From positions 124,001 to 188,000 of the forward strand of contig NZ_WRPN01000005.1 in assembly GCF_009746565.1 (NCBI RefSeq): a DNA stretch of 64,000 bases, given 5' to 3'. The notes under the pieces were generated by a model, which was given only the letters and a program-made list of their open reading frames with translations, did no database searches and was not told the origin of the DNA. Source of the stretch: Mariniflexile maritimum (GTDB lineage: Bacteria; Bacteroidota; Bacteroidia; Flavobacteriales; Flavobacteriaceae). Numbering within the stretch: position 1 is the stretch's first letter; the number at the start of each line of letters is the position of its first letter. Below, in pieces: positions 1-64,000 of this stretch. The translations under genes and the position numbers were made by a program.

Positions 1-199
1 CAATGCCCGTAAGTTCGCCTTTTAAATGAATATCCAACAAAATAATATCGGGTTCGTTCTGTTTAATGTGTTCCAGTGCATCTTCACCCTTTAGCATGAT
101 GCCGGTAACTTCGTATCCCAGCGCAGTAAGTTGTAATGACATGTTGGCGGCAATAATCATTTCATCCTCTACAATCAGTATTTTAATAGGTTGGTCCAT
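1..199 (-). CDS. Response regulator receiver domain (partial, cut by window edge)
   Basis: This is the first 66 codons of a two-component response regulator; the rest lies beyond the window. The translation opens MDQPIKILIVEDEMIIAANM, with the acidic pair of a CheY-like receiver (VEDE). DIILLDIHLKGEL follows, where the Asp in LLDIHL is the expected phospho-acceptor. The fold order (hydrophobic strand, acidic pair, helix with LTALGYEV, second strand, phospho-Asp) is typical. The output domain is not visible; in this family it is often LytTR, but that is inference. The start is the ATG at 199. Confidence 0.85.
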   Translation of the reverse strand, partial: MDQPIKILIVEDEMIIAANMSLQLTALGYEVTGIMLKGEDALEHIKQNEPDIILLDIHLKGELTGI

Positions 200-422
200 T
201 ATTTTTGATGTATTTTAAAATGAATACATAGAAAGCCAGCACACAAAACCTGTGCGCTACGTGATGTAAAACCAACACTTGAAAATGCATTGAACATGTG
301 AGTCTTTTTTCTTTTAACTGCTATTGACAAAAAGACTTAGGGGAAAAATATATGTAATATTAAAGAAAATAATGAGTATTAACAAATTTATCGTTAAAAA
401 TTCATAAAAAAATTCGTTTTAT

Positions 423-452
423 AAAAAAATGCTCACCAAATGAGGAGCATTT
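423..452 (-). terminator. Rho-independent terminator of lysA
   Basis: An 8-bp stem (AAATGCTC at 427-434 with GAGCATTT at 445-452) lies just after the lysA stop. Read on the minus strand it runs straight into a T-run formed by the A-tract at 423-429. Confidence 0.7.
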
Positions 453-476
453 CAAAAAATAATATAATTCATGTTT

Positions 477-1712
477 TTATTTCACCAAATCCTTTTCTTT
501 TTTGGTTGAAAAATCGATGGCTATTTGGTTGTTCAAAATATCGTCAAAGGTTTCCCTTTTTCTAATTAAATGGGCTTGGTTGTTGTGCCATAAAACTTCG
601 GCAGGACGAAACCGGGAGTTGTAATTGCTCGCCATTGAGAAGCAATACGCGCCCGCATTTTTAAAGCATAACACGTCGCCTTCGTTTATTTCGTTGATCC
701 TGCGGTTGTTACCAAAGGTATCGGTTTCGCAAATATAGCCTACCACGGTATAAAAACGCTCGCGCCCTTTTGGATTTGAAATGTTACTTATTTCGTGGTG
801 CGACCCATAAAACATGGGGCGTATTAAATGGTTAAATCCAGAATCGACCTGTGCAAAAACCGTTGAGGTGGTTTGCTTTACGGCATTCACCTTGGTTAAA
901 AAATAGCCCGATTCGCTTACCAAAAACTTTCCGGGTTCAAAGGCCAAGGTTAGGTCCTTGCCGTATTCCTTACAAAAATCGTTGAATTTGGTGGACAATT
1001 TTTTGCCCAATTCCTCGATATTGGTTTCAATATCACCTGGTTTATAGGGTACTTTAAAACCGGAACCAAAATCGATAAAATCTAAATCTTTGAATTGTTT
1101 TGCGGTTTCAAACAAAATTTCACTGGCATACAAAAACACTTCAATATCCAAAATATCGCTGCCCGTGTGCATGTGAATACCGTTTATGGTCATTTTGGTA
1201 TTCTCAACAATGCGTAAAATATGGGGAATTTGGTGAATGGAAATGCCAAATTTCGAATCGATATGTCCCACGGAAATATTCGCATTTCCACCGGCCATCA
1301 CGTGCGGATTGATACGGATACATACCGGAATTTTTGGGTGTTTCGTGCCAAATTGCTCTAAAATGGAAAGGTTGTCGATGTTTATTTCAACCCCTAATTT
1401 AGCGGCTTCCTCAATTTCTGACAGCGACACACCGTTGGGGGTAAATATTATTTGACTGGGTAAAAAGCCCGCTGCCAACCCCAACTGCACTTCTTGGATG
1501 GAAACCGTATCGATGCCGGCTCCTAGGTTGTTAAAAAGTTTTAATATGGAGATGTTCGATAGGGCCTTAACCGCATAATTTATCTTTAGTTTTTTTACGC
1601 TCTTAAAGGCGTTGGTAAGCCTTTTGTACTGACTTTCAATTTTTTCGGCATCGTAAACATAAACCGGACTCCCAAAATCCTGTGCTATTTTCAGCAATTG
1701 ATTTTCCAACAT
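477..1712 (-). CDS. lysA: Diaminopimelate decarboxylase
   Basis: This PLP enzyme converts meso-diaminopimelate to L-lysine in the last step of lysine synthesis in the cytosol. The alanine-racemase-like barrel holds the PLP lysine in INYAVKALSN (about residue 49) and a strand end HMHTGSD. The C-terminal half carries FEPGKFLV, the active-site CETDTFG and the substrate-contacting NAGAYCFSMASNYNSR. The length of 411 residues is normal for the family. I place the start at the ATG at 1712. An in-frame TTG at 1721 would add three residues, but it is a poor start codon and sits close to the predicted transcription start. The gene is transcribed alone, divergently from sucC; another lysine gene, dapD, lies 31 kb away. 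Confidence 0.93.
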   Translation of the reverse strand: MLENQLLKIAQDFGSPVYVYDAEKIESQYKRLTNAFKSVKKLKINYAVKALSNISILKLFNNLGAGIDTVSIQEVQLGLAAGFLPSQIIFTPNGVSLSEIEEAAKLGVEINIDNLSILEQFGTKHPKIPVCIRINPHVMAGGNANISVGHIDSKFGISIHQIPHILRIVENTKMTINGIHMHTGSDILDIEVFLYASEILFETAKQFKDLDFIDFGSGFKVPYKPGDIETNIEELGKKLSTKFNDFCKEYGKDLTLAFEPGKFLVSESGYFLTKVNAVKQTTSTVFAQVDSGFNHLIRPMFYGSHHEISNISNPKGRERFYTVVGYICETDTFGNNRRINEINEGDVLCFKNAGAYCFSMASNYNSRFRPAEVLWHNNQAHLIRKRETFDDILNNQIAIDFSTKKEKDLVK

Positions 1713-1729
1713 AATTTTCAAATTTTTGC

Positions 1730-1737
1730 CAAAGATA
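1730..1737 (-). promoter_or_regulatory. -7 promoter element of lysA
   Basis: TATCTTTG on the minus strand matches the Bacteroidota -7 consensus TAnnTTTG and ends 18 bases before the lysA ATG. No convincing TTG is seen at -33. Confidence 0.5.
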
Positions 1738-1790
1738 TTTCTTTACAATAAATAAAAAAGAAATAACTTAAAAATTATACACATTAAACA

Positions 1791-1812
1791 AAATGTTAAT
1801 TATATAACATTT
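1791..1812. promoter_or_regulatory. Perfect inverted repeat between lysA and sucC
   Basis: AAATGTTA (1791-1798) and TAACATTT (1805-1812) form a perfect 8-bp inverted repeat with a 6-base spacer in the lysA/sucC divergent region. It has no T-run, so an operator is more likely than a terminator. The binding protein is unknown. Confidence 0.35.
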
Positions 1813-1854
1813 TAATTAGTCGTTTTTCAAATATATCGTTTTCGTAATGAAATA

Positions 1855-1886
1855 TTAGGGTAAGTTACCACGATTATTTACATTTG
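1855..1886 (+). promoter_or_regulatory. Probable sucC promoter
   Basis: TACATTTG at 1879-1886 matches the -7 consensus TAnnTTTG. A weak -33 (TTAG at 1855-1858) lies 20 bases upstream. The element ends 25 bases before the sucC ATG. Confidence 0.5.
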
Positions 1887-1911
1887 TCCATCTTAAACTA
1901 TTTAGCAAATT

Positions 1912-3102
1912 ATGAATTTACACGAATATCAAGGTAAAGAAATATTAAGCAGCTTTGGCGTGCGTATCCAACGCGGTATTGTTGCTCAAAGTGCACAAGA
2001 AGCAGTAACAGCTGCAAAACAATTAACTGCCGAAACTGGTACTAGTTGGTATGTTATTAAGGCTCAAGTTCATGCAGGTGGCCGAGGAAAAGGTGGCGGA
2101 GTAAAACTTGCTAAAAACCTTAAGGAAGTAGAAGATATTGCAGGAAAAATTATTGGTATGAACCTCATTACTCCGCAAACTTCCGCAGATGGAAAAAAAG
2201 TGCACCAAGTGTTGGTAGCCGAAGATGTGTATTATCCAGGTGAAAGCGAAACCAGCGAATTTTATGTTTCTGTATTACTGAATAGGGGTACAGGTCGTAA
2301 TATGATTATGTATTCAACCGAAGGCGGCATGGATATTGAAACCGTTGCCGAGGAAACACCCCACTTAATTTTTACCGAGGAAATTGACCCAACTGTGGGT
2401 ATTTTGCCATTTCAGGCAAGACGTGTAGCTTTCAATTTAGGGTTATCAGGAACAGCTTTTAAAGAAATGACGAAGTTCGTTACGAATCTTTATACAGCTT
2501 ATGTAAAATCGGATGCCTCGTTGTTTGAAATCAACCCGGTTTTAAAAACAAGCGATAACAAAATATTAGCCGTTGATGCCAAAGTAACTATTGATGACAA
2601 TGCACTTTACAGACATAAAGATTACGTTAATTTACGCGATATACGTGAAGAAAGCGCTATTGAAGTAGAAGCTGGCGCCCTAGGCTTAAATTATGTAGAT
2701 TTAGATGGAAACGTGGGCTGTATGGTAAACGGCGCCGGTTTAGCCATGGCCACCATGGATTTAATAAAACAAGCAGGTGGCGAGCCAGCAAACTTTTTGG
2801 ATGTTGGCGGTACTGCCGATGCAGCGCGCGTAGAAGCCGCATTTAAAATCATATTAAAAGATCCCGCTGTAAAAGCCATTTTAATCAATATTTTTGGAGG
2901 TATTGTACGCTGCGACCGTGTGGCGCAAGGGGTTATTGATGCTTATAAAAACATGGGAACCATCAACGTACCCATTATTGTGCGTTTACAAGGCACCAAT
3001 GCCGATATAGCAAAAGAGCTTATCGATAATTCCGGTTTGGCCGTTTTAAGTGCCACCGAATTTCAGGAAGCTGCCGATAAAGTACAACAGGTATTGGCTT
3101 AA
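1912..3102 (+). CDS. sucC: Succinate--CoA ligase (ADP-forming) subunit beta
   Basis: This is the beta subunit of the TCA-cycle enzyme that interconverts succinyl-CoA and succinate with substrate-level phosphorylation. The N-terminus [17 protein letters not shown] opens the ATP-grasp domain (about residues 1-235), with [16 protein letters not shown] for nucleotide binding and [10 protein letters not shown] for metal coordination. The C-terminal CoA-ligase domain contains [22 protein letters not shown] and FGGIVRCD. The length of 396 residues is close to the usual 386-397. The alpha subunit gene is not adjacent. The gene ends in a shared terminator opposite the DUF1456 gene. Confidence 0.97.
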
Positions 3103-3114
3103 TTCCTGTGGATA

Positions 3115-3128
3115 CCGATAGCTATCGG
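3115..3128. repeat. 14-bp perfect palindrome, possible dispersed repeat
   Basis: CCGATAGCTATCGG is a perfect palindrome between the sucC stop and its terminator. A related palindrome with the GATA-NN-TATC core lies at 32559-32580. Short palindromes of this kind may form a dispersed intergenic family; this is inference from two copies. Confidence 0.45.
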
Positions 3129-3144
3129 GAAGGCATCTGATAAA

Positions 3145-3177
3145 CAAAAAGAGCAACCTTAACCGTTGCTCTTTTTG
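3145..3177. terminator. Bidirectional terminator between sucC and DUF1456 gene
   Basis: A 13-bp perfect stem (CAAAAAGAGCAAC at 3145-3157, GTTGCTCTTTTTG at 3165-3177) with a 7-base loop is flanked by A- and T-rich arms, so it can act in both directions. The last codons and stop of the DUF1456 gene lie inside it, with the stop codon in the loop. Confidence 0.8.
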
Positions 3178-3551
3178 TTTGTTTTAGAGTGTAGTAAGCT
3201 TTTCTTTTTTATAAACTTCTTTTGTGGCGCTTTCGCGGAAGCTTCGCCTTGTTTGCCTACCGTTTTGGAGTTTGAAATTGCTTCTTTATTGAAATTTGTT
3301 TTTTCTTCCCTTTTGGAATTGGAACCTTTTGGTGGCATGGGCCCACGCAAATGAATAACCAGGCCATTTAAGAAATTCCGCAAAATCTGGTCGCCACATT
3401 CCATATATTTTGGGTGGTCCTCGCTCCTAAAAAAGGCACCAAGTTCACTTTTTGAAATCCTGAAATCAACCAGTTCTAAAATCTTAACAATATCATCGTC
3501 CCTAAGCTTTAGGGCAACCCGTAATTTTTTTAATATATCGTTGTTTGTCAT
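3159..3551 (-). CDS. DUF1456 family protein (YehS-like)
   Basis: This 130-residue protein has a DUF1456 unit at residues 1-70 (MTNNDILKKLRVALKLRDDD..ILELVDFRISKSELGAFFR). The family usually carries two such units; here the second is reduced to the YMECGDQILRNFLNGLVIHLRG segment. The tail from about residue 78 is Lys/Ser/Asn-rich and looks disordered, so the protein may bind nucleic acid, which is inference. No biochemical role is established for the family. Transcription is convergent with sucC, and its last codons overlap the shared terminator. Confidence 0.8.
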   Translation of the reverse strand: MTNNDILKKLRVALKLRDDDIVKILELVDFRISKSELGAFFRSEDHPKYMECGDQILRNFLNGLVIHLRGPMPPKGSNSKREEKTNFNKEAISNSKTVGKQGEASAKAPQKKFIKKKSLLHSKTNKKSNG

Positions 3552-3922
3552 ACCTAATGTTATGTCCTTATTTTAACCTTACCGTTTATCGATACCGTAC
3601 TCCAGACAATGCTTTTCTAGCGTTTTTCAAATTTTTTGTAAAGATACTTTAAAAAAAGGTAAATATTTTGATAAGGTTGTATATTTTTAGGTATTTTAAA
3701 ACACTATTAATCAATTAGTTATGCAATTATTTTTATGTTTTTGTATTTTTCAAATTCATTAAAAACCAACCAATTATAAGCACGATTTATTTTTTTTTGA
3801 GATGAAATAAATAAAATTCACGACCAACTGCGTGCGTGTTTTCGATAAGTTACCAAATATGCACGATTATCAAATTAAGGTTGTGCGTATCTTTATGTTA
3901 TAATAAATTAATCCCTTGAGCC
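3552..3922. other. Divergent AT-rich intergenic region
   Basis: This 371-base spacer lies between two divergent genes and must hold both promoters. TATCTTTA at 3888-3895 is a near-match to the -7 consensus for the downstream plus-strand gene. No supported coding frame, RNA gene or repeat was seen. Confidence 0.4.
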
Positions 3923-4330
3923 ATGATTAATAGAGTTGAAAAATTAAGTCTTTTGTCGGAAATGATAGCTTTCGCGAAGTACGACAAAGATATAAAGCAT
4001 ATAGAATATAACTTTTTGTTGGGTGTTGCAAAACAGCTTGAAATTTCGCGTGAAGATTTTGATTATCTTATTGAGCATCCCATAAATTATATCCATTTAA
4101 AATCGCATAGTGAGCGCATTGTGCAGTTTCACCGTTTGGTGCTGTTGATGAATATTGAAAATCAAGCAGATAACAACTCAAAAGGTGTTATAAAACTGTA
4201 TAATTTTGGTTTGCGCATGGGGTTGAGCCATGAGTCCATTACGAAGGTTTTATATTTAATGGAAAGCTTCCCAAATAAAATAGTGCCACCCGATGTGTTG
4301 ATCGATATTTTTAAAACACAATATAATTAG
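3923..4330 (+). CDS. TerB-like small helical protein
   Basis: This is a 135-residue, all-helical cytosolic protein without signal peptide or membrane segment. The spacing of KLSLLSEMIAFAKYDKDIKHIEYNFLLGVAKQLEIS followed by later helices resembles the TerB (tellurite-resistance B-like) fold. Acidic residues occur in the first helix pair, the usual metal-binding place in that fold. I recall such proteins being labelled 'excinuclease ABC subunit B' in flavobacterial genomes, probably because they sit next to uvrB as here. It has no UvrB domain. Function is unknown. It is convergent with uvrB and shares its terminator. Confidence 0.6.
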   Translation: MINRVEKLSLLSEMIAFAKYDKDIKHIEYNFLLGVAKQLEISREDFDYLIEHPINYIHLKSHSERIVQFHRLVLLMNIENQADNNSKGVIKLYNFGLRMGLSHESITKVLYLMESFPNKIVPPDVLIDIFKTQYN

Positions 4331-4382
4331 GGTTTATTGCTAAGATTCCTAATGGTGTTCTAATAGTTAACCTATTGGTTTT

Positions 4383-4416
4383 AGAAAAGCTAAATGTTTA
4401 TGCGTTTAGCTTTTCT
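4383..4416. terminator. Terminator hairpin overlapping the uvrB 3' end
   Basis: A 12-bp perfect stem (AGAAAAGCTAAA at 4383-4394, TTTAGCTTTTCT at 4405-4416) has a 10-base loop and is followed on the plus strand by AGTTTTTC. It can terminate the TerB-like gene. Its distal arm is the last codons of uvrB and the uvrB stop lies in the loop. Confidence 0.65.
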
Positions 4417-6401
4417 AGTTTTTCTTGAAACTCTTTTATCTCATCACGCAATTTGGCCGCTACAATAAAGTCCAATGCTTTGGCGGCTTCTTCCATAAGT
4501 TTGCGTTTTTCACGGATTTTCTTCTCAATGTCAGGCTTGCTTAAATAGGCACTTTCAGGTTCGGCCGCTTTTCTGGCTTCCAATTCATAGCTATACGTGC
4601 TTATGGAGTTTTTTGTTAAGGCGTTGTCCAAACTTTTGTTCAATGCTTTTGGTGTTATGTTGTGCTTGGTATTGTATGCAATTTGTTTTTCGCGCCGGTA
4701 GTTGGTCTCGTCAATGGTTTTTTGCATGCTGTTGGTTATTTTATCGGCATACATAATGGCTTTACCGTTTAGGTTTCTGGCTGCCCTACCAACGGTTTGG
4801 GTCAATGAACGTGCCGAACGTAAAAAACCTTCTTTATCGGCATCTAAAATGGCAACTAGCGATACTTCTGGTAAATCTAAACCTTCACGCAGTAAATTCA
4901 CGCCAACCAATACATCAAATAAGCCTTTGCGCAAATCTTGCATAATTTCCACGCGTTCTAAAGTGTCAACATCACTGTGGATGTACCGACAGCGAATTTG
5001 GATGCGTTCCAAATATTTGGTTAATTCTTCGGCCATTCGTTTGGTAAGCGTGGTTACCAATGTGCGTTCATCCTTTTCAACCCGTTGCTGGATTTCCTCA
5101 ATTAAATCGTCAATTTGGTTTAAGCTGGGGCGAATTTCAATTTCAGGATCCAACAACCCCGTAGGTCGAATTACCTGCTCTACATATACGCCATCGGTTT
5201 TTTTCAATTCGTAATCGGCTGGGGTGGCACTAACAAAAATAACCTGGTTCTGTATGGCTTCAAATTCATCAAATTTTAAAGGGCGGTTGTCCATGGCAGC
5301 GGGCAATCGAAACCCATATTCTACCAAATTTTCCTTTCGGCTTCTGTCGCCACCGTACATGGCGTGCACCTGCGAAATGGTAACGTGGCTTTCGTCGATT
5401 ACCATCAAATAATCCTCTGGGAAATAATCCAATAGGCAGAACGGTCGTGTTCCGGGTAAGCGCCCGTCCAAATAGCGCGAATAGTTTTCAATGCCCGAAC
5501 AGTAGCCCAATTCCCGTATCATTTCCAAATCAAATTCCGTGCGTTCCTTTAAGCGCTTTGCTTCCAAATGTTTGCCAATTTCCTTAAAATAATCGTATTG
5601 TTTTACCAAATCGTCTTGAATGTCGCGTATGGCTCCTTGCAGTGTTTCGGGCGACGTAACAAACATATTGGCGGGGTAAATGGTCAATAAATCGTATTTT
5701 TCAATAACGGCATTGGTTTCAATATTAAACGATTCCATGTCTTCAATTTCATCGCCAAAAAAGTGTATTCTAAAAGCATCATCGGCATAACTTGGGAAAA
5801 TATCAACAGTATCCCCTTTTATTCTGAAGGTACCATGGTTGAAGTCGCCTTCGGTACGCGAATACAGACTTTGTACCAATTGGTGCAATAGCTTGGTTCT
5901 GGATATTATTTGGTCTTTTTTTAGGGTGATGACGTTTTTTTGAAATTCTACAGGATTTCCAATGCCATAAATGCAAGAAACCGAAGCCACTACCAACACA
6001 TCGCGACGGCCAGAAAGTAGGGAAGATGTGGCACTTAACCGCATTTTCTCAATTTCTTCGTTAATGGATAAATCTTTTTCTATAAAAACACCCGATACTG
6101 GAATATACGCTTCGGGTTGGTAATAATCATAATACGAAACAAAATATTCTACGGCATTGTTAGGGAAAAATTGCTTAAACTCAGAGTACAATTGTGCCGC
6201 CAAGGTTTTGTTGTGCGCTAAAACCAAGGTTGGCTTTTGCACTTCCTGTATAACATTGGCTACGGTAAATGTTTTTCCCGAACCCGTTACGCCCAACAAG
6301 GTTTGGTACTTTTCATGGGCTTTTAAGCCGTCAACAAGTTGTTTGATGGCTTGCGGCTGGTCGCCCGTGGGCTTAAATTCCGATTCGATTTTAAACTGCA
6401 T
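4398..6401 (-). CDS. uvrB: Excinuclease ABC subunit UvrB
   Basis: UvrB is the damage-verifying helicase of nucleotide excision repair; it takes DNA from UvrA and recruits UvrC. The 667-residue protein is full length. Walker A GVTGSGKT is at residues 37-44. The beta-hairpin region YYDYYQPEAYIP that clamps damaged DNA lies near residue 95. The DEAD-like DESH motif is in the middle, helicase motifs V/VI (LLREGLDLPEV, QTVGRAARN) come later, and a C-terminal UVR motif for UvrC contact spans about 625-660. The gene stands alone, 27 bases downstream of the first T9SS gene. It is functionally related to the photolyase 28 kb away. Confidence 0.97.
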   Translation of the reverse strand: MQFKIESEFKPTGDQPQAIKQLVDGLKAHEKYQTLLGVTGSGKTFTVANVIQEVQKPTLVLAHNKTLAAQLYSEFKQFFPNNAVEYFVSYYDYYQPEAYIPVSGVFIEKDLSINEEIEKMRLSATSSLLSGRRDVLVVASVSCIYGIGNPVEFQKNVITLKKDQIISRTKLLHQLVQSLYSRTEGDFNHGTFRIKGDTVDIFPSYADDAFRIHFFGDEIEDMESFNIETNAVIEKYDLLTIYPANMFVTSPETLQGAIRDIQDDLVKQYDYFKEIGKHLEAKRLKERTEFDLEMIRELGYCSGIENYSRYLDGRLPGTRPFCLLDYFPEDYLMVIDESHVTISQVHAMYGGDRSRKENLVEYGFRLPAAMDNRPLKFDEFEAIQNQVIFVSATPADYELKKTDGVYVEQVIRPTGLLDPEIEIRPSLNQIDDLIEEIQQRVEKDERTLVTTLTKRMAEELTKYLERIQIRCRYIHSDVDTLERVEIMQDLRKGLFDVLVGVNLLREGLDLPEVSLVAILDADKEGFLRSARSLTQTVGRAARNLNGKAIMYADKITNSMQKTIDETNYRREKQIAYNTKHNITPKALNKSLDNALTKNSISTYSYELEARKAAEPESAYLSKPDIEKKIREKRKLMEEAAKALDFIVAAKLRDEIKEFQEKLEKLNA

Positions 6402-6428
6402 AATGCAAAATTACGGAAAAAATACGTG

Positions 6429-8750
6429 CTAGCGTTTTAAGGAAAAATGGCCTTTAAAAATACGGCCATCTGTTAGGGTAACCACATACCAATAATCGTC
6501 GTTTGGAAGCAATTTACCCCTAAAAGTACCATTCCAACCCGCATCGGAAGGTGTAATTTGCTTAATGAATTTTCCGTAGCGATTAAAAATCTTAATATCA
6601 ATATCATTATTAAATTGGGCGCTAACACCTAAAGGCTTCCAAGTATCATTAAAACCATCGTTGTTTGGCGTGAAATATTTCGGAAACCCTAAAACAGCAA
6701 CACCTTCTTGGATGGTTCCGCAGCCATTTAGGTCGTAAACATAAACCGTATGAAAACCTGCGGGCATATTGGTAAACGTATTTTCGTTTTGAAAAATGGG
6801 CGTATCCAAAGCAAATTGGTAATCGCCTTCACCAGAAACTGTTATGGTAACCGTATTGTTTGATGAAACTTGACTAACTAAAATGGCATCAATGGTCGCT
6901 GTGTTTGAGGGAACTACGGTAATAGTTCTACTTGCAGAACAGGTATTGGCAAACGTAACCAAAACGGTGTATGTGCCAGCTTCGTTAATTTGTATAGAAG
7001 GTGAAACACCGGAAAGCAAAACCGAATTTAAAAACCATTGATAGGTTGGGTTATTGCCCGAACCATTTAGCAAACCGGCACTTAAGGTTATGGTGCTGGG
7101 ATAGGAGTTTAAGCAATAGGTTGCTGTTTCGTCTGGAAGAAGTTGTGGTGCTGTTTTGGCTGTTAATGTTACTGTGCTTAACGCATAACAGGAAGTGCCA
7201 TTTTTTATTTTCACATAAAGCGTTTCAGAAAAGGGCCTGGTATTTTGGTAATTTCCAGTAAGTGCATTGGTTTCATCAAAAAAATCATTTAAGGTTTTAT
7301 AGAATGAAATGGATGCATTGGCGGGTATGTTGGGCTGAATGATGGTTGTTAAATCGTTTAAATTGAAAGTGGCGAAACCATCATTATTGGCATCACAAGC
7401 TTCAAAAGGCAAAATGCTTACATTATTGGCAGCAACATCCAAGGTTATTTCCGTAATAGCGAAACAGCCATTTTGGTTTTCAACACGTGCATAAATTATC
7501 TGTTGGATACTGGTATTGTTAAAAGAGGCCGGATTTGTAATGGTATTGCTAGCCTGTTGCGCATCTGCTAAAGTTATAAAAAATCCTGTAAGCGAAAGTG
7601 CCGGATCATTATTGGTAAGGGTTTGTGTGGCATCGTTTAGATTGTAGGTGGTCAATCCATCTTGGTTGGCATCGCATGCCATAAGCGTGGTAGGATGCAC
7701 TATGGGGTTTTGTGCATATTCAATTTTAATTTCACCATAAGACGTACAGGTGTTTAGCAATGTAATTTCAACCGTGTAAATTCCGGCATCCATAACGTTG
7801 AAGGTTGCCATGGTTTCACCCAAAATTTCGCTCCCATTTTTAAACCATTTGTAGGAAGTGGCGTTGGGGTGGCTCGCATCAAGCAGCAAATTTTCATTTT
7901 CGCAAAGCGGATTGTTGGTGGAAATCAATCGGTCGTTGCCCAAATCGGTACTCAATTGAAAACTGCCAGCTTCCAGAAATACCGCCGAATCATAGCGGTA
8001 GTTTTTTTCATCGGCAATAACCAGTTTTACATGGTACCTTTCATTGGGAATTGTATTTGCAGTAGCTGTAAGAACAGTGGTTTGACCGTTAAAGTTAATA
8101 GGGGCCGTAGCATCGTTCCAACTGCCAAAATAGCTTTCGTTTTGTGCGGCACAACCATTGGGAATGTTGGGGTGTACCGCGGTAACCTTTACAGGCGTTT
8201 GGGTGTTGGGGATTAAGGCGATGTTGGTATAGAAAGGATCATTGACGTTTTTTATCAAGAACCCGAACAAATCGGAATATTGGCACGTAATGGCGTTGTT
8301 TATTTGGTACTCTTCGGAAGCAAACAAATACCGAAAACTAATTTGTGATGCTTCGGAAGTGAATTCAAACTCGATACTGGTAGCGTTTATGGTGCTGTTT
8401 TCGTTTAAAGCATTTTCCAAATCCCTATCACCTAGCCAGTTTGGGGCGTCGTCATCGCTCAAAAAAGTATTGGGGCCTTCAACATTAGCCAACCTTCCAG
8501 TGCTTAAAACCACGCCACTTTGAAATGGAAAAGTGCTTCCGTTGGCATTAAAATAACCATAGCTCTGTTCAGAACCGTTAAAATTGCCACCGCTTACGTT
8601 GGTAACCCTTACGTTACTGATGCAGCTGCTGTTGATTAAAATGTTCTCTATAAGCTGTTGTGGCGTATAGGTTTGACTGTCCACTCGAACGTTCTGGGAA
8701 AACAGGTTCAAACAAAACAGAAACCCTAGTATTTGCAAAAAGTATTTCAC
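6429..8750 (-). CDS. T9SS type B surface protein with choice-of-anchor L domain
   Basis: This 773-residue secreted protein has a signal peptide (MKYFLQILGFLFCLNLFSQ). A choice-of-anchor L domain (about 22-265) carries the hallmarks PFQSGVVLSTG and LFASEEYQ. An Ig-like segment is followed by two Cys-Asp repeats (CDANQDG near 357, CDANNDG near 450) and a second Ig-like segment. The type B sorting domain (about 690-773) carries FTPNNDGFNDTW, IFNRYGKFIKQI, DDYWYV and a terminal HFSLKR. Type B domains direct export through T9SS. The exact role is unknown; adhesion or matrix binding is likely. The start is a GTG. It is last in a row of four related genes, 57 bases after the previous stop. Confidence 0.88.
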   Translation of the reverse strand: MKYFLQILGFLFCLNLFSQNVRVDSQTYTPQQLIENILINSSCISNVRVTNVSGGNFNGSEQSYGYFNANGSTFPFQSGVVLSTGRLANVEGPNTFLSDDDAPNWLGDRDLENALNENSTINATSIEFEFTSEASQISFRYLFASEEYQINNAITCQYSDLFGFLIKNVNDPFYTNIALIPNTQTPVKVTAVHPNIPNGCAAQNESYFGSWNDATAPINFNGQTTVLTATANTIPNERYHVKLVIADEKNYRYDSAVFLEAGSFQLSTDLGNDRLISTNNPLCENENLLLDASHPNATSYKWFKNGSEILGETMATFNVMDAGIYTVEITLLNTCTSYGEIKIEYAQNPIVHPTTLMACDANQDGLTTYNLNDATQTLTNNDPALSLTGFFITLADAQQASNTITNPASFNNTSIQQIIYARVENQNGCFAITEITLDVAANNVSILPFEACDANNDGFATFNLNDLTTIIQPNIPANASISFYKTLNDFFDETNALTGNYQNTRPFSETLYVKIKNGTSCYALSTVTLTAKTAPQLLPDETATYCLNSYPSTITLSAGLLNGSGNNPTYQWFLNSVLLSGVSPSIQINEAGTYTVLVTFANTCSASRTITVVPSNTATIDAILVSQVSSNNTVTITVSGEGDYQFALDTPIFQNENTFTNMPAGFHTVYVYDLNGCGTIQEGVAVLGFPKYFTPNNDGFNDTWKPLGVSAQFNNDIDIKIFNRYGKFIKQITPSDAGWNGTFRGKLLPNDDYWYVVTLTDGRIFKGHFSLKR

Positions 8751-8807
8751 TTATGGCCTATTAAATTGCAAATATAAGCGACTTGGGGTTAAAACGGGGT
8801 AAACGGT

Positions 8808-11800
8808 CTATCGTTTTAAGGTGAAATGTCCTGAATATTGCCTGCCATCTTCTAAAAAGAGCTTGAACCAATAATCATCGGTGGGCATTTTGGCGCCATT
8901 AAATGTGCCGTCCCATCCTTCCGATTTAACCGATAATTGTTTTAATAGCTTACCATAGCGGTCAAAAATATAAATGGTACTATTGGGTTGGAAGGAGGCA
9001 TTTATGCCTTTTATTTGCCAAAAATCGTTATAACCATCTCCATTGGGCGTAAAAAATTTTGCGTGCCCAATTACCGATATATCCAATGTGGCTACCCCGC
9101 AAATGGCATCTTGAACGTAAATGGTATAAAACCCGGGCTTCACGTTTGTAAATAGGGGCTCGGTTTGGTAATTAATAAATGCAGATCCTGCTTCCCTTAG
9201 TGCAAATTCGTAATTTCCCTTTCCTAAATTGGTGGTATTTATGGTTACGCTGTTGTTTTCGGAGAGGTCAACTATGGTAACATCATTTTGTGTAATGGTT
9301 GCTTTTTCCGAAGCTTTTACATCCATTTCTCGGGTTCTTGAACAGCCTGTTCCATCGGTTTTTGTTAAACTAACGGCATATTTTCCAGGCGTTGATACAG
9401 AAAGTGTTTTGTTGTGCGATGGAAGCGGTGAGCCCTCAAAATACCAATTATAAATAAACGATTCTGATGCATTTGCCTCAAAAGGGTCTAGTTCTACGGT
9501 AAATGTTGGGTCGGAGGTGCATACTATTTGAGGCGATGCCACCGTAAAGTTGGGTAACGGATTTACGGTAAGGTTTATGGTTGTTGATGCCGTACAGGTT
9601 GTGTTTAACGGATTTACAACGGTGGCATCAATGGTTTGTGTTGCAGTATGTAGCGGATTGGGCAACGTGGTGCTGTTGGTTATGAAATTTCCTTGTTCAT
9701 CTATATAATTAAAATAAACGGCCATACCGGTTTGCGAACCCAATATGGTGCTTTTAAAGGTGGAAGTATCAAACGGAAAGCGTCCGTCATCATCCACATC
9801 TCCCAAATCGCCATCGCATACGGTTTGGGGCATTACAGGATTTGCGATGGGCTGTTGGTCAATTTTAAAGGTTACCGTGGTTTCGTCATAACAAGCCCCA
9901 TCAGGATCGAATGTGCTGTTATTGGTAACCCGCACGGTCATAATTTGGTTTGTTGTAAGCAGCGGGTTTGGTAAACTGGCGGTATTGATAACAGTGGTGC
10001 CATCGGTATCTAAATAGGTGTAAAGCATGTTAACATTGGCGAGCGACTGACCGTTAAGAATGGTCGTTTCAATGGCTGAAGTATCGAACGCATAAAAACC
10101 ATCGTTGATAACCGAATCGTTATCGCAGGCTATTTGAACAGGAACAGGATTTGCTATGGGCAACGCTTCAACAATTAACAGGTTTTGGAATTCTTGTAAA
10201 CCCAAACAGGTGTTGCCCAAATCGCTTTTAACGCGTACCCAAACACTTTGGGCATGGGGTGAATTCGTGTTTTGGTGATGAGCAATATCTGCGATTGCGT
10301 TGGTTTCCAATTGGGCATCCAACGCGCTTTCATAAAAACTTGCAGTAACTGTAAAGGTTGAGAATATGGTTGTTTCAATATAATTTTTGAGATTGGTAAG
10401 ATTGAAGGTAGAAACGCCATCACGAACGTTGGCACCATCATCACATTGATGAAGCGCTGTTGGGTTATAGGTGCTAAGTGCCGCACTTGAGGGGGAAACT
10501 ACAAGTGTTAACGGTACCACCCTAAAACAGCCATAGGGGTTTTCAGCACGAATCCAAACGGTTTCCGGCACAAAGCCCAAACCATCTTGATAATTTGAAG
10601 GATTTGGTATGGGCGTTCCTAAATTTTCAGCATCAAATTGTGTTAAGAAGTATGAGAATGTTAGATTTTCAACGATGTAATTTGGGTTGATTTCTGCTTT
10701 AATGCTATCCAATTCTAAGTTGAAAAACGCTTGTCCGTCGTTTGAAGCATCGTCGCATTGCGAATAGTTTCCGGGAACATTGGCAGAAGGCAACGCATGA
10801 ACCGTGAGCGTGATTGCATTGGTATAGTGCCCACAACTGTTGCCCATAGCATTTAAAAACGCTCTGTATTTATTGGTATTATACGCTAAAGGTGTGTTTG
10901 TAATAGTTAAAAGGGCCGTTTGCGAACCACTGTAAATAGCATTGTCTAATATGGTATTCCAGTTAATGCCATCGGTACTTACTTCCCATTGCACGGTATC
11001 AAAACTGGGCGACACCATTGTAATTGTGGTGGTTGATAGTTCACAGATTTCGGTATCAATAGGTTGGTTGGTTATTGAAATAGGTGCAGAAATCAGGTAA
11101 TTGGCATTGGGGATGCTGTACCCATCAAGAGCATTTGTTACCTTCCCAGCTATGTTGGTGGCTACCGCGTTATCGCCCAATAGGCCGTCGGCATTGGCAT
11201 CAGAGAAACCGGCCTCAACCACATCGCTACATCCATCGCCATCACTGTCTAAATCGATATAACTAAATTGGGTATCGGTATCTAAATCGTTAAGCGTGTA
11301 ACCCATTACATTGCTATCGGGTGCAGTTTCGGCGTTGTCATCCCATCCGTTTGTGCCTATTTTGGTGTTTATATTATCGATAATGCCATCAAAATTGGTG
11401 TCGGGTAAACCGCTTCCCGATTCTTCCAAATCGTAAATGCCATCATTATCGCTATCTAAATCATAAAAATCGTACACACCATCGTTGTCCGAATCTCGTG
11501 GAACCGTTATGTTGTAAATATCATCCCATCCGTTTAAATCGGCATCTGTTCCCGATAAGGGTACTAATTTCCCTTGATTTTCAACAAAATCGGGAATGCC
11601 ATCGTTATCGCTATCCAAATCGAGCGCATCTTCAATACCATCGTTATCGGTATCCAAATTAAAACAGTTTAGTGAAATGTTGCCCGTAAATGTGGAAGAA
11701 TTTGTAATGCTGGACGATCTATGAATAAAGGAAAAACCTTCTACCTGGTTTGCCAAAAACTGAAAAGGCCTAGGGCCGTTTGGGGTTGGGTTTAATTTGA

Positions 11801-13922
11801 AATGAATCTCGGAGCCGGAAATTTGTGTGATACCTGTTTCAAAAACGCCATCAAAATTGGAATCTACCAACAGACGATTGTCCGGGTCTATCAATGTGAT
11901 GTTTTTGTTGGCAGGTGCAATTTTAGCAATGAAATAAGCATCAGCATTGATGCTGTTGGTAACGCCCGAAGCTTCGGTAAACGTTACATGTACGGGTTGT
12001 GTAAACACTAGGCTGTAATTGCTCTCTGCACTGGCATCTGGTTGTACGGTACTGGTAAAATTGCCTTGGGAAGTTCCTGTGAAGGTGTTGGTGGCATTGC
12101 CCGAACTATTATTCTGGACAAAAGTTGCCGATGGTATGGTGGTGTTTATGGAAGCATCTTGAAAAACCAATTGTGGTGAAGCAACGTTGTCCATAGCAAT
12201 AGTAACATCGCCTTTTGATTCGGTGCAATTTAAAATGCCATCGTTATCATTGTCCACATCCAAATTATCAATAATGCCGTCGTTGTCAATATCATCCGGA
12301 CAAATACTGATGGGTACTTCAACCGATTCTAATTTTTCGCCCGTACAGGCAATAACACCGATAAGTTTGTATTTACCCGGAAGTGTTGGCGATATGTTAT
12401 CGGCTGAAATCATTAAATCAACATAACCGCTTCCATCATCAAACAACCATTGAAAACTATCAAAATTTTGGGCGTTGGCAGCTTCCAGTTTAAGGTTGTT
12501 GCCTATGCAGTTTCCTTTGGCGGTAAATTGTGCATTAAAATTAATTTCTGGTGCCGTAGGGAATCCGGAATAGAAACTTCCGGAGGTGGCAGCACCGTTA
12601 AAATTGAAATAGGCACAATACAGCTCGTCGGTACTTTGTACGGAAACGTTTCCTGTTAAATTCAATACTTTATAGGTTACATAATCGGGTTTGCCGCTCA
12701 CGGTATTGGGACCACTTGTTGAAAAATTTGAGAGCGGTAAATTATTGATGGTAATGGTGGCAGTAGCTTTTGTAACAATGGAAATGCCTCCTGTATAAAC
12801 CAAATTGCCAATGTTGGTAATGTTGGCAATATTGTCCAGATTTCCACGGGTTTCGCAGCTTAAGGGCGGTACAAAAAACATGCCTTGGTTGGCTTCGCTG
12901 TTTGTTGCGCCAACCCCTTGATACGCAAATACAGGTTGCGAGGTTTGTACATACATATTGCCGGCACTGGTATATTGGTTTCCTTCTATTAAATAATACT
13001 TGCCCGCATTGATGGTGCTAATTACAGGGCCTCCATTAATGCGAATGGTGGTGTTGTCGGTATGGGCCACAAGCAACACGTTTTCCCAGCCATCATTACC
13101 GCCACCCCTTACAAAAATATATTCTGTTCCAACTTTTGATGCATCTACAATTTGGTCGATACCGTAATCACGTGCTGTACCATTATGGAAACTTCCATTG
13201 GCAGAGCCACAGTTTACCACGATGGGCTTATCGGATGTTACCAAACAACCAATAAGTCCGTCGCGGTTGGCAATGCTTTTTAAACTGTTGGTGGCCAATA
13301 CATAGGTTTCTCCTTTGTTCAAAGTGGTAACCACAGGAATGGGACCCCCATAGTTTTCAATGATAAGACCGGTTGGCAAATTGGAAAAGGTAACTCGGGT
13401 ATTGTCTTCACTGGCCATTACCGAAACAAAATTCAAATAATTATCCTGCGGATTTTCATTGGTGTAACTACCCACCCTAAAGGTTGTGCCCAAAGCGGCC
13501 ACTCCTTTACTAACCAACGCGCCTGCCTGCGAACCGGCATTGATGCGCACCGAAACATATACCACATCTTGCGCCTCAATGATGAATCCTTTGTTGTTGA
13601 AAATGGCACTGCTTACGTTGGCATTAACGAACAACTGCGAGTTTCTGTCGTCACCAATTTTATAAACAAAGGGCGTGTTTTTTGAAACAGTGCCCAAAAT
13701 ATAACCGGCTGCAGAGACACCAATAGGTTTTATGGTGAAATTGACGTTTGCATTATTGGGTGTTGAAATATAAATATAATGATCTTGTGGTGCCGATGAC
13801 CCCGTTCCCGATTCGGTTAATGGTGGAATGTAATGGGTTTTACTCAGTTGGCAAAAACCTAAACAGGTTGAAAAAAGGATTGCTATTAATAAAACCCTTT
13901 TGTAAAGATTTGGAGTGCCCAT
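8808..13922 (-). CDS. Giant T9SS type B protein with IgGFc-binding-like, TSP3 and Cys-Asp repeats
   Basis: This 1704-residue protein has a signal peptide ending near FCQ. Residues about 30-440 resemble the IgGFc-binding N-terminal domain (repeated beta units; ANQGMFFVPPLSC near its end). Thrombospondin type 3-like Asp-rich segments (DxDNDG runs) occur near 545, 757-835 and 895 and should bind calcium. Four Cys-Asp repeats follow (CDDASNDG near 1054, CDDG near 1157, CDND near 1266, CDGD near 1371), then an Ig-like segment. A type B sorting domain (about 1620-1704; FFTPNGDGYND, IFDRYGKLLK, DDYWF, HFTLKR end) closes the protein. It is probably a calcium-stabilised cell-surface adhesin; the ligand is unknown. 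Confidence 0.87.
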   Translation of the reverse strand: MGTPNLYKRVLLIAILFSTCLGFCQLSKTHYIPPLTESGTGSSAPQDHYIYISTPNNANVNFTIKPIGVSAAGYILGTVSKNTPFVYKIGDDRNSQLFVNANVSSAIFNNKGFIIEAQDVVYVSVRINAGSQAGALVSKGVAALGTTFRVGSYTNENPQDNYLNFVSVMASEDNTRVTFSNLPTGLIIENYGGPIPVVTTLNKGETYVLATNSLKSIANRDGLIGCLVTSDKPIVVNCGSANGSFHNGTARDYGIDQIVDASKVGTEYIFVRGGGNDGWENVLLVAHTDNTTIRINGGPVISTINAGKYYLIEGNQYTSAGNMYVQTSQPVFAYQGVGATNSEANQGMFFVPPLSCETRGNLDNIANITNIGNLVYTGGISIVTKATATITINNLPLSNFSTSGPNTVSGKPDYVTYKVLNLTGNVSVQSTDELYCAYFNFNGAATSGSFYSGFPTAPEINFNAQFTAKGNCIGNNLKLEAANAQNFDSFQWLFDDGSGYVDLMISADNISPTLPGKYKLIGVIACTGEKLESVEVPISICPDDIDNDGIIDNLDVDNDNDGILNCTESKGDVTIAMDNVASPQLVFQDASINTTIPSATFVQNNSSGNATNTFTGTSQGNFTSTVQPDASAESNYSLVFTQPVHVTFTEASGVTNSINADAYFIAKIAPANKNITLIDPDNRLLVDSNFDGVFETGITQISGSEIHFKLNPTPNGPRPFQFLANQVEGFSFIHRSSSITNSSTFTGNISLNCFNLDTDNDGIEDALDLDSDNDGIPDFVENQGKLVPLSGTDADLNGWDDIYNITVPRDSDNDGVYDFYDLDSDNDGIYDLEESGSGLPDTNFDGIIDNINTKIGTNGWDDNAETAPDSNVMGYTLNDLDTDTQFSYIDLDSDGDGCSDVVEAGFSDANADGLLGDNAVATNIAGKVTNALDGYSIPNANYLISAPISITNQPIDTEICELSTTTITMVSPSFDTVQWEVSTDGINWNTILDNAIYSGSQTALLTITNTPLAYNTNKYRAFLNAMGNSCGHYTNAITLTVHALPSANVPGNYSQCDDASNDGQAFFNLELDSIKAEINPNYIVENLTFSYFLTQFDAENLGTPIPNPSNYQDGLGFVPETVWIRAENPYGCFRVVPLTLVVSPSSAALSTYNPTALHQCDDGANVRDGVSTFNLTNLKNYIETTIFSTFTVTASFYESALDAQLETNAIADIAHHQNTNSPHAQSVWVRVKSDLGNTCLGLQEFQNLLIVEALPIANPVPVQIACDNDSVINDGFYAFDTSAIETTILNGQSLANVNMLYTYLDTDGTTVINTASLPNPLLTTNQIMTVRVTNNSTFDPDGACYDETTVTFKIDQQPIANPVMPQTVCDGDLGDVDDDGRFPFDTSTFKSTILGSQTGMAVYFNYIDEQGNFITNSTTLPNPLHTATQTIDATVVNPLNTTCTASTTINLTVNPLPNFTVASPQIVCTSDPTFTVELDPFEANASESFIYNWYFEGSPLPSHNKTLSVSTPGKYAVSLTKTDGTGCSRTREMDVKASEKATITQNDVTIVDLSENNSVTINTTNLGKGNYEFALREAGSAFINYQTEPLFTNVKPGFYTIYVQDAICGVATLDISVIGHAKFFTPNGDGYNDFWQIKGINASFQPNSTIYIFDRYGKLLKQLSVKSEGWDGTFNGAKMPTDDYWFKLFLEDGRQYSGHFTLKR

Positions 13923-14108
13923 GTATTGTTTAAGGTTGATTCGTTAGTTGGCCTGTTTTAGCGTGAATGATACACTAAATTAAAGCATTTAATTAATCTT
14001 AGACAGAAAAAATATAAGAAGGTTTATTCTTTTAGATAAAAAGAACAAAAAAACCAATGAAGAGTATCACAGCCAAACGAATAAGGGAAATACACTCGTT
14101 AACCATCA

Positions 14109-17100
14109 TTATCTTTTTAAGGCAAAGTGTCCTTTTACATCAAAAGATTGGTTGTTTTGTTTTACTTTGGCAACAAACCAGTAATCATCAGCGGGCATGT
14201 TTTCACCATTAAAAGTGCCGTCCCAACCTAAAATGGTATCGGGTAAAGCTTTTAGTAATTTTCCATAACGATTATAAATATAGACTACCGTTCCGGGAAG
14301 TTTTTCTATGCCTACAATGTGCCAGGTATCGTTAAAACTATCATTGTTTGGAGTGAAAAATTTGGGAATATCAATAACCACAACTTCGGTGGCAACATCC
14401 GTACAACCATTTAAGTCCCTTACGGTTACGGTATGCACGCCGTAGGTCACATTTTCAAACACATTGGAGGTTTGTGGCGCGCCATCATCTAAAATAAAAA
14501 CGTAATTACCTATACCGCTAATGTTCACCGTAATGCTATTGGGGTCGGCAAAATCTACGGTGCTCGTTAGGTTTATGGTGGCTTCTTCCGACTCAATTAC
14601 TGAAAATGTTTTGGTGAATTGGCAATTGTTGGGGGTTGTTACGGTAACCGAATACATGCCCAAATCGGTGGGGCCTAATTGAATTTCAGAAGCGGTTGAA
14701 TTATTTACCGCGGCATTTACCGTAGTTGACCATACATAGGTGTCGCCAGCATTTCCAGTAGAAGCATCGATAATTAAGGGCAAATCGTTTAAACAAAGTG
14801 GCACAACATCGTTTATAGGAATAATAGGAAGCGGGTTAACGATGGTTTTAAATTGCGTAATATCATAACATTGGGTACTATTGTTTGTTAACCGCGCATA
14901 AATAATTTCATTGTTAATGGCGGCATGCAAATTGCCTAACGGGTTCGTGCCTGTTTCGGCATTTGTGGCATCGTTATAATAGCTAACCGTAAATAAATTA
15001 GGGTTTTGTGTGCCTAAAATGGCACTTGTAGATCCAGACAGGTTAAATTCAAAAAAGCCATCAAAATCATCATCACAGGATACCAAATCGGGTGGGGTAT
15101 TGGCAATAGGGGTTGGGTTTATCTGCAAATTGAAAGCACCAACCATATAACATCCAGTTGTTGGGTTGCTTACCCTAGCATAAATTGTATGGTTGCTAGC
15201 GGTGTAATTATATGTTGTGTTTAATGGTGCCGTATTGGTGCTGGCATCGCTCAAGCTGTTGTGGTACGAGATGTTTACCGCTGTTGGATTGGTAACAAGC
15301 ATCGGGTTTACTAACAATAAATTGTAAGTATTGGTACTGTTGTCGCATATTGCTACGGTACCAACGGTATTGATAGCTGGTGGTAAATTTACAATAAGCT
15401 CTAACGGAATAACGCTATAACAGCCCGTAAGCGTGTTGGCCACTTTTATATAAACGGTTTTTGAACGTGACGCATAAGTTGTGGGCGTTGTTATGGCTTT
15501 TGAATTGTCCAACCCATCGTTTGGGTTAATATCGCTTTGGTTTTCAAAATAATGGGTTGTAAAAATTCGTGGATTTCTTTCTTGAATGTCAAAATCGGCC
15601 AATTCTAAATTAAATGGTGCAATGCCATCATAATCAACATCACAAACCGTTAAAGGTGCTTTTACTGGTGTTATTATAGGAGCTGCAAAAATATTAATAT
15701 TTATTTCTTCAATCACCGAACAGAACGAATCGCCGCTTTCAATCCTAATATAAAGCGTTTGCGGATTTCGTATATTGGTATATTGATTTGGTATAGCGCC
15801 CGTATTGTTTTCGGCCTGTGTACGGGTTTCATGAAAGGATATGTTTAAATTATCGGTGGAACCTTGCTTGATTTCGTTTCTTTTGTCGTCTAAATTGAAT
15901 GTGCTCTTTCCATCATTACTGGCATCATCACACGCTGAAAAATCGGTATAATTTCTGTTATAAACAGGATCGGGCGACACTTGTAGGATGAACGACGAGG
16001 TGCCAAAGCAACTAGGGTCGGTGCTGTTTTCAACCTTAACATAAATGGTTTCCCGCGGCAAGGTGTTGTTGTAAATAGCATTTTTGTTGATGGGTTGGGT
16101 AAGTGCAGCATCCTTAAAATAATACACAACCTTTCCTGTTTGGCCATTCAATATTTCGGCATCTTTATCCGACAATAAAAAATCGGCCCTGGTACCGCCA
16201 TTATTTACGCATATTTGAAAATTGCTAATTGCAGTAAAAACCGGTAGGGTGTTAACCACCACTTCCAAAGGTTCGATGGCAAAACAACCCGTGGGCGATA
16301 GCGCGTCCTGCACCCGTATGTAAAGGGTTTGGGTATTTGAATTGTAGTTTGCCAAATCGGTTGTGGGAATCGGGTTGGCTCCTGAATTGGCATCGTTTAA
16401 ATTGGTATGGACACTTAGGTTCAAATTGGCCCTATTGGCTACGGTTTCATCCATTTTGTTGTTAAGGTTGATTATGGAAAAACCATCGGGATTGCCATCA
16501 AAATCATCGCAAATAGTTATGGGCGTGGGCGTTGTTGTGGTTGGCGCTACCAACACTTCAATTTGAAATGAATTGATGGTGTAACAGCCAGAAGCGGTAT
16601 TTTGGATGCGCGCAAAAAATGTTTGTGTACCCGACGATGGGTAAAATGGCGGATATTCGTTGGTGCCATCTTCCGCGTCTTGTGCGGATGGAAAGTATGA
16701 GACTATAAAATCGGTGTTGCCATTGGTAAGATCATCATCCAGTGAATGTAAATCGATAGCCATAGTGCCATCATCGTCTGTATCGCAATAGGGTAGCGGG
16801 CTTGTGGCTTTAAATACAATAATAGGGTTTACCAAAAGCGTAATCTCTTCAAATTCTGAACAGCCTGTTGCGGTATTTTCTATGTTTATATACAATGTTT
16901 TCGGACTTACCGCAACGTATGGCACATTTTTGGGAATGGGGGCTGTATTGGTGTTCCGGTCGTTTTCGGTTTCATAAAAAGTAACGTTAATAGGAAAAGG
17001 CAAATTATTAACAATATGGCCTTCAACCGTATTCAAATTAAAATTTTCGGTATCGGTATCATCATCATTGGTATCACATAACGCAAAATCGCCTGTATCT

Positions 17101-19016
17101 GTACCTGTTAATAAAATGTTGGTATGAATTTCTAACGGTACAATAGAAGCGCACAGGGTGGTGTTATCCTGAACCCTTACATACAGTGTTTGTTCTTCAA
17201 TGGTTGTGTTTTGATAGTTTGCCGGATTAGTGATGGGGTTTGTTCCTGTTTGGGCATCGGCATAACTTTCATGGAACGTAGTGGTAACGTTTGTTAAGCC
17301 GTTTTCAATATCTGTGATAACTTGCCGTAAATCAAAATTGGCAAACCCATCGTGGTCTGGATCGCAGGCATCCAAGTAGCGGGTGTCCCTAACTACAATG
17401 GGGCTTATTGTAATGTTAACGGCCAAAGTGGTTGTATTCACGCAACCTGTTTGCGAATTTACCACCCGCGCATAAACGGTACTGGTTGGTGTTGCCGCAT
17501 TGATATAGGGCGATGTTATGGGATTGATGCCCGCATCGGCATCGATTGCCGTATAATGATATGAAACCACTAAATTAGACTGTCCGTTTGTTATTTCAGT
17601 ATCTTTTTCTGTTAAATCCACAACAGCAAAACCATCTGGCGAGTCGTCGGTATCGCAAATCTCCAACGGACTTGGATTCGCGATATTTGGAAGTGGGTTT
17701 ACAATAAGGTTAAAGATTGTATAGGCAAAACAATTGCTATCGGCGTCATCTATCCGCACGTATATGGGTTGCGGACTACCGGTATTTGGGATTGGAGCGG
17801 TTATCTCGTTGGAATTGTTACGGGCTTCAGCTTCAGAATAATGGTAGCTAAAGGTAAAATTGGAAAACGGAATATTGGCAACAAGTTCTGCATTTTTTGT
17901 TGAAAGGTCAAACACTTGAATTCCAGTACCATTAACATCGCATAATTCATAATTTGTAATAGGTGCAATGGGTTCTTCGGTGTTAAGGGTAACAACAATT
18001 TCGTCCTCTTCCACACAACTGGCACTGTTTAGTGGCACAGTAACCTCTACGCGATAGGTGCCGTTTTGAATGACATTGAGGGTTGCATTGTTTTGACCGG
18101 GAATGGGGGTGGTACTGTTGTTAAAAAACCACTGATAAATGGCCAAAGGGTTTTGTATATCGGCGTTTAAAAGAGCACTACTGGCACAGGTTGTTATGTC
18201 GTCGCCCAAATCTAAAATCTTAAAACTGTTGCCTTCAATAAACACAGCAGAATCCGATTGAAAATCACTTTGGTCGGCAATAATCAATTTAATATGGTAG
18301 GTGGTATAGGGCACAATGGTTGCCGAGGCGGTTAAAACGGTGGTTCTACCATTATAATTGGTGTCGCCCATATTGTAGCCATCAAAGTATTGGGCATTTT
18401 GTGCGAGACACGCTGGGTAAATGGCATCATGTATGGTATTGGTGTTTACGGGTGTTGAGGTTCCGGGCACTAATGCAATATTTTGATAGGGGTTTGAAGA
18501 ACCGGCTTCTTTAATAAGCAAAGCAAAACCGTCGGAATATTGGCAAGGATTGGTGCCAAAATACTCTTCGGAAGCCAATAAGTAATTAAACTGAAGCCTA
18601 TTGGAAATAGACACGATATCAAATTCTATGGAAGTTGCGTTTAAGGTATTGCTGATGCCCAAAGCGGTTTCCAAATCAGGGTCGGTGCCCCAAACCGATG
18701 CACCTTCACTTAACGTGGTGGCAATTGGGTTGTTGCCACCCGAAGCGGCATTTCCGGTACTAAGCATGATGCCATTTTGAAACGGAAAGTTGGAACTGCC
18801 TTTTTCAAAATAGGCATAACTGGGCAAGCCTTGGGAATTTCCATTTACCGATGAGGTAATATTGCTAATTTCCACACAACTATTTTGCACCAAGTTATCT
18901 TCAATCAATTGTTGTAAACCCACCGAACTGTTAACCGTTATCTGTTGCGAAAACATGTAGTTGCCACCCCAAACAAGTAGTGCTGAAACAAGGGCGTTAT
19001 GCAGGTATCTTTTCAC
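14109..19016 (-). CDS. Giant T9SS type B protein with choice-of-anchor L and 11 Cys-Asp repeats
   Basis: This 1635-residue protein has a signal peptide ending MFSQQ. A choice-of-anchor L domain (about 25-265) carries PFQNGIMLSTG and LASEEYFG. Eleven tandem repeats of about 96 residues begin near 357, 452, 550, 645, 744, 835, 935, 1025, 1125, 1222 and 1314. Each opens with a C-D-x-D/N-x-DG-like motif and F-N/D-L, then a TxFY/YHxxxxDA helix and an IYVRVxNxxTGC end. Repeat 7 has lost the acidic motif and repeat 10 is shortened. An Ig-like segment and a type B sorting domain (about 1545-1635, ending HFALKR) follow. The start is GTG. The repeats look like a stalk holding the N-terminal domain away from the cell. 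Confidence 0.88.
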   Translation of the reverse strand: MKRYLHNALVSALLVWGGNYMFSQQITVNSSVGLQQLIEDNLVQNSCVEISNITSSVNGNSQGLPSYAYFEKGSSNFPFQNGIMLSTGNAASGGNNPIATTLSEGASVWGTDPDLETALGISNTLNATSIEFDIVSISNRLQFNYLLASEEYFGTNPCQYSDGFALLIKEAGSSNPYQNIALVPGTSTPVNTNTIHDAIYPACLAQNAQYFDGYNMGDTNYNGRTTVLTASATIVPYTTYHIKLIIADQSDFQSDSAVFIEGNSFKILDLGDDITTCASSALLNADIQNPLAIYQWFFNNSTTPIPGQNNATLNVIQNGTYRVEVTVPLNSASCVEEDEIVVTLNTEEPIAPITNYELCDVNGTGIQVFDLSTKNAELVANIPFSNFTFSYHYSEAEARNNSNEITAPIPNTGSPQPIYVRIDDADSNCFAYTIFNLIVNPLPNIANPSPLEICDTDDSPDGFAVVDLTEKDTEITNGQSNLVVSYHYTAIDADAGINPITSPYINAATPTSTVYARVVNSQTGCVNTTTLAVNITISPIVVRDTRYLDACDPDHDGFANFDLRQVITDIENGLTNVTTTFHESYADAQTGTNPITNPANYQNTTIEEQTLYVRVQDNTTLCASIVPLEIHTNILLTGTDTGDFALCDTNDDDTDTENFNLNTVEGHIVNNLPFPINVTFYETENDRNTNTAPIPKNVPYVAVSPKTLYINIENTATGCSEFEEITLLVNPIIVFKATSPLPYCDTDDDGTMAIDLHSLDDDLTNGNTDFIVSYFPSAQDAEDGTNEYPPFYPSSGTQTFFARIQNTASGCYTINSFQIEVLVAPTTTTPTPITICDDFDGNPDGFSIINLNNKMDETVANRANLNLSVHTNLNDANSGANPIPTTDLANYNSNTQTLYIRVQDALSPTGCFAIEPLEVVVNTLPVFTAISNFQICVNNGGTRADFLLSDKDAEILNGQTGKVVYYFKDAALTQPINKNAIYNNTLPRETIYVKVENSTDPSCFGTSSFILQVSPDPVYNRNYTDFSACDDASNDGKSTFNLDDKRNEIKQGSTDNLNISFHETRTQAENNTGAIPNQYTNIRNPQTLYIRIESGDSFCSVIEEININIFAAPIITPVKAPLTVCDVDYDGIAPFNLELADFDIQERNPRIFTTHYFENQSDINPNDGLDNSKAITTPTTYASRSKTVYIKVANTLTGCYSVIPLELIVNLPPAINTVGTVAICDNSTNTYNLLLVNPMLVTNPTAVNISYHNSLSDASTNTAPLNTTYNYTASNHTIYARVSNPTTGCYMVGAFNLQINPTPIANTPPDLVSCDDDFDGFFEFNLSGSTSAILGTQNPNLFTVSYYNDATNAETGTNPLGNLHAAINNEIIYARLTNNSTQCYDITQFKTIVNPLPIIPINDVVPLCLNDLPLIIDASTGNAGDTYVWSTTVNAAVNNSTASEIQLGPTDLGMYSVTVTTPNNCQFTKTFSVIESEEATINLTSTVDFADPNSITVNISGIGNYVFILDDGAPQTSNVFENVTYGVHTVTVRDLNGCTDVATEVVVIDIPKFFTPNNDSFNDTWHIVGIEKLPGTVVYIYNRYGKLLKALPDTILGWDGTFNGENMPADDYWFVAKVKQNNQSFDVKGHFALKR

Positions 19017-19144
19017 TTGGAGGTTTTTGGGTATAAAATGGGTCTGTCGTTAAACTTGATTTGAGCCGAAAAGTAGATAATTTTTAGATGAAATGCAAAA
19101 TTAATAGGATGAAACGCACTTTTAAGTCGTTTTTAAGCAACGGG

Positions 19145-21874
19145 TTAACGTATCAAACTAAAATGGTTCTTAAAAATGCGTCCGTCCTGAAGCTTTACCG
19201 TAAACCAATAATCATCTGCAGGTACTACTTCACCGTTAATTTGCCCGTTCCAACCTTCGCTCAACGGACTAATTTCTTTCATTAGTTTTCCAAACCTATT
19301 AAAAATCAAGATTTTTGTATTGGGTTGAAACATGCTGGAAACCCCAAAAATTTGCCAAGTATCATTAAAACCATCACCATTGGGCGTAAAAAATTTAGGA
19401 TAACCAATAACGGATACTTTTTCGGATATTTCTCCACAGTTGTTTTTTATATCTTTTACAAATACATTGTAAATTCCCGGTTTTACGTTCTCAAAAGTGT
19501 TGCTTTCTTGATACGGGTGTATTAAAACGCCCGTATCATTATATAACGCGAAGGTGTAATTGCCTTCACCCGATACGATGGCTGTAATGGTGTTGTTTGT
19601 GGTTGTAACATCTTCAACCTTAATGGTTTCTATGGTTGCGGTGTTTGAGGGCTTTATTGTAATGCTTCTCAATTTTGAGCACCCATTTGCATTGGTTACG
19701 GTTACGGTAAAAAGCCCCGGTTGGTTTATTTGAATGGTATTGGTAGTTTCGCCGGTGGACCATAAATAGGTATAATCATTGGGTAATCCGTTTTTTATAC
19801 CTGCGTTAAGTGTTATGGTTTCAGGAAATGTATTTAAGCAATAATAGCCATTGGCCTCGGTTTCTATATTTGGTAATTTATGCACTATTAGTGTTACTTT
19901 GCTAATGCCGTAACAACTATTATTGTTTTCTACGCGCGCAAAAAGTGTTTGTAAATACGGATGATTGGTATTTGTATATAGGCGTCCCAACCCATTTTTT
20001 TCCAACAAGGCCTCCTCGTATGTTTCAAAATAGGTAATGGGGTAATTGAATCCATTTGTGGTTTGAATTTGGCCTGTAATGGCATCTAAATTAAAGGTGT
20101 TTATCCCGTCTTCAGAATCAAGCTCGTCGCATAAAGGGGTGGCGGTAAAATCTGGGATTTGGGTAATGCTCACATCTAAGGTCAATTCTGAAAAGTCGAA
20201 ACAGCCCGTGTTGGTATTTGTAACTTTTACATAAATGGGTTGCGGGTTGTTGGCATCAAACGCATATATGGCAGGGTTTGATATGGCAGATGCCCGAGCA
20301 ACATCGGTAAAGAACGTAGCGCGTAGCTCGGACCGGTTGCCGGTTAAATAATTTGCAGCTTCGCTTAGGTTCACTCTTGTAATACCACCAGCAATCCCAT
20401 CTTCATCGCATTGGGTCAATGTATAATCGTAGGCAATGGGGTTGGGGTTGTAGGTTATATTGGCTACACCTTCAAGCGTTTTGTCGCAATCGCCCGTATT
20501 GGGGTCTATAAAAACTTCGTAAAGCCCATTTTGGGCAACTTCCAATTCAAAAGTGTTATGGATAAGGGGGATGCCATTACGTTTCCACGCATAAGTTGCG
20601 CCCGCAATATTAGGGGTTTTTAAGGTATAGGTGGCACCATCGCATAAAAAAAGTTCCGTAGATGTTGCGTTATTACCAATGATGTCAATTTTTTCAGAAA
20701 AGAACGATGTAATAAATGGCGGTAATCCTTGACGGGAATTGGTGCTCAAGGGCATGCTATTGTGCACGTAATTACAAGCCAAACCACTTGCGTTCGGCGC
20801 GTTTATAACCGATAGATAGGGCGAACCTTGGTTATAGGTGGAATTCATGGCTCTATAAATTTTGCCATTAGGCCCTAATTGCAGACCACCTCGGTAGGTT
20901 TGGCGGTGGTCTATAACAACTTCACTGGAACTGATGTTTGCTGAACCTAGGTTGTACTGCAGTAAGGCGCCATATTGCGAAGCCGGATTATTACCTTCAT
21001 TTTGGGGCGTTTCAAAATAGCTTGAAACGTACAAAAACTGGTTGTTTTGTGAAAATTCTACACCATAGGGGACTTGCGGTTTACGGCCATCAAGAGAAAA
21101 GTTAATGATAATGGCTCTTTCGTTGGTTACTTTACCGGTGGTTTTTTCAAAATCGTACATAAAAAGGCCGGACGATGTGTTGGCACTTACCAATTTGGTG
21201 CCATCGGGCGATAGTTTTAAGTAACCTCTGCCATCATCAATATTCGTTACAAATTGAGAAACCACGGGTGTGGGGTTGAGCCCCAAATTGCTCACTTCAT
21301 AAGCAAAAAACGTATCGAAATAATTTGATAAGGGATTATTTGGGGCAAAGGTAATGACCCAAATGGACTGACTCACACAATCTTTTACCACAGCGGTTAC
21401 TTTTTCTGAGCTAACGGGAAGCAGGTTACTGTTTTTTGTGGTTACATTGCCCAAACCGCCATTTAAAGTCATGTCAACAACCGAATAGTTAAAACCGTAG
21501 TTTGGGTCGTTTTGGTTAACAGAAGTGTCAACAGTAAAAATATAATATAAATTGGGATTGTTTGGTTGTGGCACCACAATAGCCGATTGGGTACTTGAAG
21601 GATCGCCAAAAAGTCCAAACCCGTTGGGCATAGCGTTATGGTTTCTGTTCCAAACGGTAACGCCATCGGTATAAAACAATAAATTGCCGTTAGCGTCGGA
21701 AATGGTTGTGCAGCCTTCAATGGTGCTTAATTTTCCGTTGGTAAGTTCTGTAACGGTACCATCGTTATTAAACCGAATACCTGCACGATCGCCAAAATAC
21801 CAGTTAGAGGCTTCTTTTTGGCCAAAGCATGCAATTTCGTATAAAAAAATAAGTATTAAAGATAGTTTTTTCAT
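19145..21874 (-). CDS. T9SS type B surface protein with N-terminal beta-propeller-like region
   Basis: This 909-residue protein has a signal peptide (MKKLSLILIFLYEIACFGQ). Residues about 22-390 consist of repeated blades (NWYFGDRAGIRF, LLFYTDGVTVWNRNH, LKLSPDGTKLV, LQLGPNGKIYRAM) that look like a beta-propeller common in Bacteroidota T9SS proteins. An Ig-like segment, two Cys-Asp repeats (near 488 and 581) and another Ig-like segment follow. A type B sorting domain (about 828-909; FFTPNGDGFNDTW, IFNRFGKLMK, DDYWF) ends HFSLIR, differing from the LKR of the three neighbours. It is first in the row of four and is probably surface-attached; the function is unknown. Confidence 0.86.
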   Translation of the reverse strand: MKKLSLILIFLYEIACFGQKEASNWYFGDRAGIRFNNDGTVTELTNGKLSTIEGCTTISDANGNLLFYTDGVTVWNRNHNAMPNGFGLFGDPSSTQSAIVVPQPNNPNLYYIFTVDTSVNQNDPNYGFNYSVVDMTLNGGLGNVTTKNSNLLPVSSEKVTAVVKDCVSQSIWVITFAPNNPLSNYFDTFFAYEVSNLGLNPTPVVSQFVTNIDDGRGYLKLSPDGTKLVSANTSSGLFMYDFEKTTGKVTNERAIIINFSLDGRKPQVPYGVEFSQNNQFLYVSSYFETPQNEGNNPASQYGALLQYNLGSANISSSEVVIDHRQTYRGGLQLGPNGKIYRAMNSTYNQGSPYLSVINAPNASGLACNYVHNSMPLSTNSRQGLPPFITSFFSEKIDIIGNNATSTELFLCDGATYTLKTPNIAGATYAWKRNGIPLIHNTFELEVAQNGLYEVFIDPNTGDCDKTLEGVANITYNPNPIAYDYTLTQCDEDGIAGGITRVNLSEAANYLTGNRSELRATFFTDVARASAISNPAIYAFDANNPQPIYVKVTNTNTGCFDFSELTLDVSITQIPDFTATPLCDELDSEDGINTFNLDAITGQIQTTNGFNYPITYFETYEEALLEKNGLGRLYTNTNHPYLQTLFARVENNNSCYGISKVTLIVHKLPNIETEANGYYCLNTFPETITLNAGIKNGLPNDYTYLWSTGETTNTIQINQPGLFTVTVTNANGCSKLRSITIKPSNTATIETIKVEDVTTTNNTITAIVSGEGNYTFALYNDTGVLIHPYQESNTFENVKPGIYNVFVKDIKNNCGEISEKVSVIGYPKFFTPNGDGFNDTWQIFGVSSMFQPNTKILIFNRFGKLMKEISPLSEGWNGQINGEVVPADDYWFTVKLQDGRIFKNHFSLIR

Positions 21875-21901
21875 CCATGGACAGCAATACTTCCAAAGAT
21901 A

Positions 21902-22726
21902 TTATAAATCCCGTCTTTTCAACAATCTGTACGATAAAAAGATAAATAAAGCAGTCCAACCCAAAACGATGGCTATTTCGTAACCATGTACGCTGTAATC
22001 GTACGTTAAATTTGCCTTATCGGGAAATTTGGTCATGGCAATGCGCTGAAATGGCTGGTCGATTAATTTGTACATCGATTTTAATGGAAAGAAATTCTGT
22101 ATTTTTTCGGCTGTTGCCATGTCCAGTTTCCAAACCATTAAACCAAAAGCAATCCATTCCAAGATATATAAAACGAATAAAAACGCTAAAGCAAAGGCCG
22201 ATCGTTTTATGAGCATGCCCAAAAACAGGCACAAACTAAAAAAGCCCACAAGTTTTACAAAATAGGCGATTATAAAATTGGTTTCCCTAATGATGATGCT
22301 AAGTTCTGTATAACTAGAATAATACAGACCAATACAAAGTGATATAAGCGTAATCAAAACGGTTGAAACCAACGAAAAGAACACAATGGCATAAAATTTT
22401 GAGAGTATAAATTCCTGCTTGCTCAAGCCGTCAATTAGGTTTTGCTTAATGGTTTTGTTGCTGTATTCGTTGCCTATCATGCTTACCACCACAATAGCAA
22501 AGAAAAATTTGAACTGCGATGCAAAAAAAGTGGTTAAATGCCAGATTATGGGGAAGTTAAAGATGCCCAATTCGCCCAGTTCCAAAGTAAAAAAACCAAA
22601 TACATTGATTTTTAATGACGATAAGATGATGACAAAAAATGGCAGAATAAAGGAGATAAAAATAAGTACTTTGCTGGTTCTGTTAAGCAATAGTTTTTGT
22701 AGCTCTAAATTTAAAAGTCGTAACAT
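21902..22726 (-). CDS. ABC-2 type transporter permease
   Basis: This is the membrane subunit of an ABC exporter, 274 residues with about six hydrophobic segments. The start is MLRLLNLELQKLLLNRTSKV at 22726; a longer frame upstream would overlap the ATPase gene and is unlikely. A coupling-helix-like NEYSNKTIKQNLIDGLSKQEFILSK motif, typical of BcrB/NatB-like permeases, follows the second segment. The ATPase gene lies 16 bases upstream, so the two form one operon. The substrate is unknown; relatives include bacitracin-type efflux and gliding-linked (GldF-like) transporters, but there are no gld genes here to support the latter. Confidence 0.85.
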   Translation of the reverse strand: MLRLLNLELQKLLLNRTSKVLIFISFILPFFVIILSSLKINVFGFFTLELGELGIFNFPIIWHLTTFFASQFKFFFAIVVVSMIGNEYSNKTIKQNLIDGLSKQEFILSKFYAIVFFSLVSTVLITLISLCIGLYYSSYTELSIIIRETNFIIAYFVKLVGFFSLCLFLGMLIKRSAFALAFLFVLYILEWIAFGLMVWKLDMATAEKIQNFFPLKSMYKLIDQPFQRIAMTKFPDKANLTYDYSVHGYEIAIVLGWTALFIFLSYRLLKRRDL

Positions 22727-22742
22727 CTGGTTGGTTTTGTAA

Positions 22743-23639
22743 TTAATTTTTGTCGGTAAGCTGTAAAAATTGTTCTTCCAAACTTTCTTTGCGCTGCACC
22801 AAATGGGTAAGGATGATGCCTTTTTCAAACAAGAGTTTATTAAAATCGTCCGATTTCATAGGTTCGTTTAAAAAGGCGGTTACCAACGTATCGGTTACTT
22901 TTATTTTTCCGAAGGCGGGATGGTTTTCAACAAAATTTAAAAGGGCTTCTTGGTTATGGCTTTTAAGTTCGAAGAAACCATGACTTGAAATCATTTCGTC
23001 CACACGGCCAGCGTATAGTTTCACGCCTTTACGAAGAACCACCACGTGCGAACACACTTTTTCAACTTCATCCAGTAAATGTGAAGCCAATAAAATGGTG
23101 GTGCCTTTTGCTGCAATTTGCTTGATGATTTCCCGAATTTGGTGAATGCCTTGGGGGTCCAGGCCGTTGGTGGGCTCATCTAAAATTAAAATTTCGGGGT
23201 CGTTCAAAAGGGCCGAAGCTATGGCCAACCGTTGTTTCATGCCCAACGAATAGGTGCTGAACTTGCTGTCTTTTCGTTCTAAAAGACCAACAATTTCAAG
23301 CTTTTCTTCAATTTTGGCCATAGAAACACCTTTTATCTTGCATACCAGTTTTAAGTTTTGTGTTGCCGACATGTATGGATAGAAATTTGGGCGCTCGATA
23401 ATGGCGCCTACTTTTTTTAAGGCATTGTGGGTGGTGGTGTTGCCATCAAACCATTTAAAATGGCCACTGGTTTTGTTCACTACGTTTAAAACAATGCCCA
23501 AGGTGGTCGATTTTCCGCTGCCGTTAGGCCCTAAAATACCATACACATTGCCTTTGTTGATGGTAAATGATAGGTCTTTTACAGCGGTAAGATATCCAAA
23601 TTTTTTGGTCAGGTTTTCAATGGTTAGTATTGGTTCCAA
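22743..23639 (-). CDS. ABC transporter ATP-binding protein (BcrA/NatA-like)
   Basis: This 298-residue ATPase partners the adjacent ABC-2 permease. Walker A GPNGSGKST (about 37-45), signature YSLGMKQR, Walker B ILILDEPTNGLDP and the switch His in LLASHLLDE are all intact, so it should be active. The C-terminal 80 residues form the accessory region of multidrug/antibiotic-type exporters. The start codon appears to be TTG at 23639, giving MEPILTIENL; no ATG lies in frame nearby. The cargo cannot be told from sequence. Confidence 0.88.
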   Translation of the reverse strand: MEPILTIENLTKKFGYLTAVKDLSFTINKGNVYGILGPNGSGKSTTLGIVLNVVNKTSGHFKWFDGNTTTHNALKKVGAIIERPNFYPYMSATQNLKLVCKIKGVSMAKIEEKLEIVGLLERKDSKFSTYSLGMKQRLAIASALLNDPEILILDEPTNGLDPQGIHQIREIIKQIAAKGTTILLASHLLDEVEKVCSHVVVLRKGVKLYAGRVDEMISSHGFFELKSHNQEALLNFVENHPAFGKIKVTDTLVTAFLNEPMKSDDFNKLLFEKGIILTHLVQRKESLEEQFLQLTDKN

Positions 23640-23769
23640 ATTGAATGGTTTTAATGTAGAAATAGATTCCGGTTTTGGTTGGTTGCTAAAGTATGACGAT
23701 TGCTCGTTTATTTTGTTACAAATCCATTTTTATTTTTGTTTAAAATAGGTTCCTAATAGCAACAATCAA

Positions 23770-23799
23770 TTGTAAATTAACAATAAAACCTTAAATTTG
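23770..23799 (+). promoter_or_regulatory. Consensus Bacteroidota promoter
   Basis: TTG at 23770-23772, 19 bases of spacer, then TAAATTTG at 23792-23799 matches the Bacteroidota consensus TTG-N19-TAnnTTTG exactly. It sets the start of the next gene at the ATG at 23815, because an in-frame TTG at 23797 lies inside the -7 box. Confidence 0.8.
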
Positions 23800-23814
23800 G
23801 GCAACTTTATACCT

Positions 23815-24876
23815 ATGCAAGATTTAAAAATTTCTAAACGAAAACCTTCGTACCCTATTTCTGCCAATTTGAATGTCTATTTATCCAAATATAACAGAAA
23901 TATAAAATTGCCCATTTTTTATGATGATTTGCTGCGGTTTCAAGGTTCGATCGTGGTGTACGATAAAGATGATAACGATACCCTCTGGATTCGGGTTTAT
24001 TACAATGAGTACGAACGCGAAGAAATTGAATTGTCCTTAAAAAAAGTCTATACCATTTTACATTCCGATGGTAATGAGAACACCTTACCGTTTTTAAGCG
24101 TTGATGCGATTGACTATTGTACCTTTGGAAACTCAAAACCCTTCCGCATAAAAATAAGGAATATTTTAAACGACAATTTTACCTATTTCTACATAAAAAC
24201 GGCCGATGCATCGCGTATTTACGGATTGGAACTTGAGCATATTTTATCGCCCTATAACCTGAATTTCTTGGTTTATAAGGACACCTTGATTGAAGAGCAT
24301 ATTGCCGGAATACCCGGCGATGAGTTTATAAAAAACTTTTTGCACAAGTGCGATAGGTTTGAAAAATCGCAAATAGCCAAAGAGTTTGTAAAGTTTAACG
24401 AGCGTTGCATGATCAGGCTTTTGGGCGACATGCGCTCCTATAATTACGTGATTGTGCCAACGCACGATTTTGACCATGTGGTGTATAAAATAAGGGCCAT
24501 CGATTTCGACCAGCAATCCTACGAAGGTAAGTTTAACATTTACAGGCCCCAGTTTTTTAAGGAAAACTTAAAAATGGTAGAACTGGTATCGGAAACGTTT
24601 CAAAAACTGTCCATCGACCAATATAAAATTGAAGAACGCTCCATTTTGGTAAAACGGTTGAAAAGTTACCATAATAGAATTGAGGAATTGTTGGTTTGCA
24701 TGAGCAACGATACCATTTCAAAAGACGATTATGTTGTGATGTTGAAAACAACTATTTTCGATTACACGCGCGATGAAAGATTTAAAGCTTGCGATAATAT
24801 GGGCGACATACTAAGAAGATCCTTTGATTTTTTAACTAGAAATTACGAAAACGTGAACCCGTTAAATTTGGAATAA
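23815..24876 (+). CDS. Conserved protein of unknown function
   Basis: This is a 353-residue soluble protein starting MQDLKISKRK with no signal peptide or membrane segment. It is rich in Asp, Tyr and Phe. The N-terminal third looks like beta strands (FQGSIVVYDKDDNDTLWIRVYY), the middle has a conserved-looking FDHVVYKIRAIDFDQQSYEGK stretch, and the last third is helical with LKSYHNRIEELLVCM. The D-F-D-Q-Q segment is faintly like the metal-binding DxD of kinase-like folds, but I cannot assign a family. It is driven by a consensus promoter, so probably expressed in exponential growth. It is convergent with the IS1096-TnpR-like gene. Confidence 0.7.
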   Translation: MQDLKISKRKPSYPISANLNVYLSKYNRNIKLPIFYDDLLRFQGSIVVYDKDDNDTLWIRVYYNEYEREEIELSLKKVYTILHSDGNENTLPFLSVDAIDYCTFGNSKPFRIKIRNILNDNFTYFYIKTADASRIYGLELEHILSPYNLNFLVYKDTLIEEHIAGIPGDEFIKNFLHKCDRFEKSQIAKEFVKFNERCMIRLLGDMRSYNYVIVPTHDFDHVVYKIRAIDFDQQSYEGKFNIYRPQFFKENLKMVELVSETFQKLSIDQYKIEERSILVKRLKSYHNRIEELLVCMSNDTISKDDYVVMLKTTIFDYTRDERFKACDNMGDILRRSFDFLTRNYENVNPLNLE

Positions 24877-24881
24877 GCTTG

Positions 24882-25400
24882 TTAGTTCCAGTTTTCGTCA
24901 AAATCTAAGTTGTCGTAATCCTCAATGTCCAGATCGTCTTCAAACTCATCAAAAGCATCATCAAAATCGTCATCCACATCAAAGTCTTTTTCGGGTGCCG
25001 TATCTGGAATTTGACCGTGCACGAACATTAAATTGGGGTAAACAACATCTGGCGATGCTTCAACAATTTCGGCCAATTCCACAAAAAAGGTCCACATGCT
25101 TAAAAAATCGTAAACGTAAATAAGTTTGGTTTGCATCTCGTGCACCACTTCATTAATAGCAGTTTCACTCATTAAGCGCGCCGATGCATCTTCACTTAAA
25201 TCGAACAATGAAATTTCCTCACCTTGGTTCCATTGCTTATCGCTAATATAAAACGAGGCCATTTCGTTGCCGTCAAACCCAAACGATTGGGTAATGATGT
25301 TGTGCAAATCTTCTAGGGTGTCGGTTTCTTGAATTTCTAAATCGCGAAACACATCGTTGTCAATATCGTTATCGAGTATCACTCTAAATCTGTAAATCAT
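24882..25400 (-). CDS. Plasmid pRiA4b ORF-3 / IS1096 TnpR-like family protein
   Basis: This 172-residue protein matches the pRiA4b ORF-3-like fold: MIYRFRVILDNDIDNDVFRDLEI, then LEDLHNIITQSFGFD and MASFYIS. The family is named after an IS1096 passenger gene, but here no transposase or terminal repeats are present, so it is probably a resident gene. The last 40 residues are almost entirely Asp/Glu/Phe/Tyr (DVDDDFDD.. DLDIEDYDNLDFDENWN), a strongly acidic tail that could mimic DNA or bind basic partners (inference). The two genes stop 5 bases apart, tail to tail. Confidence 0.75.
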   Translation of the reverse strand: MIYRFRVILDNDIDNDVFRDLEIQETDTLEDLHNIITQSFGFDGNEMASFYISDKQWNQGEEISLFDLSEDASARLMSETAINEVVHEMQTKLIYVYDFLSMWTFFVELAEIVEASPDVVYPNLMFVHGQIPDTAPEKDFDVDDDFDDAFDEFEDDLDIEDYDNLDFDENWN

Positions 25401-25436
25401 GCTATGAAAATTTTTGCAAATGTATATTATTTTAAA

Positions 25437-26459
25437 CTATTTTGTAAAGCGGTGCAAGGTAAAAGTCATGGCGCTCAACAATAAAAATGCCCCAACTTGG
25501 TGCGCAATGCCCAACCACAGTGGTACTTTTAAAATAATGGTAAAAACACCCAATATAAATTGTACAATTACCAGTATAACCAACCAGTTTATGGCCATTT
25601 TTTGATGCATTGTTAGCGTTAGCGTTCTGGATTTTTTCCAAATTAAAAATATACAGAACACCACCAAATAAGCGGTAGTACGGTGTATAAACTGGATGCC
25701 ACTGGGGTTTTCAATAAGATTTTTATAAAAGGGCTGCTGGATGAATGCGGAAAAATGAATAAACTGCCCATCGTTCATCATGGGCCAGTGGTTGTGCAAT
25801 AATCCGGCCTTTAAACCGGCAACAAAAGCGCCATATACAATTTGAAAAATTAAAACGCCATAACTTATAATTATTAAGTTTCTAATAGGTTTGATGGCAG
25901 GTTTTCGGGTTGGGAATATTAAATCGAGTGCCACCCAAAGCGTAGCCGCAAAAGTTAAAAAGGCAGTTGTTAAGTGTGCGGCCAACCGGAAATGGCTCAC
26001 ATCGGGCATATCAACCAACCCGCTTTTTACCATATACCAACCTAAAAACCCTTGAAATCCGCCCAAACCAAGTAAAACCAAGCACTTTAAAATGGTTTTT
26101 TTGGTGAGTTGCCTTGTTACTAAAAAATAAATAAACGGAAAGATAAAAACCAAGCCTATTACGCGCCCAATAACACGGTGGAACCATTCCCAGAAATAGA
26201 TGCTTTTAAAATCCTCTAAATTATAATGGCTGTTGAGTTTTTGGTATTCGGGGTATTGCTTATACAAATCAAACGCTTCCTGCCATTCTTTTTCGCTTAT
26301 GGGCGGAATGGTGCCGGAAATTAATTTATAATTTGTAATTGATAGCCCAGAGTCTGTTAATCGCGTAATGCCACCAACGATGACCATAATAAAAATTAAT
26401 AGGCATCCTGTTAATAACCAGTAAATTACCTTTTTGTTGTCTTTTTTCATGTTAGCCAC
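25437..26459 (-). CDS. ctaA: Heme A synthase (COX15/CtaA)
   Basis: This enzyme oxidises the C8 methyl of heme O to make heme A for aa3-type cytochrome oxidase in the inner membrane. It has about 340 residues with eight hydrophobic helices. The paired heme-ligand histidines are visible in WEWFHRVIGR, HFRLAAHLT, QFIHRTTAYL and GIAHQVGA. The GGITRLTDSGLSI loop and the EFxxIYFWEWxHR-like segment match the alphaproteobacterial/mitochondrial type of the family. ATG codons at 26459 and 26450 are both possible starts. No other cytochrome oxidase genes lie in the window. Confidence 0.93.
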   Translation of the reverse strand: MANMKKDNKKVIYWLLTGCLLIFIMVIVGGITRLTDSGLSITNYKLISGTIPPISEKEWQEAFDLYKQYPEYQKLNSHYNLEDFKSIYFWEWFHRVIGRVIGLVFIFPFIYFLVTRQLTKKTILKCLVLLGLGGFQGFLGWYMVKSGLVDMPDVSHFRLAAHLTTAFLTFAATLWVALDLIFPTRKPAIKPIRNLIIISYGVLIFQIVYGAFVAGLKAGLLHNHWPMMNDGQFIHFSAFIQQPFYKNLIENPSGIQFIHRTTAYLVVFCIFLIWKKSRTLTLTMHQKMAINWLVILVIVQFILGVFTIILKVPLWLGIAHQVGAFLLLSAMTFTLHRFTK

Positions 26460-26473
26460 AAATTCACGAATTT

Positions 26474-26500
26474 GTTAATTGTTAATTGTTAATTGTTAAT
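26474..26500. repeat. Heptanucleotide tandem repeat (GTTAATT, about 4 copies)
   Basis: Three full GTTAATT units plus a six-base partial unit run through the stop codon of the CCA-adding enzyme gene. The unit length is not a multiple of three and each unit carries a TAA on the minus strand, so slippage would alter only the extreme C-terminus. Confidence 0.8.
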
Positions 26501-27900
26501 CCAAGTTGTTCGCCTTCTTTCAGCATCAATTGGTAAGCAGCTTGATATTCATTTGGAATTACGCCTTCTAAAATAGCTTCCTTAATGGCATCTTTTATCA
26601 GACCAATTTCGCGTGAAGGTTGTATGTTGAAGGTTTTCATTATTTCTTCACCAGAAATAGGTGGTTGAAAGTTGCGCACATGGTCGCGTGCTTCTACTTC
26701 AATTATTTTTTCACGAACAATTCTAAAATTGTCATGGTACTTACTGAATTTTTTAGGGTTTTTGGTGGTAATGTCGGCCTCACAAAGCGTCATTAAATCA
26801 TCAACATAATCACCGGCATCAAATACGAGGCGGCGCACCGCCGAATCGGTTGCTTCCTCATTGGCCAACACTATGGGGCGCGAGCTCATAAATACCATTT
26901 TTTGAACAAACTTCATTTTATCGTTCAAGGGCATTTTTAGGCGCTTAAACAAGCGATACGCCATTTTGGAGCCTTCAAGTTCATGCCCGTGAAAGGTCCA
27001 GCCAACTTTTTTATTGAATTTTTTGGTGCGTGCCTTTCCAATATCGTGCAACAACGCCGCCCAACGCAGCCAGAGGTTTTCGGTGTTTTTGGCAATGTTG
27101 TCAACCACTTCTAGGGTATGGTAAAAATTGTCTTTATGGCGCTGGCCTTCCACTTCATCAATACCTTTTAAAGCGATAAGTTCTGGTAAAATATGGTTTA
27201 AAAGTCCTGTTTTTTCAAGTAGCAAAAAGCCAATGGAAGGTTGCTTGCTTTCCAGAATTTTATTCAGCTCAACCACAATGCGTTCGTTGGTAATTATTTT
27301 GATACGTTCATTATTACGCGTAATGGCATCTAAAGATTCTTTTTCGATGGTAAAATGAAGTTGCGATGCAAACCGTATGGCCCGCATCATGCGCAATGGG
27401 TCGTCGCTATAAGTAATATCTGGGTTTAACGGCGTGCGGATGATTTTGTTTTTTAAGTCTTGGATGCCATCAAATGGATCCAATAAATTACCAAAATTAG
27501 TTTCGCTTAAATCTAAGGCCAAAGCGTTTATGGTAAAATCGCGTCGGTTTTGGTCGTCTTCTAAAGTGCCGTTTTCAACCTCAGGATTTCGGCTGTTTTC
27601 GTTATACGATTCTTTTCTGGCGCCCACAAATTCAATTTCAATAGCATCAAACCGAAGCATTGCGGTACCGTATGTTTTAAAAATTTGTACCTTGGGTTGG
27701 GTTGGTAGGTTTTTAGCGACTTGTTTGGCAAGTTTAATACCATCGCCAACGGCCACCACATCAATATCTTTTGCGGTACCGCGTTTTAAAATATAATCGC
27801 GCACAAAGCCGCCAATAACGTAGCTGTCTATACCTAATTCCTGGGCAGATTTTGTTATTGTTTTAAAAATGGGATATTGTAATGCTTGTTTGTAATTCAT
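26482..27900 (-). CDS. cca: CCA tRNA nucleotidyltransferase with HD domain
   Basis: This enzyme adds or repairs the CCA end of tRNAs. The N-terminal class II nucleotidyltransferase core has VIGGFVRDYIL and the catalytic DIDVV (about 30-50). The RRDFTINALA and RMMRAIRFASQL motifs follow. The C-terminal part has an HD domain (LLHDIGKARTK) with likely phosphohydrolase activity. Its 472 residues are normal for the Bacteroidota form. It is transcribed toward ctaA, 22 bases away. The 3' end runs into a heptanucleotide repeat, so the last residues (TINN) may vary between strains. Confidence 0.93.
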   Translation of the reverse strand: MNYKQALQYPIFKTITKSAQELGIDSYVIGGFVRDYILKRGTAKDIDVVAVGDGIKLAKQVAKNLPTQPKVQIFKTYGTAMLRFDAIEIEFVGARKESYNENSRNPEVENGTLEDDQNRRDFTINALALDLSETNFGNLLDPFDGIQDLKNKIIRTPLNPDITYSDDPLRMMRAIRFASQLHFTIEKESLDAITRNNERIKIITNERIVVELNKILESKQPSIGFLLLEKTGLLNHILPELIALKGIDEVEGQRHKDNFYHTLEVVDNIAKNTENLWLRWAALLHDIGKARTKKFNKKVGWTFHGHELEGSKMAYRLFKRLKMPLNDKMKFVQKMVFMSSRPIVLANEEATDSAVRRLVFDAGDYVDDLMTLCEADITTKNPKKFSKYHDNFRIVREKIIEVEARDHVRNFQPPISGEEIMKTFNIQPSREIGLIKDAIKEAILEGVIPNEYQAAYQLMLKEGEQLGLTINN

Positions 27901-27902
27901 GG

Positions 27903-28171
27903 TTATCGCAAATTCGCAAATTTTTTTATTAGTTTTCTTTAAATGTTTAATCTTAATCTGTTTTAGTAAATGCCAATTTGTGCATTTGCGGTTATTTTTA
28001 TTTTACGGCTTACCGCAAATTCGCAAATTATTTTCTCTTTGAATCTATAATGCGTTTGTGTTCTAAAAAAATTGAGTTAAAATTGGCTAAAAGTGCCAGT
28101 TTATAAGCTGATATATTCATACAATAGTCATCCATTTAATAAATGCCAATTTGCGAATTTGCGGTTATTTT
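27903..28171. repeat. Two inverted-repeat pairs of a CGCAAATTCGCAAATT-type element
   Basis: The motif CGCAAATTCGCAAATT occurs at about 27907-27922 and 28014-28029. Its inverted form (AAATGCCAATTTGCGAATTT with GCGG) occurs at about 27968-27992 and 28140-28163. The two copies make two successive inverted pairs. The second pair brackets the GxxExxY-like remnant closely. The 270 bases between cca and tsaC hold nothing else. This looks like a small decayed mobile or capture unit rather than a gene's own regulation. Confidence 0.6.
28028..28135 (-). pseudogene. C-terminal remnant of a GxxExxY-like protein
   Basis: A 35-codon frame reads MDDYCMNISAYKLALLANFN, then SIFLEHKRII and a short tail before TAA. 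The KLALLANFNS...LEHKRII pattern matches the end of GxxExxY family proteins (usual form NYL..KLGLLINFG...KRII). Those proteins are about 120-130 residues, so only the last quarter remains; a TAA directly precedes the ATG in frame, confirming decay. It is bracketed by inverted repeats. The assignment rests on my reading of a short motif. Confidence 0.5.
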
Positions 28172-28730
28172 ATTCCCGAATAACCTTTACAACACCATTG
28201 TTGCTCAATTTGATAATGGACGATGGTTTAGCGCAAATTTTTTCGTGATGCAAATTTACAACATAGTCCACACCTTTTAAAATGGCAGGCACTATTTCTT
28301 TAAATGATTTTGGTGTTGCTTCACCACTAATGTTTGCTGAGGTAGAAACAATTGCACCAGGAAAGCGTCTAGAAAGTTGGTAACAAAATTCATCATCAGG
28401 AATTCTAATGGCAATTGTGCCATCATCAGCCACTAAATTTGAAGCTAGATTTTGGGCGTCATCATAAATAATAGTTGTTGGTTTATTGGTTACTTCAATA
28501 ATGTTCAAAGCGACTTCGGGTACACTTTTAACATATTTTTTTAGCATGCGATCATCAGCTACTAAGCATATAAGTGCTTTGTTATCAATACGTTGTTTTA
28601 ATTTGTAAATCTTGCTAACAGCTTCGGCGTTGGTGGCATCACAGCCTATTCCCCAAACGGTATCAGTTGGGTAGAGGATGAGTCCGCCATTTTTTAAAGT
28701 TTGTAATGCGTTATTTATTTCTTCATTCAT
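28170..28730 (-). CDS. tsaC: L-threonylcarbamoyladenylate synthase (TsaC/YrdC family)
   Basis: This enzyme makes threonylcarbamoyl-AMP from threonine, bicarbonate and ATP, the first step of t6A37 tRNA modification. The 186-residue protein is the short form without the extra Sua5 domain. It has the substrate-binding core LYPTDTVWGIGCDATN, the KxR motif in YKLKQR, and the distal PGAIVSTSANISGE. The start is ATG at 28730 (MNEEINNALQTLKNGG); a longer frame upstream lacks family similarity. Transcription runs toward cca, but the repeat-filled spacer separates them. Confidence 0.9.
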   Translation of the reverse strand: MNEEINNALQTLKNGGLILYPTDTVWGIGCDATNAEAVSKIYKLKQRIDNKALICLVADDRMLKKYVKSVPEVALNIIEVTNKPTTIIYDDAQNLASNLVADDGTIAIRIPDDEFCYQLSRRFPGAIVSTSANISGEATPKSFKEIVPAILKGVDYVVNLHHEKICAKPSSIIKLSNNGVVKVIRE

Positions 28731-28841
28731 TTTATGAGCCTTATATTTGCGATGCTGCAAATTTACAACAGAAAATTAACATGAATTGTTTTAAATTGAA
28801 GTAGATTGCAGTTGCGTATTTTTTGTAAGTTTATATAGAAG

Positions 28842-29597
28842 ATGAAAGAAATTAAGGTTTTTAATAAGGACTTAAAAGATGATTTTAAAAAGGAGTTAAC
28901 TAACCTAATCCATAATTTTGATACGTTTGAAGGTGGCGTTGGTAAACGAAATATTATAAAGATAATTCCTATTGAGGGTTTAAGCTTAAACATAAAAGCC
29001 TTCAAGATTCCAAATGTTGTAAATAAAATAGTCTATAATTTTTTTAGAAAAAGTAAAGCTCAGCGTTCGTTTGAATATGCTAATAAACTAATGGATTTAG
29101 GTGTTGGAACTCCCAAACCTATTGCTTATATCGAGTTTAAATCATCATTTTTTTTCAATAAAAGTTTTTATGTTAGTGAACAATTGGATTGTGATATGAC
29201 TTACAGAGAATTAACCAAAGATTTTAATATACCCGATTACGATGCTATTTTAAGAGCTTTTACCCGTTTTACTTATGGTTTGCACGAAAAAGGCATTCAT
29301 TTTTTAGATCATTCACCCGGAAATACGTTAATAAAAAAAATAGGTAATAGTTATCAATTTTATTTGGTCGATTTAAACAGAATGGAATTTGGACCTTTAG
29401 ATTTTGAAACCCGAATTAAAAATTTTGCACGCTTAACCACCCATAAATCGATGGTTGAAACCATGAGCGATGAATACGCAAAATGTTCGGGTAAGGCATA
29501 CAACACTATTTTTAATTTAATGTGGCAGGAAACCCAAGCATTTCAGGAGAAATTCCACCGGAAAAAACGACTCAAGCAAAAGCTTTTAAAAAAATAG
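28842..29597 (+). CDS. Kdo/WaaP-type lipopolysaccharide kinase-like protein
   Basis: This 251-residue kinase-fold protein probably phosphorylates an inner-core sugar of LPS at the cytoplasmic membrane. The catalytic loop HEKGIHFLDHSPGNTLI (HxD-like, near 145-160) and the metal-binding YLVDLNRMEFG in place of DFG are visible. The N-terminal lobe has IKAFKIP with a likely ATP-binding Lys. The tail is strongly basic (RKKRLKQKLLKK), fitting membrane contact. It sits at the head of a polysaccharide group on the opposite strand; its stop is 4 bases from the end of the convergent GT2 gene. The exact sugar is not known. Confidence 0.8.
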   Translation: MKEIKVFNKDLKDDFKKELTNLIHNFDTFEGGVGKRNIIKIIPIEGLSLNIKAFKIPNVVNKIVYNFFRKSKAQRSFEYANKLMDLGVGTPKPIAYIEFKSSFFFNKSFYVSEQLDCDMTYRELTKDFNIPDYDAILRAFTRFTYGLHEKGIHFLDHSPGNTLIKKIGNSYQFYLVDLNRMEFGPLDFETRIKNFARLTTHKSMVETMSDEYAKCSGKAYNTIFNLMWQETQAFQEKFHRKKRLKQKLLKK

Positions 29598-29601
29598 TGT
29601 A

Positions 29602-30357
29602 TTATTTTTCTTGCCAAAGTTTATAAAGTTTCGCATACTTTAAAAACGTAACATTGTAGGTTTGAACACAAATAACCAATCCGTTTAAACCATCTAAAAA
29701 CCCCAATCTTAAAAAATACGCTTTAAAGAACGCCCAAGTAGGTCTATAAATAATTTTCCAGATAGACGATTTTTTGCCCAATTTAAAATATGCTTCCGAA
29801 GCAATTGTCGAGAAACGTTCTACTTTTTTATTGTGATCGGAATAATCGCGATATATCCAATGCAGTAAATCACCTTGTAGTTTACCTGATTTAACACCTT
29901 TATTTAAGGTATAACAATCGTGGGGGTTGATCCCTTTCCATTCACCACTTCCTTTTTTGAAAAGTCGTAATTTTTTATCAGGATACCAATCGGAATGTCT
30001 AATCCATTGCCCACAATAGTTATTCAAACGGTTGCAATAATACCCATCAAATTGCCAGTTTTGTTTAACCTTTAAAATGCTGGTTTTTAGCGCTTCAGAA
30101 AGGGCTTCATCGCCATCAAGCGACAAAATGTAATCGTTATTTGCAAGTGAAATCGCGTAGTTTTTTTGTTCAATATAACCTTCAAACGCATGTTGAATAA
30201 ACGTAACATGGAACGCTTTACAGATTTCGGGGGTTCTATCGGTTGAAAACGAATCGACCACAATAATTTCATCTGCAATACCAATCAATGAACTTAAACA
30301 TTTTTCTAAATGCTCTTCTTCATTATAAGTTACAATAACGGCTGAAATTTTAATCAT
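29602..30357 (-). CDS. Glycosyltransferase family 2 (LPS core WaaE/KdtX-like)
   Basis: This 251-residue GT-A enzyme starts MIKISAVIVTYNEEEHLEKC, with the metal-binding SLDGDEAL (DxD equivalent) near residue 90. The EQKNYAISLANNDY segment and the GINPHDCY end of the core match the WaaE/KdtX group, which adds glucose to the LPS inner core. The C-terminal 60 residues (WKIIYRPTWAFFKAYFLRLGFLDGLNGLVI) form a hydrophobic membrane-associated helix pair typical of this group. It is the last gene of a minus-strand run with the two genes upstream, 33 bases away. Confidence 0.85.
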   Translation of the reverse strand: MIKISAVIVTYNEEEHLEKCLSSLIGIADEIIVVDSFSTDRTPEICKAFHVTFIQHAFEGYIEQKNYAISLANNDYILSLDGDEALSEALKTSILKVKQNWQFDGYYCNRLNNYCGQWIRHSDWYPDKKLRLFKKGSGEWKGINPHDCYTLNKGVKSGKLQGDLLHWIYRDYSDHNKKVERFSTIASEAYFKLGKKSSIWKIIYRPTWAFFKAYFLRLGFLDGLNGLVICVQTYNVTFLKYAKLYKLWQEK

Positions 30358-30390
30358 TATAAGTAGGTTTTTTTGCGAATAGTCTAAAAT

Positions 30391-31476
30391 TTATTGGCTT
30401 TTTATGGTGTAATGATTATTGTAGCTTTTAAGTGTAAAATACCCCAATCGTTTTCTTATTTTATATTTACGGAGTAAGTTAAGTGGTTTGTTTTTAAGAT
30501 AGCTTTTGTCTTTGTGTAAAAATGAAATACACGCATCTACAACGCGTTTACTTGATTTTCCATCAAAATAAGGGTGTAAGTTATTGATATAGGCCTCTAT
30601 TTTTTCCATCAATTCTTTTGAAGGATTTAAGGCAGTTTTGAAAGCAGGTTCAATGTTGTTAGCATCATCAATATTTATTAAAAAATCTTCATGTACTTTA
30701 TGTTTGAAGGTTACTACGGGCTTTTTTTGAAGTACAAATTCTTGAATGGCGGAAGTGGTATCGGCAAAAAGAATATCGGCTTTAAAAAACAAAGGCGTTA
30801 AATCGGTCGTGTCATAAAAGGTGAAATTTTCATTTGTTAACGACTGCCATTTTTTAATAATATCGATAGGTAATTTAGGATGCAAAACCATGATGAATTT
30901 ATAAGTATTTGCTTTTGAAAGTCTTTTAATTTCATCAAAAACAGCATTGTTGTATGCCAAACTTAAGCGCTCGGTAAAAGTAGACGCAATCATTATGGTA
31001 GGATGTTGTAATATATCCGTGTTATTTTCTAAAGGAAACATAGGATCTACTTTACTCCATCCAGTTTCAATTACCTCAAAATAATTTAATTCTTTTGAAA
31101 GTCGGGTAAATTCACTTGTCGTACTTGGTCCTTGTGTACAGTACAAATCAAAAAATCCACGAATTCTAAAATGATAAAACCCACCATGTTTTAAAGGTCT
31201 TTTTTTAGCAAAAAAACCATGGAATATTTGCACTTTTAAACCCGTTATAAAATCGGGAACATCATCAGTAGCTACCAAAACTATATCAGGTTTATAAATA
31301 ACCACCTCTTGAATGGTATTGAGTAAGTTGGTTTTGTTTTTTAAAGCTTTTTTACCGTTATCCAAGTCGCTAAACCATTTTACACTATCGCCACGACTTA
31401 TAATTTCCTGCTCCAATGGGTTTCCAATGGGCACTGCATAACTGTATGAAATGTATATTAAAAACTTGTACGGCAT
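30391..31476 (-). CDS. CDP-glycerol glycerophosphotransferase-like protein
   Basis: This 361-residue protein has the GT-B-like fold of TagB/TagF-type enzymes. IVLVATDDVPDF and the IFHGFFAKKRPLKHGG segment (the family's HG..K motif) lie in the first half. IMIASTFTERL, a VLHPKLP motif and the ADILFADTTSAIQEFVLQKKPVV phosphate-binding region follow. The basic tail (LRKYKIRKRLGYF) suggests membrane attachment. Classical relatives build glycerol-phosphate polymers; in a Gram-negative it more likely adds a phosphoglycerol-type or related phosphate substituent to LPS or capsule, which is inference. The Stealth gene stops 4 bases upstream, so translation is probably coupled. Confidence 0.8.
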   Translation of the reverse strand: MPYKFLIYISYSYAVPIGNPLEQEIISRGDSVKWFSDLDNGKKALKNKTNLLNTIQEVVIYKPDIVLVATDDVPDFITGLKVQIFHGFFAKKRPLKHGGFYHFRIRGFFDLYCTQGPSTTSEFTRLSKELNYFEVIETGWSKVDPMFPLENNTDILQHPTIMIASTFTERLSLAYNNAVFDEIKRLSKANTYKFIMVLHPKLPIDIIKKWQSLTNENFTFYDTTDLTPLFFKADILFADTTSAIQEFVLQKKPVVTFKHKVHEDFLINIDDANNIEPAFKTALNPSKELMEKIEAYINNLHPYFDGKSSKRVVDACISFLHKDKSYLKNKPLNLLRKYKIRKRLGYFTLKSYNNHYTIKSQ

Positions 31477-31480
31477 TGGC

Positions 31481-32488
31481 TTATTCTATTTTTTTGTTTA
31501 ACCAATTTAAAATATAGGCTTGGGTTTTCGTATTCGCCATTTCTAAACTTTGAAACGTTAAAAACAATTTATTTTCATTTATATCGTACAAAAATAATTT
31601 CAGTTTAACGATAAAATGATTTTTATAAGATCTAAAATACGTTAATTTGGCTTTTTGTTGGTAATGATATGTGTTGTTTTTTATTTCTAGATGGTTAGCA
31701 AGTGTTTCTGTAATAAATTGATGGTTGTTATCTCTAAATTTATAGGAGATGTTGTTTTTTAGAAGCTCATCTTTATCATTAAAAAAATCAATTAAGATAG
31801 ATTTTCTCATTGAAACGGGTGTGTGAAATCTTTTTAAAAATCTTTCTTTGCCATCATTTGCCAATTTAGCACCAATTTGCATAGATTTTCTTAAGGTACC
31901 TTTTTTCCATCTTTTTTTATCTTTTTCCGAACTAAAAAAACGATAATATAGCGCTTTTAGTTTTAAATCTTCATAATATTTTTCCCATCTGCCTCTTAAA
32001 ACTGGAAGTCCGTTTATAAAGAAATCTTCAATCTTGGCATCTTTCATAATGAAAAAATCGTCATTAAAAAGCACATAATGCTCTGAAAGATTTGGAATGC
32101 GATGCAAAAGCGATATGATGGATGTGGAATTGAAGCACGGAAGAAATTCCTCATACTCACGAAATAATACGGTGTGGTCAATAATCTCCAAATTTACACC
32201 AGATGATTTACCCAATGCTTTTAAGCTCTCAAAAGCATCGGGTATTTGATTATCGGTTACTAAGTAAATATTTTTAAAAAATGGCGCGTATTTTATAATG
32301 GATTTAATGGCAAAATCTATTTCGCCAATGGAATTAAACCTAACGCTTTCTTTCTTTTTGCTGAAATCTATTTTAACTTCTAAATGTTGATTTAGTTTTT
32401 CCTGCCATTTTGCATCGTTGCCATTAACCCACGGAATAACGGCATCAAGTTGAATATTATGATTATTTTCTCTCATCGATTCCTGCAT
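31481..32488 (-). CDS. Stealth family capsular polysaccharide phosphotransferase
   Basis: Stealth proteins transfer sugar-1-phosphates to build phosphate-linked polysaccharides. All four conserved regions are visible in 335 residues. CR1 is LDAVIPWVNGNDAKW. CR2 is RFNSIGEIDFAIKSIIKYAP, then IYLVTDNQIP and HRIPNLSEHYVLFNDDFF. CR3 is around RFLKRFHTPVSMRKS, and CR4 is around FRDNNHQFITETLANH. Such enzymes occur in capsule synthesis in bacteria and as the GlcNAc-1-phosphotransferase in animals. It heads a run with the CDP-glycerol-transferase-like and GT2 genes. A start at the second Met (32476) is equally possible. Confidence 0.9.
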   Translation of the reverse strand: MQESMRENNHNIQLDAVIPWVNGNDAKWQEKLNQHLEVKIDFSKKKESVRFNSIGEIDFAIKSIIKYAPFFKNIYLVTDNQIPDAFESLKALGKSSGVNLEIIDHTVLFREYEEFLPCFNSTSIISLLHRIPNLSEHYVLFNDDFFIMKDAKIEDFFINGLPVLRGRWEKYYEDLKLKALYYRFFSSEKDKKRWKKGTLRKSMQIGAKLANDGKERFLKRFHTPVSMRKSILIDFFNDKDELLKNNISYKFRDNNHQFITETLANHLEIKNNTYHYQQKAKLTYFRSYKNHFIVKLKLFLYDINENKLFLTFQSLEMANTKTQAYILNWLNKKIE

Positions 32489-32558
32489 TTTGACGGGTCA
32501 TTCATCTTTTAAAACCTTATGGGCAGCACTAAAATACTAAAATTTGAAAACTTTGATT

Positions 32559-32580
32559 TGTCGTGATATCTATCGCGACA
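32559..32580. repeat. 22-bp palindrome with GATA-TC-TATC core
   Basis: TGTCGTGATA and TATCGCGACA are inverted arms (one G-T style mismatch) around TC, between the Stealth gene and dapD. It shares the GATA-NN-TATC core with 3115-3128. No T-run follows, so I do not call it a terminator. Confidence 0.45.
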
Positions 32581-32590
32581 GAAAACTTTT

Positions 32591-33406
32591 TTAAACCGCC
32601 ACATCGTTTTCACGAAGCGCATTGTTTAATGAGGTTTTTTTATCGGTGCTTTCTTTGCGTTTTCCAATAATTAAGGCACAGGGCACTTGGTACTCACCAG
32701 CAGCGAATTTTTTTGTATAGCTTCCCGGAATCACTACCGAACGTGCCGGTACAATTCCCTTCATTTCAATGGGTGTATCGCCCGTAACATCAATAATTTT
32801 GGTACTCATGGTCAACACCACGTTGGCACCCAAAACAGCTTCGGTTTCAACGCGAACGCCTTCAACCACAATACAGCGCGAACCAACAAATACGTTGTCT
32901 TCTATAATAACCGGAGCCGCTTGCAAGGGTTCCAAAACGCCACCAATGCCAACGCCACCCGATAAGTGTACGTTTTTACCAATTTGTGCACAACTGCCCA
33001 CGGTTGCCCACGTATCAACCATGGTGCCTTCATCAACATACGCTCCAATATTTACATAACTGGGCATTAAAATTGTGCCGGCTGAAATATAAGCGCCATG
33101 TCTTGCAACGGCGTGGGGCACTACCCGAATTCCTTTTTCGGCATACCCTCGTTTTAACGGAATTTTATCGTGGTACTCAAAAATGCCCACTTCAAAAGTT
33201 TCCATTTTTTGGATAGGAAAATATAAAACAACGGCTTTTTTTACCCATTCGTTTACTTGCCAGCCACCTTCAATGGGTTCGGCAACGCGCAGTTTGCCTT
33301 TATCCAATAAATCGATAACGTTTCGAATGGCTAAAGTTGATTTTTCCTCTTTTAAAAGGTCTCTATTATCCCAAGCTTGTTCTATGGTTTGTCTTAATTC
33401 GGTCAT
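32591..33406 (-). CDS. dapD: 2,3,4,5-tetrahydropyridine-2,6-dicarboxylate N-succinyltransferase
   Basis: DapD transfers succinyl from succinyl-CoA to tetrahydrodipicolinate in the succinylase branch of lysine/diaminopimelate synthesis. It has 271 residues starting MTELRQTIEQAWDNRD at 33406; an upstream TTG-type extension is not supported. The left-handed beta-helix is seen as hexapeptide repeats (VNIGAYVDEGTMVDTWATVG, QIGKNVHLSGGVGIGGVLEP, VFVGSRCIVVEGV). The presence of dapD indicates the succinylase route, and lysA in the same window completes lysine. The gene stands alone on the minus strand. Confidence 0.95.
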   Translation of the reverse strand: MTELRQTIEQAWDNRDLLKEEKSTLAIRNVIDLLDKGKLRVAEPIEGGWQVNEWVKKAVVLYFPIQKMETFEVGIFEYHDKIPLKRGYAEKGIRVVPHAVARHGAYISAGTILMPSYVNIGAYVDEGTMVDTWATVGSCAQIGKNVHLSGGVGIGGVLEPLQAAPVIIEDNVFVGSRCIVVEGVRVETEAVLGANVVLTMSTKIIDVTGDTPIEMKGIVPARSVVIPGSYTKKFAAGEYQVPCALIIGKRKESTDKKTSLNNALRENDVAV

Positions 33407-33734
33407 TTGTATTATAATTTTTGGCAAATATAACAGGTATCGGTTAAAAAAATGGAATGAAACGGGTTTAATGTGCGCTTTTAAAAACTTTAAAGGAAGG
33501 TCGTTTAACGGTCTATTTTTAAAAAAGGCGGGATGGTTTTATCTTTCAACTAAAAAAAATATCAGACAAACGGTAATTTTAATGTATTTAATCGGTCAAA
33601 AAAAGCTTTTTATCTGTTTATCGATAAAAATTAGTCGCTCCACTACTAATCGAAAATACAAGTGGTATAACTAATTTTTTGTGTACAAACTTTTAGGTGC
33701 CTATATATTTGCTTTATCAAACACTGATAAACAG
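33407..33734. promoter_or_regulatory. Intergenic region with promoter of the small secreted protein
   Basis: This 328-base spacer is divergent. TATATTTG at 33704-33711 is a perfect -7 box with TTTG at 33678-33681, 22 bases upstream. The box ends 23 bases before the ATG at 33735. The rest is AT-rich with no supported coding frame. Confidence 0.55.
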
Positions 33735-34031
33735 ATGAAACCTACTTTCTACATCGTATTAACTTTCATGTTAGCTTTCTCCTTCGGAAACGCCCAAAGC
33801 AGCACCGAACCGGTAAACGCCCATGCAAATACTACTGTTACAGTTTCTGAAAGCAACAAACAACAAACTGTTGAAACTACTACTAATGCGGTTATTTTAA
33901 TCGATGCTTCCGAAGTTAAAGAAACCATTGCCCGCAGTACGAGCGATATTAAATTGTATTTCAACCGTTTACGAAATGTCGATAATTTAGATTTGTTATT
34001 CCCTAAAATTAATAAAGCTGTAAAGGCATAA
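33735..34031 (+). CDS. Small secreted protein of unknown function
   Basis: This is a 98-residue protein with a clear signal peptide (MKPTFYIVLTFMLAFSFGNA, cleaved before QSS). The mature part is Thr/Val/Ser-rich, then predicted helical: VILIDASEVKETIARSTSDI followed by KLYFNRLRNVDNLDLLFPKINKAVKA. It has no cysteines and no sorting domain, so it is probably periplasmic. I chose the ATG at 33735 because the GTG frame start at 33681 lies within the promoter. Function unknown. Confidence 0.65.
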   Translation: MKPTFYIVLTFMLAFSFGNAQSSTEPVNAHANTTVTVSESNKQQTVETTTNAVILIDASEVKETIARSTSDIKLYFNRLRNVDNLDLLFPKINKAVKA

Positions 34032-34122
34032 TTAAATAACAAGTTCACATTCAAATATTAAATTAAGGTTAATCAATTTAAAAAGGCTGTCTGAAAAGAG
34101 GGTCTTTTTTAGTTTATTGCCC

Positions 34123-34130
34123 TATTTTTG
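34123..34130 (+). promoter_or_regulatory. -7 promoter element of ruvX
   Basis: TATTTTTG matches TAnnTTTG and ends 14 bases before the ruvX ATG. No clear -33 TTG is present. Confidence 0.45.
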
Positions 34131-34144
34131 CATAAAAGAAACGT

Positions 34145-34555
34145 ATGGCCCGCATTTTAGCAATCGATTATGGAATGAAACGTACAGGTTTGGCGGTAAC
34201 CGATACCCTCCAAATTATCGCATCTGGACTAACCACGGTTACTACCCAAGCGTTATTGCCCTTTTTAAAAGCGTATGTTGCGAAGGAAACGGTGGAATTA
34301 TTTATCGTTGGCGAACCCAAGCAATTGAACAATACCCCATCGGAAAGTGAAGCGTTCATTGTACCGTTTTTAAAGAAGTTGGAAGCTGAATTTCCTCATA
34401 TTCCCATAAAACGTGTTGATGAACGGTTTACATCAAAAATGGCTTTTCAAACAATGATTGACAGTGGTTTAAAAAAGAACCAACGAAAAAACAAAGCATT
34501 AGTTGATGAAATTAGTGCCACCCTTATTTTGCAAAGTTATTTGTATTCAAAATGA
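34145..34555 (+). CDS. ruvX: Holliday junction resolvase RuvX (YqgF)
   Basis: This is an RNase H-like protein of 136 residues linked to pre-16S rRNA 5' processing and Holliday junction resolution. The catalytic Asp is in ILAIDYGMKRTGLA (about residue 7). The second-strand motif FIVGEPKQLN, VDERFTS (catalytic Glu region) and the C-terminal VDEISATLILQSYL complete the active-site set. Its length is normal. It is transcribed singly and convergently with the photolyase unit. Confidence 0.92.
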   Translation: MARILAIDYGMKRTGLAVTDTLQIIASGLTTVTTQALLPFLKAYVAKETVELFIVGEPKQLNNTPSESEAFIVPFLKKLEAEFPHIPIKRVDERFTSKMAFQTMIDSGLKKNQRKNKALVDEISATLILQSYLYSK

Positions 34556-34598
34556 TTCACGAATTGAATACCAATTCATAATTCCGAATTTTTAAACT

Positions 34599-35903
34599 TT
34601 ATTGAAGTGCCTCTTTATAAACCCGTAAACAGCGTTCTCTGGCAAGCGAGTGATCAACCATGGGCGCTGGGTAGGTAAGTTCTTGAAAATCGGGTACCCA
34701 TTGGTTGATGTACCGTAAGTTTTTATCAAACTTTTCTATTTGTGTGGTGGGATTAAAAATCCTGAAATAGGGTGCTGCATCAACACCGCAACCTGCAACC
34801 CATTGCCAATTGCCCACATTACTTGCCATATCGTAATCGTGCAGTTTTTCGGCAAAATAGGCTTCGCCCCAACGCCAGTCGATAAGCAAATGTTTACATA
34901 AAAAACTGCCAACCAACATGCGCACCCGATTGTGCATAAAACCTGTTTGGTTTAGTTGGCGCATGCCCGCATCGACTAGCGGATAGCCCGTTTTGCCTTC
35001 ACACCACCGTTTGAATTCCGTTTCATTGTTTCGCCAATCAATCCGGTCGTATTTTGGTTTGAAACTTTGGGTTGCCGTTTGCGGAAAGTGCCATAAGATG
35101 TGCATAAAAAATTCACGCCAAATAAGCTCTTGCCAAAAGGTTTCATTTTTTTCGGCCACAGCTTTTTGTATCATTTTCCGAATACTTACCGTGCCAAAGC
35201 GTAAATGGGGGCCAAGTTTTGAGGTGCTATCCTGTGCTGGAAAATTACGCGTGGTTTCGTAGTTTTGGATGAGCGATGCATCTACTTTATAGTCTTTAAT
35301 AGGTTGATTGGAACGTGAAAAACCAATGTCCGATAGTGTTAAATTTGGTAAATGTGTGTTTTTAACCAGCGTGCTTAAACAAGCCGAAACGTTATAATGT
35401 TGTAAAGAAATTGTTTTAAAACGGGCTTTCCAAGCTTTCATGTAGGGTGTATAAACCACATAGGGCGTGGCATCGGACTTTAAAATGTCGTCTTTTTCAA
35501 AAATTACTTGGTCTTTAAAGGTGTTAAAGTTGATTTGATGTGTTTGTAATAAAGATGCAATTTGTGCATCGCGGTTTTTCGCGTACGGTTCATAATCGTG
35601 GTTTGTGTAAACCGTGTTTATGGTGTGGCTTTCTACAAGTTTTTTGAATATATCTAACGGTTTACCTTGATAGAGTGCGATACTACTGCCATGTTCCTCT
35701 TCTAGTATATGGCGCATGTTTTGCAAGGTTTCAAAAATAAACGTTACGCGCGCATCGTTTTTTGGAAGTTTATCCAGAATGTCTGTATCAAAAATAAAAA
35801 TGGGCATTACGGGATACTTGCCTATTAGTGCTTCATAAAAACCATGGTTGTCGTCCAATCTTAAATCGCGCCGAAACCAAAATATGTTAATAGTTTCCTT
35901 CAT
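34599..35903 (-). CDS. phr: Deoxyribodipyrimidine photolyase (class I CPD type)
   Basis: This flavoprotein uses blue/near-UV light to split cyclobutane pyrimidine dimers. It has 434 residues. The N-terminal Rossmann-like antenna domain starts INIFWFRRDLRLDDN. The C-terminal FAD domain shows ELIWREFFMHILW, GKTGYPLVDAGMRQL, MHNRVRMLVGSFL and LHDYDMASNVGNWQWVAG. The tryptophan-rich region is intact, so it should be active; a cryptochrome role cannot be excluded. It is the last gene of a minus-strand unit. Its ATG directly abuts the SRPBCC stop, so translation is coupled. FolE and a flavin reductase in the same cluster fit pterin and flavin supply. Confidence 0.93.
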   Translation of the reverse strand: MKETINIFWFRRDLRLDDNHGFYEALIGKYPVMPIFIFDTDILDKLPKNDARVTFIFETLQNMRHILEEEHGSSIALYQGKPLDIFKKLVESHTINTVYTNHDYEPYAKNRDAQIASLLQTHQINFNTFKDQVIFEKDDILKSDATPYVVYTPYMKAWKARFKTISLQHYNVSACLSTLVKNTHLPNLTLSDIGFSRSNQPIKDYKVDASLIQNYETTRNFPAQDSTSKLGPHLRFGTVSIRKMIQKAVAEKNETFWQELIWREFFMHILWHFPQTATQSFKPKYDRIDWRNNETEFKRWCEGKTGYPLVDAGMRQLNQTGFMHNRVRMLVGSFLCKHLLIDWRWGEAYFAEKLHDYDMASNVGNWQWVAGCGVDAAPYFRIFNPTTQIEKFDKNLRYINQWVPDFQELTYPAPMVDHSLARERCLRVYKEALQ

Positions 35904-36365
35904 TTAGTATTTGCCAAAGAGTTGCTCCAGTTTTTGGGTTCGGTAATTGAAAATTTCCTCCAGTTTTGGCTTTACTAACATAGGGTGAACCAACTGGCCC
36001 AAAATGCCGAAAGGTAATTTGTAATCGATAATGTCTTCCATTTCAATGCCGCCATCAATTTCTTTTATAAAATGTTTGTGATGCCAAAGTGCATAAGGGC
36101 CAAAACGTTGTTCGTCAACAAAATACTGTTTATCGACCACGTGAGTAATTTCGGTAACCCATTTGGTTTTTATACCCAAAACCGGCGTTACGATATATTG
36201 AATAATTTGTCCTGCAAACATGGGTCTTTCAGCACCCGAAAGGATGTGGAACCCCATATATTCTGGCGTGATGGTTTTTAGGTTTTTCGGGTCTGATAGA
36301 AAATCCCAGGCCTGTTGTTGCGTTATTGGTAAATTCTGCTTTTTGTGTAAGGTATAGAGTCTCAT
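35904..36365 (-). CDS. SRPBCC family protein
   Basis: This 153-residue START-like (Bet v 1 fold) protein starts MRLYTLHKKQNLPITQQQAWDFLSDPKNLKTITPEYMGFHI. The family forms a deep hydrophobic ligand pocket. DFLSDPKNLKTITPEYMGF and the C-terminal YRTQKLEQLFGKY are hallmarks of the group commonly found beside photolyases and TspO. The ligand is unknown. The gene fits with no gap between tspO and phr, so these three are co-translated. Confidence 0.85.
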   Translation of the reverse strand: MRLYTLHKKQNLPITQQQAWDFLSDPKNLKTITPEYMGFHILSGAERPMFAGQIIQYIVTPVLGIKTKWVTEITHVVDKQYFVDEQRFGPYALWHHKHFIKEIDGGIEMEDIIDYKLPFGILGQLVHPMLVKPKLEEIFNYRTQKLEQLFGKY

Positions 36366-36827
36366 TTAATTATAAAGTAAAACGTAAAGATTGAGCGATG
36401 TAGCAATGCACAACCATAAAAAATAAGGAATAATTAAAAGTGACTTTAATCCTTGTTGCCTTCTGTAATCGTATAAAAAGATGGTTACGACGCTAGTTAA
36501 CGCAAGAATTACAATAAGTCCTAAACCCACTAAGTGTTGGTTGAAAAAAATAAAGTTCCAAATAACATTTAAGATAAATTGTATGGTAAATAGAATTTTT
36601 ACCCTTGTGTTTGGCAATGCTAAATACAAATAGGCCATGTAGAATGAAAAACACAGCATGATGGTGTTCCAAGCAGCTCCAAAGACCCAACCCGGTGGCG
36701 TCCATGGGGCTTTATTGAGGTTTAAGTACCAATTTGATTGTGGCCCGTTATTCATTAACAAATAGCCCAAGCCCAAAGCACCAAAATTGATGATTAAAAA
36801 GAGTAGGAGTGTTTTTGTAAACTTCAT
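36366..36827 (-). CDS. tspO: TspO/MBR family membrane protein
   Basis: This is a five-helix outer- or inner-membrane translocator-type protein of 153 residues that binds tetrapyrroles; in photosynthetic bacteria it tunes light- and oxygen-dependent genes. NKAPWTPPGWVFGAAWNTIMLCFSFYM is the family signature, followed by FILNVIWNFIFFNQHL and a C-terminal WLCIATSLNLYVLLYN. The start ATG overlaps the upstream small gene's stop (ATGA). Its place between photolyase and glutathione peroxidase genes suggests a role in photo-oxidative stress, which is inference. Confidence 0.93.
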   Translation of the reverse strand: MKFTKTLLLFLIINFGALGLGYLLMNNGPQSNWYLNLNKAPWTPPGWVFGAAWNTIMLCFSFYMAYLYLALPNTRVKILFTIQFILNVIWNFIFFNQHLVGLGLIVILALTSVVTIFLYDYRRQQGLKSLLIIPYFLWLCIATSLNLYVLLYN

Positions 36828-36991
36828 TTTTTAAGATTTTCAATTCTCACTAAAACGGCTTCAGCTTCAGCATAAATTTTATCACTTTCACTTCTGTTAA
36901 TGCTTGAAAGTTTATGCCATTTTTCCATTAACGACTTGTATTTTGCGTGCAATTTATCAGTTTCCGAGGTTTTTTTAAATAATTTGAACAT
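36824..36991 (-). CDS. Lacal_2735-like small protein
   Basis: This is a 55-residue cytosolic peptide starting MFKLFKKTSETDKLHAKYKS, then LMEKWHKLSSINRSESDKIY and AEAEAVLVRIENLKK. The pattern (FKKxSExxKL..KYxxLMxxxHKLSxINRxxSDxxYAEA) matches Lacal_2735-type proteins of flavobacteria. It forms a single helical hairpin and its function is unknown. It overlaps tspO by ATGA and begins 6 bases after the glutathione peroxidase stop, so it belongs to the same unit. It is short enough to be missed by gene callers. Confidence 0.75.
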   Translation of the reverse strand: MFKLFKKTSETDKLHAKYKSLMEKWHKLSSINRSESDKIYAEAEAVLVRIENLKK

Positions 36992-36997
36992 ATCGTT

Positions 36998-37540
36998 TTA
37001 TTTTATGTGGTTTGTAATTTGATCGCTTAGCGGATTGGTTATGGAATAGTAATAATCCACCAAATGCCCTTGACCATCTACCAAATATTTTTGAAAGTTC
37101 CATTTTACGGTCGAACTGGAACTGCCGTTTTTTTCTTTTTGGGTTAACCATTGATACAGAGGGTGTTGGTTGTTGCCCTTTACATCAATTTTCTCGGTCA
37201 TTAAAAACGTAACGCCATAGTTTTGCTGACAAAAAGTTTGTATTTCCTTAACCGTTCCGGGTTCTTGGCCACCAAATTGGTTACAGGGCAATCCTATCAC
37301 CATAAGTTTGTCCTTGTGGGTATCGTACAGGTTTTGTAAATCTTCGTATTGTTTTGTAAAACCGCATTTTGATGCCGTGTTTACAAATAGAATATGTTTT
37401 CCTTTTAAGGTGGACAAATCGATGGGTTTTCCTTCTAAACTATTAATTTTTATGGCGTAAATAGATTCGGAAGGGTTTGTTTGCGCCACCGATTTTGAGA
37501 ATATTGAGAACATAATACTTAATATTAGTAGTTTTTTCAT
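36998..37540 (-). CDS. Glutathione peroxidase-like (thiol peroxidase), exported
   Basis: This 180-residue thioredoxin-fold peroxidase reduces hydrogen and lipid peroxides. The peroxidatic Cys is in VNTASKCGFTKQY, the Gln/Trp active-site partners are in GLPCNQFGGQEPGT and VKWNFQKYLVD, and the resolving-type Cys lies in QTFCQQNYG. It begins with a signal peptide (MKKLLILSIMFSIFSKSVAQ), so it acts in the periplasm. It probably uses thioredoxin-like donors rather than glutathione (family knowledge). It lies in the photolyase unit, after a 103-base gap that may contain an internal promoter. Confidence 0.9.
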   Translation of the reverse strand: MKKLLILSIMFSIFSKSVAQTNPSESIYAIKINSLEGKPIDLSTLKGKHILFVNTASKCGFTKQYEDLQNLYDTHKDKLMVIGLPCNQFGGQEPGTVKEIQTFCQQNYGVTFLMTEKIDVKGNNQHPLYQWLTQKEKNGSSSSTVKWNFQKYLVDGQGHLVDYYYSITNPLSDQITNHIK

Positions 37541-37643
37541 GGGTTAATGTGAATTGTTTCTTAATAGGTTATATGTTGTTTGCATAGCTTCATGTTTATT
37601 GAACGCAATTTGAGGTTCTGCTCATTTCCCAATCGGTCATCGT

Positions 37644-38327
37644 TTATATTTTAAATGAAGTGATGCCACAATCCATTTGAAAAATTTGACCCGACATGGA
37701 TGCTGCGTTGCCAGATATTAAAAATACGGCCATTTCTGCAACTTCCTCCGGATTTAAGAATTTTTTAAGAGGATGCCTTTCGGAAATGGCCTCAACCATT
37801 TTATCATTTCTTAACAATTTTGAAGCAAGTTCGGTATGGGTTACCGTTGGTGCAATGGCATTGACCCGAACGGTTGGCGCCAATTCTGCACCTAACGATT
37901 TAACCAAACCTTCAACACCTGATTTTGCACTTGCTATGCTTGCGTGAAAGGGCATCCCTAATTTTGTGGCCACGGTACTAAAAAGTAAAATAGATGGATT
38001 TTCACCTTTTTTAAGGGCATCCACATATTTTTTGATGGCTTTTACCGCACCTAGTACGTTAATTTCAAAATCTTCCCTAAAATCGTCTAAGCTCAATCGG
38101 GATATAGGTTTAAGGTTGATGCTTCCCGGGCAATAAATCAAACTGTCCATACTTTCAATTTCGGGTAGTTCATCCGTTAAAATATCACAATTATAATGCG
38201 TTAAATTAGCATGTGCCCTAGTGGGTGCAGACCTGCTAATGTTTATAACCTTGTGCGTGTTCAATACGCTGTTAACAATAGCATTGCCAATACCTTTGCT
38301 GCCACCAATAATTACTATTGTTCTCAT
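37644..38327 (-). CDS. SDR family oxidoreductase
   Basis: This 227-residue short-chain dehydrogenase/reductase starts MRTIVIIGGSKGIGNAIVNS with the nucleotide motif GGSKGIG. The family's catalytic Ser is in LLFSTVATKLGMPFHAS; at the usual YxxxK site the sequence reads HASIASAKSG, so the catalytic Tyr is replaced by His/Ser and only the Lys remains. That makes the activity uncertain. I used the ATG at 38327; the next gene stops 4 bases upstream. Its position directly after folE suggests a pterin-type substrate, as in known folE-linked SDR pairs, but this is inference. Confidence 0.8.
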   Translation of the reverse strand: MRTIVIIGGSKGIGNAIVNSVLNTHKVINISRSAPTRAHANLTHYNCDILTDELPEIESMDSLIYCPGSINLKPISRLSLDDFREDFEINVLGAVKAIKKYVDALKKGENPSILLFSTVATKLGMPFHASIASAKSGVEGLVKSLGAELAPTVRVNAIAPTVTHTELASKLLRNDKMVEAISERHPLKKFLNPEEVAEMAVFLISGNAASMSGQIFQMDCGITSFKI

Positions 38328-38331
38328 TGTT

Positions 38332-38562
38332 TTAAAGATTTGCAATTAGGTGTTTGCCGTTTAGTCGTTTTTCAACCTTGCGTTTAATGGCTGTTAAACG
38401 TTTCATTATATCCATGAGTTGTTCGTCTTTTTTTCGTTTGTATAGTTCATTTAAACCTAAAATCAACGATTTTGCTTTTCTTGAAATTTCAATGCGATCG
38501 CTTGTAGAGAGCGATTTCAGTTTTTGTTGTTCAAAAGCGAGGGCTTCGTCTATAATATCCAT
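38332..38562 (-). CDS. Small helical protein of unknown function
   Basis: This 76-residue, strongly charged helical protein starts MDIIDEALAFEQQKLKSLST and contains LNELYKRKKDEQLMDIMKRL. It has no cysteines, signal peptide or membrane segment. It lies 4 bases from folE upstream and 4 bases from the SDR downstream, so it is surely co-transcribed. I do not recognise the family; a small coiled-coil partner of one of its neighbours is possible. Confidence 0.65.
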   Translation of the reverse strand: MDIIDEALAFEQQKLKSLSTSDRIEISRKAKSLILGLNELYKRKKDEQLMDIMKRLTAIKRKVEKRLNGKHLIANL

Positions 38563-38566
38563 GGAA

Positions 38567-39268
38567 TTAGTCTTTTAGATAATTTTGTAATTCTGCAATT
38601 TTTTCGGGAGTGTTGAATTTCCCGCCGTAATAACACGTAACGGTTGCCGATGTTTCATCTTTAATGCCTCTTGATGACACGCATAAATGTTTGGCATCAA
38701 TAATAACCGCTACATCTTCCGTACCTAAAATATGTTTTAAGTCTTCAGCTATTTGATTGGTTAAACGTTCCTGTACTTGCGGACGCTTGGCATAGTATTG
38801 AACGATTCGGTTTAATTTTGATAAGCCAATAACTTTTCCAGAAGAAATATACGCCACATGCGCCTTACCGATAATGGGCACAAAATGATGCTCGCAATTG
38901 GAGTAGAAAGCAATGTTTTTTTCAACCAACATTTGATTGTATTGATATTTATTGTCGAACAATGCGATTTTTGGTTTGTTGGCTGGGTTTAGGCCAGAAA
39001 AAATTTCGTCAATGTACATTTTGGCAACGCGTTCGGGCGTGCCTTTTAAGGAATCATCGGTTAGGTCCAAACCCATAACGTCCATAATTTCCTCAAATAA
39101 AAGTGCGATGCGTTGTTTTTTCTCGGTATCCGAAAGTTTAAAGGCATCTTTCTTCATGGGTGTTTCCAGCCCGGTATAGAGGTGGTCGTCGCCAATATCT
39201 TCATGTGAAAATCCGTTTAGGATGTGTCCGTTTTTTTTCTTCGTTGCAATGAAAGTTTCTGTGTTCAT
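38567..39268 (-). CDS. folE: GTP cyclohydrolase I (FolE type 1)
   Basis: This enzyme converts GTP to 7,8-dihydroneopterin triphosphate, the entry to folate and other pterins. It has 233 residues with an N-terminal extension. The zinc and catalytic motifs are present: NCEHHFVPIIGKAHVAYI and the C-terminal CVSSRGIKDETSATVTCYYGG. KLNRIVQYYAKRPQVQERL follows the zinc motif. It is in the photolyase cluster rather than a folate operon; class I photolyases often carry methenyltetrahydrofolate as antenna, so a cofactor-supply role is plausible (inference). Confidence 0.95.
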   Translation of the reverse strand: MNTETFIATKKKNGHILNGFSHEDIGDDHLYTGLETPMKKDAFKLSDTEKKQRIALLFEEIMDVMGLDLTDDSLKGTPERVAKMYIDEIFSGLNPANKPKIALFDNKYQYNQMLVEKNIAFYSNCEHHFVPIIGKAHVAYISSGKVIGLSKLNRIVQYYAKRPQVQERLTNQIAEDLKHILGTEDVAVIIDAKHLCVSSRGIKDETSATVTCYYGGKFNTPEKIAELQNYLKD

Positions 39269-39322
39269 AGTGTCTTTTTTAAGTGCTGTTTTCGTGTATT
39301 CATCCCACGAATCAAAGCAAGG

Positions 39323-39598
39323 TTAACGTTTTGATATTGTGTTGTGCGTAATGTGTTTTTGTCGCGAACATTTAAAACGGCCATTTTCAAATGTTCGTAA
39401 TTTTTGGTGTTTTGTAGTGCGCCCTTTTACCCGCTTGCGCCACATTTTAAAGCTGTTAGGCCTCATTTCGCGGCGCATGAATTGAATGATTTGCGGTTCA
39501 TTCAAACCAAATTGAAACGTTAGGGCTTCAAACGGGGTTCTGTCTTCCCAAGCCATTTCAATAATTCGGTCCTTATCTTGGTCTGTAAAATTTACCAT
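39323..39598 (-). CDS. TIGR03643 family protein
   Basis: This 91-residue basic protein matches TIGR03643: MVNFTDQDKDRIIEMAWEDR, TPFEALTFQFGLNEPQIIQF, then MRREMRPNSFKMWRKRVKGR and a KH tail. The first 55 residues look like a helix-turn-helix, so it may contact DNA (inference). Family members are found beside photolyase and GTP cyclohydrolase genes in many marine bacteria. It overlaps the upstream gene by 7 bases. The Lys/Arg/His-rich tail (after about residue 70) is longer than usual. Confidence 0.8.
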   Translation of the reverse strand: MVNFTDQDKDRIIEMAWEDRTPFEALTFQFGLNEPQIIQFMRREMRPNSFKMWRKRVKGRTTKHQKLRTFENGRFKCSRQKHITHNTISKR

Positions 39599-40023
39599 GT
39601 GGGATGAAATTGAAATTGTGCGTCGTATTTAATTTTTTCGTCTAGCATTTTATTGAAGAACGCTTTGTTTTCCTTAAAGTTTCTGTCGTTTTTAAATTGA
39701 ATAAAGCGTCCTTGTGCATGGATGCTGCTACCGTTTGATTTATAAATAACCAACTGGTAGTAAGGAATGATCCATGTAAAATTCCTGAGTCCTTTATTTA
39801 TTCGTATTAGGATGCCAATAGGTCGCAATTCTATGTTGGCAAACGTTGTGTCTGCTAGGGTATTTACAAAGTTTTTCATGTTCATGCTTACGTTTTCAAT
39901 GTCCAATCGTTTTGAGCCGATACCTTTCATTTTGATGGCCTGAAACAATCCAAATCGTTTCCCTACCAAATCGTCTATGAGCTCGTCGTATTTTTTTTCT
40001 TTGTATGTTGTTTCTAAAACCAT
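39592..40023 (-). CDS. Protein of unknown function, first gene of photolyase unit
   Basis: This 143-residue soluble protein is predicted to be alternating strand and helix, with KGLRNFTWIIPYYQLVIYKS and HAQGRFIQFKNDRNFKENK. No signal peptide, membrane segment or cysteine is seen. The strand-rich FANIELRPIGILIRINKGLRN stretch resembles a PH-like fold, but I do not recognise the family. It is the first gene after the shared operator/promoter element at 40028-40090 and overlaps TIGR03643 by 7 bases, so it is tied to the cluster. Confidence 0.7.
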   Translation of the reverse strand: MVLETTYKEKKYDELIDDLVGKRFGLFQAIKMKGIGSKRLDIENVSMNMKNFVNTLADTTFANIELRPIGILIRINKGLRNFTWIIPYYQLVIYKSNGSSIHAQGRFIQFKNDRNFKENKAFFNKMLDEKIKYDAQFQFHPTW

Positions 40024-40027
40024 AGGC

Positions 40028-40090
40028 TAAAGATAATAAAAATTTCAAATTGTTTAACTATTTTTGCAAAAGATTAAACAAAAATTAACA
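40028..40090 (-). promoter_or_regulatory. Promoter and shared three-half-site operator of the photolyase unit
   Basis: On the plus strand, TGTTTAAC (40051-40058) and ATTAAACA (40073-40080) are inverted half-sites 14 bases apart. ATTAACA (40084-40090) repeats the second one 11 bases on. A -7-like TATCTTTA lies at 40028-40035 (minus strand), 5 bases before the first gene. The same layout stands upstream of the TetR-like gene. There is no TTG at -33, so an activator or repressor probably governs it. Confidence 0.7.
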
Positions 40091-40101
40091 AAGCAAATTT
40101 T

Positions 40102-41529
40102 TTAACCTGATGTTGCTAACCTATTAATCATGCCCCTAAAAATAAAGCCATGAAACGGTAGCACGCTGTACCAATAGAACCTTCCTGCGAGTCCGCGGGG
40201 TCTAAAGGTGGCCGTTTGTTTTAATATGCCATCTTCAATTTTAAATTCCAACCATGCTTCACCGGGTAATTTCATTTCGGCATACAACAAAAGTTTTTTT
40301 TCACTTTTATCACTAAAAATAACCCGCCAAAAATCCAGGGCATCACCGGTATTAAGTTCTGAAACGTGCGTTCGGCCACGTCTTAACCCTATACCGCCTA
40401 CCATTTTATCTAAAAGGCCTCGAATGTTCCATAAAAAGGTGCCGTAATACCAGCCGGTTTTGCCACCAATGGACCAGATTTTGTTAAGGGTTTTTGCCTC
40501 GTCATCAATTTTTTGCTCTTTGTAATCTTTAAAACAACCATATTTTGGAACGTTCACATATTTATGAAGGCTATTTTGCAGCACACCACTACTTACCATA
40601 GAATCTTTCCAACTGGAAACAATGCTGTTTTGCTCAATTTTTTCAAAAGCCAAATGCACCGCTTCGGCATAGGTAATAGGGTTTATATTTAATGTTTTAT
40701 TGATGTTGCTTGGTTTTCCTATAATTTCAACACCCATGCTATCTACTAATGAAGACGCTAGTTTATAAGAGGTTGAAGTAACAAAGTACAGCCAATAGGA
40801 CGATAATTTGGGGGTCATAACCGGCACTGTAAGGATATAGCGTTTTAATTTTCTAATGTTGGCAAACTTTAATAGCATCTGTTTGTAGGTCAGTATTTCG
40901 GGTCCGAAAACATCATACGATTTATTGAACAGCGCCGTATGGCCTTTTGCCCGTGATAGAAACAGTAAAACATCGCGAACCGCAATGGGCTGTGTTTTGG
41001 TGTTTAGCCATTTTGGGGCTATCATTACCGGTAGCTTTTCAACCAAATCGCGAATAATCTCAAACGATGAACTGCCCGAGCCCACAATAATACCTGCCTT
41101 AAAAACGGTAAGCGCGTATATTTTCGACTCTAAAAGCTGCTCAACGTTTTTTCTTGATTGTAAATGTTTTGAAAGTTCGGTCTCATTAGTGATGCCACTT
41201 AAATAGATGACCTGTTTTACAGCAGTAGTTTCTAGGTAGTTTTTGAAGTTTTTTGCGCACGAAGCTTCCAAAATCTCGAAATCCTTAGAGGTATTCGACA
41301 TGGAATGTATTAAATAGTACGCCACATCAATATCTTTGGGAATGTTATTTAAGGTTTCGGGTTTTAAAAAATCGGCCTCGACAATGGTAACATGCGCGTC
41401 TTCAAAATAATTTTTATCTGCTCTCAGGGCATCACGTACGGCACAAACCACATGGTGGCCTTCGTTAATTAAAACCGGGATTAAACGTTTGCCAATATAA
41501 CCTGTGGCACCAGTAATAAGGATTTTCAT
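40102..41529 (-). CDS. SDR-type NAD(P)-binding protein with DUF2867 domain
   Basis: This 475-residue protein has an N-terminal atypical SDR (about 1-300; MKILITGATGYIGKRLIPVL, then ADFLKPETLNNIPKDIDVAYYLIHSM and VIYLSGIT). A DUF2867 domain follows (about 320-475; WSIGGKTGWYYG, PGEAWLEF, TATFRPRGLAGRFYW). The pairing is common in marine bacteria beside photolyase genes. The N-terminal part should bind NAD(P)H or NAD; the substrate is unknown. It overlaps the upstream flavin reductase by 4 bases (ATGA), so the two are co-translated. Confidence 0.88.
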   Translation of the reverse strand: MKILITGATGYIGKRLIPVLINEGHHVVCAVRDALRADKNYFEDAHVTIVEADFLKPETLNNIPKDIDVAYYLIHSMSNTSKDFEILEASCAKNFKNYLETTAVKQVIYLSGITNETELSKHLQSRKNVEQLLESKIYALTVFKAGIIVGSGSSSFEIIRDLVEKLPVMIAPKWLNTKTQPIAVRDVLLFLSRAKGHTALFNKSYDVFGPEILTYKQMLLKFANIRKLKRYILTVPVMTPKLSSYWLYFVTSTSYKLASSLVDSMGVEIIGKPSNINKTLNINPITYAEAVHLAFEKIEQNSIVSSWKDSMVSSGVLQNSLHKYVNVPKYGCFKDYKEQKIDDEAKTLNKIWSIGGKTGWYYGTFLWNIRGLLDKMVGGIGLRRGRTHVSELNTGDALDFWRVIFSDKSEKKLLLYAEMKLPGEAWLEFKIEDGILKQTATFRPRGLAGRFYWYSVLPFHGFIFRGMINRLATSG

Positions 41530-42167
41530 TTTTTCTGGAGCGTTTCTTCCATTTTTTTTGGACGTTGGTAACCTAACCGGGTTTTTAGTTGTGGTAGTGC
41601 ATAGCCATCCAACCCATTAATGGCTGCAATGTTGGCTTTTGAAAGGTTTACAAAACCATCGGTTTCCAACAACGTGTCCTCAAGGTATAAATCTTTAATT
41701 TCTCCAACAAGCAGTATGGTGCCGTTGGCTTTAATGGGGTATTCCTCTACATATTCCATGGCCATTTGAATGGGCGAGCCGTTTACAAAAGGTGCCCAAA
41801 AATTATTTTTGTAGGTTTCCTGTAAATTTGTCACGTCAAATTCTGAAACGTTGTACTTATATTTAGCCGACGTATGGTGTGCGTCTTCAATAATGGCTTC
41901 ATGAATATGGTTGATGGTAAATAACTTGGTAGCCTTTATGTTATTGTAAGTATTTCTAATAGCGGTGGTTGGTCTTAAAAAAAAGCCAAGTAGGGCAGGG
42001 TCGGAGCCCAAGTGCGTTACCGAACTAAATACAGCCACATTTGTAATGCCCTGTGCCGATTTAGTACCAATTAAATTGGCCGATTTATACCCCGAGCAAC
42101 TATTTATTAAGTTGATTTTGTACAAATGCTCTAGCGCGTTAATCTGTTTTTGGGTAAAATGTAGCAT
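41526..42167 (-). CDS. Flavin reductase family protein
   Basis: This 213-residue FMN-binding split-barrel protein starts MLHFTQKQINALEHLYKINL, with the flavin-contacting SVTHLGSDPALLGFFLRP segment and TTAIRNTYNNIKATKLFTIN after it. These proteins reduce FMN or FAD using NAD(P)H or serve as partners of flavin-dependent enzymes. In this cluster it could supply reduced flavin to photolyase or to the neighbouring SDR (inference). It overlaps the downstream gene by ATGA and the upstream kinase-like gene by one base. Confidence 0.85.
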   Translation of the reverse strand: MLHFTQKQINALEHLYKINLINSCSGYKSANLIGTKSAQGITNVAVFSSVTHLGSDPALLGFFLRPTTAIRNTYNNIKATKLFTINHIHEAIIEDAHHTSAKYKYNVSEFDVTNLQETYKNNFWAPFVNGSPIQMAMEYVEEYPIKANGTILLVGEIKDLYLEDTLLETDGFVNLSKANIAAINGLDGYALPQLKTRLGYQRPKKMEETLQKK

Positions 42168-43477
42168 TACAAATCTTTGAAGTTATTGATTTTTATATCC
42201 TTAGCCTTTAAATCGAACATTAAATTGTAGAGCCCAAAAAAAGTACGGTTAATGTAAATGAAATGTTTTGAACCACGGTTGCCATTCATTTTTCGCAATT
42301 CGGTGTTTTTAGAATAGCGTTGTCCCAATTCGGCAATCTTTCCGAAGAATTCACTATTGGAAAAATCAAATGTTTCAACATGGAAAGGTTGTGTAAACAA
42401 GCTCAACAGCTCGTGAAACATCTCGGTAAAAAAGACGATTTCTTCCTCAGTATCATCTTCACGCAAAATTTCCAGTTCGTATAATTTCGCAACAAAGTAG
42501 CGGTGGTTTGAGATGTTTTCAGGTTTTGCCAATTCAAAATACGGCACATAAAATTCGTTTGGAATGGTTTTCATACAGCCAAAATCGAGCGCTATTAATT
42601 GGCCGTTTCCAGATACTAAAAAATTTCCGGGATGCGGATCGGCATGCACTTTTTTTAGTTTATGAATTTGAAACATGTAAAAATCCCATAATGCCTGCCC
42701 CAAGATATTGGCCGTTTCTTGGTTGTTGTTTAATGCGGTAAATTCTGAAAGGTGCTTGCCTTCCATAAAATCCATGGTGATTATTTTTTCAGAAGATAAA
42801 TCTTCATAATATTGAGGAAACAAGAGGTTAGGAATGTGTTTGCAGGCGTTGGCAATTTCCTTACTTTGTTGAACTTCCAAGATATAATTGGTTTCCTCAA
42901 TCAATTTTCCTTCAACTTCCTTAAAATATTTATCTGAGTTTTCACCTTTTATATTGAACATTTTCATGGCAATTGGCTTAACCAGAGCCAAATCGGATGC
43001 AATGCTTTGGGCAACACCGGGATATTGGATTTTTACGGCCAATTTTTTGCCATTTTTTGTGGCAAGGTGCACTTGACCAATGCTTGCGGCATTCACAGAG
43101 GTTGTGTTGAAGGTATCGTACAGCTCATTTGGCAGTTTTCCAAAATAGTTTTTGAAGGTTTTTAAAACCAAAGCGGGCGATAGTGGTGGCACCGAAAATT
43201 GCGCCAACGAAAACTTTTCAACATAAGCTTGTGGCATGATGCTTTTTTCCATGCTTAGCATTTGCGCCACTTTTAGGGCACTACCTTTAAGTTGTTTTAA
43301 ACCATCGTAAATGTCTTCCGCATTGTTTTCGTTTAGTGTCGCTCTGGCCTCATGCTCTGTTTTTGTAAGTTTATCGCCATAATATTTTAAATAGTTTACG
43401 CCTACTTTTGCACCTGTTGATACGAGTTTAGAAGCACGGTGTATTTTGGAAACAGGAATGGAATCAATGGTTTTCAT
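42167..43477 (-). CDS. AarF/ABC1/UbiB kinase-like protein
   Basis: This 436-residue atypical kinase has the Ala-rich nucleotide loop in NAASIGQVHLA and the VKIQYPG lysine. The catalytic HADPHPGNFLV and the metal motif ALDFGCMK also fit. The KxGQ motif of the family appears as KVAQMLSM, with Ala for Gly. Members act in isoprenoid lipid and quinone metabolism as ATPases. Its role in a photolyase cluster is unknown. It lies between the TetR-like gene (9 bases upstream) and the flavin reductase, which shares one base with it. Confidence 0.9.
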   Translation of the reverse strand: MKTIDSIPVSKIHRASKLVSTGAKVGVNYLKYYGDKLTKTEHEARATLNENNAEDIYDGLKQLKGSALKVAQMLSMEKSIMPQAYVEKFSLAQFSVPPLSPALVLKTFKNYFGKLPNELYDTFNTTSVNAASIGQVHLATKNGKKLAVKIQYPGVAQSIASDLALVKPIAMKMFNIKGENSDKYFKEVEGKLIEETNYILEVQQSKEIANACKHIPNLLFPQYYEDLSSEKIITMDFMEGKHLSEFTALNNNQETANILGQALWDFYMFQIHKLKKVHADPHPGNFLVSGNGQLIALDFGCMKTIPNEFYVPYFELAKPENISNHRYFVAKLYELEILREDDTEEEIVFFTEMFHELLSLFTQPFHVETFDFSNSEFFGKIAELGQRYSKNTELRKMNGNRGSKHFIYINRTFFGLYNLMFDLKAKDIKINNFKDL

Positions 43478-43486
43478 AAGTATGGT

Positions 43487-44143
43487 TTAGTTCATGTGCA
43501 TTTTTTCCTTGAAAATGAATTTCCCAAGATCGATCACACTTTTTAGCGGGGCAATGTGCAACACATCAAAACTGGTATTAACCGATTTTTCGATAAAAAT
43601 ATCCGTTTTTTCAAAGGACGCCGATGTATCGTCCATCCAAAATTTTAGGGTTAAAAGCAATTGTACCCAAGCCGATTCTTGAATTGCTTTATTTTGAAAT
43701 TTGTTGAGCTGTTCCTGTTTTAAATCTAGGGTTTCAATGTTTAAACTACTGATATACTGCGTGAAACTTTTTTTGAGTCCGGAAAGCAAGGTAAATCCTT
43801 TAAGGCTGTTTTTATAAGGGGCAAGTGCAAATAAAACATAGCTTCTGTTGGCCGTTACGTTTTCGAAAAAGGTAAAGTAAAAGCTTAACAATTTGTTTCT
43901 GGCATCAAAAGTATGGTAGTCTTCGCTGGCCTCTAAGGCTGTTAACGTGTTGTTGAAAAATGCTTTGAAAATGTGGGTTTCAACCGCTTCAAACGAACCA
44001 AAGTGCGCATAGAAGGTGGCTTCATCAAAATGGTTCGATTTTGCAAATAGATATACCGATTTAGGCTGTTCGTTGTTTTCTAGAACATAATCCATGTAAT
44101 AGGTAATGATGTCGTTTTCTGAAATAGTTTTCTTTTTTGCCAT
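43487..44143 (-). CDS. TetR-family regulator with Bacteroidota-type C-terminal domain
   Basis: This 218-residue protein begins with a TetR-type helix-turn-helix (SENDIITYYMDYVLEN, then PKSVYLFAKSNHFDEATFYAHFGSFEAVE, about 10-60), followed by an all-helical ligand domain of the TetR_C_23 type (about 75-215) ending KSVIDLGKFIFKEKMHMN. It is the first gene of the cluster and its own promoter carries the three-half-site element, so autoregulation is likely. It is the best local candidate to bind both operator copies. The ligand is unknown. Confidence 0.82.
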   Translation of the reverse strand: MAKKKTISENDIITYYMDYVLENNEQPKSVYLFAKSNHFDEATFYAHFGSFEAVETHIFKAFFNNTLTALEASEDYHTFDARNKLLSFYFTFFENVTANRSYVLFALAPYKNSLKGFTLLSGLKKSFTQYISSLNIETLDLKQEQLNKFQNKAIQESAWVQLLLTLKFWMDDTSASFEKTDIFIEKSVNTSFDVLHIAPLKSVIDLGKFIFKEKMHMN

Positions 44144-44160
44144 GATATTGCGTTATATGG

Positions 44161-44213
44161 CAAAGATACAAAATGTTTAATGTTTTTTAAAATATATTAA
44201 ACAAACATTAACG
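44161..44213 (-). promoter_or_regulatory. Promoter and shared three-half-site operator of the TetR-like unit
   Basis: TATCTTTG (minus strand, 44161-44168) is a perfect -7 box 17 bases before the ATG. TGTTTAAT (44174-44181) and ATTAAACA (44196-44203) are inverted half-sites 14 bases apart and ATTAACG (44207-44213) follows 11 bases on. The operator covers the -33 region, which lacks TTG. Confidence 0.75.
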
Positions 44214-44257
44214 TTATCTATGAAAATAATTCCAAAACAATGTTAGGGATGCCTTGG

Positions 44258-44635
44258 CTAAATAGTTTTGTTTTGAATTTTTTGGTAATAAATATATGAT
44301 ACCGAAAGAATTCCTAAAAAAACCAATGGCATAATCATATAGCCAATGTTCTTATCTACGCAACTATGGCTTATAAAAGCAAAAATTAGATTAAAAGTTA
44401 AACCAGCATACGCCCATTCTTTAAGTTTCGGTGGCATTTTAGGCAACGCAATGGCAATAACACCGAGAACTTTAGCTATTACCAACGAGTATGCGAAATA
44501 ATCGGGATAGCCCAATGCTTTTGTTCCAACGGTCATAAACTCTGGTGCAAAAATCCAAGTGGTAATGGGCATAACCGCCTCCATCAATGCTATGATGGTT
44601 GTTGCGGTCCAAAATATGATTTTATTTTTTTTCAT
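44258..44635 (-). CDS. DoxX family membrane protein
   Basis: This 125-residue four-helix membrane protein of the DoxX type contains IFWTATTIIALMEAVMPIT, the FMTVGTKALGYPDYFAYSLVIAKVLGVIAIA core and a C-terminal helix before YYQKIQNKTI. Members are linked to redox homeostasis, but function is poorly known. It is the third gene of an ArsR/AHSA1/DoxX set, 4 bases after the SRPBCC stop. Confidence 0.88.
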   Translation of the reverse strand: MKKNKIIFWTATTIIALMEAVMPITTWIFAPEFMTVGTKALGYPDYFAYSLVIAKVLGVIAIALPKMPPKLKEWAYAGLTFNLIFAFISHSCVDKNIGYMIMPLVFLGILSVSYIYYQKIQNKTI

Positions 44636-44639
44636 TGTT

Positions 44640-45143
44640 TTATTTTTTTATAGAATTCAACAATTCTGCTAAATAGTTCAATGTCATTGTAAAGCCTTCT
44701 TTGAAGCCCATTTGTATATGCATTTCAAGGTCTTCAAGTTTTTCGTGCTTTATGGAAATTTTTACCGATGTAATTCCATGGTTCTCGCTAAAATCTAAGT
44801 TCCATTTGGCCGATGGCATTTGTTCATTTATGTTTTCGTCCTTGTCTGCAAAAGCGTCAATAAATTGGAAATTGTCTTTGGGTGAAATTGAAGTAAAGTC
44901 TTGGATAGACCAATGTTCCTCGCCTTCGGGACCGACCATGGCGTAAAACCGTCGTCCGCCTTGTTCAAAATTCATATATTTTGTTCTTGATTTCCAAGGT
45001 TGTGGTGCCCACCATTGGTCAAGTATTTCCTTTTTTGTAAAGGCATCCCAAACTGTTGGTTGATCTGCGTTAAATTCTCTGTTAACGAAAACGGTACTTG
45101 TTTTCTTATCGACCGTAAAGTCAAATTGCAAATTACGTTTCAT
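44640..45143 (-). CDS. SRPBCC domain protein (AHSA1-like)
   Basis: This 167-residue START-like protein of the activator-of-Hsp90 ATPase 1 type has [37 protein letters not shown] and a closing helix [16 protein letters not shown]. Paired with an ArsR-type regulator it forms a common two-gene unit of unknown ligand. It overlaps the regulator by 4 bases (ATGA) and is followed 4 bases later by DoxX. Confidence 0.88.
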
Positions 45144-45469
45144 TTTTTTTCATTTTTAAGGGTTGATAATATAGTGTCCAATTGACTGAAACGGCTCTCC
45201 CAAATCTTTCTGAATTGTTCCAACCATCTATCAATTTCCTTCATTTTATCGATTTTTATTTGATAGTAAATCTCACGTCCTTGTTGATTTGATTCTATAA
45301 GTTCGCACTCGTTTAAAATTTGAATATGTTTGGAAATAGTTGGTCTTGCCGTATCAAAATTTTCGGCAATTGCTCCTGCAGTCATAGCTTGTGATGTTAG
45401 CAATACTAAAATCGCTCGTCTTGTTGGGTCGGAAATCGCTTGAAATATGTCTCGTCTCAATTTCATCAT
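45140..45469 (-). CDS. ArsR-family winged-helix regulator
   Basis: This 109-residue winged-helix protein starts [20 protein letters not shown], then [20 protein letters not shown] and [20 protein letters not shown]. It lacks the Cys metal-binding box of classical ArsR, so it senses something other than arsenic. As first gene of the AHSA1/DoxX set it presumably regulates it. ATG at 45469 or 45466 can both start it. Confidence 0.88.
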
Positions 45470-45598
45470 GAAGTTATTTAACTACAAATTTATATGAAGT
45501 CATTTAACTACGCAAGTTTTTTTAATTTTTTTTTTGAAGAAGTTTAAAATTCAGTCGGAATTTCTGTTTTTTCAGGTTGTTTTTTTAATAGATGTTGA

Positions 45599-46498
45599 CT
45601 ATTGTGTAATTTTTGCTTGGTAAAGCTTTTTATTGAAAACAACCTTATTTAGGAATACAAAGGCTTGGTACAAATCGTCATTTGGTAAATTAAATATGTT
45701 GTGGCCTTTGTTTTGATAGCTGTAAAGCAAAAAGCTGGTTGCATATTTTTCAATTTTATTCGCTATGGTTTCCGATCCGCTAAGCATCAAAAACCCTTTT
45801 GCGGTAGGCAAGCACGATTGGTGGGCGCTAGTATCATAAGGCACTACTTTATCGTTTACGCCATGGTACAAAACCGTAGGAACGGCATTTTCCTTGGTAA
45901 TCAGGTCTGCTTTAAGTATCGCTCCAGAAATGGAAATAACCGCAGCAGGTTTAATATGTTTATAACTTTCGGGGTTTTTTATTACAAGTTCCCTGTTGTA
46001 AACAATGTTAAGTGCGGTTTCGCCACCGGCACTGGCACCAAATAAAATTATTTTTGTCTCGTCTATCCCAAAAGAGGTTTTATAATTTAGCAAATATTGT
46101 AGTGCGCTCAATAGGTCTTCGGCAGCATTGGCATAAACTTTTAACTTGCTTTTCGCGGGCAAACTGCAATTAAAATCGCGATTTTTCAACAAACGGTAAT
46201 CGATGGAAGCGACCACATAGCCTTTTTTTGCAACATTTTCAGCTAAATAAATTAAAGAATTATTGTTGCGTTCGCCCGAGGTAAACCCCCCAGCATGTAT
46301 AATAACAAAAAGTGGTCGTGCCGTTAAACTATCATTTTCAGGCTCATACACATCAAGTTTTAAAGTATCTTTATCGCGCAAGGCATAATTATAGGTTTTT
46401 GCTGAAACGCTATCAAAAACAGCATCCAAATATCTGGTTTGGGATATTCCAACAAAAGATGAAATTAATAAAATAAAGGATACTATCTTGGTATTCAT
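45599..46498 (-). CDS. Secreted alpha/beta hydrolase (carboxylesterase-like)
   Basis: This 299-residue protein starts MNTKIVSFILLISSFVGISQ, a signal peptide. The oxyanion-hole motif IIHAGGFTSGER and the nucleophile elbow LFGASAGGE are present, as are a late Asp (HGVNDKVVPYD) and a His (QNKGHNIFNL). These complete a Ser-His-Asp triad, so it should hydrolyse esters outside the cytosol. It lacks a T9SS sorting domain. An upstream GTG at 46507 was not chosen. A -7-like TACTTTTG lies at 46532-46539 on the minus strand. Confidence 0.85.
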   Translation of the reverse strand: MNTKIVSFILLISSFVGISQTRYLDAVFDSVSAKTYNYALRDKDTLKLDVYEPENDSLTARPLFVIIHAGGFTSGERNNNSLIYLAENVAKKGYVVASIDYRLLKNRDFNCSLPAKSKLKVYANAAEDLLSALQYLLNYKTSFGIDETKIILFGASAGGETALNIVYNRELVIKNPESYKHIKPAAVISISGAILKADLITKENAVPTVLYHGVNDKVVPYDTSAHQSCLPTAKGFLMLSGSETIANKIEKYATSFLLYSYQNKGHNIFNLPNDDLYQAFVFLNKVVFNKKLYQAKITQ

Positions 46499-46574
46499 AG
46501 AAAGCACTAGTTAAGTTGCTTAAATTTTTAGCAAAAGTAAGCGTTAAATAACAACAAACAATACATTATAAACA

Positions 46575-47276
46575 ATGAAAACATTTGTAAGCAGTATTTC
46601 CCAAAACGAATTTCAGGAAAGCGAAAAGGTACATGCGAAAGCGATACGAAAATCCATTTTTGATTTAATAAAGAAAGATCACCCCCAATTCAATTCCAAA
46701 AGCCTGATTGCAGTTGTGGAGCTGAACCAATATCGGGAAAAATACATTGCCGATTATTTAATTAAGGAAGTGGGCGAACTGAACGATTTGGAAACCGATG
46801 TTTTAAAAACATTGCAAAACCATGAAACCATTACGAGTAAAGTCAACTTACAATGGGATCGTACGAGCCTTACTTACGGTCAAAGGCTCGCCGATAAAAT
46901 TGCTGCGTTTGGAGGAAGCTGGAGGTTCATCATCATTTTTGGCATTTTTATTTTTGTTTGGATGGTTATCAATTTGGTGTTTTTATTGAACAAGGGTTTT
47001 GATCCCTATCCATTTATCCTCTTGAACTTAATTCTTTCGTGTTTAGCAGCTTTGCAAGCACCCGTAATTATGATGAGCCAAAACAGACAAGAAGAAAAAG
47101 ACAGGGAACGTGCCAAACAGGATTATATGGTGAACTTGAAATCGGAATTAGAAATTAGGATGTTACACGAAAAAATAGACCACCTAATTGTGCACCAACA
47201 ACAAGAATTGTTAACCATTCAGCAAGTACAAATTGACATGATGGACGACATTATGAAACAACTTAAAAAAAAGTAG
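46575..47276 (+). CDS. DUF1003 domain membrane protein
   Basis: This 233-residue protein has a charged N-terminal part, then a DUF1003 core (about 95-175) with two membrane helices: WRFIIIFGIFIFVWMVINLV and YPFILLNLILSCLAALQAPV. The cytosolic MMSQNRQEEKDRERAKQDY signature follows, and a helical tail ends KKK. The family is of unknown function; it may be a stress or ion-related membrane protein. It is divergent from the esterase and is followed 101 bases later by a DUF2911 gene. Confidence 0.9.
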   Translation: MKTFVSSISQNEFQESEKVHAKAIRKSIFDLIKKDHPQFNSKSLIAVVELNQYREKYIADYLIKEVGELNDLETDVLKTLQNHETITSKVNLQWDRTSLTYGQRLADKIAAFGGSWRFIIIFGIFIFVWMVINLVFLLNKGFDPYPFILLNLILSCLAALQAPVIMMSQNRQEEKDRERAKQDYMVNLKSELEIRMLHEKIDHLIVHQQQELLTIQQVQIDMMDDIMKQLKKK

Positions 47277-47377
47277 GTTATATGCAGAACTTTTAATTTA
47301 GGTTTTCATTAACACAGAAGAAGTGAAGATTGTTTAACTTAGTAAGTTCATTAACTAAAAAATAAAAACACGCTAAA

Positions 47378-48229
47378 ATGAAAAAACTACTAGTATTAAT
47401 GTTGTCAATATCGGCAACCTATTTTGTACATGCTCAAATAGCAACACCACAACCCAGTCCTTTTAGTAAAATAGAACAAAAAGTGGGATTGACCGATGTT
47501 ACGTTGGAATATTCAAGACCTTCTATGAGAGACCGTGTGGTTTTTGGAAACTTGGTGCCTTACGGAAAAATTTGGAGAACAGGCGCCAATGCCAGAACAA
47601 AAATAACCTTTAGCACCGATGTTACCGTTGAAGGCCAACCGCTAAAAGCAGGTAGTTACGCCATTTTTACAAAGCCGGAGTCAACCAGTTGGGAAGTTTA
47701 TTTTTATACAGAATCAAACGGAGGTGGAACGCCACAAACCTGGGACGATGCTAAAGTGGCCGCCAAAGTAAGCGCAAAGGTTTACCCAATGCCCATGAAA
47801 GTTGAAACCTTTACCATGACTTTTGACGATTTAACCAATAACGGCGCCACATTGGGAATACTTTGGGAAAATGTTTACGTGGGCATTCCCTTTGAAGTGC
47901 CTACCGATGATATGGTACTTACTAATATAAATAATGCCATGAACGGTACGCCCACTGCCAACGATTATTATGCCGCCGCCGTTTACTATTTACAGGCCAA
48001 TAAAGACATTAAACAAGCAAAAACTTGGATAGACAAGGCCATTGCCATGGCTGGCGATAAGGTCGCTTTTTGGCAATTAAGGCAGCAATCCTTAATTTAT
48101 GCCAAAGCTGGCGATAAAATGGGCGCCATCGCAACCGCAAAAAAATCGTTGGCAGCCGCAGAAAAAGCTGGTAACGACGATTATGTAAAAATGAATACCG
48201 ATTCGATTGCCGAATGGGAGAAAATGTAA
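47378..48229 (+). CDS. DUF2911 family exported protein
   Basis: This 283-residue protein has a signal peptide (MKKLLVLMLSISATYFVHAQ). The DUF2911 domain (about 25-175) is recognisable from GLTDVTLEYSRPSMRDRVVF, then YGKIWRTGANARTKI and the AGSYAIFTKPE strand. The last 90 residues are helical repeats (YYAAAVYYLQANKDIKQAKT, YAKAGDKMGAIATAKKSLAA) like a TPR pair. Function is unknown. A strong terminator follows. Confidence 0.9.
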   Translation: MKKLLVLMLSISATYFVHAQIATPQPSPFSKIEQKVGLTDVTLEYSRPSMRDRVVFGNLVPYGKIWRTGANARTKITFSTDVTVEGQPLKAGSYAIFTKPESTSWEVYFYTESNGGGTPQTWDDAKVAAKVSAKVYPMPMKVETFTMTFDDLTNNGATLGILWENVYVGIPFEVPTDDMVLTNINNAMNGTPTANDYYAAAVYYLQANKDIKQAKTWIDKAIAMAGDKVAFWQLRQQSLIYAKAGDKMGAIATAKKSLAAAEKAGNDDYVKMNTDSIAEWEKM

Positions 48230-48286
48230 AACTGGGAATTATTTAGAAGTTGAATATTAGATATTAGAAGTGATATATTTGAAATA

Positions 48287-48327
48287 AATTAAAAAAACGC
48301 GACTTAAAAAATCGCGTTTTTTTAATT
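48287..48327. terminator. Strong bidirectional terminator
   Basis: A 16-bp perfect stem (48287-48302 with 48312-48327, core ACGCGA/TCGCGT) with a 9-base loop has A- and T-rich arms. It closes the DUF2911 gene and, on the other strand, the oxidoreductase gene ending at 48396. Confidence 0.88.
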
Positions 48328-48395
48328 CATACAGAATTAGTGAAAATCCGTGAAATTCGTGTCTTATTTTTAATCGGAATGGTTAACGTTTTCTT

Positions 48396-49379
48396 TTAAT
48401 AATCTAGTTTGATAAGTGCCCTAACTGCATCAAGCGTTTTGATAAGGTTTCTACTAAACTCAAACGTCATAATATCGCTTTCGGTTTTACCGTCGCGAAG
48501 TAGTTGGTTAAAATGGATGGCCTCATAATGATAGCCAATGGTTTGGTAGCCAAAATCCTTAATGTCTTCTTTACCATCCACAATTATGGAAACGGTAGTG
48601 GGCATGTGAAACATGGTATTGATCTTTATAATGGCTTTTTCACAGTAAAAAATGGCTTGGGTTGGTAAAACTTCTACAAGCGAACTTTTTAAATATGCCT
48701 TTACATTATTTTCATAAGTAAAAGTCATGTTACATGTTGCGTCCGTGCCATTTTCAAAAAAAGTAGCGGCAGCATCAATATTTTTTGGCAAACCCAGCGT
48801 TGAGAGTGCCGCAAAAATGGGGTAAATGCCAATATCCAGCAAGCTGCCGCCACCCATGGCCTTGTTGAATAGGCGTGTGTTGGTATCGTAATCCCGCTGA
48901 AACCCAAAATCGCCTTCCATTTTTAAAATGTTGCCGTATGTTTTATGGTTCAGTTCCTTCAACACAAATTGATAATGGGGTAAAAAGTAGGTCCATAACG
49001 CTTCCATTAAAAGCATGTTGTGCTGTTTGGCGCAGGCAATCATTGCCTCAACCTCTTCAGCATTCATGGCAAAGGGCTTTTCGCACAAAACGGCTATCCC
49101 CTTTTTAAGGCACATAATGGCATTTTCCTTATGCAGGGCATGGGGCGTTGCAATGTAAACCGCCTCAAGGGTGGGGTCGTTCGCCAAGGCTTCATAACTT
49201 CCGTAAGCCTTTTTTGCCCCAAATTTTTCAGCAAAAACATGGGCCTTTTCTTGGTTTCTGGAGGCGACTGCGTACAATTCGGCATCGTGGATTGTTAATA
49301 AATCGGTAGCGAATTTATGGGCGATGGCACCCAAGCCAATAATGCCCCATTTGATTTTTTTAAGCGGTTGTTGTGTCAT
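48396..49379 (-). CDS. Gfo/Idh/MocA family oxidoreductase
   Basis: This 327-residue NAD(P)-dependent dehydrogenase of the glucose-fructose oxidoreductase type has an N-terminal Rossmann motif KIKWGIIGLGAIAHKFATDL, the EKPFAMN catalytic-lysine motif, and GGGSLLDIGIYPIFA in the C-terminal half. It probably oxidises or isomerises a sugar or sugar-like alcohol. It overlaps the symporter gene by 20 bases, so it is in one operon with the symporter and PIG-L deacetylase and may act on the same imported sugar. Confidence 0.9.
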   Translation of the reverse strand: MTQQPLKKIKWGIIGLGAIAHKFATDLLTIHDAELYAVASRNQEKAHVFAEKFGAKKAYGSYEALANDPTLEAVYIATPHALHKENAIMCLKKGIAVLCEKPFAMNAEEVEAMIACAKQHNMLLMEALWTYFLPHYQFVLKELNHKTYGNILKMEGDFGFQRDYDTNTRLFNKAMGGGSLLDIGIYPIFAALSTLGLPKNIDAAATFFENGTDATCNMTFTYENNVKAYLKSSLVEVLPTQAIFYCEKAIIKINTMFHMPTTVSIIVDGKEDIKDFGYQTIGYHYEAIHFNQLLRDGKTESDIMTFEFSRNLIKTLDAVRALIKLDY

Positions 49380-51066
49380 TTTTAATAATCAGTTGAAGGA
49401 GGCAAGCAAGCATGATAACAATCGCACAGCCAACAAAATTCAGCCATAAAAACGGCAGGTTGATATGGTCGTATAAATTTAAAAAATAAAGTCCGATAAC
49501 TATAACCTGCGTTATAATTGCGGCACTAAAAACAGCATGCCCCTTCACAAATTTAAAGAAAAATGCCAGTAAAAAGATGCCCAAAACATTGCCGTAAAAA
49601 ATGGACCCGATTATGTTTACCAGCTGTATCAAGTTTTCGGCAAGGTTCGCAATACAGGCCACCCCAATAGCGATAAGGCCCCAAAGCAAGGTGAACCACT
49701 TGGAAACCTTCACCATCTGTTCCTCAGTTTTTTCGCCCGTATTCCGTTTGTACAGATCCATAGTGGTGGTGGAGCCCAAGGCGTTCAATTCACTGGATGT
49801 GCTGGACATGGCAGCGCTTAAAATAACCGCCAAGAGCAAGCCAATCAATCCGCGGGGTAAGTTGTTCAAAATGAAATGGATAAACACATAATCCTTGTCA
49901 TTGCTTTCTACTTTAATATTTCGGTTTTCAGCAACTTTATCAATCAATATTTTTGCTTTATGCCTAAGAATATCACTGTTCTTGTTGGCTGTTGCAATGG
50001 CATCTGAAGATTGAGAGGTTCCAGAATTTAAAAATGATTTTATTAGCGCTTGTTTTTCATAAAAAATAGTTTCCTGTTCTTTTTGAATATTTTTATAGGC
50101 TTCGGAAAATTCAGAATTCATCACCAGTTCCGTCGCTGTTGGATTGAAATTGATGGGTGCTTCGTTGAATTGGTAAAACACAAAAACCATGACGCCCACC
50201 AACAGTATAAAAAACTGCATGGGTACTTTTAGCAGGCCGTTGAAGAGCAGGCCCAACTGCATTTCCTTAACCGATTTCCCGGAAAGGTAGCGCTGCACCT
50301 GACTTTGGTCGGTGCCAAAATACGAGAGCATTAAAAACGTGCCGCCAATGATACCGCTCCAAAACGTATAGCGATTGTTCAAGTTGAAGGAAAAATCCAG
50401 AATTTCCATTTTTCCGTTGGCACCCGCAATATCCAAGGCTTTTTTAAAGGTAATGTCCTGCGGAAGTTTATCAACAATTAAAAAGAAGGCCACCAGCATC
50501 CCAATAAAAATCACCACCATTTGATGCTTTTGCGTTACGTTTACGGCACGCGTTCCGCCGGAAACCGTGTAAATAATGACCAATAGCCCAATGATGATGT
50601 TTAGCGTTAACAAATCCCAACCCAAAACCACCGATAGAATGATGGCAGGCGCAAAAATGGTAATGCCCGCCGCCAAGCCCCGTTGGATTAAAAATAAGAT
50701 GGCCGTTAGGATCCTTGTTTTTAAATCGAAGCGGTTTTCCAAAAACTCGTAAGCGGTATAGACTTTTAAGCGGTGGTACAAGGGGATAAACACCATGCAA
50801 ATAATAATCATGGCTATGGGCAGGCCAAAGTAAAATTGTACAAAGCCCATACCGTCGTTAAACGCTTGCCCCGGCGTTGATAAAAAGGTGATGGCACTGG
50901 CTTGGGTGGCCATAACCGAAAGACCGATGGTCCACCATTTTGAGGTATTACCGCCCTTTAGATAGTCCTGCACATTTTTGCTGCCACGCGTTTGCCAAGT
51001 GCCATAGACCACAATAGCGAGCAGCGTGCTGCATAAAACCACCCAGTCTATCCAGTTTAATTGCAT
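49360..51066 (-). CDS. Sodium:solute symporter family transporter
   Basis: This 568-residue SSS (LeuT-fold) transporter has about 13 membrane helices. It starts MQLNWIDWVVLCSTLLAIVV at 51066; a longer frame upstream would overrun the small peptide gene. LKGGNTSKWWTIGLSVMATQASAITFLS and GTDQSQVQRYLSGKS are characteristic. A soluble insertion (about 325-400) separates two helices. The substrate is unknown; cassette partners suggest a deacetylated amino sugar or similar. It overlaps the downstream oxidoreductase by 20 bases. Confidence 0.9.
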   Translation of the reverse strand: MQLNWIDWVVLCSTLLAIVVYGTWQTRGSKNVQDYLKGGNTSKWWTIGLSVMATQASAITFLSTPGQAFNDGMGFVQFYFGLPIAMIIICMVFIPLYHRLKVYTAYEFLENRFDLKTRILTAILFLIQRGLAAGITIFAPAIILSVVLGWDLLTLNIIIGLLVIIYTVSGGTRAVNVTQKHQMVVIFIGMLVAFFLIVDKLPQDITFKKALDIAGANGKMEILDFSFNLNNRYTFWSGIIGGTFLMLSYFGTDQSQVQRYLSGKSVKEMQLGLLFNGLLKVPMQFFILLVGVMVFVFYQFNEAPINFNPTATELVMNSEFSEAYKNIQKEQETIFYEKQALIKSFLNSGTSQSSDAIATANKNSDILRHKAKILIDKVAENRNIKVESNDKDYVFIHFILNNLPRGLIGLLLAVILSAAMSSTSSELNALGSTTTMDLYKRNTGEKTEEQMVKVSKWFTLLWGLIAIGVACIANLAENLIQLVNIIGSIFYGNVLGIFLLAFFFKFVKGHAVFSAAIITQVIVIGLYFLNLYDHINLPFLWLNFVGCAIVIMLACLLQLIIKNDTTTA

Positions 51067-51067
51067 A

Positions 51068-51178
51068 TTAAAAAGCTTGCATGATGAGGTAAAACACAAT
51101 GATATAAACCGCATTGGCAATCAAAACGACGGAATAAAGCTTTAGCCAGGGCTGTTTGGTTTGTTTTTCTTCGGTCAT
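51068..51178 (-). CDS. 36-residue membrane peptide
   Basis: A short frame encodes MTEEKQTKQPWLKLYSVVLI followed by ANAVYIIVFYLIMQAF: a short charged N-terminus and one transmembrane helix. It starts 2 bases after the PIG-L stop and stops 1 base before the symporter ATG, so it is locked in their operon. It may be a small subunit or chaperone of the symporter, as known for other small membrane partners of transporters, which is inference. Confidence 0.65.
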   Translation of the reverse strand: MTEEKQTKQPWLKLYSVVLIANAVYIIVFYLIMQAF

Positions 51179-51180
51179 TA

Positions 51181-53706
51181 TTAATCTTTTAGTTTTGTGG
51201 TTTGGGTTATATCCGTTTTTCCAATCGATAACATATTGGCAAACAGCCTGTAAGCACCCGAAACACCTTCGGGGAATTGCCTAAAAAAACTTAGGCCCGT
51301 ATAAATATAGTACCCTTTTCCGTATTTTGCCACCAATAAACTGCCGTCTTTTTCATTTTCGTTTTTATCGTTCATGGATAAAATTGGGGTGAAATCGTTG
51401 CTCCATTCGTTGGGGAAATACAAACCGCGCTCCTGGGTCCAACCCTCAAAATCGTTTTGGGTAATTTTATTGGGAATATTTAAAAGGGGATGATGGGGGT
51501 TTAAAAACCGAACCTCTGCATTTTCGTCCGTTACACGGTCGCTCGATAATTTTAAGTCGTAGGGCGCTAATTTATTGGTAATTAAGCCTCTGCTGGTGTT
51601 GTATTGCACAATCATATTGCCACCGTTGGCAACAAAATCGAACAAGAGTTGTTGTTTGTATTCTAAATTCTCGACCGTGTTGTAGGCCCGTATTCCAACC
51701 ACTACGGCATCACATTTACTTAAAGTTTCGGCGGTAATATCATCTGGTTTTATAGTTAAAACTTTATATCCAATTTGTTGCAAACTTTCTGGCACTACAT
51801 CGCCGGCACCCGCAATATAGCCAATGTTTTCGCCTCTCTTTTTTATGTCCAAACGCACTATTTTGCTCTCGCTGGGCAGTAAAACCGTTTGGAAGGGAAT
51901 GTGCTCATAGTTAATTTCTATAAGTTCCTTGGCATAATCGGTCCCGTTAATATGAACAATTGGTTTTATAAATCCTTCGCTTTGGTTTTTTGGAGGGATT
52001 ACCGTAAAGGTTAGCGTTTGTTCTTCGCCTTGGTGCGCAATGCTTACTTTTTGTTTTTCGGGAAAGATGTTCCATTCCTTTGGGTGCTGAATTTCAACAA
52101 AACCATCCAAGTTATCGCGTCCTGCGGAAACCATCACGCTGATATCGCGCTGTTGGTCGTTTTCAAAAATGATGACTTTTTCATGAATTTTTACCGAAGC
52201 TTCCGGAATTACCTCAAAAGGGCGGTACAGTTCGCCTTTATCGGGCTTTGAATAGCGATACACAACGGCTTTACTGATGGTGAAAGGAACTTCATTTATC
52301 TTTAAATGGAAGTTAATAACCACACTTTTAGGGGTTTCGGGCAATCCTATATAAGCTTTATTTTCAACTTCATACATGCCCAAGCTGCCTTTTTTGTTGA
52401 GCCAATAGGGTGAAGTAAACTTTTCTTCGGTTGAAATATAATAGTTGGTATCAAATTTTTCGGAAACGTTATTTTTTAATTCCAAATGTTTTGGAATATT
52501 TTTGCCGTCGCCTTGCGAAATGCTTTCCAAAACGATGTGTTGGGGGCTTCTATTCACAGCTTCCACCGTAACTTTAACCGATTGGTTTAAGGTGGCAGAA
52601 GGCGCTTCCGCGTATGCTTCCAAAAATAAACCGGCACACATTTCGATAATGGCCGTTAGTTCCTTGGTTTTTTGGATTTTCCAATGTAAATCGTCAATAT
52701 TTTGAAGCAATTTATACGCTTCCAACAATTTTGGGATATGTACCGAAGGATCCTTAAAATTGAAATTGGTTTCCACCGCATTTAAAATCACACCGATGGC
52801 ATTGCCGCCTTTTACGCGGTTCCACGAGGTGTCTATGCCTTCAAAAATATTGTTGTTATTCGTTAGCGGCTCGCCCTTTAAAAACTCTAAATAGTCGTTT
52901 TGTGCGCCCCGTTGCGATAAACGGCCAAAACCCTGACTTAAATGTTGGCTGCTCGCCATGGAGGCCATTTCGTTGTTTGATATGCCTTTTAAAGGGTAAT
53001 AAGTGCCAATATCAAAACTCAGTCGGTTGTTCTTATTGGCTTCGTCAAATGCTTTTTGGCTGCTGTAAAACCACGAATTGGTATTGAAAAACAAGCGTTT
53101 AGATTTCCAGAGGCCAGTGTTTTTTAGCATTTCTGGATAAGCCGATGGATCATTTGCCAAATCAAACGCCTCAAAACTTAACAGGGCAGAAGCGGTATGG
53201 TGGCCGTGGGTAGAACCCGAAGTTCTATGGTCGAAACGGTTGATGATGACATCGGGTTTAAGTTTTCTAATTGCTAAAACCATATCGCTTAAAACTTGGT
53301 CTTTATCCCAAATTTCAAGAGTTTCCTCAGCATCTTTGGAGTAACCGAAATCATTGGCTCTTGTAAACAACTGCTCGCCACCATCAATGCGTCGTGCTGC
53401 CAAAAGCTCCTCGGTTCGTATCACGCCCAAAAGTTCGCGCAATTCTGGTCCAATCAGGTTTTGGCCGCCATCGCCACGGGTAAGCGATAAGTAGGCGGTG
53501 CGTGCCTTTAGCTGATTGGAAAGATAGGCTATCAAACGCGTGTTCTCATCATCGGGGTGTGCTGCAATATAAAGCACTGAGCCCAAAAAGTTGAGTTTTT
53601 GAACGGATTCATAAATTTGGGAAGCCGAAGGCGTAACAGGTTTTTGGGCCGGTAAAAATGTAAACGTAAATAGGGATAGTATAAAAAAAAGTAAATTTCT
53701 GTGCAT
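51181..53706 (-). CDS. Exported PIG-L family deacetylase with glutamine-amidotransferase-like domain
   Basis: This 841-residue protein has a signal peptide (MHRNLLFFILSLFTFTFLPA). The PIG-L/LmbE N-acetylglucosaminyl deacetylase-like domain (about 40-270) carries the zinc motif AAHPDDENTRL and a later HxxH in STHGHHTA. A middle region of beta-sandwich type follows. A class I glutamine amidotransferase/ThuA-like fold lies near 640-820 (DAVVVGIRAYNTVENLEY, GGNMIVQYNTSRGL, FEGWTQERGLYFPNEWS). It probably removes acetyl groups from extracellular amino sugars before uptake. It heads the peptide/symporter/oxidoreductase operon. It carries no type B sorting domain. Confidence 0.88.
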   Translation of the reverse strand: MHRNLLFFILSLFTFTFLPAQKPVTPSASQIYESVQKLNFLGSVLYIAAHPDDENTRLIAYLSNQLKARTAYLSLTRGDGGQNLIGPELRELLGVIRTEELLAARRIDGGEQLFTRANDFGYSKDAEETLEIWDKDQVLSDMVLAIRKLKPDVIINRFDHRTSGSTHGHHTASALLSFEAFDLANDPSAYPEMLKNTGLWKSKRLFFNTNSWFYSSQKAFDEANKNNRLSFDIGTYYPLKGISNNEMASMASSQHLSQGFGRLSQRGAQNDYLEFLKGEPLTNNNNIFEGIDTSWNRVKGGNAIGVILNAVETNFNFKDPSVHIPKLLEAYKLLQNIDDLHWKIQKTKELTAIIEMCAGLFLEAYAEAPSATLNQSVKVTVEAVNRSPQHIVLESISQGDGKNIPKHLELKNNVSEKFDTNYYISTEEKFTSPYWLNKKGSLGMYEVENKAYIGLPETPKSVVINFHLKINEVPFTISKAVVYRYSKPDKGELYRPFEVIPEASVKIHEKVIIFENDQQRDISVMVSAGRDNLDGFVEIQHPKEWNIFPEKQKVSIAHQGEEQTLTFTVIPPKNQSEGFIKPIVHINGTDYAKELIEINYEHIPFQTVLLPSESKIVRLDIKKRGENIGYIAGAGDVVPESLQQIGYKVLTIKPDDITAETLSKCDAVVVGIRAYNTVENLEYKQQLLFDFVANGGNMIVQYNTSRGLITNKLAPYDLKLSSDRVTDENAEVRFLNPHHPLLNIPNKITQNDFEGWTQERGLYFPNEWSNDFTPILSMNDKNENEKDGSLLVAKYGKGYYIYTGLSFFRQFPEGVSGAYRLFANMLSIGKTDITQTTKLKD

Positions 53707-53728
53707 GGGTGTTTCGTTAGCTAAAAAC

Positions 53729-53755
53729 CAAATATAGGAAAGTAATGTAGCGCAA
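53729..53755 (-). promoter_or_regulatory. Probable promoter of the PIG-L cassette
   Basis: TATATTTG on the minus strand (53729-53736) is a perfect -7 box 22 bases before the ATG, with TTG at 53753-53755, a 16-base spacer (a little short). Confidence 0.5.
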
Positions 53756-53871
53756 TGATTGCTTTTAGTGTTTATTTAACTATGCAGTGGGTTATGGGTT
53801 TTGGGTTAGTTTTTAAAATTTGTTTAATTTTTTCAACACAAGTAATTTGAAATTAAAACCCAACAATCGCA

Positions 53872-54939
53872 TTACAGCCATTTCTTCCGCTTAAAATAAT
53901 AGAGCATGCCTAAAAATATAAATACCATTACGCCCCACAAAATGGGGTAGGCGTATTTGTAATGAAGTTCGGGGATGTAATCGAAATTCATGCCATAAAT
54001 ACCTGCAATAAAGGTTAGTGGGATGAAAATGGATGCCATAATGGTAAGCACTTTCATTACTTCGTTCATTTTATTGCTAATGGTGGTCATGTACATATCC
54101 ATTAAGCTCCAAATCATTTCACGGTAAATATCGATGTTTTCGGATACTTGAATTAAATGGTCGTAAATATCGCGGTAAAAGGTTTTTGTTTTTTTGAGGA
54201 TGAGCGTGCTTTCGTGTTTTTCGATACGGCTAACCACTTCGCGAAGCGGGTAAATAGCACGACGCACTTTAAGGATTTCCCTTTTTAAATCCTGGATGTC
54301 CTTATTGATGGATTGGTTAACGTTTCCTGAGAAAATAGCGGTTTCAAAATCCTCGATCTTATCACCTAAAGTTTCAATAATCACAAAATAATGGTCCACA
54401 ATGGCATCCATCAATATATAGAGCAAATAATCGGCCTGCATGGTGCGTACTCTGCCTTTTCCTTGCCTGATGCGCTCGCGTACTGTATCGAAAACATCGC
54501 CTTCCGATTCTTGAAACGACAAAACATACCCTTTACCCAATACAAAACTCACCTGTTCGGAAACGATGCTATCATCTGCATCGGTATGAAGCATTTTGAG
54601 CACCACAAATAAATAATCTTCGTGCTCATCGATTTTGGGGCGTTGGGAAATGCTAACTATATCCTCTAAAACCAGCGGGTGCAGATCGTAATGGTTTCCT
54701 AATTTTTCAATTTCTTCAACATGGTTCAACCCGTTAACGTTTATCCAGGTAACCGAATCTGAACCAATAAAACTAAAAGCTTCTTCAACATTGCTCAATT
54801 CTTTGTCTATACATTGTTCGCTCGTATAATCAAAGGCCTCAATAAATAGTTTTTTAGTAGGTTTATTGCCCGTATAAATAACGCTACCGGGCGATTTTCC
54901 CAGTTTTTTGTGAAACTTTTTTGGTCTTGTTTTGCTCAT
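53872..54939 (-). CDS. corA: CorA-type magnesium/cobalt transporter
   Basis: This 355-residue pentameric divalent-cation channel starts MSKTRPKKFHKKLGKSPGSV at 54939; a slightly longer frame lies upstream but overlaps the MscS end. The cytosolic helical funnel is followed by two C-terminal membrane helices. The selectivity motif YGMNF is intact, with the downstream MEFxPELxxxY form as FDYIPELHYKYAYP, and a basic tail follows. It is transcribed directly after the mscS gene. Confidence 0.94.
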   Translation of the reverse strand: MSKTRPKKFHKKLGKSPGSVIYTGNKPTKKLFIEAFDYTSEQCIDKELSNVEEAFSFIGSDSVTWINVNGLNHVEEIEKLGNHYDLHPLVLEDIVSISQRPKIDEHEDYLFVVLKMLHTDADDSIVSEQVSFVLGKGYVLSFQESEGDVFDTVRERIRQGKGRVRTMQADYLLYILMDAIVDHYFVIIETLGDKIEDFETAIFSGNVNQSINKDIQDLKREILKVRRAIYPLREVVSRIEKHESTLILKKTKTFYRDIYDHLIQVSENIDIYREMIWSLMDMYMTTISNKMNEVMKVLTIMASIFIPLTFIAGIYGMNFDYIPELHYKYAYPILWGVMVFIFLGMLYYFKRKKWL

Positions 54940-54953
54940 GTTATAAATATAGT

Positions 54954-55487
54954 TCAAATACTGGCAATGTCATCATCTGAAATAGCATCTTTTTCAATGA
55001 GTGTAACCGCTTTTTGAAGCATTAAATTGTTTGGGTAGGTTACTAAATCGCCATTTTCTAGGCGCAAATGCAGTTGAAAGGCCCTAATATCTTCAATAAT
55101 GCCTTCAAGAGGAAAATCTTTATCGTGAATTTGTATTTTGTCGCCAACTTTATATGGAAAGGAAAAAAACATGATAATGCCAGAAGTAATGTTGCTTAAA
55201 ATGGACCAAATGGCGAATAAACCAATGCCTATAACAGCGAAAACGGAAGAAAAAAGAACGATTAAATCACTTGCTTTTGTGCCATAAATAAAAGGGATGA
55301 TAATAAGGGCAATTAAAAACAAAGTAACCGATACATACCTGTTAATTAAGTGAATACGGGCTAGATTGATGCCCTGTTTTCGCGATATTTTTGTAATAAG
55401 GGTGGTTAAAATAAACCGGATAATAAGTAAAACAAGAAGCAAAATGCCGGTTGCGATTAATTCGCTTTTATAGTTTTCAAAAAACAT
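54954..55487 (-). CDS. Small MscS-type mechanosensitive channel
   Basis: This 177-residue protein has three membrane helices, then the MscS beta domain (about 115-165: FFSFPYKVGDKIQIHDKDFP, GIIEDIRAFQLHL, NGDLVTYPNNLMLQKAV). The C-terminal cage is mostly missing compared with MscS of 280 residues, which is common for the short form in this phylum. It should open under membrane tension. It is upstream of corA with a 14-base gap. A -7 box (TATCTTTG, minus) lies at 55517-55524. Confidence 0.9.
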   Translation of the reverse strand: MFFENYKSELIATGILLLVLLIIRFILTTLITKISRKQGINLARIHLINRYVSVTLFLIALIIIPFIYGTKASDLIVLFSSVFAVIGIGLFAIWSILSNITSGIIMFFSFPYKVGDKIQIHDKDFPLEGIIEDIRAFQLHLRLENGDLVTYPNNLMLQKAVTLIEKDAISDDDIASI

Positions 55488-55562
55488 GTTAAATTTTATT
55501 TGTGTTGCGTAATAGACAAAGATACATTAGAAAATAGCATTATTTTACCTCATTCGGCGTTT

Positions 55563-56156
55563 TCACAATTCATTAACAATAACATTTAAGGTTTTGTAAA
55601 GCAGGTGCGTTGGCAAGCCCATAACATTAAAATAAGAACCTTCAATTTTGGTAACGCCAATAAGCCCAATCCATTCCTGTATGCCGTAAGCACCTGCTTT
55701 ATCGAAGGGTTTACAGGTTTTTATGTAGAAGTTTATTTCTTCGTCCGTTAAATTTTTAAAAGTAACCTTGGTAACGGCATTTAGGGTTTTTTCAAAAGTT
55801 TTGGTAGTAAAACAAACCGAAGTAATAACCTCATGGGTGGTATTGCTTAACGATTTTATCATTTGAAATGCATCGGCTTCATTTTTTGGTTTTCCTAAAG
55901 CTTGGTTGTTATGCCACACAATGGTATCGCTGGTAATAAGGATGTCGTTGGCGTTTAGCTCCTTTTTATAGGGCAACGCTTTTAGTTGCGCCAAATAATC
56001 GCTTATTTCAAAATGTTTGAGTCGAATGGGATAATCTTCTATTACGGGTTTCAACCTAATTTCAAAGTCTAGTCCCAAGGTTTTAAAAAATTCCTGTCTT
56101 CTAGGGGAACCCGAAGCTAAAATGATATGGTAGTTTTTTAGTTTTTCATTGTGCAT
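55563..56156 (-). CDS. maf: Maf family nucleoside triphosphate pyrophosphatase
   Basis: This house-cleaning enzyme hydrolyses non-canonical or modified nucleoside triphosphates. It is 197 residues from the ATG at 56156. It has the ILASGSPRRQEFFKTLGL motif near the N-terminus, the ITSDTIVWHNNQALGKPKNEAD active-site region and KPFDKAGAYGIQEW near the C-terminus. It stands alone on the minus strand. Confidence 0.93.
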   Translation of the reverse strand: MHNEKLKNYHIILASGSPRRQEFFKTLGLDFEIRLKPVIEDYPIRLKHFEISDYLAQLKALPYKKELNANDILITSDTIVWHNNQALGKPKNEADAFQMIKSLSNTTHEVITSVCFTTKTFEKTLNAVTKVTFKNLTDEEINFYIKTCKPFDKAGAYGIQEWIGLIGVTKIEGSYFNVMGLPTHLLYKTLNVIVNEL

Positions 56157-56176
56157 TTTTAGGAAGGTTTTAAGTT

Positions 56177-56197
56177 CAAATATCAAATATCAAATAT
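56177..56197. repeat. Heptanucleotide tandem repeat (CAAATAT x3)
   Basis: Three adjacent CAAATAT units lie between the TIGR02757 gene end and maf, 20 bases upstream of the maf start, so slippage could alter maf promoter spacing. Confidence 0.75.
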
Positions 56198-56301
56198 CAA
56201 AAATTGTTTTATTACCCACAAATTTTCAGATTTCGGCGAAAACTTCCAAGATATTTAAAATTTCTTGATTCAAAATGTAGGTTGTATGTTTCAGTTCAAA
56301 C

Positions 56302-57102
56302 TTAAAACCCTTCAAAAACACCCAGTCCGAATAGCGCAAAATCATACTTAACGGGGTCGTTTGCATCCAATTTTCTTAATGCTGTATCCAATTCCAATAG
56401 TGCTTTCCCGTCATTTTGTTTTCGGTTCAACAATCCTAACTTTCTGGCCACATTTCCTGAATGTACGTCTAACGGACACGATAATTGTGCAGGTGATACT
56501 TGGTTCCAGATACCAAAATCAACGCCTGCAAGGTCGTTCCTTACCATCCAACGCAAAAACATGTTGATGCGTTTCGCCGCCGAATTCTTTAACGGATCGC
56601 TTACGTGTTTTTGGGTTCTGGTAGGGTGCTCAATTTCAAAAAAAGTAGTTTTGAATTGCGAAATGGTGCTTTGGAGCCTTTTGCCTTTAGCATATTTGGC
56701 AAAAACCGCTTCCAATCCATTATGGGTTTTATAGATATGTTGTAACGACTTTACAAATTGTAACGCATCATCGCCATTAAAGGTGCGGTGCACAAAGGAG
56801 TGTAGTTTTTCTAAGTCTGTTTCTTGATGGTTCATTATAAAATCAAAAGGCGAATCATCCAATAAGTTCATTAAATGTTTTGCATTTTTAATGATGCTTT
56901 TGCGGTTTCCCCAAGCAATGGTAGCAGTTAGAAAGCCTGCGATTTCGATATCTTCCTTTACAGTAAATTGATGCGGAATTTGAATGGGGTCGCTTTCAAT
57001 AAAGGCAGGGTTGTTGTATTGAAGGACTTTACTATCAAGAAAATCTTTGAGTTCGGTTTTTGTCAATTTAACAGTTGTTAATTTATGAAACAAAAGTACC
57101 AT
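56302..57102 (-). CDS. TIGR02757 family protein
   Basis: This 266-residue protein matches TIGR02757 with ELKDFLDSKVLQYNNPAFIE, then GFLTATIAWGNRKSIIKNAK and DVHSGNVARKLGLLNRKQND. The fold is helical and resembles DNA-glycosylase-like HhH-GPD proteins, but catalytic residues are not clear to me, so the activity is unknown. It stands alone. A start a few residues downstream (LTKTELKD) is possible but lacks an ATG. Confidence 0.85.
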   Translation of the reverse strand: MVLLFHKLTTVKLTKTELKDFLDSKVLQYNNPAFIESDPIQIPHQFTVKEDIEIAGFLTATIAWGNRKSIIKNAKHLMNLLDDSPFDFIMNHQETDLEKLHSFVHRTFNGDDALQFVKSLQHIYKTHNGLEAVFAKYAKGKRLQSTISQFKTTFFEIEHPTRTQKHVSDPLKNSAAKRINMFLRWMVRNDLAGVDFGIWNQVSPAQLSCPLDVHSGNVARKLGLLNRKQNDGKALLELDTALRKLDANDPVKYDFALFGLGVFEGF

Positions 57103-57332
57103 TTAAAACGGCATTTTGCTATGAATTTTTATGAGATTATTGGATGGTTAATGGTTGAAAAAAAATATTTTTATCGACAAAATACTCAAAAACACTTTAA
57201 ACCGTAAGTTTTATGGGTGAAAATAAAATAAAATCTAAATTTTTGCCGTTATTTAGTCCATAAAACAATGTGTTAATACCTTCAAAAAAGAAAGATAATT
57301 TTATTTTTAACTATTAATAAAAACGAATACCT

Positions 57333-58142
57333 ATGAGAAAATTTATTGCCCCCCTGTTAGCCATTTTGGTTATGGCCTGTGAAGAAAGCGATCCAAAAAC
57401 CGAGGTTAATTCTGCCGAAGCCATAGAAGCCTTAACCGAATATGTAACCATAAATAAAGTGTTTCAAGATGTAGGCAACAACAGTGGCGATGCCGTATTA
57501 AGTGCCGAAACCTCTGCCGCATCTTCCAAAGCATCCAACACCAAAGTGGTTGGCCCTGTAATTACGGTTACCCCGCTAGATCTTACTACTTTCCCTAAAA
57601 CCATCACTATCAATTATCAATCGGGTGTATTGTGTAAAGACGGCATTACACGTAAAGGCATTGTAACCATTGTTTCAACAGATTGGTACGGAAAAAAAGA
57701 CAGCAAGCATACCACTACCTTTGATAATTATTATGAAGGCGACTTTAAAATTGAAGGTACGCACCTGGCAAAGAATTTGGGAAAAAATGAAGACGGCAAA
57801 TTAGTGTACAGCGTTACGATTGAAAACGGAAAAATAACCACCAAAACGGGTGCGACCATAAACTATACTGAAAACTCTACCAGAACCTGGGTTGCAGGTG
57901 CCAACACGCCCTTGAACATTTGGGACGATGCATATTTGTTAAATGGTACGCAATCGGGTACCAGCTCAAAAAATATTGATTATACGCTAACAATTGATGA
58001 ACCCTTGCATTTTGTGCTTTTGCCTAGAAGCATAACTTCGGGAATTCTCAATATAGATGTGGCTAATATAAAAGACATAAAATTAAATTACACCAATGCT
58101 ACCATCACTATATTTGGGGTTACCTATCCGTTATATAAGTAG
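57333..58142 (+). CDS. Lipoprotein of unknown function
   Basis: This 269-residue protein starts with a lipoprotein signal, MRKFIAPLLAILVMAC, with Cys at position 16. The mature part is Ser/Ala/Thr-rich then beta-strand-rich (KTITINYQSGVLCKDGITRKGIVTI, STDWYGKKDSKHTTTFDNYY, GTLDINVAN-type ends). It is probably on the outer membrane surface or facing the periplasm. I do not recognise the family. It is followed by a strong terminator and is convergent with the LolD-like gene. Confidence 0.7.
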   Translation: MRKFIAPLLAILVMACEESDPKTEVNSAEAIEALTEYVTINKVFQDVGNNSGDAVLSAETSAASSKASNTKVVGPVITVTPLDLTTFPKTITINYQSGVLCKDGITRKGIVTIVSTDWYGKKDSKHTTTFDNYYEGDFKIEGTHLAKNLGKNEDGKLVYSVTIENGKITTKTGATINYTENSTRTWVAGANTPLNIWDDAYLLNGTQSGTSSKNIDYTLTIDEPLHFVLLPRSITSGILNIDVANIKDIKLNYTNATITIFGVTYPLYK

Positions 58143-58163
58143 TATGGCATTTTTTATGTAGAA

Positions 58164-58207
58164 AAAGGGTTTATTGAATTTGATTTTTACAATTCAATAA
58201 ACCCTTT
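58164..58207. terminator. Strong terminator of lipoprotein gene
   Basis: A 17-bp perfect stem (58164-58180 with 58191-58207, ends AAAGGG/CCCTTT) with a 10-base loop is followed by GGTTTTTTT. It closes the lipoprotein gene and may also stop the convergent ATPase gene. Confidence 0.9.
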
Positions 58208-58228
58208 GGTTTTTTTGGCACGAAGTGA

Positions 58229-58894
58229 TTAATTGTTGGTTATTTTCCCATCAACCATCACCAGTTTTCTGTCGGCTAAATTGGCAAGCTCTTCGTTATG
58301 GGTTACAATCACAAAGGTTTGTCCAAATTCATTACGCAACTTAAAAAACAGGCTGTGTAAATTTTCAGCCGATTCGCTATCCAGGTTTCCCGAAGGTTCA
58401 TCGGCAAAGATTAAATCGGGGTTGTTAATTAAAGCCCTGGCTACCGCAACGCGCTGTTGTTCGCCGCCAGATAGCTCATTTGGTTTGTGGTTGTAGCGTT
58501 GGGTTAAACCTAAAAAATCCAGAAGTTCTTTCGCCCGTTTTTCGGCATCGGCCTTTTTGGTGCCTTTTATAAATGCTGGCAAGCACACGTTTTCTAGGGC
58601 CGTAAATTCGGGCAATAATTGATGGAATTGGAAAATAAAACCAATATGTTCATTTCTAAACTTGGCCAACGCTTTGTCGTTAAGGGATTGGATGTTTATA
58701 TTGTTTATTGTAAGATCGTATTTTTCTTTGTCGGAAGCCTTATCTAAAGTGCCCAAAATTTGCAGCAAAGTAGTTTTTCCTGCACCCGACGCTCCTACAA
58801 TCGATACCACTTCGCCTTTTTTAATATGAATATCAACGCCTTTTAAAACTTGCAGATTGCCGTAATATTTATGAATGTTTGTTGCTTGGATCAT
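58229..58894 (-). CDS. ABC transporter ATP-binding protein (LolD-like)
   Basis: This 221-residue ATPase has Walker [11 protein letters not shown] (about 34-43), signature [16 protein letters not shown], Walker [14 protein letters not shown] and VTHNEELA. The arrangement matches LolD/MacB-type ATPases that work with FtsX-like permeases in lipoprotein release or efflux. No permease gene is adjacent in this window. The partner is likely elsewhere. Confidence 0.85.
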
Positions 58895-59193
58895 AGCTAT
58901 AAAATATTGCCGTGAAAATACTACTTTAAGCCGTTCTGTACAATTAAGAAGGGTTTTTATTGTAAAATAGGTTTTAAACTTTATATTTAGGCATTTGAAA
59001 GTTTAATTAACAATCGTGGTTCGATTTAAAAAAAATCAAGCCAATTCCATCAAGGTTTTCATTTCTGATTGCTTCCGGAATTTTCAATATTGCCTTCATG
59101 GTTACATTTTCAATTATCCATAAGTCGGATTATGGTTAACCGAAAATTAATTTTGGTATGTTTCTTGTTATTATGGGTTTTAAAAATTAATTA
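58895..59193. other. Intergenic spacer with no supported gene
   Basis: This 299-base divergent region between the LolD-like gene and the small membrane protein gene is AT-rich. TATGTTTC near 59157-59164 is a poor -7 match for the plus-strand gene. I see no gene or repeat in it. Confidence 0.4.
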
Positions 59194-59478
59194 ATGAACA
59201 AATACACAAAACTTTTTTTAGGAATTTTATTTGATGCCCTAGGCTACGTGTCATTTATAATTCCCGGTATCGGTGAGTTTTCCGATATCGTTTGGGCACC
59301 ACTATCAGGCTGGTTAATGACCAGGCTTTATAAAGGGAAAATGGGCAAAATAGCTGGTGTTTTTACTTTTATTGAAGAAGCCCTTCCCGGATTTGACTTC
59401 ATTCCTTCTTTTACGCTTATGTGGATTTACACCTATGTTTTTAGTAAAGAAGAGCGCGTTGTGAACATCAAAAAATAA
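59194..59478 (+). CDS. Small membrane protein of unknown function
   Basis: This 94-residue protein starts MNKYTKLFLGILFDALGYVS with two or three hydrophobic segments (FIIPGIGEFSDIVWAPLSGW, FIPSFTLMWIYTYVF). A central charged KGKMGKIAG loop and a basic tail are present. It is a single plus-strand gene. Similar short membrane proteins occur in flavobacteria; the role is unknown. Confidence 0.7.
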   Translation: MNKYTKLFLGILFDALGYVSFIIPGIGEFSDIVWAPLSGWLMTRLYKGKMGKIAGVFTFIEEALPGFDFIPSFTLMWIYTYVFSKEERVVNIKK

Positions 59479-59566
59479 CGTTATAAAAGTGCTTTTTCTT
59501 AAAAGCGCAGTCGGGAACTCAAATTGCGCCCAACTGCGTTTGTGTTTTTATAATGCTTGCAAATAA

Positions 59567-61771
59567 TTACAAGGAATAGGTAAGCCCTAACATCACATTG
59601 GTACCCATGTTAAAAATACCGTCGGGTTTTAAGCGCGATAAATGGCTGATGTAGGTTTTATTGGTTAGGTTCGTGCCCGATAGCGTAAAAGTTGCCTCAT
59701 TTTTAAACAATGAAAAGCTGCCACCCAACCCAGCGCTCCACAAACTATAACCGGCAGTATGGGTTTCAAAAGCGCTTACCTTGGTTTGATTAAACGTACT
59801 GGTTAACTTTATAAACGAATAGCCTTTTTTAAGCCAAGGTTTTTCAAATTCAATTCTTAAAATATTGGTTAAAGAATTGGCAGGAATTAAAGGCAAATAA
59901 CCGGCATTGGCTTGTTTTCCGGTAACGGTTTCAAAACTACTTTCAATATGCAACAAATCCAGCGGGTGGGGGTGTAAGTGAAAACCAACTTCGCCACCAT
60001 ATAAATTGGCATCATCTTGTAGATAAACAAATACAGGATTATCATCTATGGTGTTGCCGTTTGGCGATAAAAAAATATAATTGTTGATGGCGTTGTAAAA
60101 CCCGTTTGCAAAAAATTCGATATGTTTGTTTTTATACTCCAAGGCGATGTCGGTTTGAAAATTCTGCTCGCTTTTTAAATCAATATTTCCAATTTCGTAA
60201 CGATTGGTGCCTTCATGCGACCCATCAGAGGTTAATTCAGATAAATTTGGTGCCCTAAAACCGCTTGCTAAATTGATGCGTGCGGTTACATTTTTGGCAA
60301 TATCGGTTTTTAGTCCTAAAGCACCATTAAAACTGTTGAAGCTTTTGCGCAGGCCAGACGCAATATCGATGGTTCGGTTGTCAAAACGGGCCCCTAGTTG
60401 TATATCGGCATTATCAAAATGGATGTGCGAGGTTGCCAGCATGCCCCAATCGTTGGTGGTTGCATTTGGTATTAATGCTTCTTCGCCGTAATTGCTGTTT
60501 ACTTGGTTCATGCCTTGAACGCCCACAATGGTTTCAAATTTCCCAAAGGTTGGTAAATTATATTTCACATCGTAATTGGCCGTTTTCAGTTTCATGTGCA
60601 ATGCTGCTTCTAAAACTTCATCATCTTCATGTTCGATTTCATCGTCATGGTGGTGCTCTTCAAATTCTTTTCTATCATTATAGATGTAGCCTAAATTGAT
60701 ATCTAAACGCGACTTTTCAAAAAACAGGCTCGATTTTGAGCTAAATATATGATTTGTAATGTTTTGGTAGGGTAGTAATGGCGCTTTGTTGGTTGATTGT
60801 TCGCCAATTTCTTCTGGAATACCTAATTTGGAACTGTTCACATTATACCGAAACTCTGTTTTGAAACCTTCTTTTTGGTAACCGATGCCTGCCTTAAAAT
60901 CCTGTTCGCTAAAACGTGTATTGGTAACGCGGTAGCTGTTCGTTTTATAGTCGGCGTGTTCAGCTAAACTTACTCTGAAGAGAAATTTAAAATGGTCGCC
61001 AGAGGTTTTATAGCCCACATTGGTATTGAACCCTTGGGTGTTGCTGAAATAATTTCCGCCAAAATCGGTATGGGAGCTGTTGTTTAGGGCGAACTTTTCT
61101 GGATTCAAATATAAAACACCACCCAGCGCATCACTACCGTAAAGAAGGGAAGCCGGCCCTTTGATAACCTCTATGCTTTCAATGCCAGAGTCGCTAATGC
61201 CTAAGCCATGTTCGTCGCCAAATTGTTGGTTTTCTAAACGGATGCCTTGTGTGTAAACCAAAACACGGTTGGAGCTTAAACCGCGAATTACGGGTTTTCC
61301 TATACTTAAACCTGTGGTAACACTTTCAACACCAGCAATATTGGTTATGCCATCGGCCAAATTTACCGCACCACTGACTTTCATGTTGGCAACGGTTTCT
61401 TGCTCCACTTTCATCACATTTTCACTTTGAAGTTTATGGAACGGCGTCGATACTATAACGGCTTCCATTTCAATGGCCGATGCGGTTAAATAAATAGTAA
61501 GTTTTGTTGAAGTAGGAAGCGTAATATTTACAGATTTTGTTTCATAACCTAACAAGGAAACGAGTATTTTATGGTTTCCTGATGGTAAATTTTCAATTGA
61601 AAAATGACCGCTTTCATTGGTAAACGTTCCTTTTTCAATTTCAGAAAAATAGATGTTTGCGTAAGGTAGGTGTTGATTGGTGTTGGCATCGATAACGGTG
61701 CCCGCTACCTTGTTTTGTGAAAATAGATTTGTAAATGCTAGTAATAGCAACGTATTTAATACTATGCGCAT
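59567..61771 (-). CDS. TonB-dependent receptor with His-rich loop
   Basis: This is a 734-residue outer-membrane receptor powered by TonB. After a signal peptide (MRIVLNTLLLLAFTNLFSQ) comes a CarboxypepD_reg-like domain (about 20-105; VAGTVIDANTNQHLPYANIY), a plug (about 115-215; GLSIGKPVIRGLSSNRVLVY) and a beta-barrel ending LGLTYSL. An extracellular loop near 355-385 carries FEEHHHDDEIEHEDDEV, which resembles metal-capturing loops of zinc receptors such as ZnuD. A His/Cys-containing small protein is encoded just upstream. Uptake of zinc or another metal is the best guess, not proven. Confidence 0.88.
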   Translation of the reverse strand: MRIVLNTLLLLAFTNLFSQNKVAGTVIDANTNQHLPYANIYFSEIEKGTFTNESGHFSIENLPSGNHKILVSLLGYETKSVNITLPTSTKLTIYLTASAIEMEAVIVSTPFHKLQSENVMKVEQETVANMKVSGAVNLADGITNIAGVESVTTGLSIGKPVIRGLSSNRVLVYTQGIRLENQQFGDEHGLGISDSGIESIEVIKGPASLLYGSDALGGVLYLNPEKFALNNSSHTDFGGNYFSNTQGFNTNVGYKTSGDHFKFLFRVSLAEHADYKTNSYRVTNTRFSEQDFKAGIGYQKEGFKTEFRYNVNSSKLGIPEEIGEQSTNKAPLLPYQNITNHIFSSKSSLFFEKSRLDINLGYIYNDRKEFEEHHHDDEIEHEDDEVLEAALHMKLKTANYDVKYNLPTFGKFETIVGVQGMNQVNSNYGEEALIPNATTNDWGMLATSHIHFDNADIQLGARFDNRTIDIASGLRKSFNSFNGALGLKTDIAKNVTARINLASGFRAPNLSELTSDGSHEGTNRYEIGNIDLKSEQNFQTDIALEYKNKHIEFFANGFYNAINNYIFLSPNGNTIDDNPVFVYLQDDANLYGGEVGFHLHPHPLDLLHIESSFETVTGKQANAGYLPLIPANSLTNILRIEFEKPWLKKGYSFIKLTSTFNQTKVSAFETHTAGYSLWSAGLGGSFSLFKNEATFTLSGTNLTNKTYISHLSRLKPDGIFNMGTNVMLGLTYSL

Positions 61772-61784
61772 GTTATTTTTTTTT

Positions 61785-61838
61785 AGTTTAAAACTGTTTT
61801 GATACTGAATTTTTCAGTGTATGTAAAGTATTTAAACT
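61785..61838. repeat. Nested inverted repeats upstream of the TonB receptor gene
   Basis: An outer pair AGTTTAAA (61785-61792) / TTTAAACT (61831-61838) encloses an inner pair ACTGAA (61804-61809) / TTCAGT (61813-61818). It lies between the small protein gene end and the receptor start, where a hairpin or metal-responsive operator could sit. Confidence 0.45.
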
Positions 61839-62164
61839 AAATGCGGAGGTCCACGAAGAAGCGTTTGTAACTGTTGGAACTCGCTTAAAAATTGGTATTT
61901 GGAAACCGTAGCAGTATGGTTTTCCTTAACCGAAAACAACTCAAAATTAAAAAGCGTAAAGGTGTAAACCTGAGCTAGTTTGAACTTGTAAAAATCACAA
62001 TCGGGATTAATTTCGTGCAAGTGCGTCGTCTTTTCACCTTTACAAATATCGTGTTTGTGGTGTGCAAAAATATGTGAAAACTTTACGGCCGTAGGCACCA
62101 ATAGCACCATGGCCAGAACCAACGCCAGTATTTTGTAAAAAATATGTTCTTTTAGTTTTTTCAC
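61832..62164 (-). CDS. Small membrane-anchored His/Cys-containing protein
   Basis: This 110-residue protein has a hydrophobic N-terminal segment (ILALVLAMVLLVPTAVKF) then a His-rich stretch HIFAHHKHDICKGEKTTHLH and a Cys in NPDCDFYKF. The C-terminus ends LLRGPPHLV, a pattern I have seen in short proteins next to TonB receptors in Bacteroidota. It is probably exported and could bind metal for the neighbouring receptor (inference). Its start overlaps the upstream gene's stop by 4 bases (ATGA). Confidence 0.7.
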   Translation of the reverse strand: MKKLKEHIFYKILALVLAMVLLVPTAVKFSHIFAHHKHDICKGEKTTHLHEINPDCDFYKFKLAQVYTFTLFNFELFSVKENHTATVSKYQFLSEFQQLQTLLRGPPHLV

Positions 62165-62658
62165 GAATCCATTAACTTATTAAAGCCCATGCGGCGCAAC
62201 ATTTTTTTTTCAAAATTCCAAAAAAAACGAAACTGTCCTAAAAGCCATCCTATGCATACCAAAAGTATTTGATAGAAAATGAAGCCAATAATAATATATA
62301 AAATCCAATATAGCGCAGGGTTTAGGTTTTCTTTAGTAATTCCCAAAAGTTTTATAATAGGTTTTCCTACAAATACGGAAGCGGTACCCGTAATTGCAAA
62401 TACTAAAAAAACGCGTATCATTTCCCATTTATAGGTTAGTTTCCATTTATTTTCAAGTCTTTTAAAAAGAAATAGTACAAATTTTAAAAGTATGGTAAAA
62501 AAAAGAAAAGTTAAAAGCACCACAAAAAGGGTTGGTTGGTCTTTTAGAAGTAAAAAAGCTAATTTAAAAGAAGAATACAGCAAAACAACTACACCAAAAA
62601 AGGGAAATATAAGTTGCCAGTTATGTTGAATGTCCCAATGGGTCTTGAATTTTTCCAC
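62161..62658 (-). CDS. Integral membrane protein (DUF6787-like)
   Basis: This 165-residue protein has about four membrane helices: NWQLIFPFFGVVVLLYSSFK, TLFVVLLTFLFFTILLKFVL, VFLVFAITGTASVFVGKPII and LYWILYIIIGFIFYQILLVC. It ends in FGQ-FRFFWNFEKKMLRRMGF-like basic text. I recall DUF6787 having this architecture, with moderate confidence; function is unknown. The start is GTG. It overlaps the next gene by 4 bases. Confidence 0.65.
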   Translation of the reverse strand: MEKFKTHWDIQHNWQLIFPFFGVVVLLYSSFKLAFLLLKDQPTLFVVLLTFLFFTILLKFVLFLFKRLENKWKLTYKWEMIRVFLVFAITGTASVFVGKPIIKLLGITKENLNPALYWILYIIIGFIFYQILLVCIGWLLGQFRFFWNFEKKMLRRMGFNKLMDS

Positions 62659-62694
62659 TTAAATAATTTGAAGTGCAAAAATAGTAATTTAGGT

Positions 62695-63132
62695 TTAAAT
62701 TCTGGGAACAAATCCGGCTAAACGTTGTTTGTAGGTTAGCTGAAAATAAATAAAATAATTGTATAGTTTATAGTTTACCTCGTAGCCATAATCGATATTG
62801 GGTTGGTAATCTATTTGCATTTCGTATAAATTGGGGTTGTAACGTTGTGGTTGCATAACACGACTGTTCCATTCATTTACATAAATCAAGTTTCTGCTTT
62901 CCAAGAATTGCTGTGAATAATAGCCTTCGGGTTTTGCTGTACTTGCTAGCCAGAAATTAAAACCCGGTTCAATGATAATGATTTCGTATTCTAAAGCATC
63001 ATTTGAAATGCTTACGGTATCGTTTAGTTTTAGGCTTTCTAGTGCTTCATCGTTATTGGAGGTGCTGTTTTTAACGGTGTTGCAGCTTATTGCAAATATG
63101 CTAAGTAGTAAAATGGATAGAATTGTTTTCAT
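62695..63132 (-). CDS. Lipoprotein (DUF6146-like)
   Basis: This 145-residue protein has a lipoprotein signal (MKTILSILLLSIFAISC, Cys at 17). The mature part contains EYEIIIIEPGFNFWLAST, KPEGYYSQQFLESRN and YVNEWNSRV, then VNYKLYNYFIYFQ. I recall DUF6146 having this pattern, with moderate confidence. Its job is unknown; it is probably anchored to the outer or inner membrane. It lies upstream of the membrane-protein/TonB group with a 36-base gap. Confidence 0.7.
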   Translation of the reverse strand: MKTILSILLLSIFAISCNTVKNSTSNNDEALESLKLNDTVSISNDALEYEIIIIEPGFNFWLASTAKPEGYYSQQFLESRNLIYVNEWNSRVMQPQRYNPNLYEMQIDYQPNIDYGYEVNYKLYNYFIYFQLTYKQRLAGFVPRI

Positions 63133-63293
63133 TAGTTCTAATTTTTTGTAAATGTAGGTTGCAACGGTGTGTCAATAAAAGCGACTTCGATGAAACCAAG
63201 CGTTTAATTGCGTAACGTAGCTTTTTCACAGAGTTTTAAGTGAACTTAAATTTACAAAAAATCATCCATATTTACGTGGTTTTGAACTTGTTT

Positions 63294-63326
63294 AAAAAAA
63301 AACGCCAAACTAATGCGTTTGACGTT
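63294..63326 (-). terminator. Terminator of DUF937 gene
   Basis: On the minus strand a 10-bp stem (AACGCCAAAC at 63301-63310 with GTTTGACGTT at 63317-63326, one G-T pair) is followed by a T-run from the A-tract at 63294-63302. Confidence 0.8.
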
Positions 63327-63351
63327 TGCTATTTTTAATAAGATAATTCGA

Positions 63352-63990
63352 TTATCTTTTTCCGAAGAGTCCGCCCAACAAACCTCCAAGACCTCCTTGT
63401 TTTTTGTTGCCACCCAAAACCATACCTGCCACATCGTCGATAACGCTGCCATCGCCGTCGGCATCCAGAATGGATTCTAAAAAGCTCTGTTCGTTTTTAG
63501 CGGAACTGCCTCCAAGCAACCCTCCTAAAAGACCTTCTAAGCCACTAGGGTTGCTTACATTTTGCTGTTTTGCCTGATTGCCCAATACACCCATTAAAAT
63601 AGGCGCCGCCACTTTAAGGATCTGGGCTACCGAATTGGCATCTAAACCTGCTTTTGCACCCAAAGTGCTTTCAACGGCCTGTTGTTTGTTTCCTAAAACG
63701 TGACCCAAAATTTTGCTACCATCTTCAAGAACGCTGGCATCTACACCACCACTGAATAACCCGCCCAAGTTTTCCAATAGGCTGCCGTCGTGTTTGTTGT
63801 TTAATGCATTTAATAAGCCTTCGGCGCCTTGCGGTGTTGCGGCGTTACGTTTCATGGCTTGCATTAAAACGGGCAACGCCATTGTTAAAACATCTTGGGT
63901 TTTACTTTGAGGTTGTTTGGTTTGTCCGGCAACACCATTAATGATGGTTTTTCCAAGATCACTGTTTAATAAGTCTAAAATTCCTGACAT
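63352..63990 (-). CDS. DUF937 domain protein
   Basis: This 212-residue protein starts MSGILDLLNSDLGKTIINGV and has the DUF937 pattern of Gly/Leu-rich helical repeats (LGGLFSGGVDASVLEDGSKI, LGHVLGNKQQAVESTLGAKA, GLDANSVAQILKVAAPILMG). The C-terminal third is Gly/Leu-rich (GLLGGLLGGSS) with an EF-hand-like DADGDGS. Such proteins are abundant in Bacteroidota and of unclear role. It is followed by a terminator on its own strand and stands at the window's right end. Confidence 0.85.
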   Translation of the reverse strand: MSGILDLLNSDLGKTIINGVAGQTKQPQSKTQDVLTMALPVLMQAMKRNAATPQGAEGLLNALNNKHDGSLLENLGGLFSGGVDASVLEDGSKILGHVLGNKQQAVESTLGAKAGLDANSVAQILKVAAPILMGVLGNQAKQQNVSNPSGLEGLLGGLLGGSSAKNEQSFLESILDADGDGSVIDDVAGMVLGGNKKQGGLGGLLGGLFGKR

Positions 63991-64000
63991 GATTGGTTAT

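Follow-up and report, generated by a model that had tools for sequence, protein, structure and literature searches.

The window, meaning the whole stretch of 64,000 nucleotides of Mariniflexile maritimum DNA that was analysed, contains two related operators, both upstream of minus-strand genes. The first is a conserved inverted pair of half-sites, TGTTTAAT and ATTAAACA, separated by a 14-bp spacer (44174..44203). Beyond the pair, promoter-distal, lies a third half-site, ATTAACG (44207..44213), a direct repeat of the right half with counterparts at a minority of sites elsewhere. The three-part pattern described in a first-pass annotation, TGTTTAAT-N14-ATTAAACA-N3-ATTAACG, is present exactly at 44174-44213 on the plus strand, and the centres of its two half-site 8-mers are indeed separated by 22 bp. 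The distance of 11 bp given for the third half-site is correct by TTAA cores but becomes 10 bp by the ACA/ACG ends. Five bp from the inverted pair, TATCTTTG (44161..44168, minus strand) forms the -7 box of the TetR operon. It had been called a perfect box without a TTG, and reading the minus strand we found no TTG starting 21–25 bp upstream of it, though this absence has little meaning, as described below. The first gene behind the operator encodes a TetR-family protein (TetR_C_23; 43487..44143), followed by genes for an ABC1/UbiB-like kinase (42167..43477), a flavin reductase-like protein (41526..42167) and an NAD(P)-binding/DUF2867 protein (40102..41529), all on the minus strand.

The second operator, TGTTTAAC and ATTAAACA with a 14-bp spacer (40051..40080), is accompanied by the third half-site ATTAACA (40084..40090). 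The layout at 40051-40090 had been described as near-identical to the first; the three-part pattern does match with 2 mismatches, but the -7 box TATCTTTA (40028..40035, minus strand) lies 15 bp from the pair instead of 5 bp, in another register. Behind this operator, again on the minus strand, comes first a gene for a 143-aa protein (39592..40023) with no family match in Pfam or NCBIfam. It is followed by genes for a DUF2805/TIGR03643 protein (39323..39598), GTP cyclohydrolase I (folE; 38567..39268), a short-chain dehydrogenase (SDR; 37644..38345), a glutathione peroxidase (GPx; 36998..37540), a TspO/MBR protein (36366..36827), an SRPBCC (polyketide cyclase-like) protein (35904..36365; 23.5 bits against a cut-off of 23.4) and, at the end of the run, a DNA photolyase (34599..35903). 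The run from the 143-aa gene to the photolyase is presumably a single transcript.

A motif scan of the whole 3.66-Mb genome, which had been suggested as a check, found TGTTTAAY-N14-RTTAAACA exactly 3 times: at 44174, at 40051, and in the gap between a 307-codon MerR/B12-type gene and crtI. The MerR/B12-type gene (G000:C33:16769-17692) heads a crtI-crtB-crtZ-crtY run in which Pfam supports the phytoene synthase and lycopene cyclase; the names crtI and crtZ were assigned by reading, with Pfam returning amine oxidase for crtI and no family for crtZ. Two adjacent one-mismatch sites precede the fasciclin-domain gene of the same genome, which thus carries two operators 44 bp apart (L004 1501-1574), and a further one-mismatch site (C12:535422, L006) neighbours a gene that we did not link to the target set. 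A degenerate pair with 2 mismatches (L001 2436-2465) overlaps the start of the MerR/B12-type gene itself and is possibly an autoregulatory site.

The first-pass annotation had named a lack of conserved half-sites in relatives as grounds for giving up the element. Instead, the exact pair was found in 50 of 99 genomes, our own included, at 119 sites, compared with 3 for the reversed control. Among 30 TetR loci examined (of 44 matches), 25 carried the pair at a minimum of 14 of 16 positions, the box and the pair being 5 bp apart in 22 of the 25 and 4 bp apart in the other 3. The element is therefore a real, widely conserved DNA switch, and the sites in the genome and its relatives bear out the proposal that one operator is common to the two transcription units of the window. 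A protein resembling CarH, of the type encoded by the 307-codon gene, was detected in 67 of the 99 genomes (E<=1e-20) and TetR orthologues in 44. The exact pair occurred in 44 of 49 genomes with a strong CarH-like match, defined as E<=1e-55, versus 6 of the 50 others (p 7e-16), so that the counter-cases are five genomes with a strong match and no exact pair and six with the reverse. Within 400 bp of 50 of the 67 carH-like genes there was a pair with no more than one mismatch among its 12 fixed bases (base 4 free); such a near-perfect pair was absent within that distance from the other 17 and from 50 of 80 further carH loci. Beside carH, 14 bp was the commonest spacer in three scans (58, 32 and 51 matches versus 10, 6 and 19 for 15 bp, the counts from the scan of the 67 carH-like genes being approximate), and every other spacer from 8 to 20 bp gave at most 4 matches in each scan. 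These patterns make it very likely that the reader of the element is a light-sensor protein of the vitamin-B12 type, whose gene lies elsewhere in the genome. A MerR-type, CarH-like reader had been proposed from the window alone; co-occurrence, together with the co-variation described below, makes this protein the most likely reader, but not in the three-half-site form that had been envisaged.

The CarH-like protein of our genome has a MerR winged-helix domain at its N terminus (PF13411, E 4.8e-13) and a B12-binding_2 domain, and no second B12-binding domain was recognised by Pfam. Its Wx9EH cap motif (W146, E156, H157) is shared by 93 of 100 such proteins; in an alignment of 67, W146 and E156 never vary, and H157 and H196 hardly ever do. 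ExHxxG, sought as [ED]xHxxG, is present in 89 of the 100. The rest of the full B12 motif ExHx2Gx41SxV/Tx22-27GG is mostly missing: among these 89 ExHxxG proteins, the only ones scored, SxV/T was found 38–44 residues on in 11 and GG 60–85 residues on in 5, and our protein has SYF and GK at the two positions. Proteins that have lost SxV/T and GG may accept cobamides with other lower ligands. The best PDB matches by sequence were 3whp ('probable transcriptional regulator') and 5c8d (T. thermophilus CarH), at E ~1e-13 and with identical aligned letters. The predicted structure (pLDDT 89) has the known CarH fold, its top 12 PDB matches all being full-length T. thermophilus CarH (E from 1.1e-13), with a loose full-chain fit (TM 0.48-0.56, rmsd 9-15). 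The NCBIfam CarH equivalog was the best family of the scan, but at 69.7 bits against a cut-off of 400. We call the protein CarH-like rather than CarH because the full B12 motif, the equivalog cut-off and tandem operator repeats were all lacking. A cobalamin adenosyltransferase family match (PF01923) above the cut-off is encoded in the same genome. It is possible, though we consider it unlikely, that the CarH-like binder works without B12 or without light sensing of its own, like CarA or like class II LitR with its LOV partner. The widespread loss of SxV/T and GG and the lack of a second B12-binding domain by Pfam would fit such a protein; the retention of Wx9EH and ExHxxG in most of the 100 proteins argues against it, as CarA is described as being without Wx9EH in the part of the literature consulted (PMC8156234).

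To characterize the genes under control, we assembled 83 distinct exact sites from the subset for which flanks had been collected, leaving out those with <60 bp of flank and merging copies, and classed the nearest downstream gene by BLAST to genes of the window and our genome, with 10 others classed by hand from sequence. The nearest gene was TetR at 21 sites, crtI at 18, fasciclin at 13, the 143-aa gene or a homologue at 9, DUF2867 and adhesin-like genes at 3 each, SDR, GLPGLI and ECF sigma genes at 2 each, and carH, SRPBCC, a CrtW-like desaturase, a sugar-lactone oxidase and CIA30 at one each; 5 had no class. Pfam, run on 6 of the 10 hand-classed sites, supported sigma-70, Porph_ging (which we take to be GLPGLI), sugar-lactone oxidase and CIA30; it assigned the CrtW-like gene to fatty-acid desaturase alone and found no family for the one adhesin-like gene scanned. 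These adhesin-like repeat proteins, recognised by reading in three genomes (L020, L122, L130), have the operator 7–10 bp upstream. In a set of 20 carH loci, mainly divergent ones and including some with the T form of the operator described below, most had fasciclin, crtI, GPx, SRPBCC, flavin reductase, SDR or photolyase genes nearby (L154 being one exception), which supports the same gene set independently of the motif.

The promoters of these genes fall into two registers. At 25 of 34 crtI, fasciclin, GLPGLI and CrtW-like (ketolase-like) sites, a -7 box TAnnTTT[GA] lies at offset 15, inside the pair, whereas at 32 of 34 TetR, 143-aa, DUF2867 and oxidase sites it lies at offset 34-36, 4–6 bp beyond the pair. 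With its box at offset 45, the operator at 40051 is one of the two out-of-register sites in the second group. The two registers are 20 bp apart, as are the TTAA cores of the paired half-sites. A TTG between -21 and -25 relative to the box was present at 6 of 24 crtI/fasciclin-type and 3 of 29 TetR/143-aa-type sites. Since generic TAnnTTTG boxes upstream of ORFs mostly lack a TTG too (39/202 have one, with 16/202 at a control distance), its absence tells little, and we discarded the missing -33 TTG as a sign of activation.

We consider it likely that the CarH-like regulator uses the inverted pair as its operator, acting as an AdoCbl-dependent dark repressor that is relieved by light. The shared operator, the gene set and the tie to and co-variation with the CarH-like protein are apparent from sequence comparison; binding itself, AdoCbl, light and repression are what we infer. 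In the dark, an AdoCbl-bound oligomer of the regulator would occupy the two half-sites, two turns apart on one face of the helix. It would mask the -7 box at crtI and fasciclin, or the DNA immediately upstream of that box at TetR and the photolyase cluster, and thereby exclude RNA polymerase. Once light had broken AdoCbl, the oligomer would dissociate and the carotenoid, photolyase/folE, fasciclin and TetR-UbiB genes would be expressed. The gene set, the placing of sites over the -7 box or just above it, and the relatives studied so far all fit dark repression. However, the fixed spacing to the -7 box would be in keeping with an activator as well. Strict spacing is typical of activators, and it and the two discrete registers would fit a CarH-like protein that activated TetR/photolyase-type promoters in the manner of MerR and repressed solely at operators lying over the -7 box. 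We regard such dual action as rather improbable, a little more so than a B12-free binder, with which it would be compatible: our own 40051 site is out of register, the absence of a -33 TTG is not special to these promoters, and in the accounts consulted the CarH and LitR proteins studied repress in the dark (PMC9304148, PMC9758184).

The operator and the CarH-like protein vary together. CarH-like clades at a greater distance have TGT-C-TAA or TGT-A-TAA as half-site, mostly with the 14-bp spacer retained, and base 4 tracks the recognition-helix residue that sits between R and W. At 80 further carH loci, all of I type, base 4 was T in 30 of the 30 with a pair. Within 500 bp, 11 of 16 K-type loci had a best site with C on both arms and 5 had none; at two of the 11, G288 and G178, a site with A on one arm scored just as high. 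Base 4 was A within the same distance at 22 of 30 T-type loci, and 8 had no such site. We then searched 48 whole genomes picked by residue type, most of the I/V genomes being previously known to have the T form. The C form was found at 14 sites in 9 of 16 K-type genomes and in none of the 32 others, the A form at 35 sites in 14 of 16 T-type genomes and in none of the 32 others, and the T form at 74 sites in 16 of 16 I/V-type genomes, 5 sites in 4 K-type genomes and 1 site in 1 T-type genome; reversed controls gave 2 for each search. Among the K-type genomes, G043 (14-bp spacer) and G045 (15-bp spacer) carry the C form at TetR promoters, and G019 has no pair upstream of its TetR gene. On a tree of 100 rows, residue and operator agreed in 75 of 76 labelled rows, the operator labels being partly hand-entered from earlier site searches; the exception was G056, with an I-type protein and a C-form site near carH. 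The residue is thus a candidate for what determines the half-site base. It is not a proven cause because only about two independent changes support it: the tree contains only 2 independent pairs of residue and operator change, and other residues also differ among the same clades, so we rejected as an over-claim that the residue-base code is proven.

One K-type genome, G255, encodes two CarH-like paralogs with different recognition-helix types (L331, L338). Two of the five T-form sites counted in K-type genomes belong to it, at distances of 0.2 and 3.8 kb from the second paralog, which is of I type, and the nearer site precedes a TetR-like start by reading; its K-type paralog has no C-form site with a 14-bp spacer, and one with a 15-bp spacer was seen by eye. 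The evidence is about evenly balanced on whether the flavobacterial proteins form a separate and diversified CarH-like branch of B12 photoreceptors that uses an inverted pair two turns apart, controls carotenoid, photolyase, fasciclin and TetR-UbiB genes in two fixed promoter registers and has undergone roughly two changes of specificity through the R-x-W residue, I/V reading T, K reading C and T reading A, without cross-reading even where two types share a genome.

The adjacent TetR-like protein had also been named as a candidate binder, and the position of the pair ~33 bp upstream of the TetR gene, kept at 25 of 30 TetR loci, would suit autoregulation. The co-occurrence across the 99 genomes led us to reject it. 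In genomes without TetR, the pair was present in 10 of 12 with a strong CarH-like match versus 5 of 43 others, and in genomes with TetR, in 34 of 37 versus 1 of 7; inside either CarH group, TetR had no effect on the presence of the pair (p 0.58 and 1.0; 99 genomes), and so adds nothing once the CarH-like protein is counted. Moreover, the pair stands at crtI or fasciclin genes in the TetR-less genomes G002, G003, G024 and G053 (E<=1e-10), and the C form at the TetR promoters of G043 and G045 matches their K-type CarH, leaving autoregulation by TetR very improbable. A chance inverted repeat in an AT-rich region can be dismissed with near certainty, as the three-part pattern at <=3 mismatches matched in 0 of 100 shuffles of the window, the reversed control gave 3 sites versus 119, and the position is kept at TetR loci.

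The operator had been proposed as a unit of three half-sites; the unit conserved in relatives is the inverted pair, and a TTAA 11 bp outside it accompanies 13 of the 83 exact sites. This is a minority, which rules out the third half-site as an essential part, but exceeds the mean of ~3.4 at offsets 12-39 and the next highest count of 9, at offset 17. A TTAA at 11 bp never occurred on both sides among the 83 sites, and none was promoter-side. By class, the third half-site was found at 7 of 21 TetR, 4 of 9 143-aa, 1 of 2 SDR and 1 of 2 GLPGLI sites and at 0 of 49 other sites, so that 11 of the 13 belong to the 30 TetR and photolyase-cluster promoters. TetR promoters alone gave 9 of 25, with the next highest count being 5, at offset 17. 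The third half-site is therefore probably a real but optional part of the operator. Beside C-form pairs at two TetR promoters (L087, L095), the upstream third half-site is still GTTAA, without a C, suggesting that it may be read unlike the other two.

Compared to known systems, the flavobacterial operator is best read as of the CarH-type kind already known, with inverted half-sites two turns apart as the new element. In the operators of T. thermophilus and B. megaterium CarH, an 11-bp direct repeat is described as occurring three or four times in tandem (PMC9304148). The flavobacterial system shares with these the MerR and cobalamin-binding domains, Wx9EH and ExHxxG, the link to carotenoid genes, TnnACA in each half-site and, at some sites, the 11-bp step. 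It differs in its mostly lost SxV/T and GG and in its inverted half-sites with a 14-bp spacer: the tandem direct-repeat operator was not found, the inverted pair being conserved and the direct repeat optional. For the ~55-bp operator of M. xanthus CarA/CarH, the same source describes inverted repeats and, alternatively, three 11-bp direct repeats plus two imperfect ones (PMC9304148); control of carotenoids is common to both systems, while sequence and spacing differ. The class II LitR proteins PplR1 and PmlR2 of Pseudomonas are reported as repressors with paired sites, and the light-induced Pseudomonas LitR set includes photolyase, folE and a short-chain dehydrogenase (PMC9758184), resembling the gene set and paired sites here. 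Unlike the flavobacterial case, the PmlR2 operator is given as TGTACA-N12-TGTACA, 24 bp compared to 30 bp, and PmlR2 serves a LOV photoreceptor (PMC9758184). As in canonical MerR operators, the dyad of the TetR-type sites lies in the promoter, ahead of the -10/-7 box. Half-sites of the MerR family are canonically about one helical turn apart, unlike the roughly two turns here.

Among the matches listed from titles and abstracts in open-access PMC, none described a CarH/LitR operator or regulon in this phylum, and those for Dokdonia light transcriptomes held nothing useful. A paper on light-induced Chryseobacterium, in the portion consulted, only speculated on such a regulator (PMC7064467). The operator yields a testable prediction of light responses across flavobacteria, and its natural variants offer ready pairs for probing a CarH-type oligomer on inverted half-sites and for light-controlled gene expression. 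Sunlit waters commonly harbour flavobacteria, which are often pigmented. If the proposal of a separate branch is true, its members would be natural light switches without cross-reading, even in one genome.

Lastly, in two other families, three loci have a sigma-70 (ECF-like) gene between carH and crtI (L150 4426-4929, L151 2015-2563, L153 1739-2239), with an operator-like pair upstream that in L153 has a 15-bp spacer. This arrangement recalls the LitR-sigma pairing in Streptomyces.
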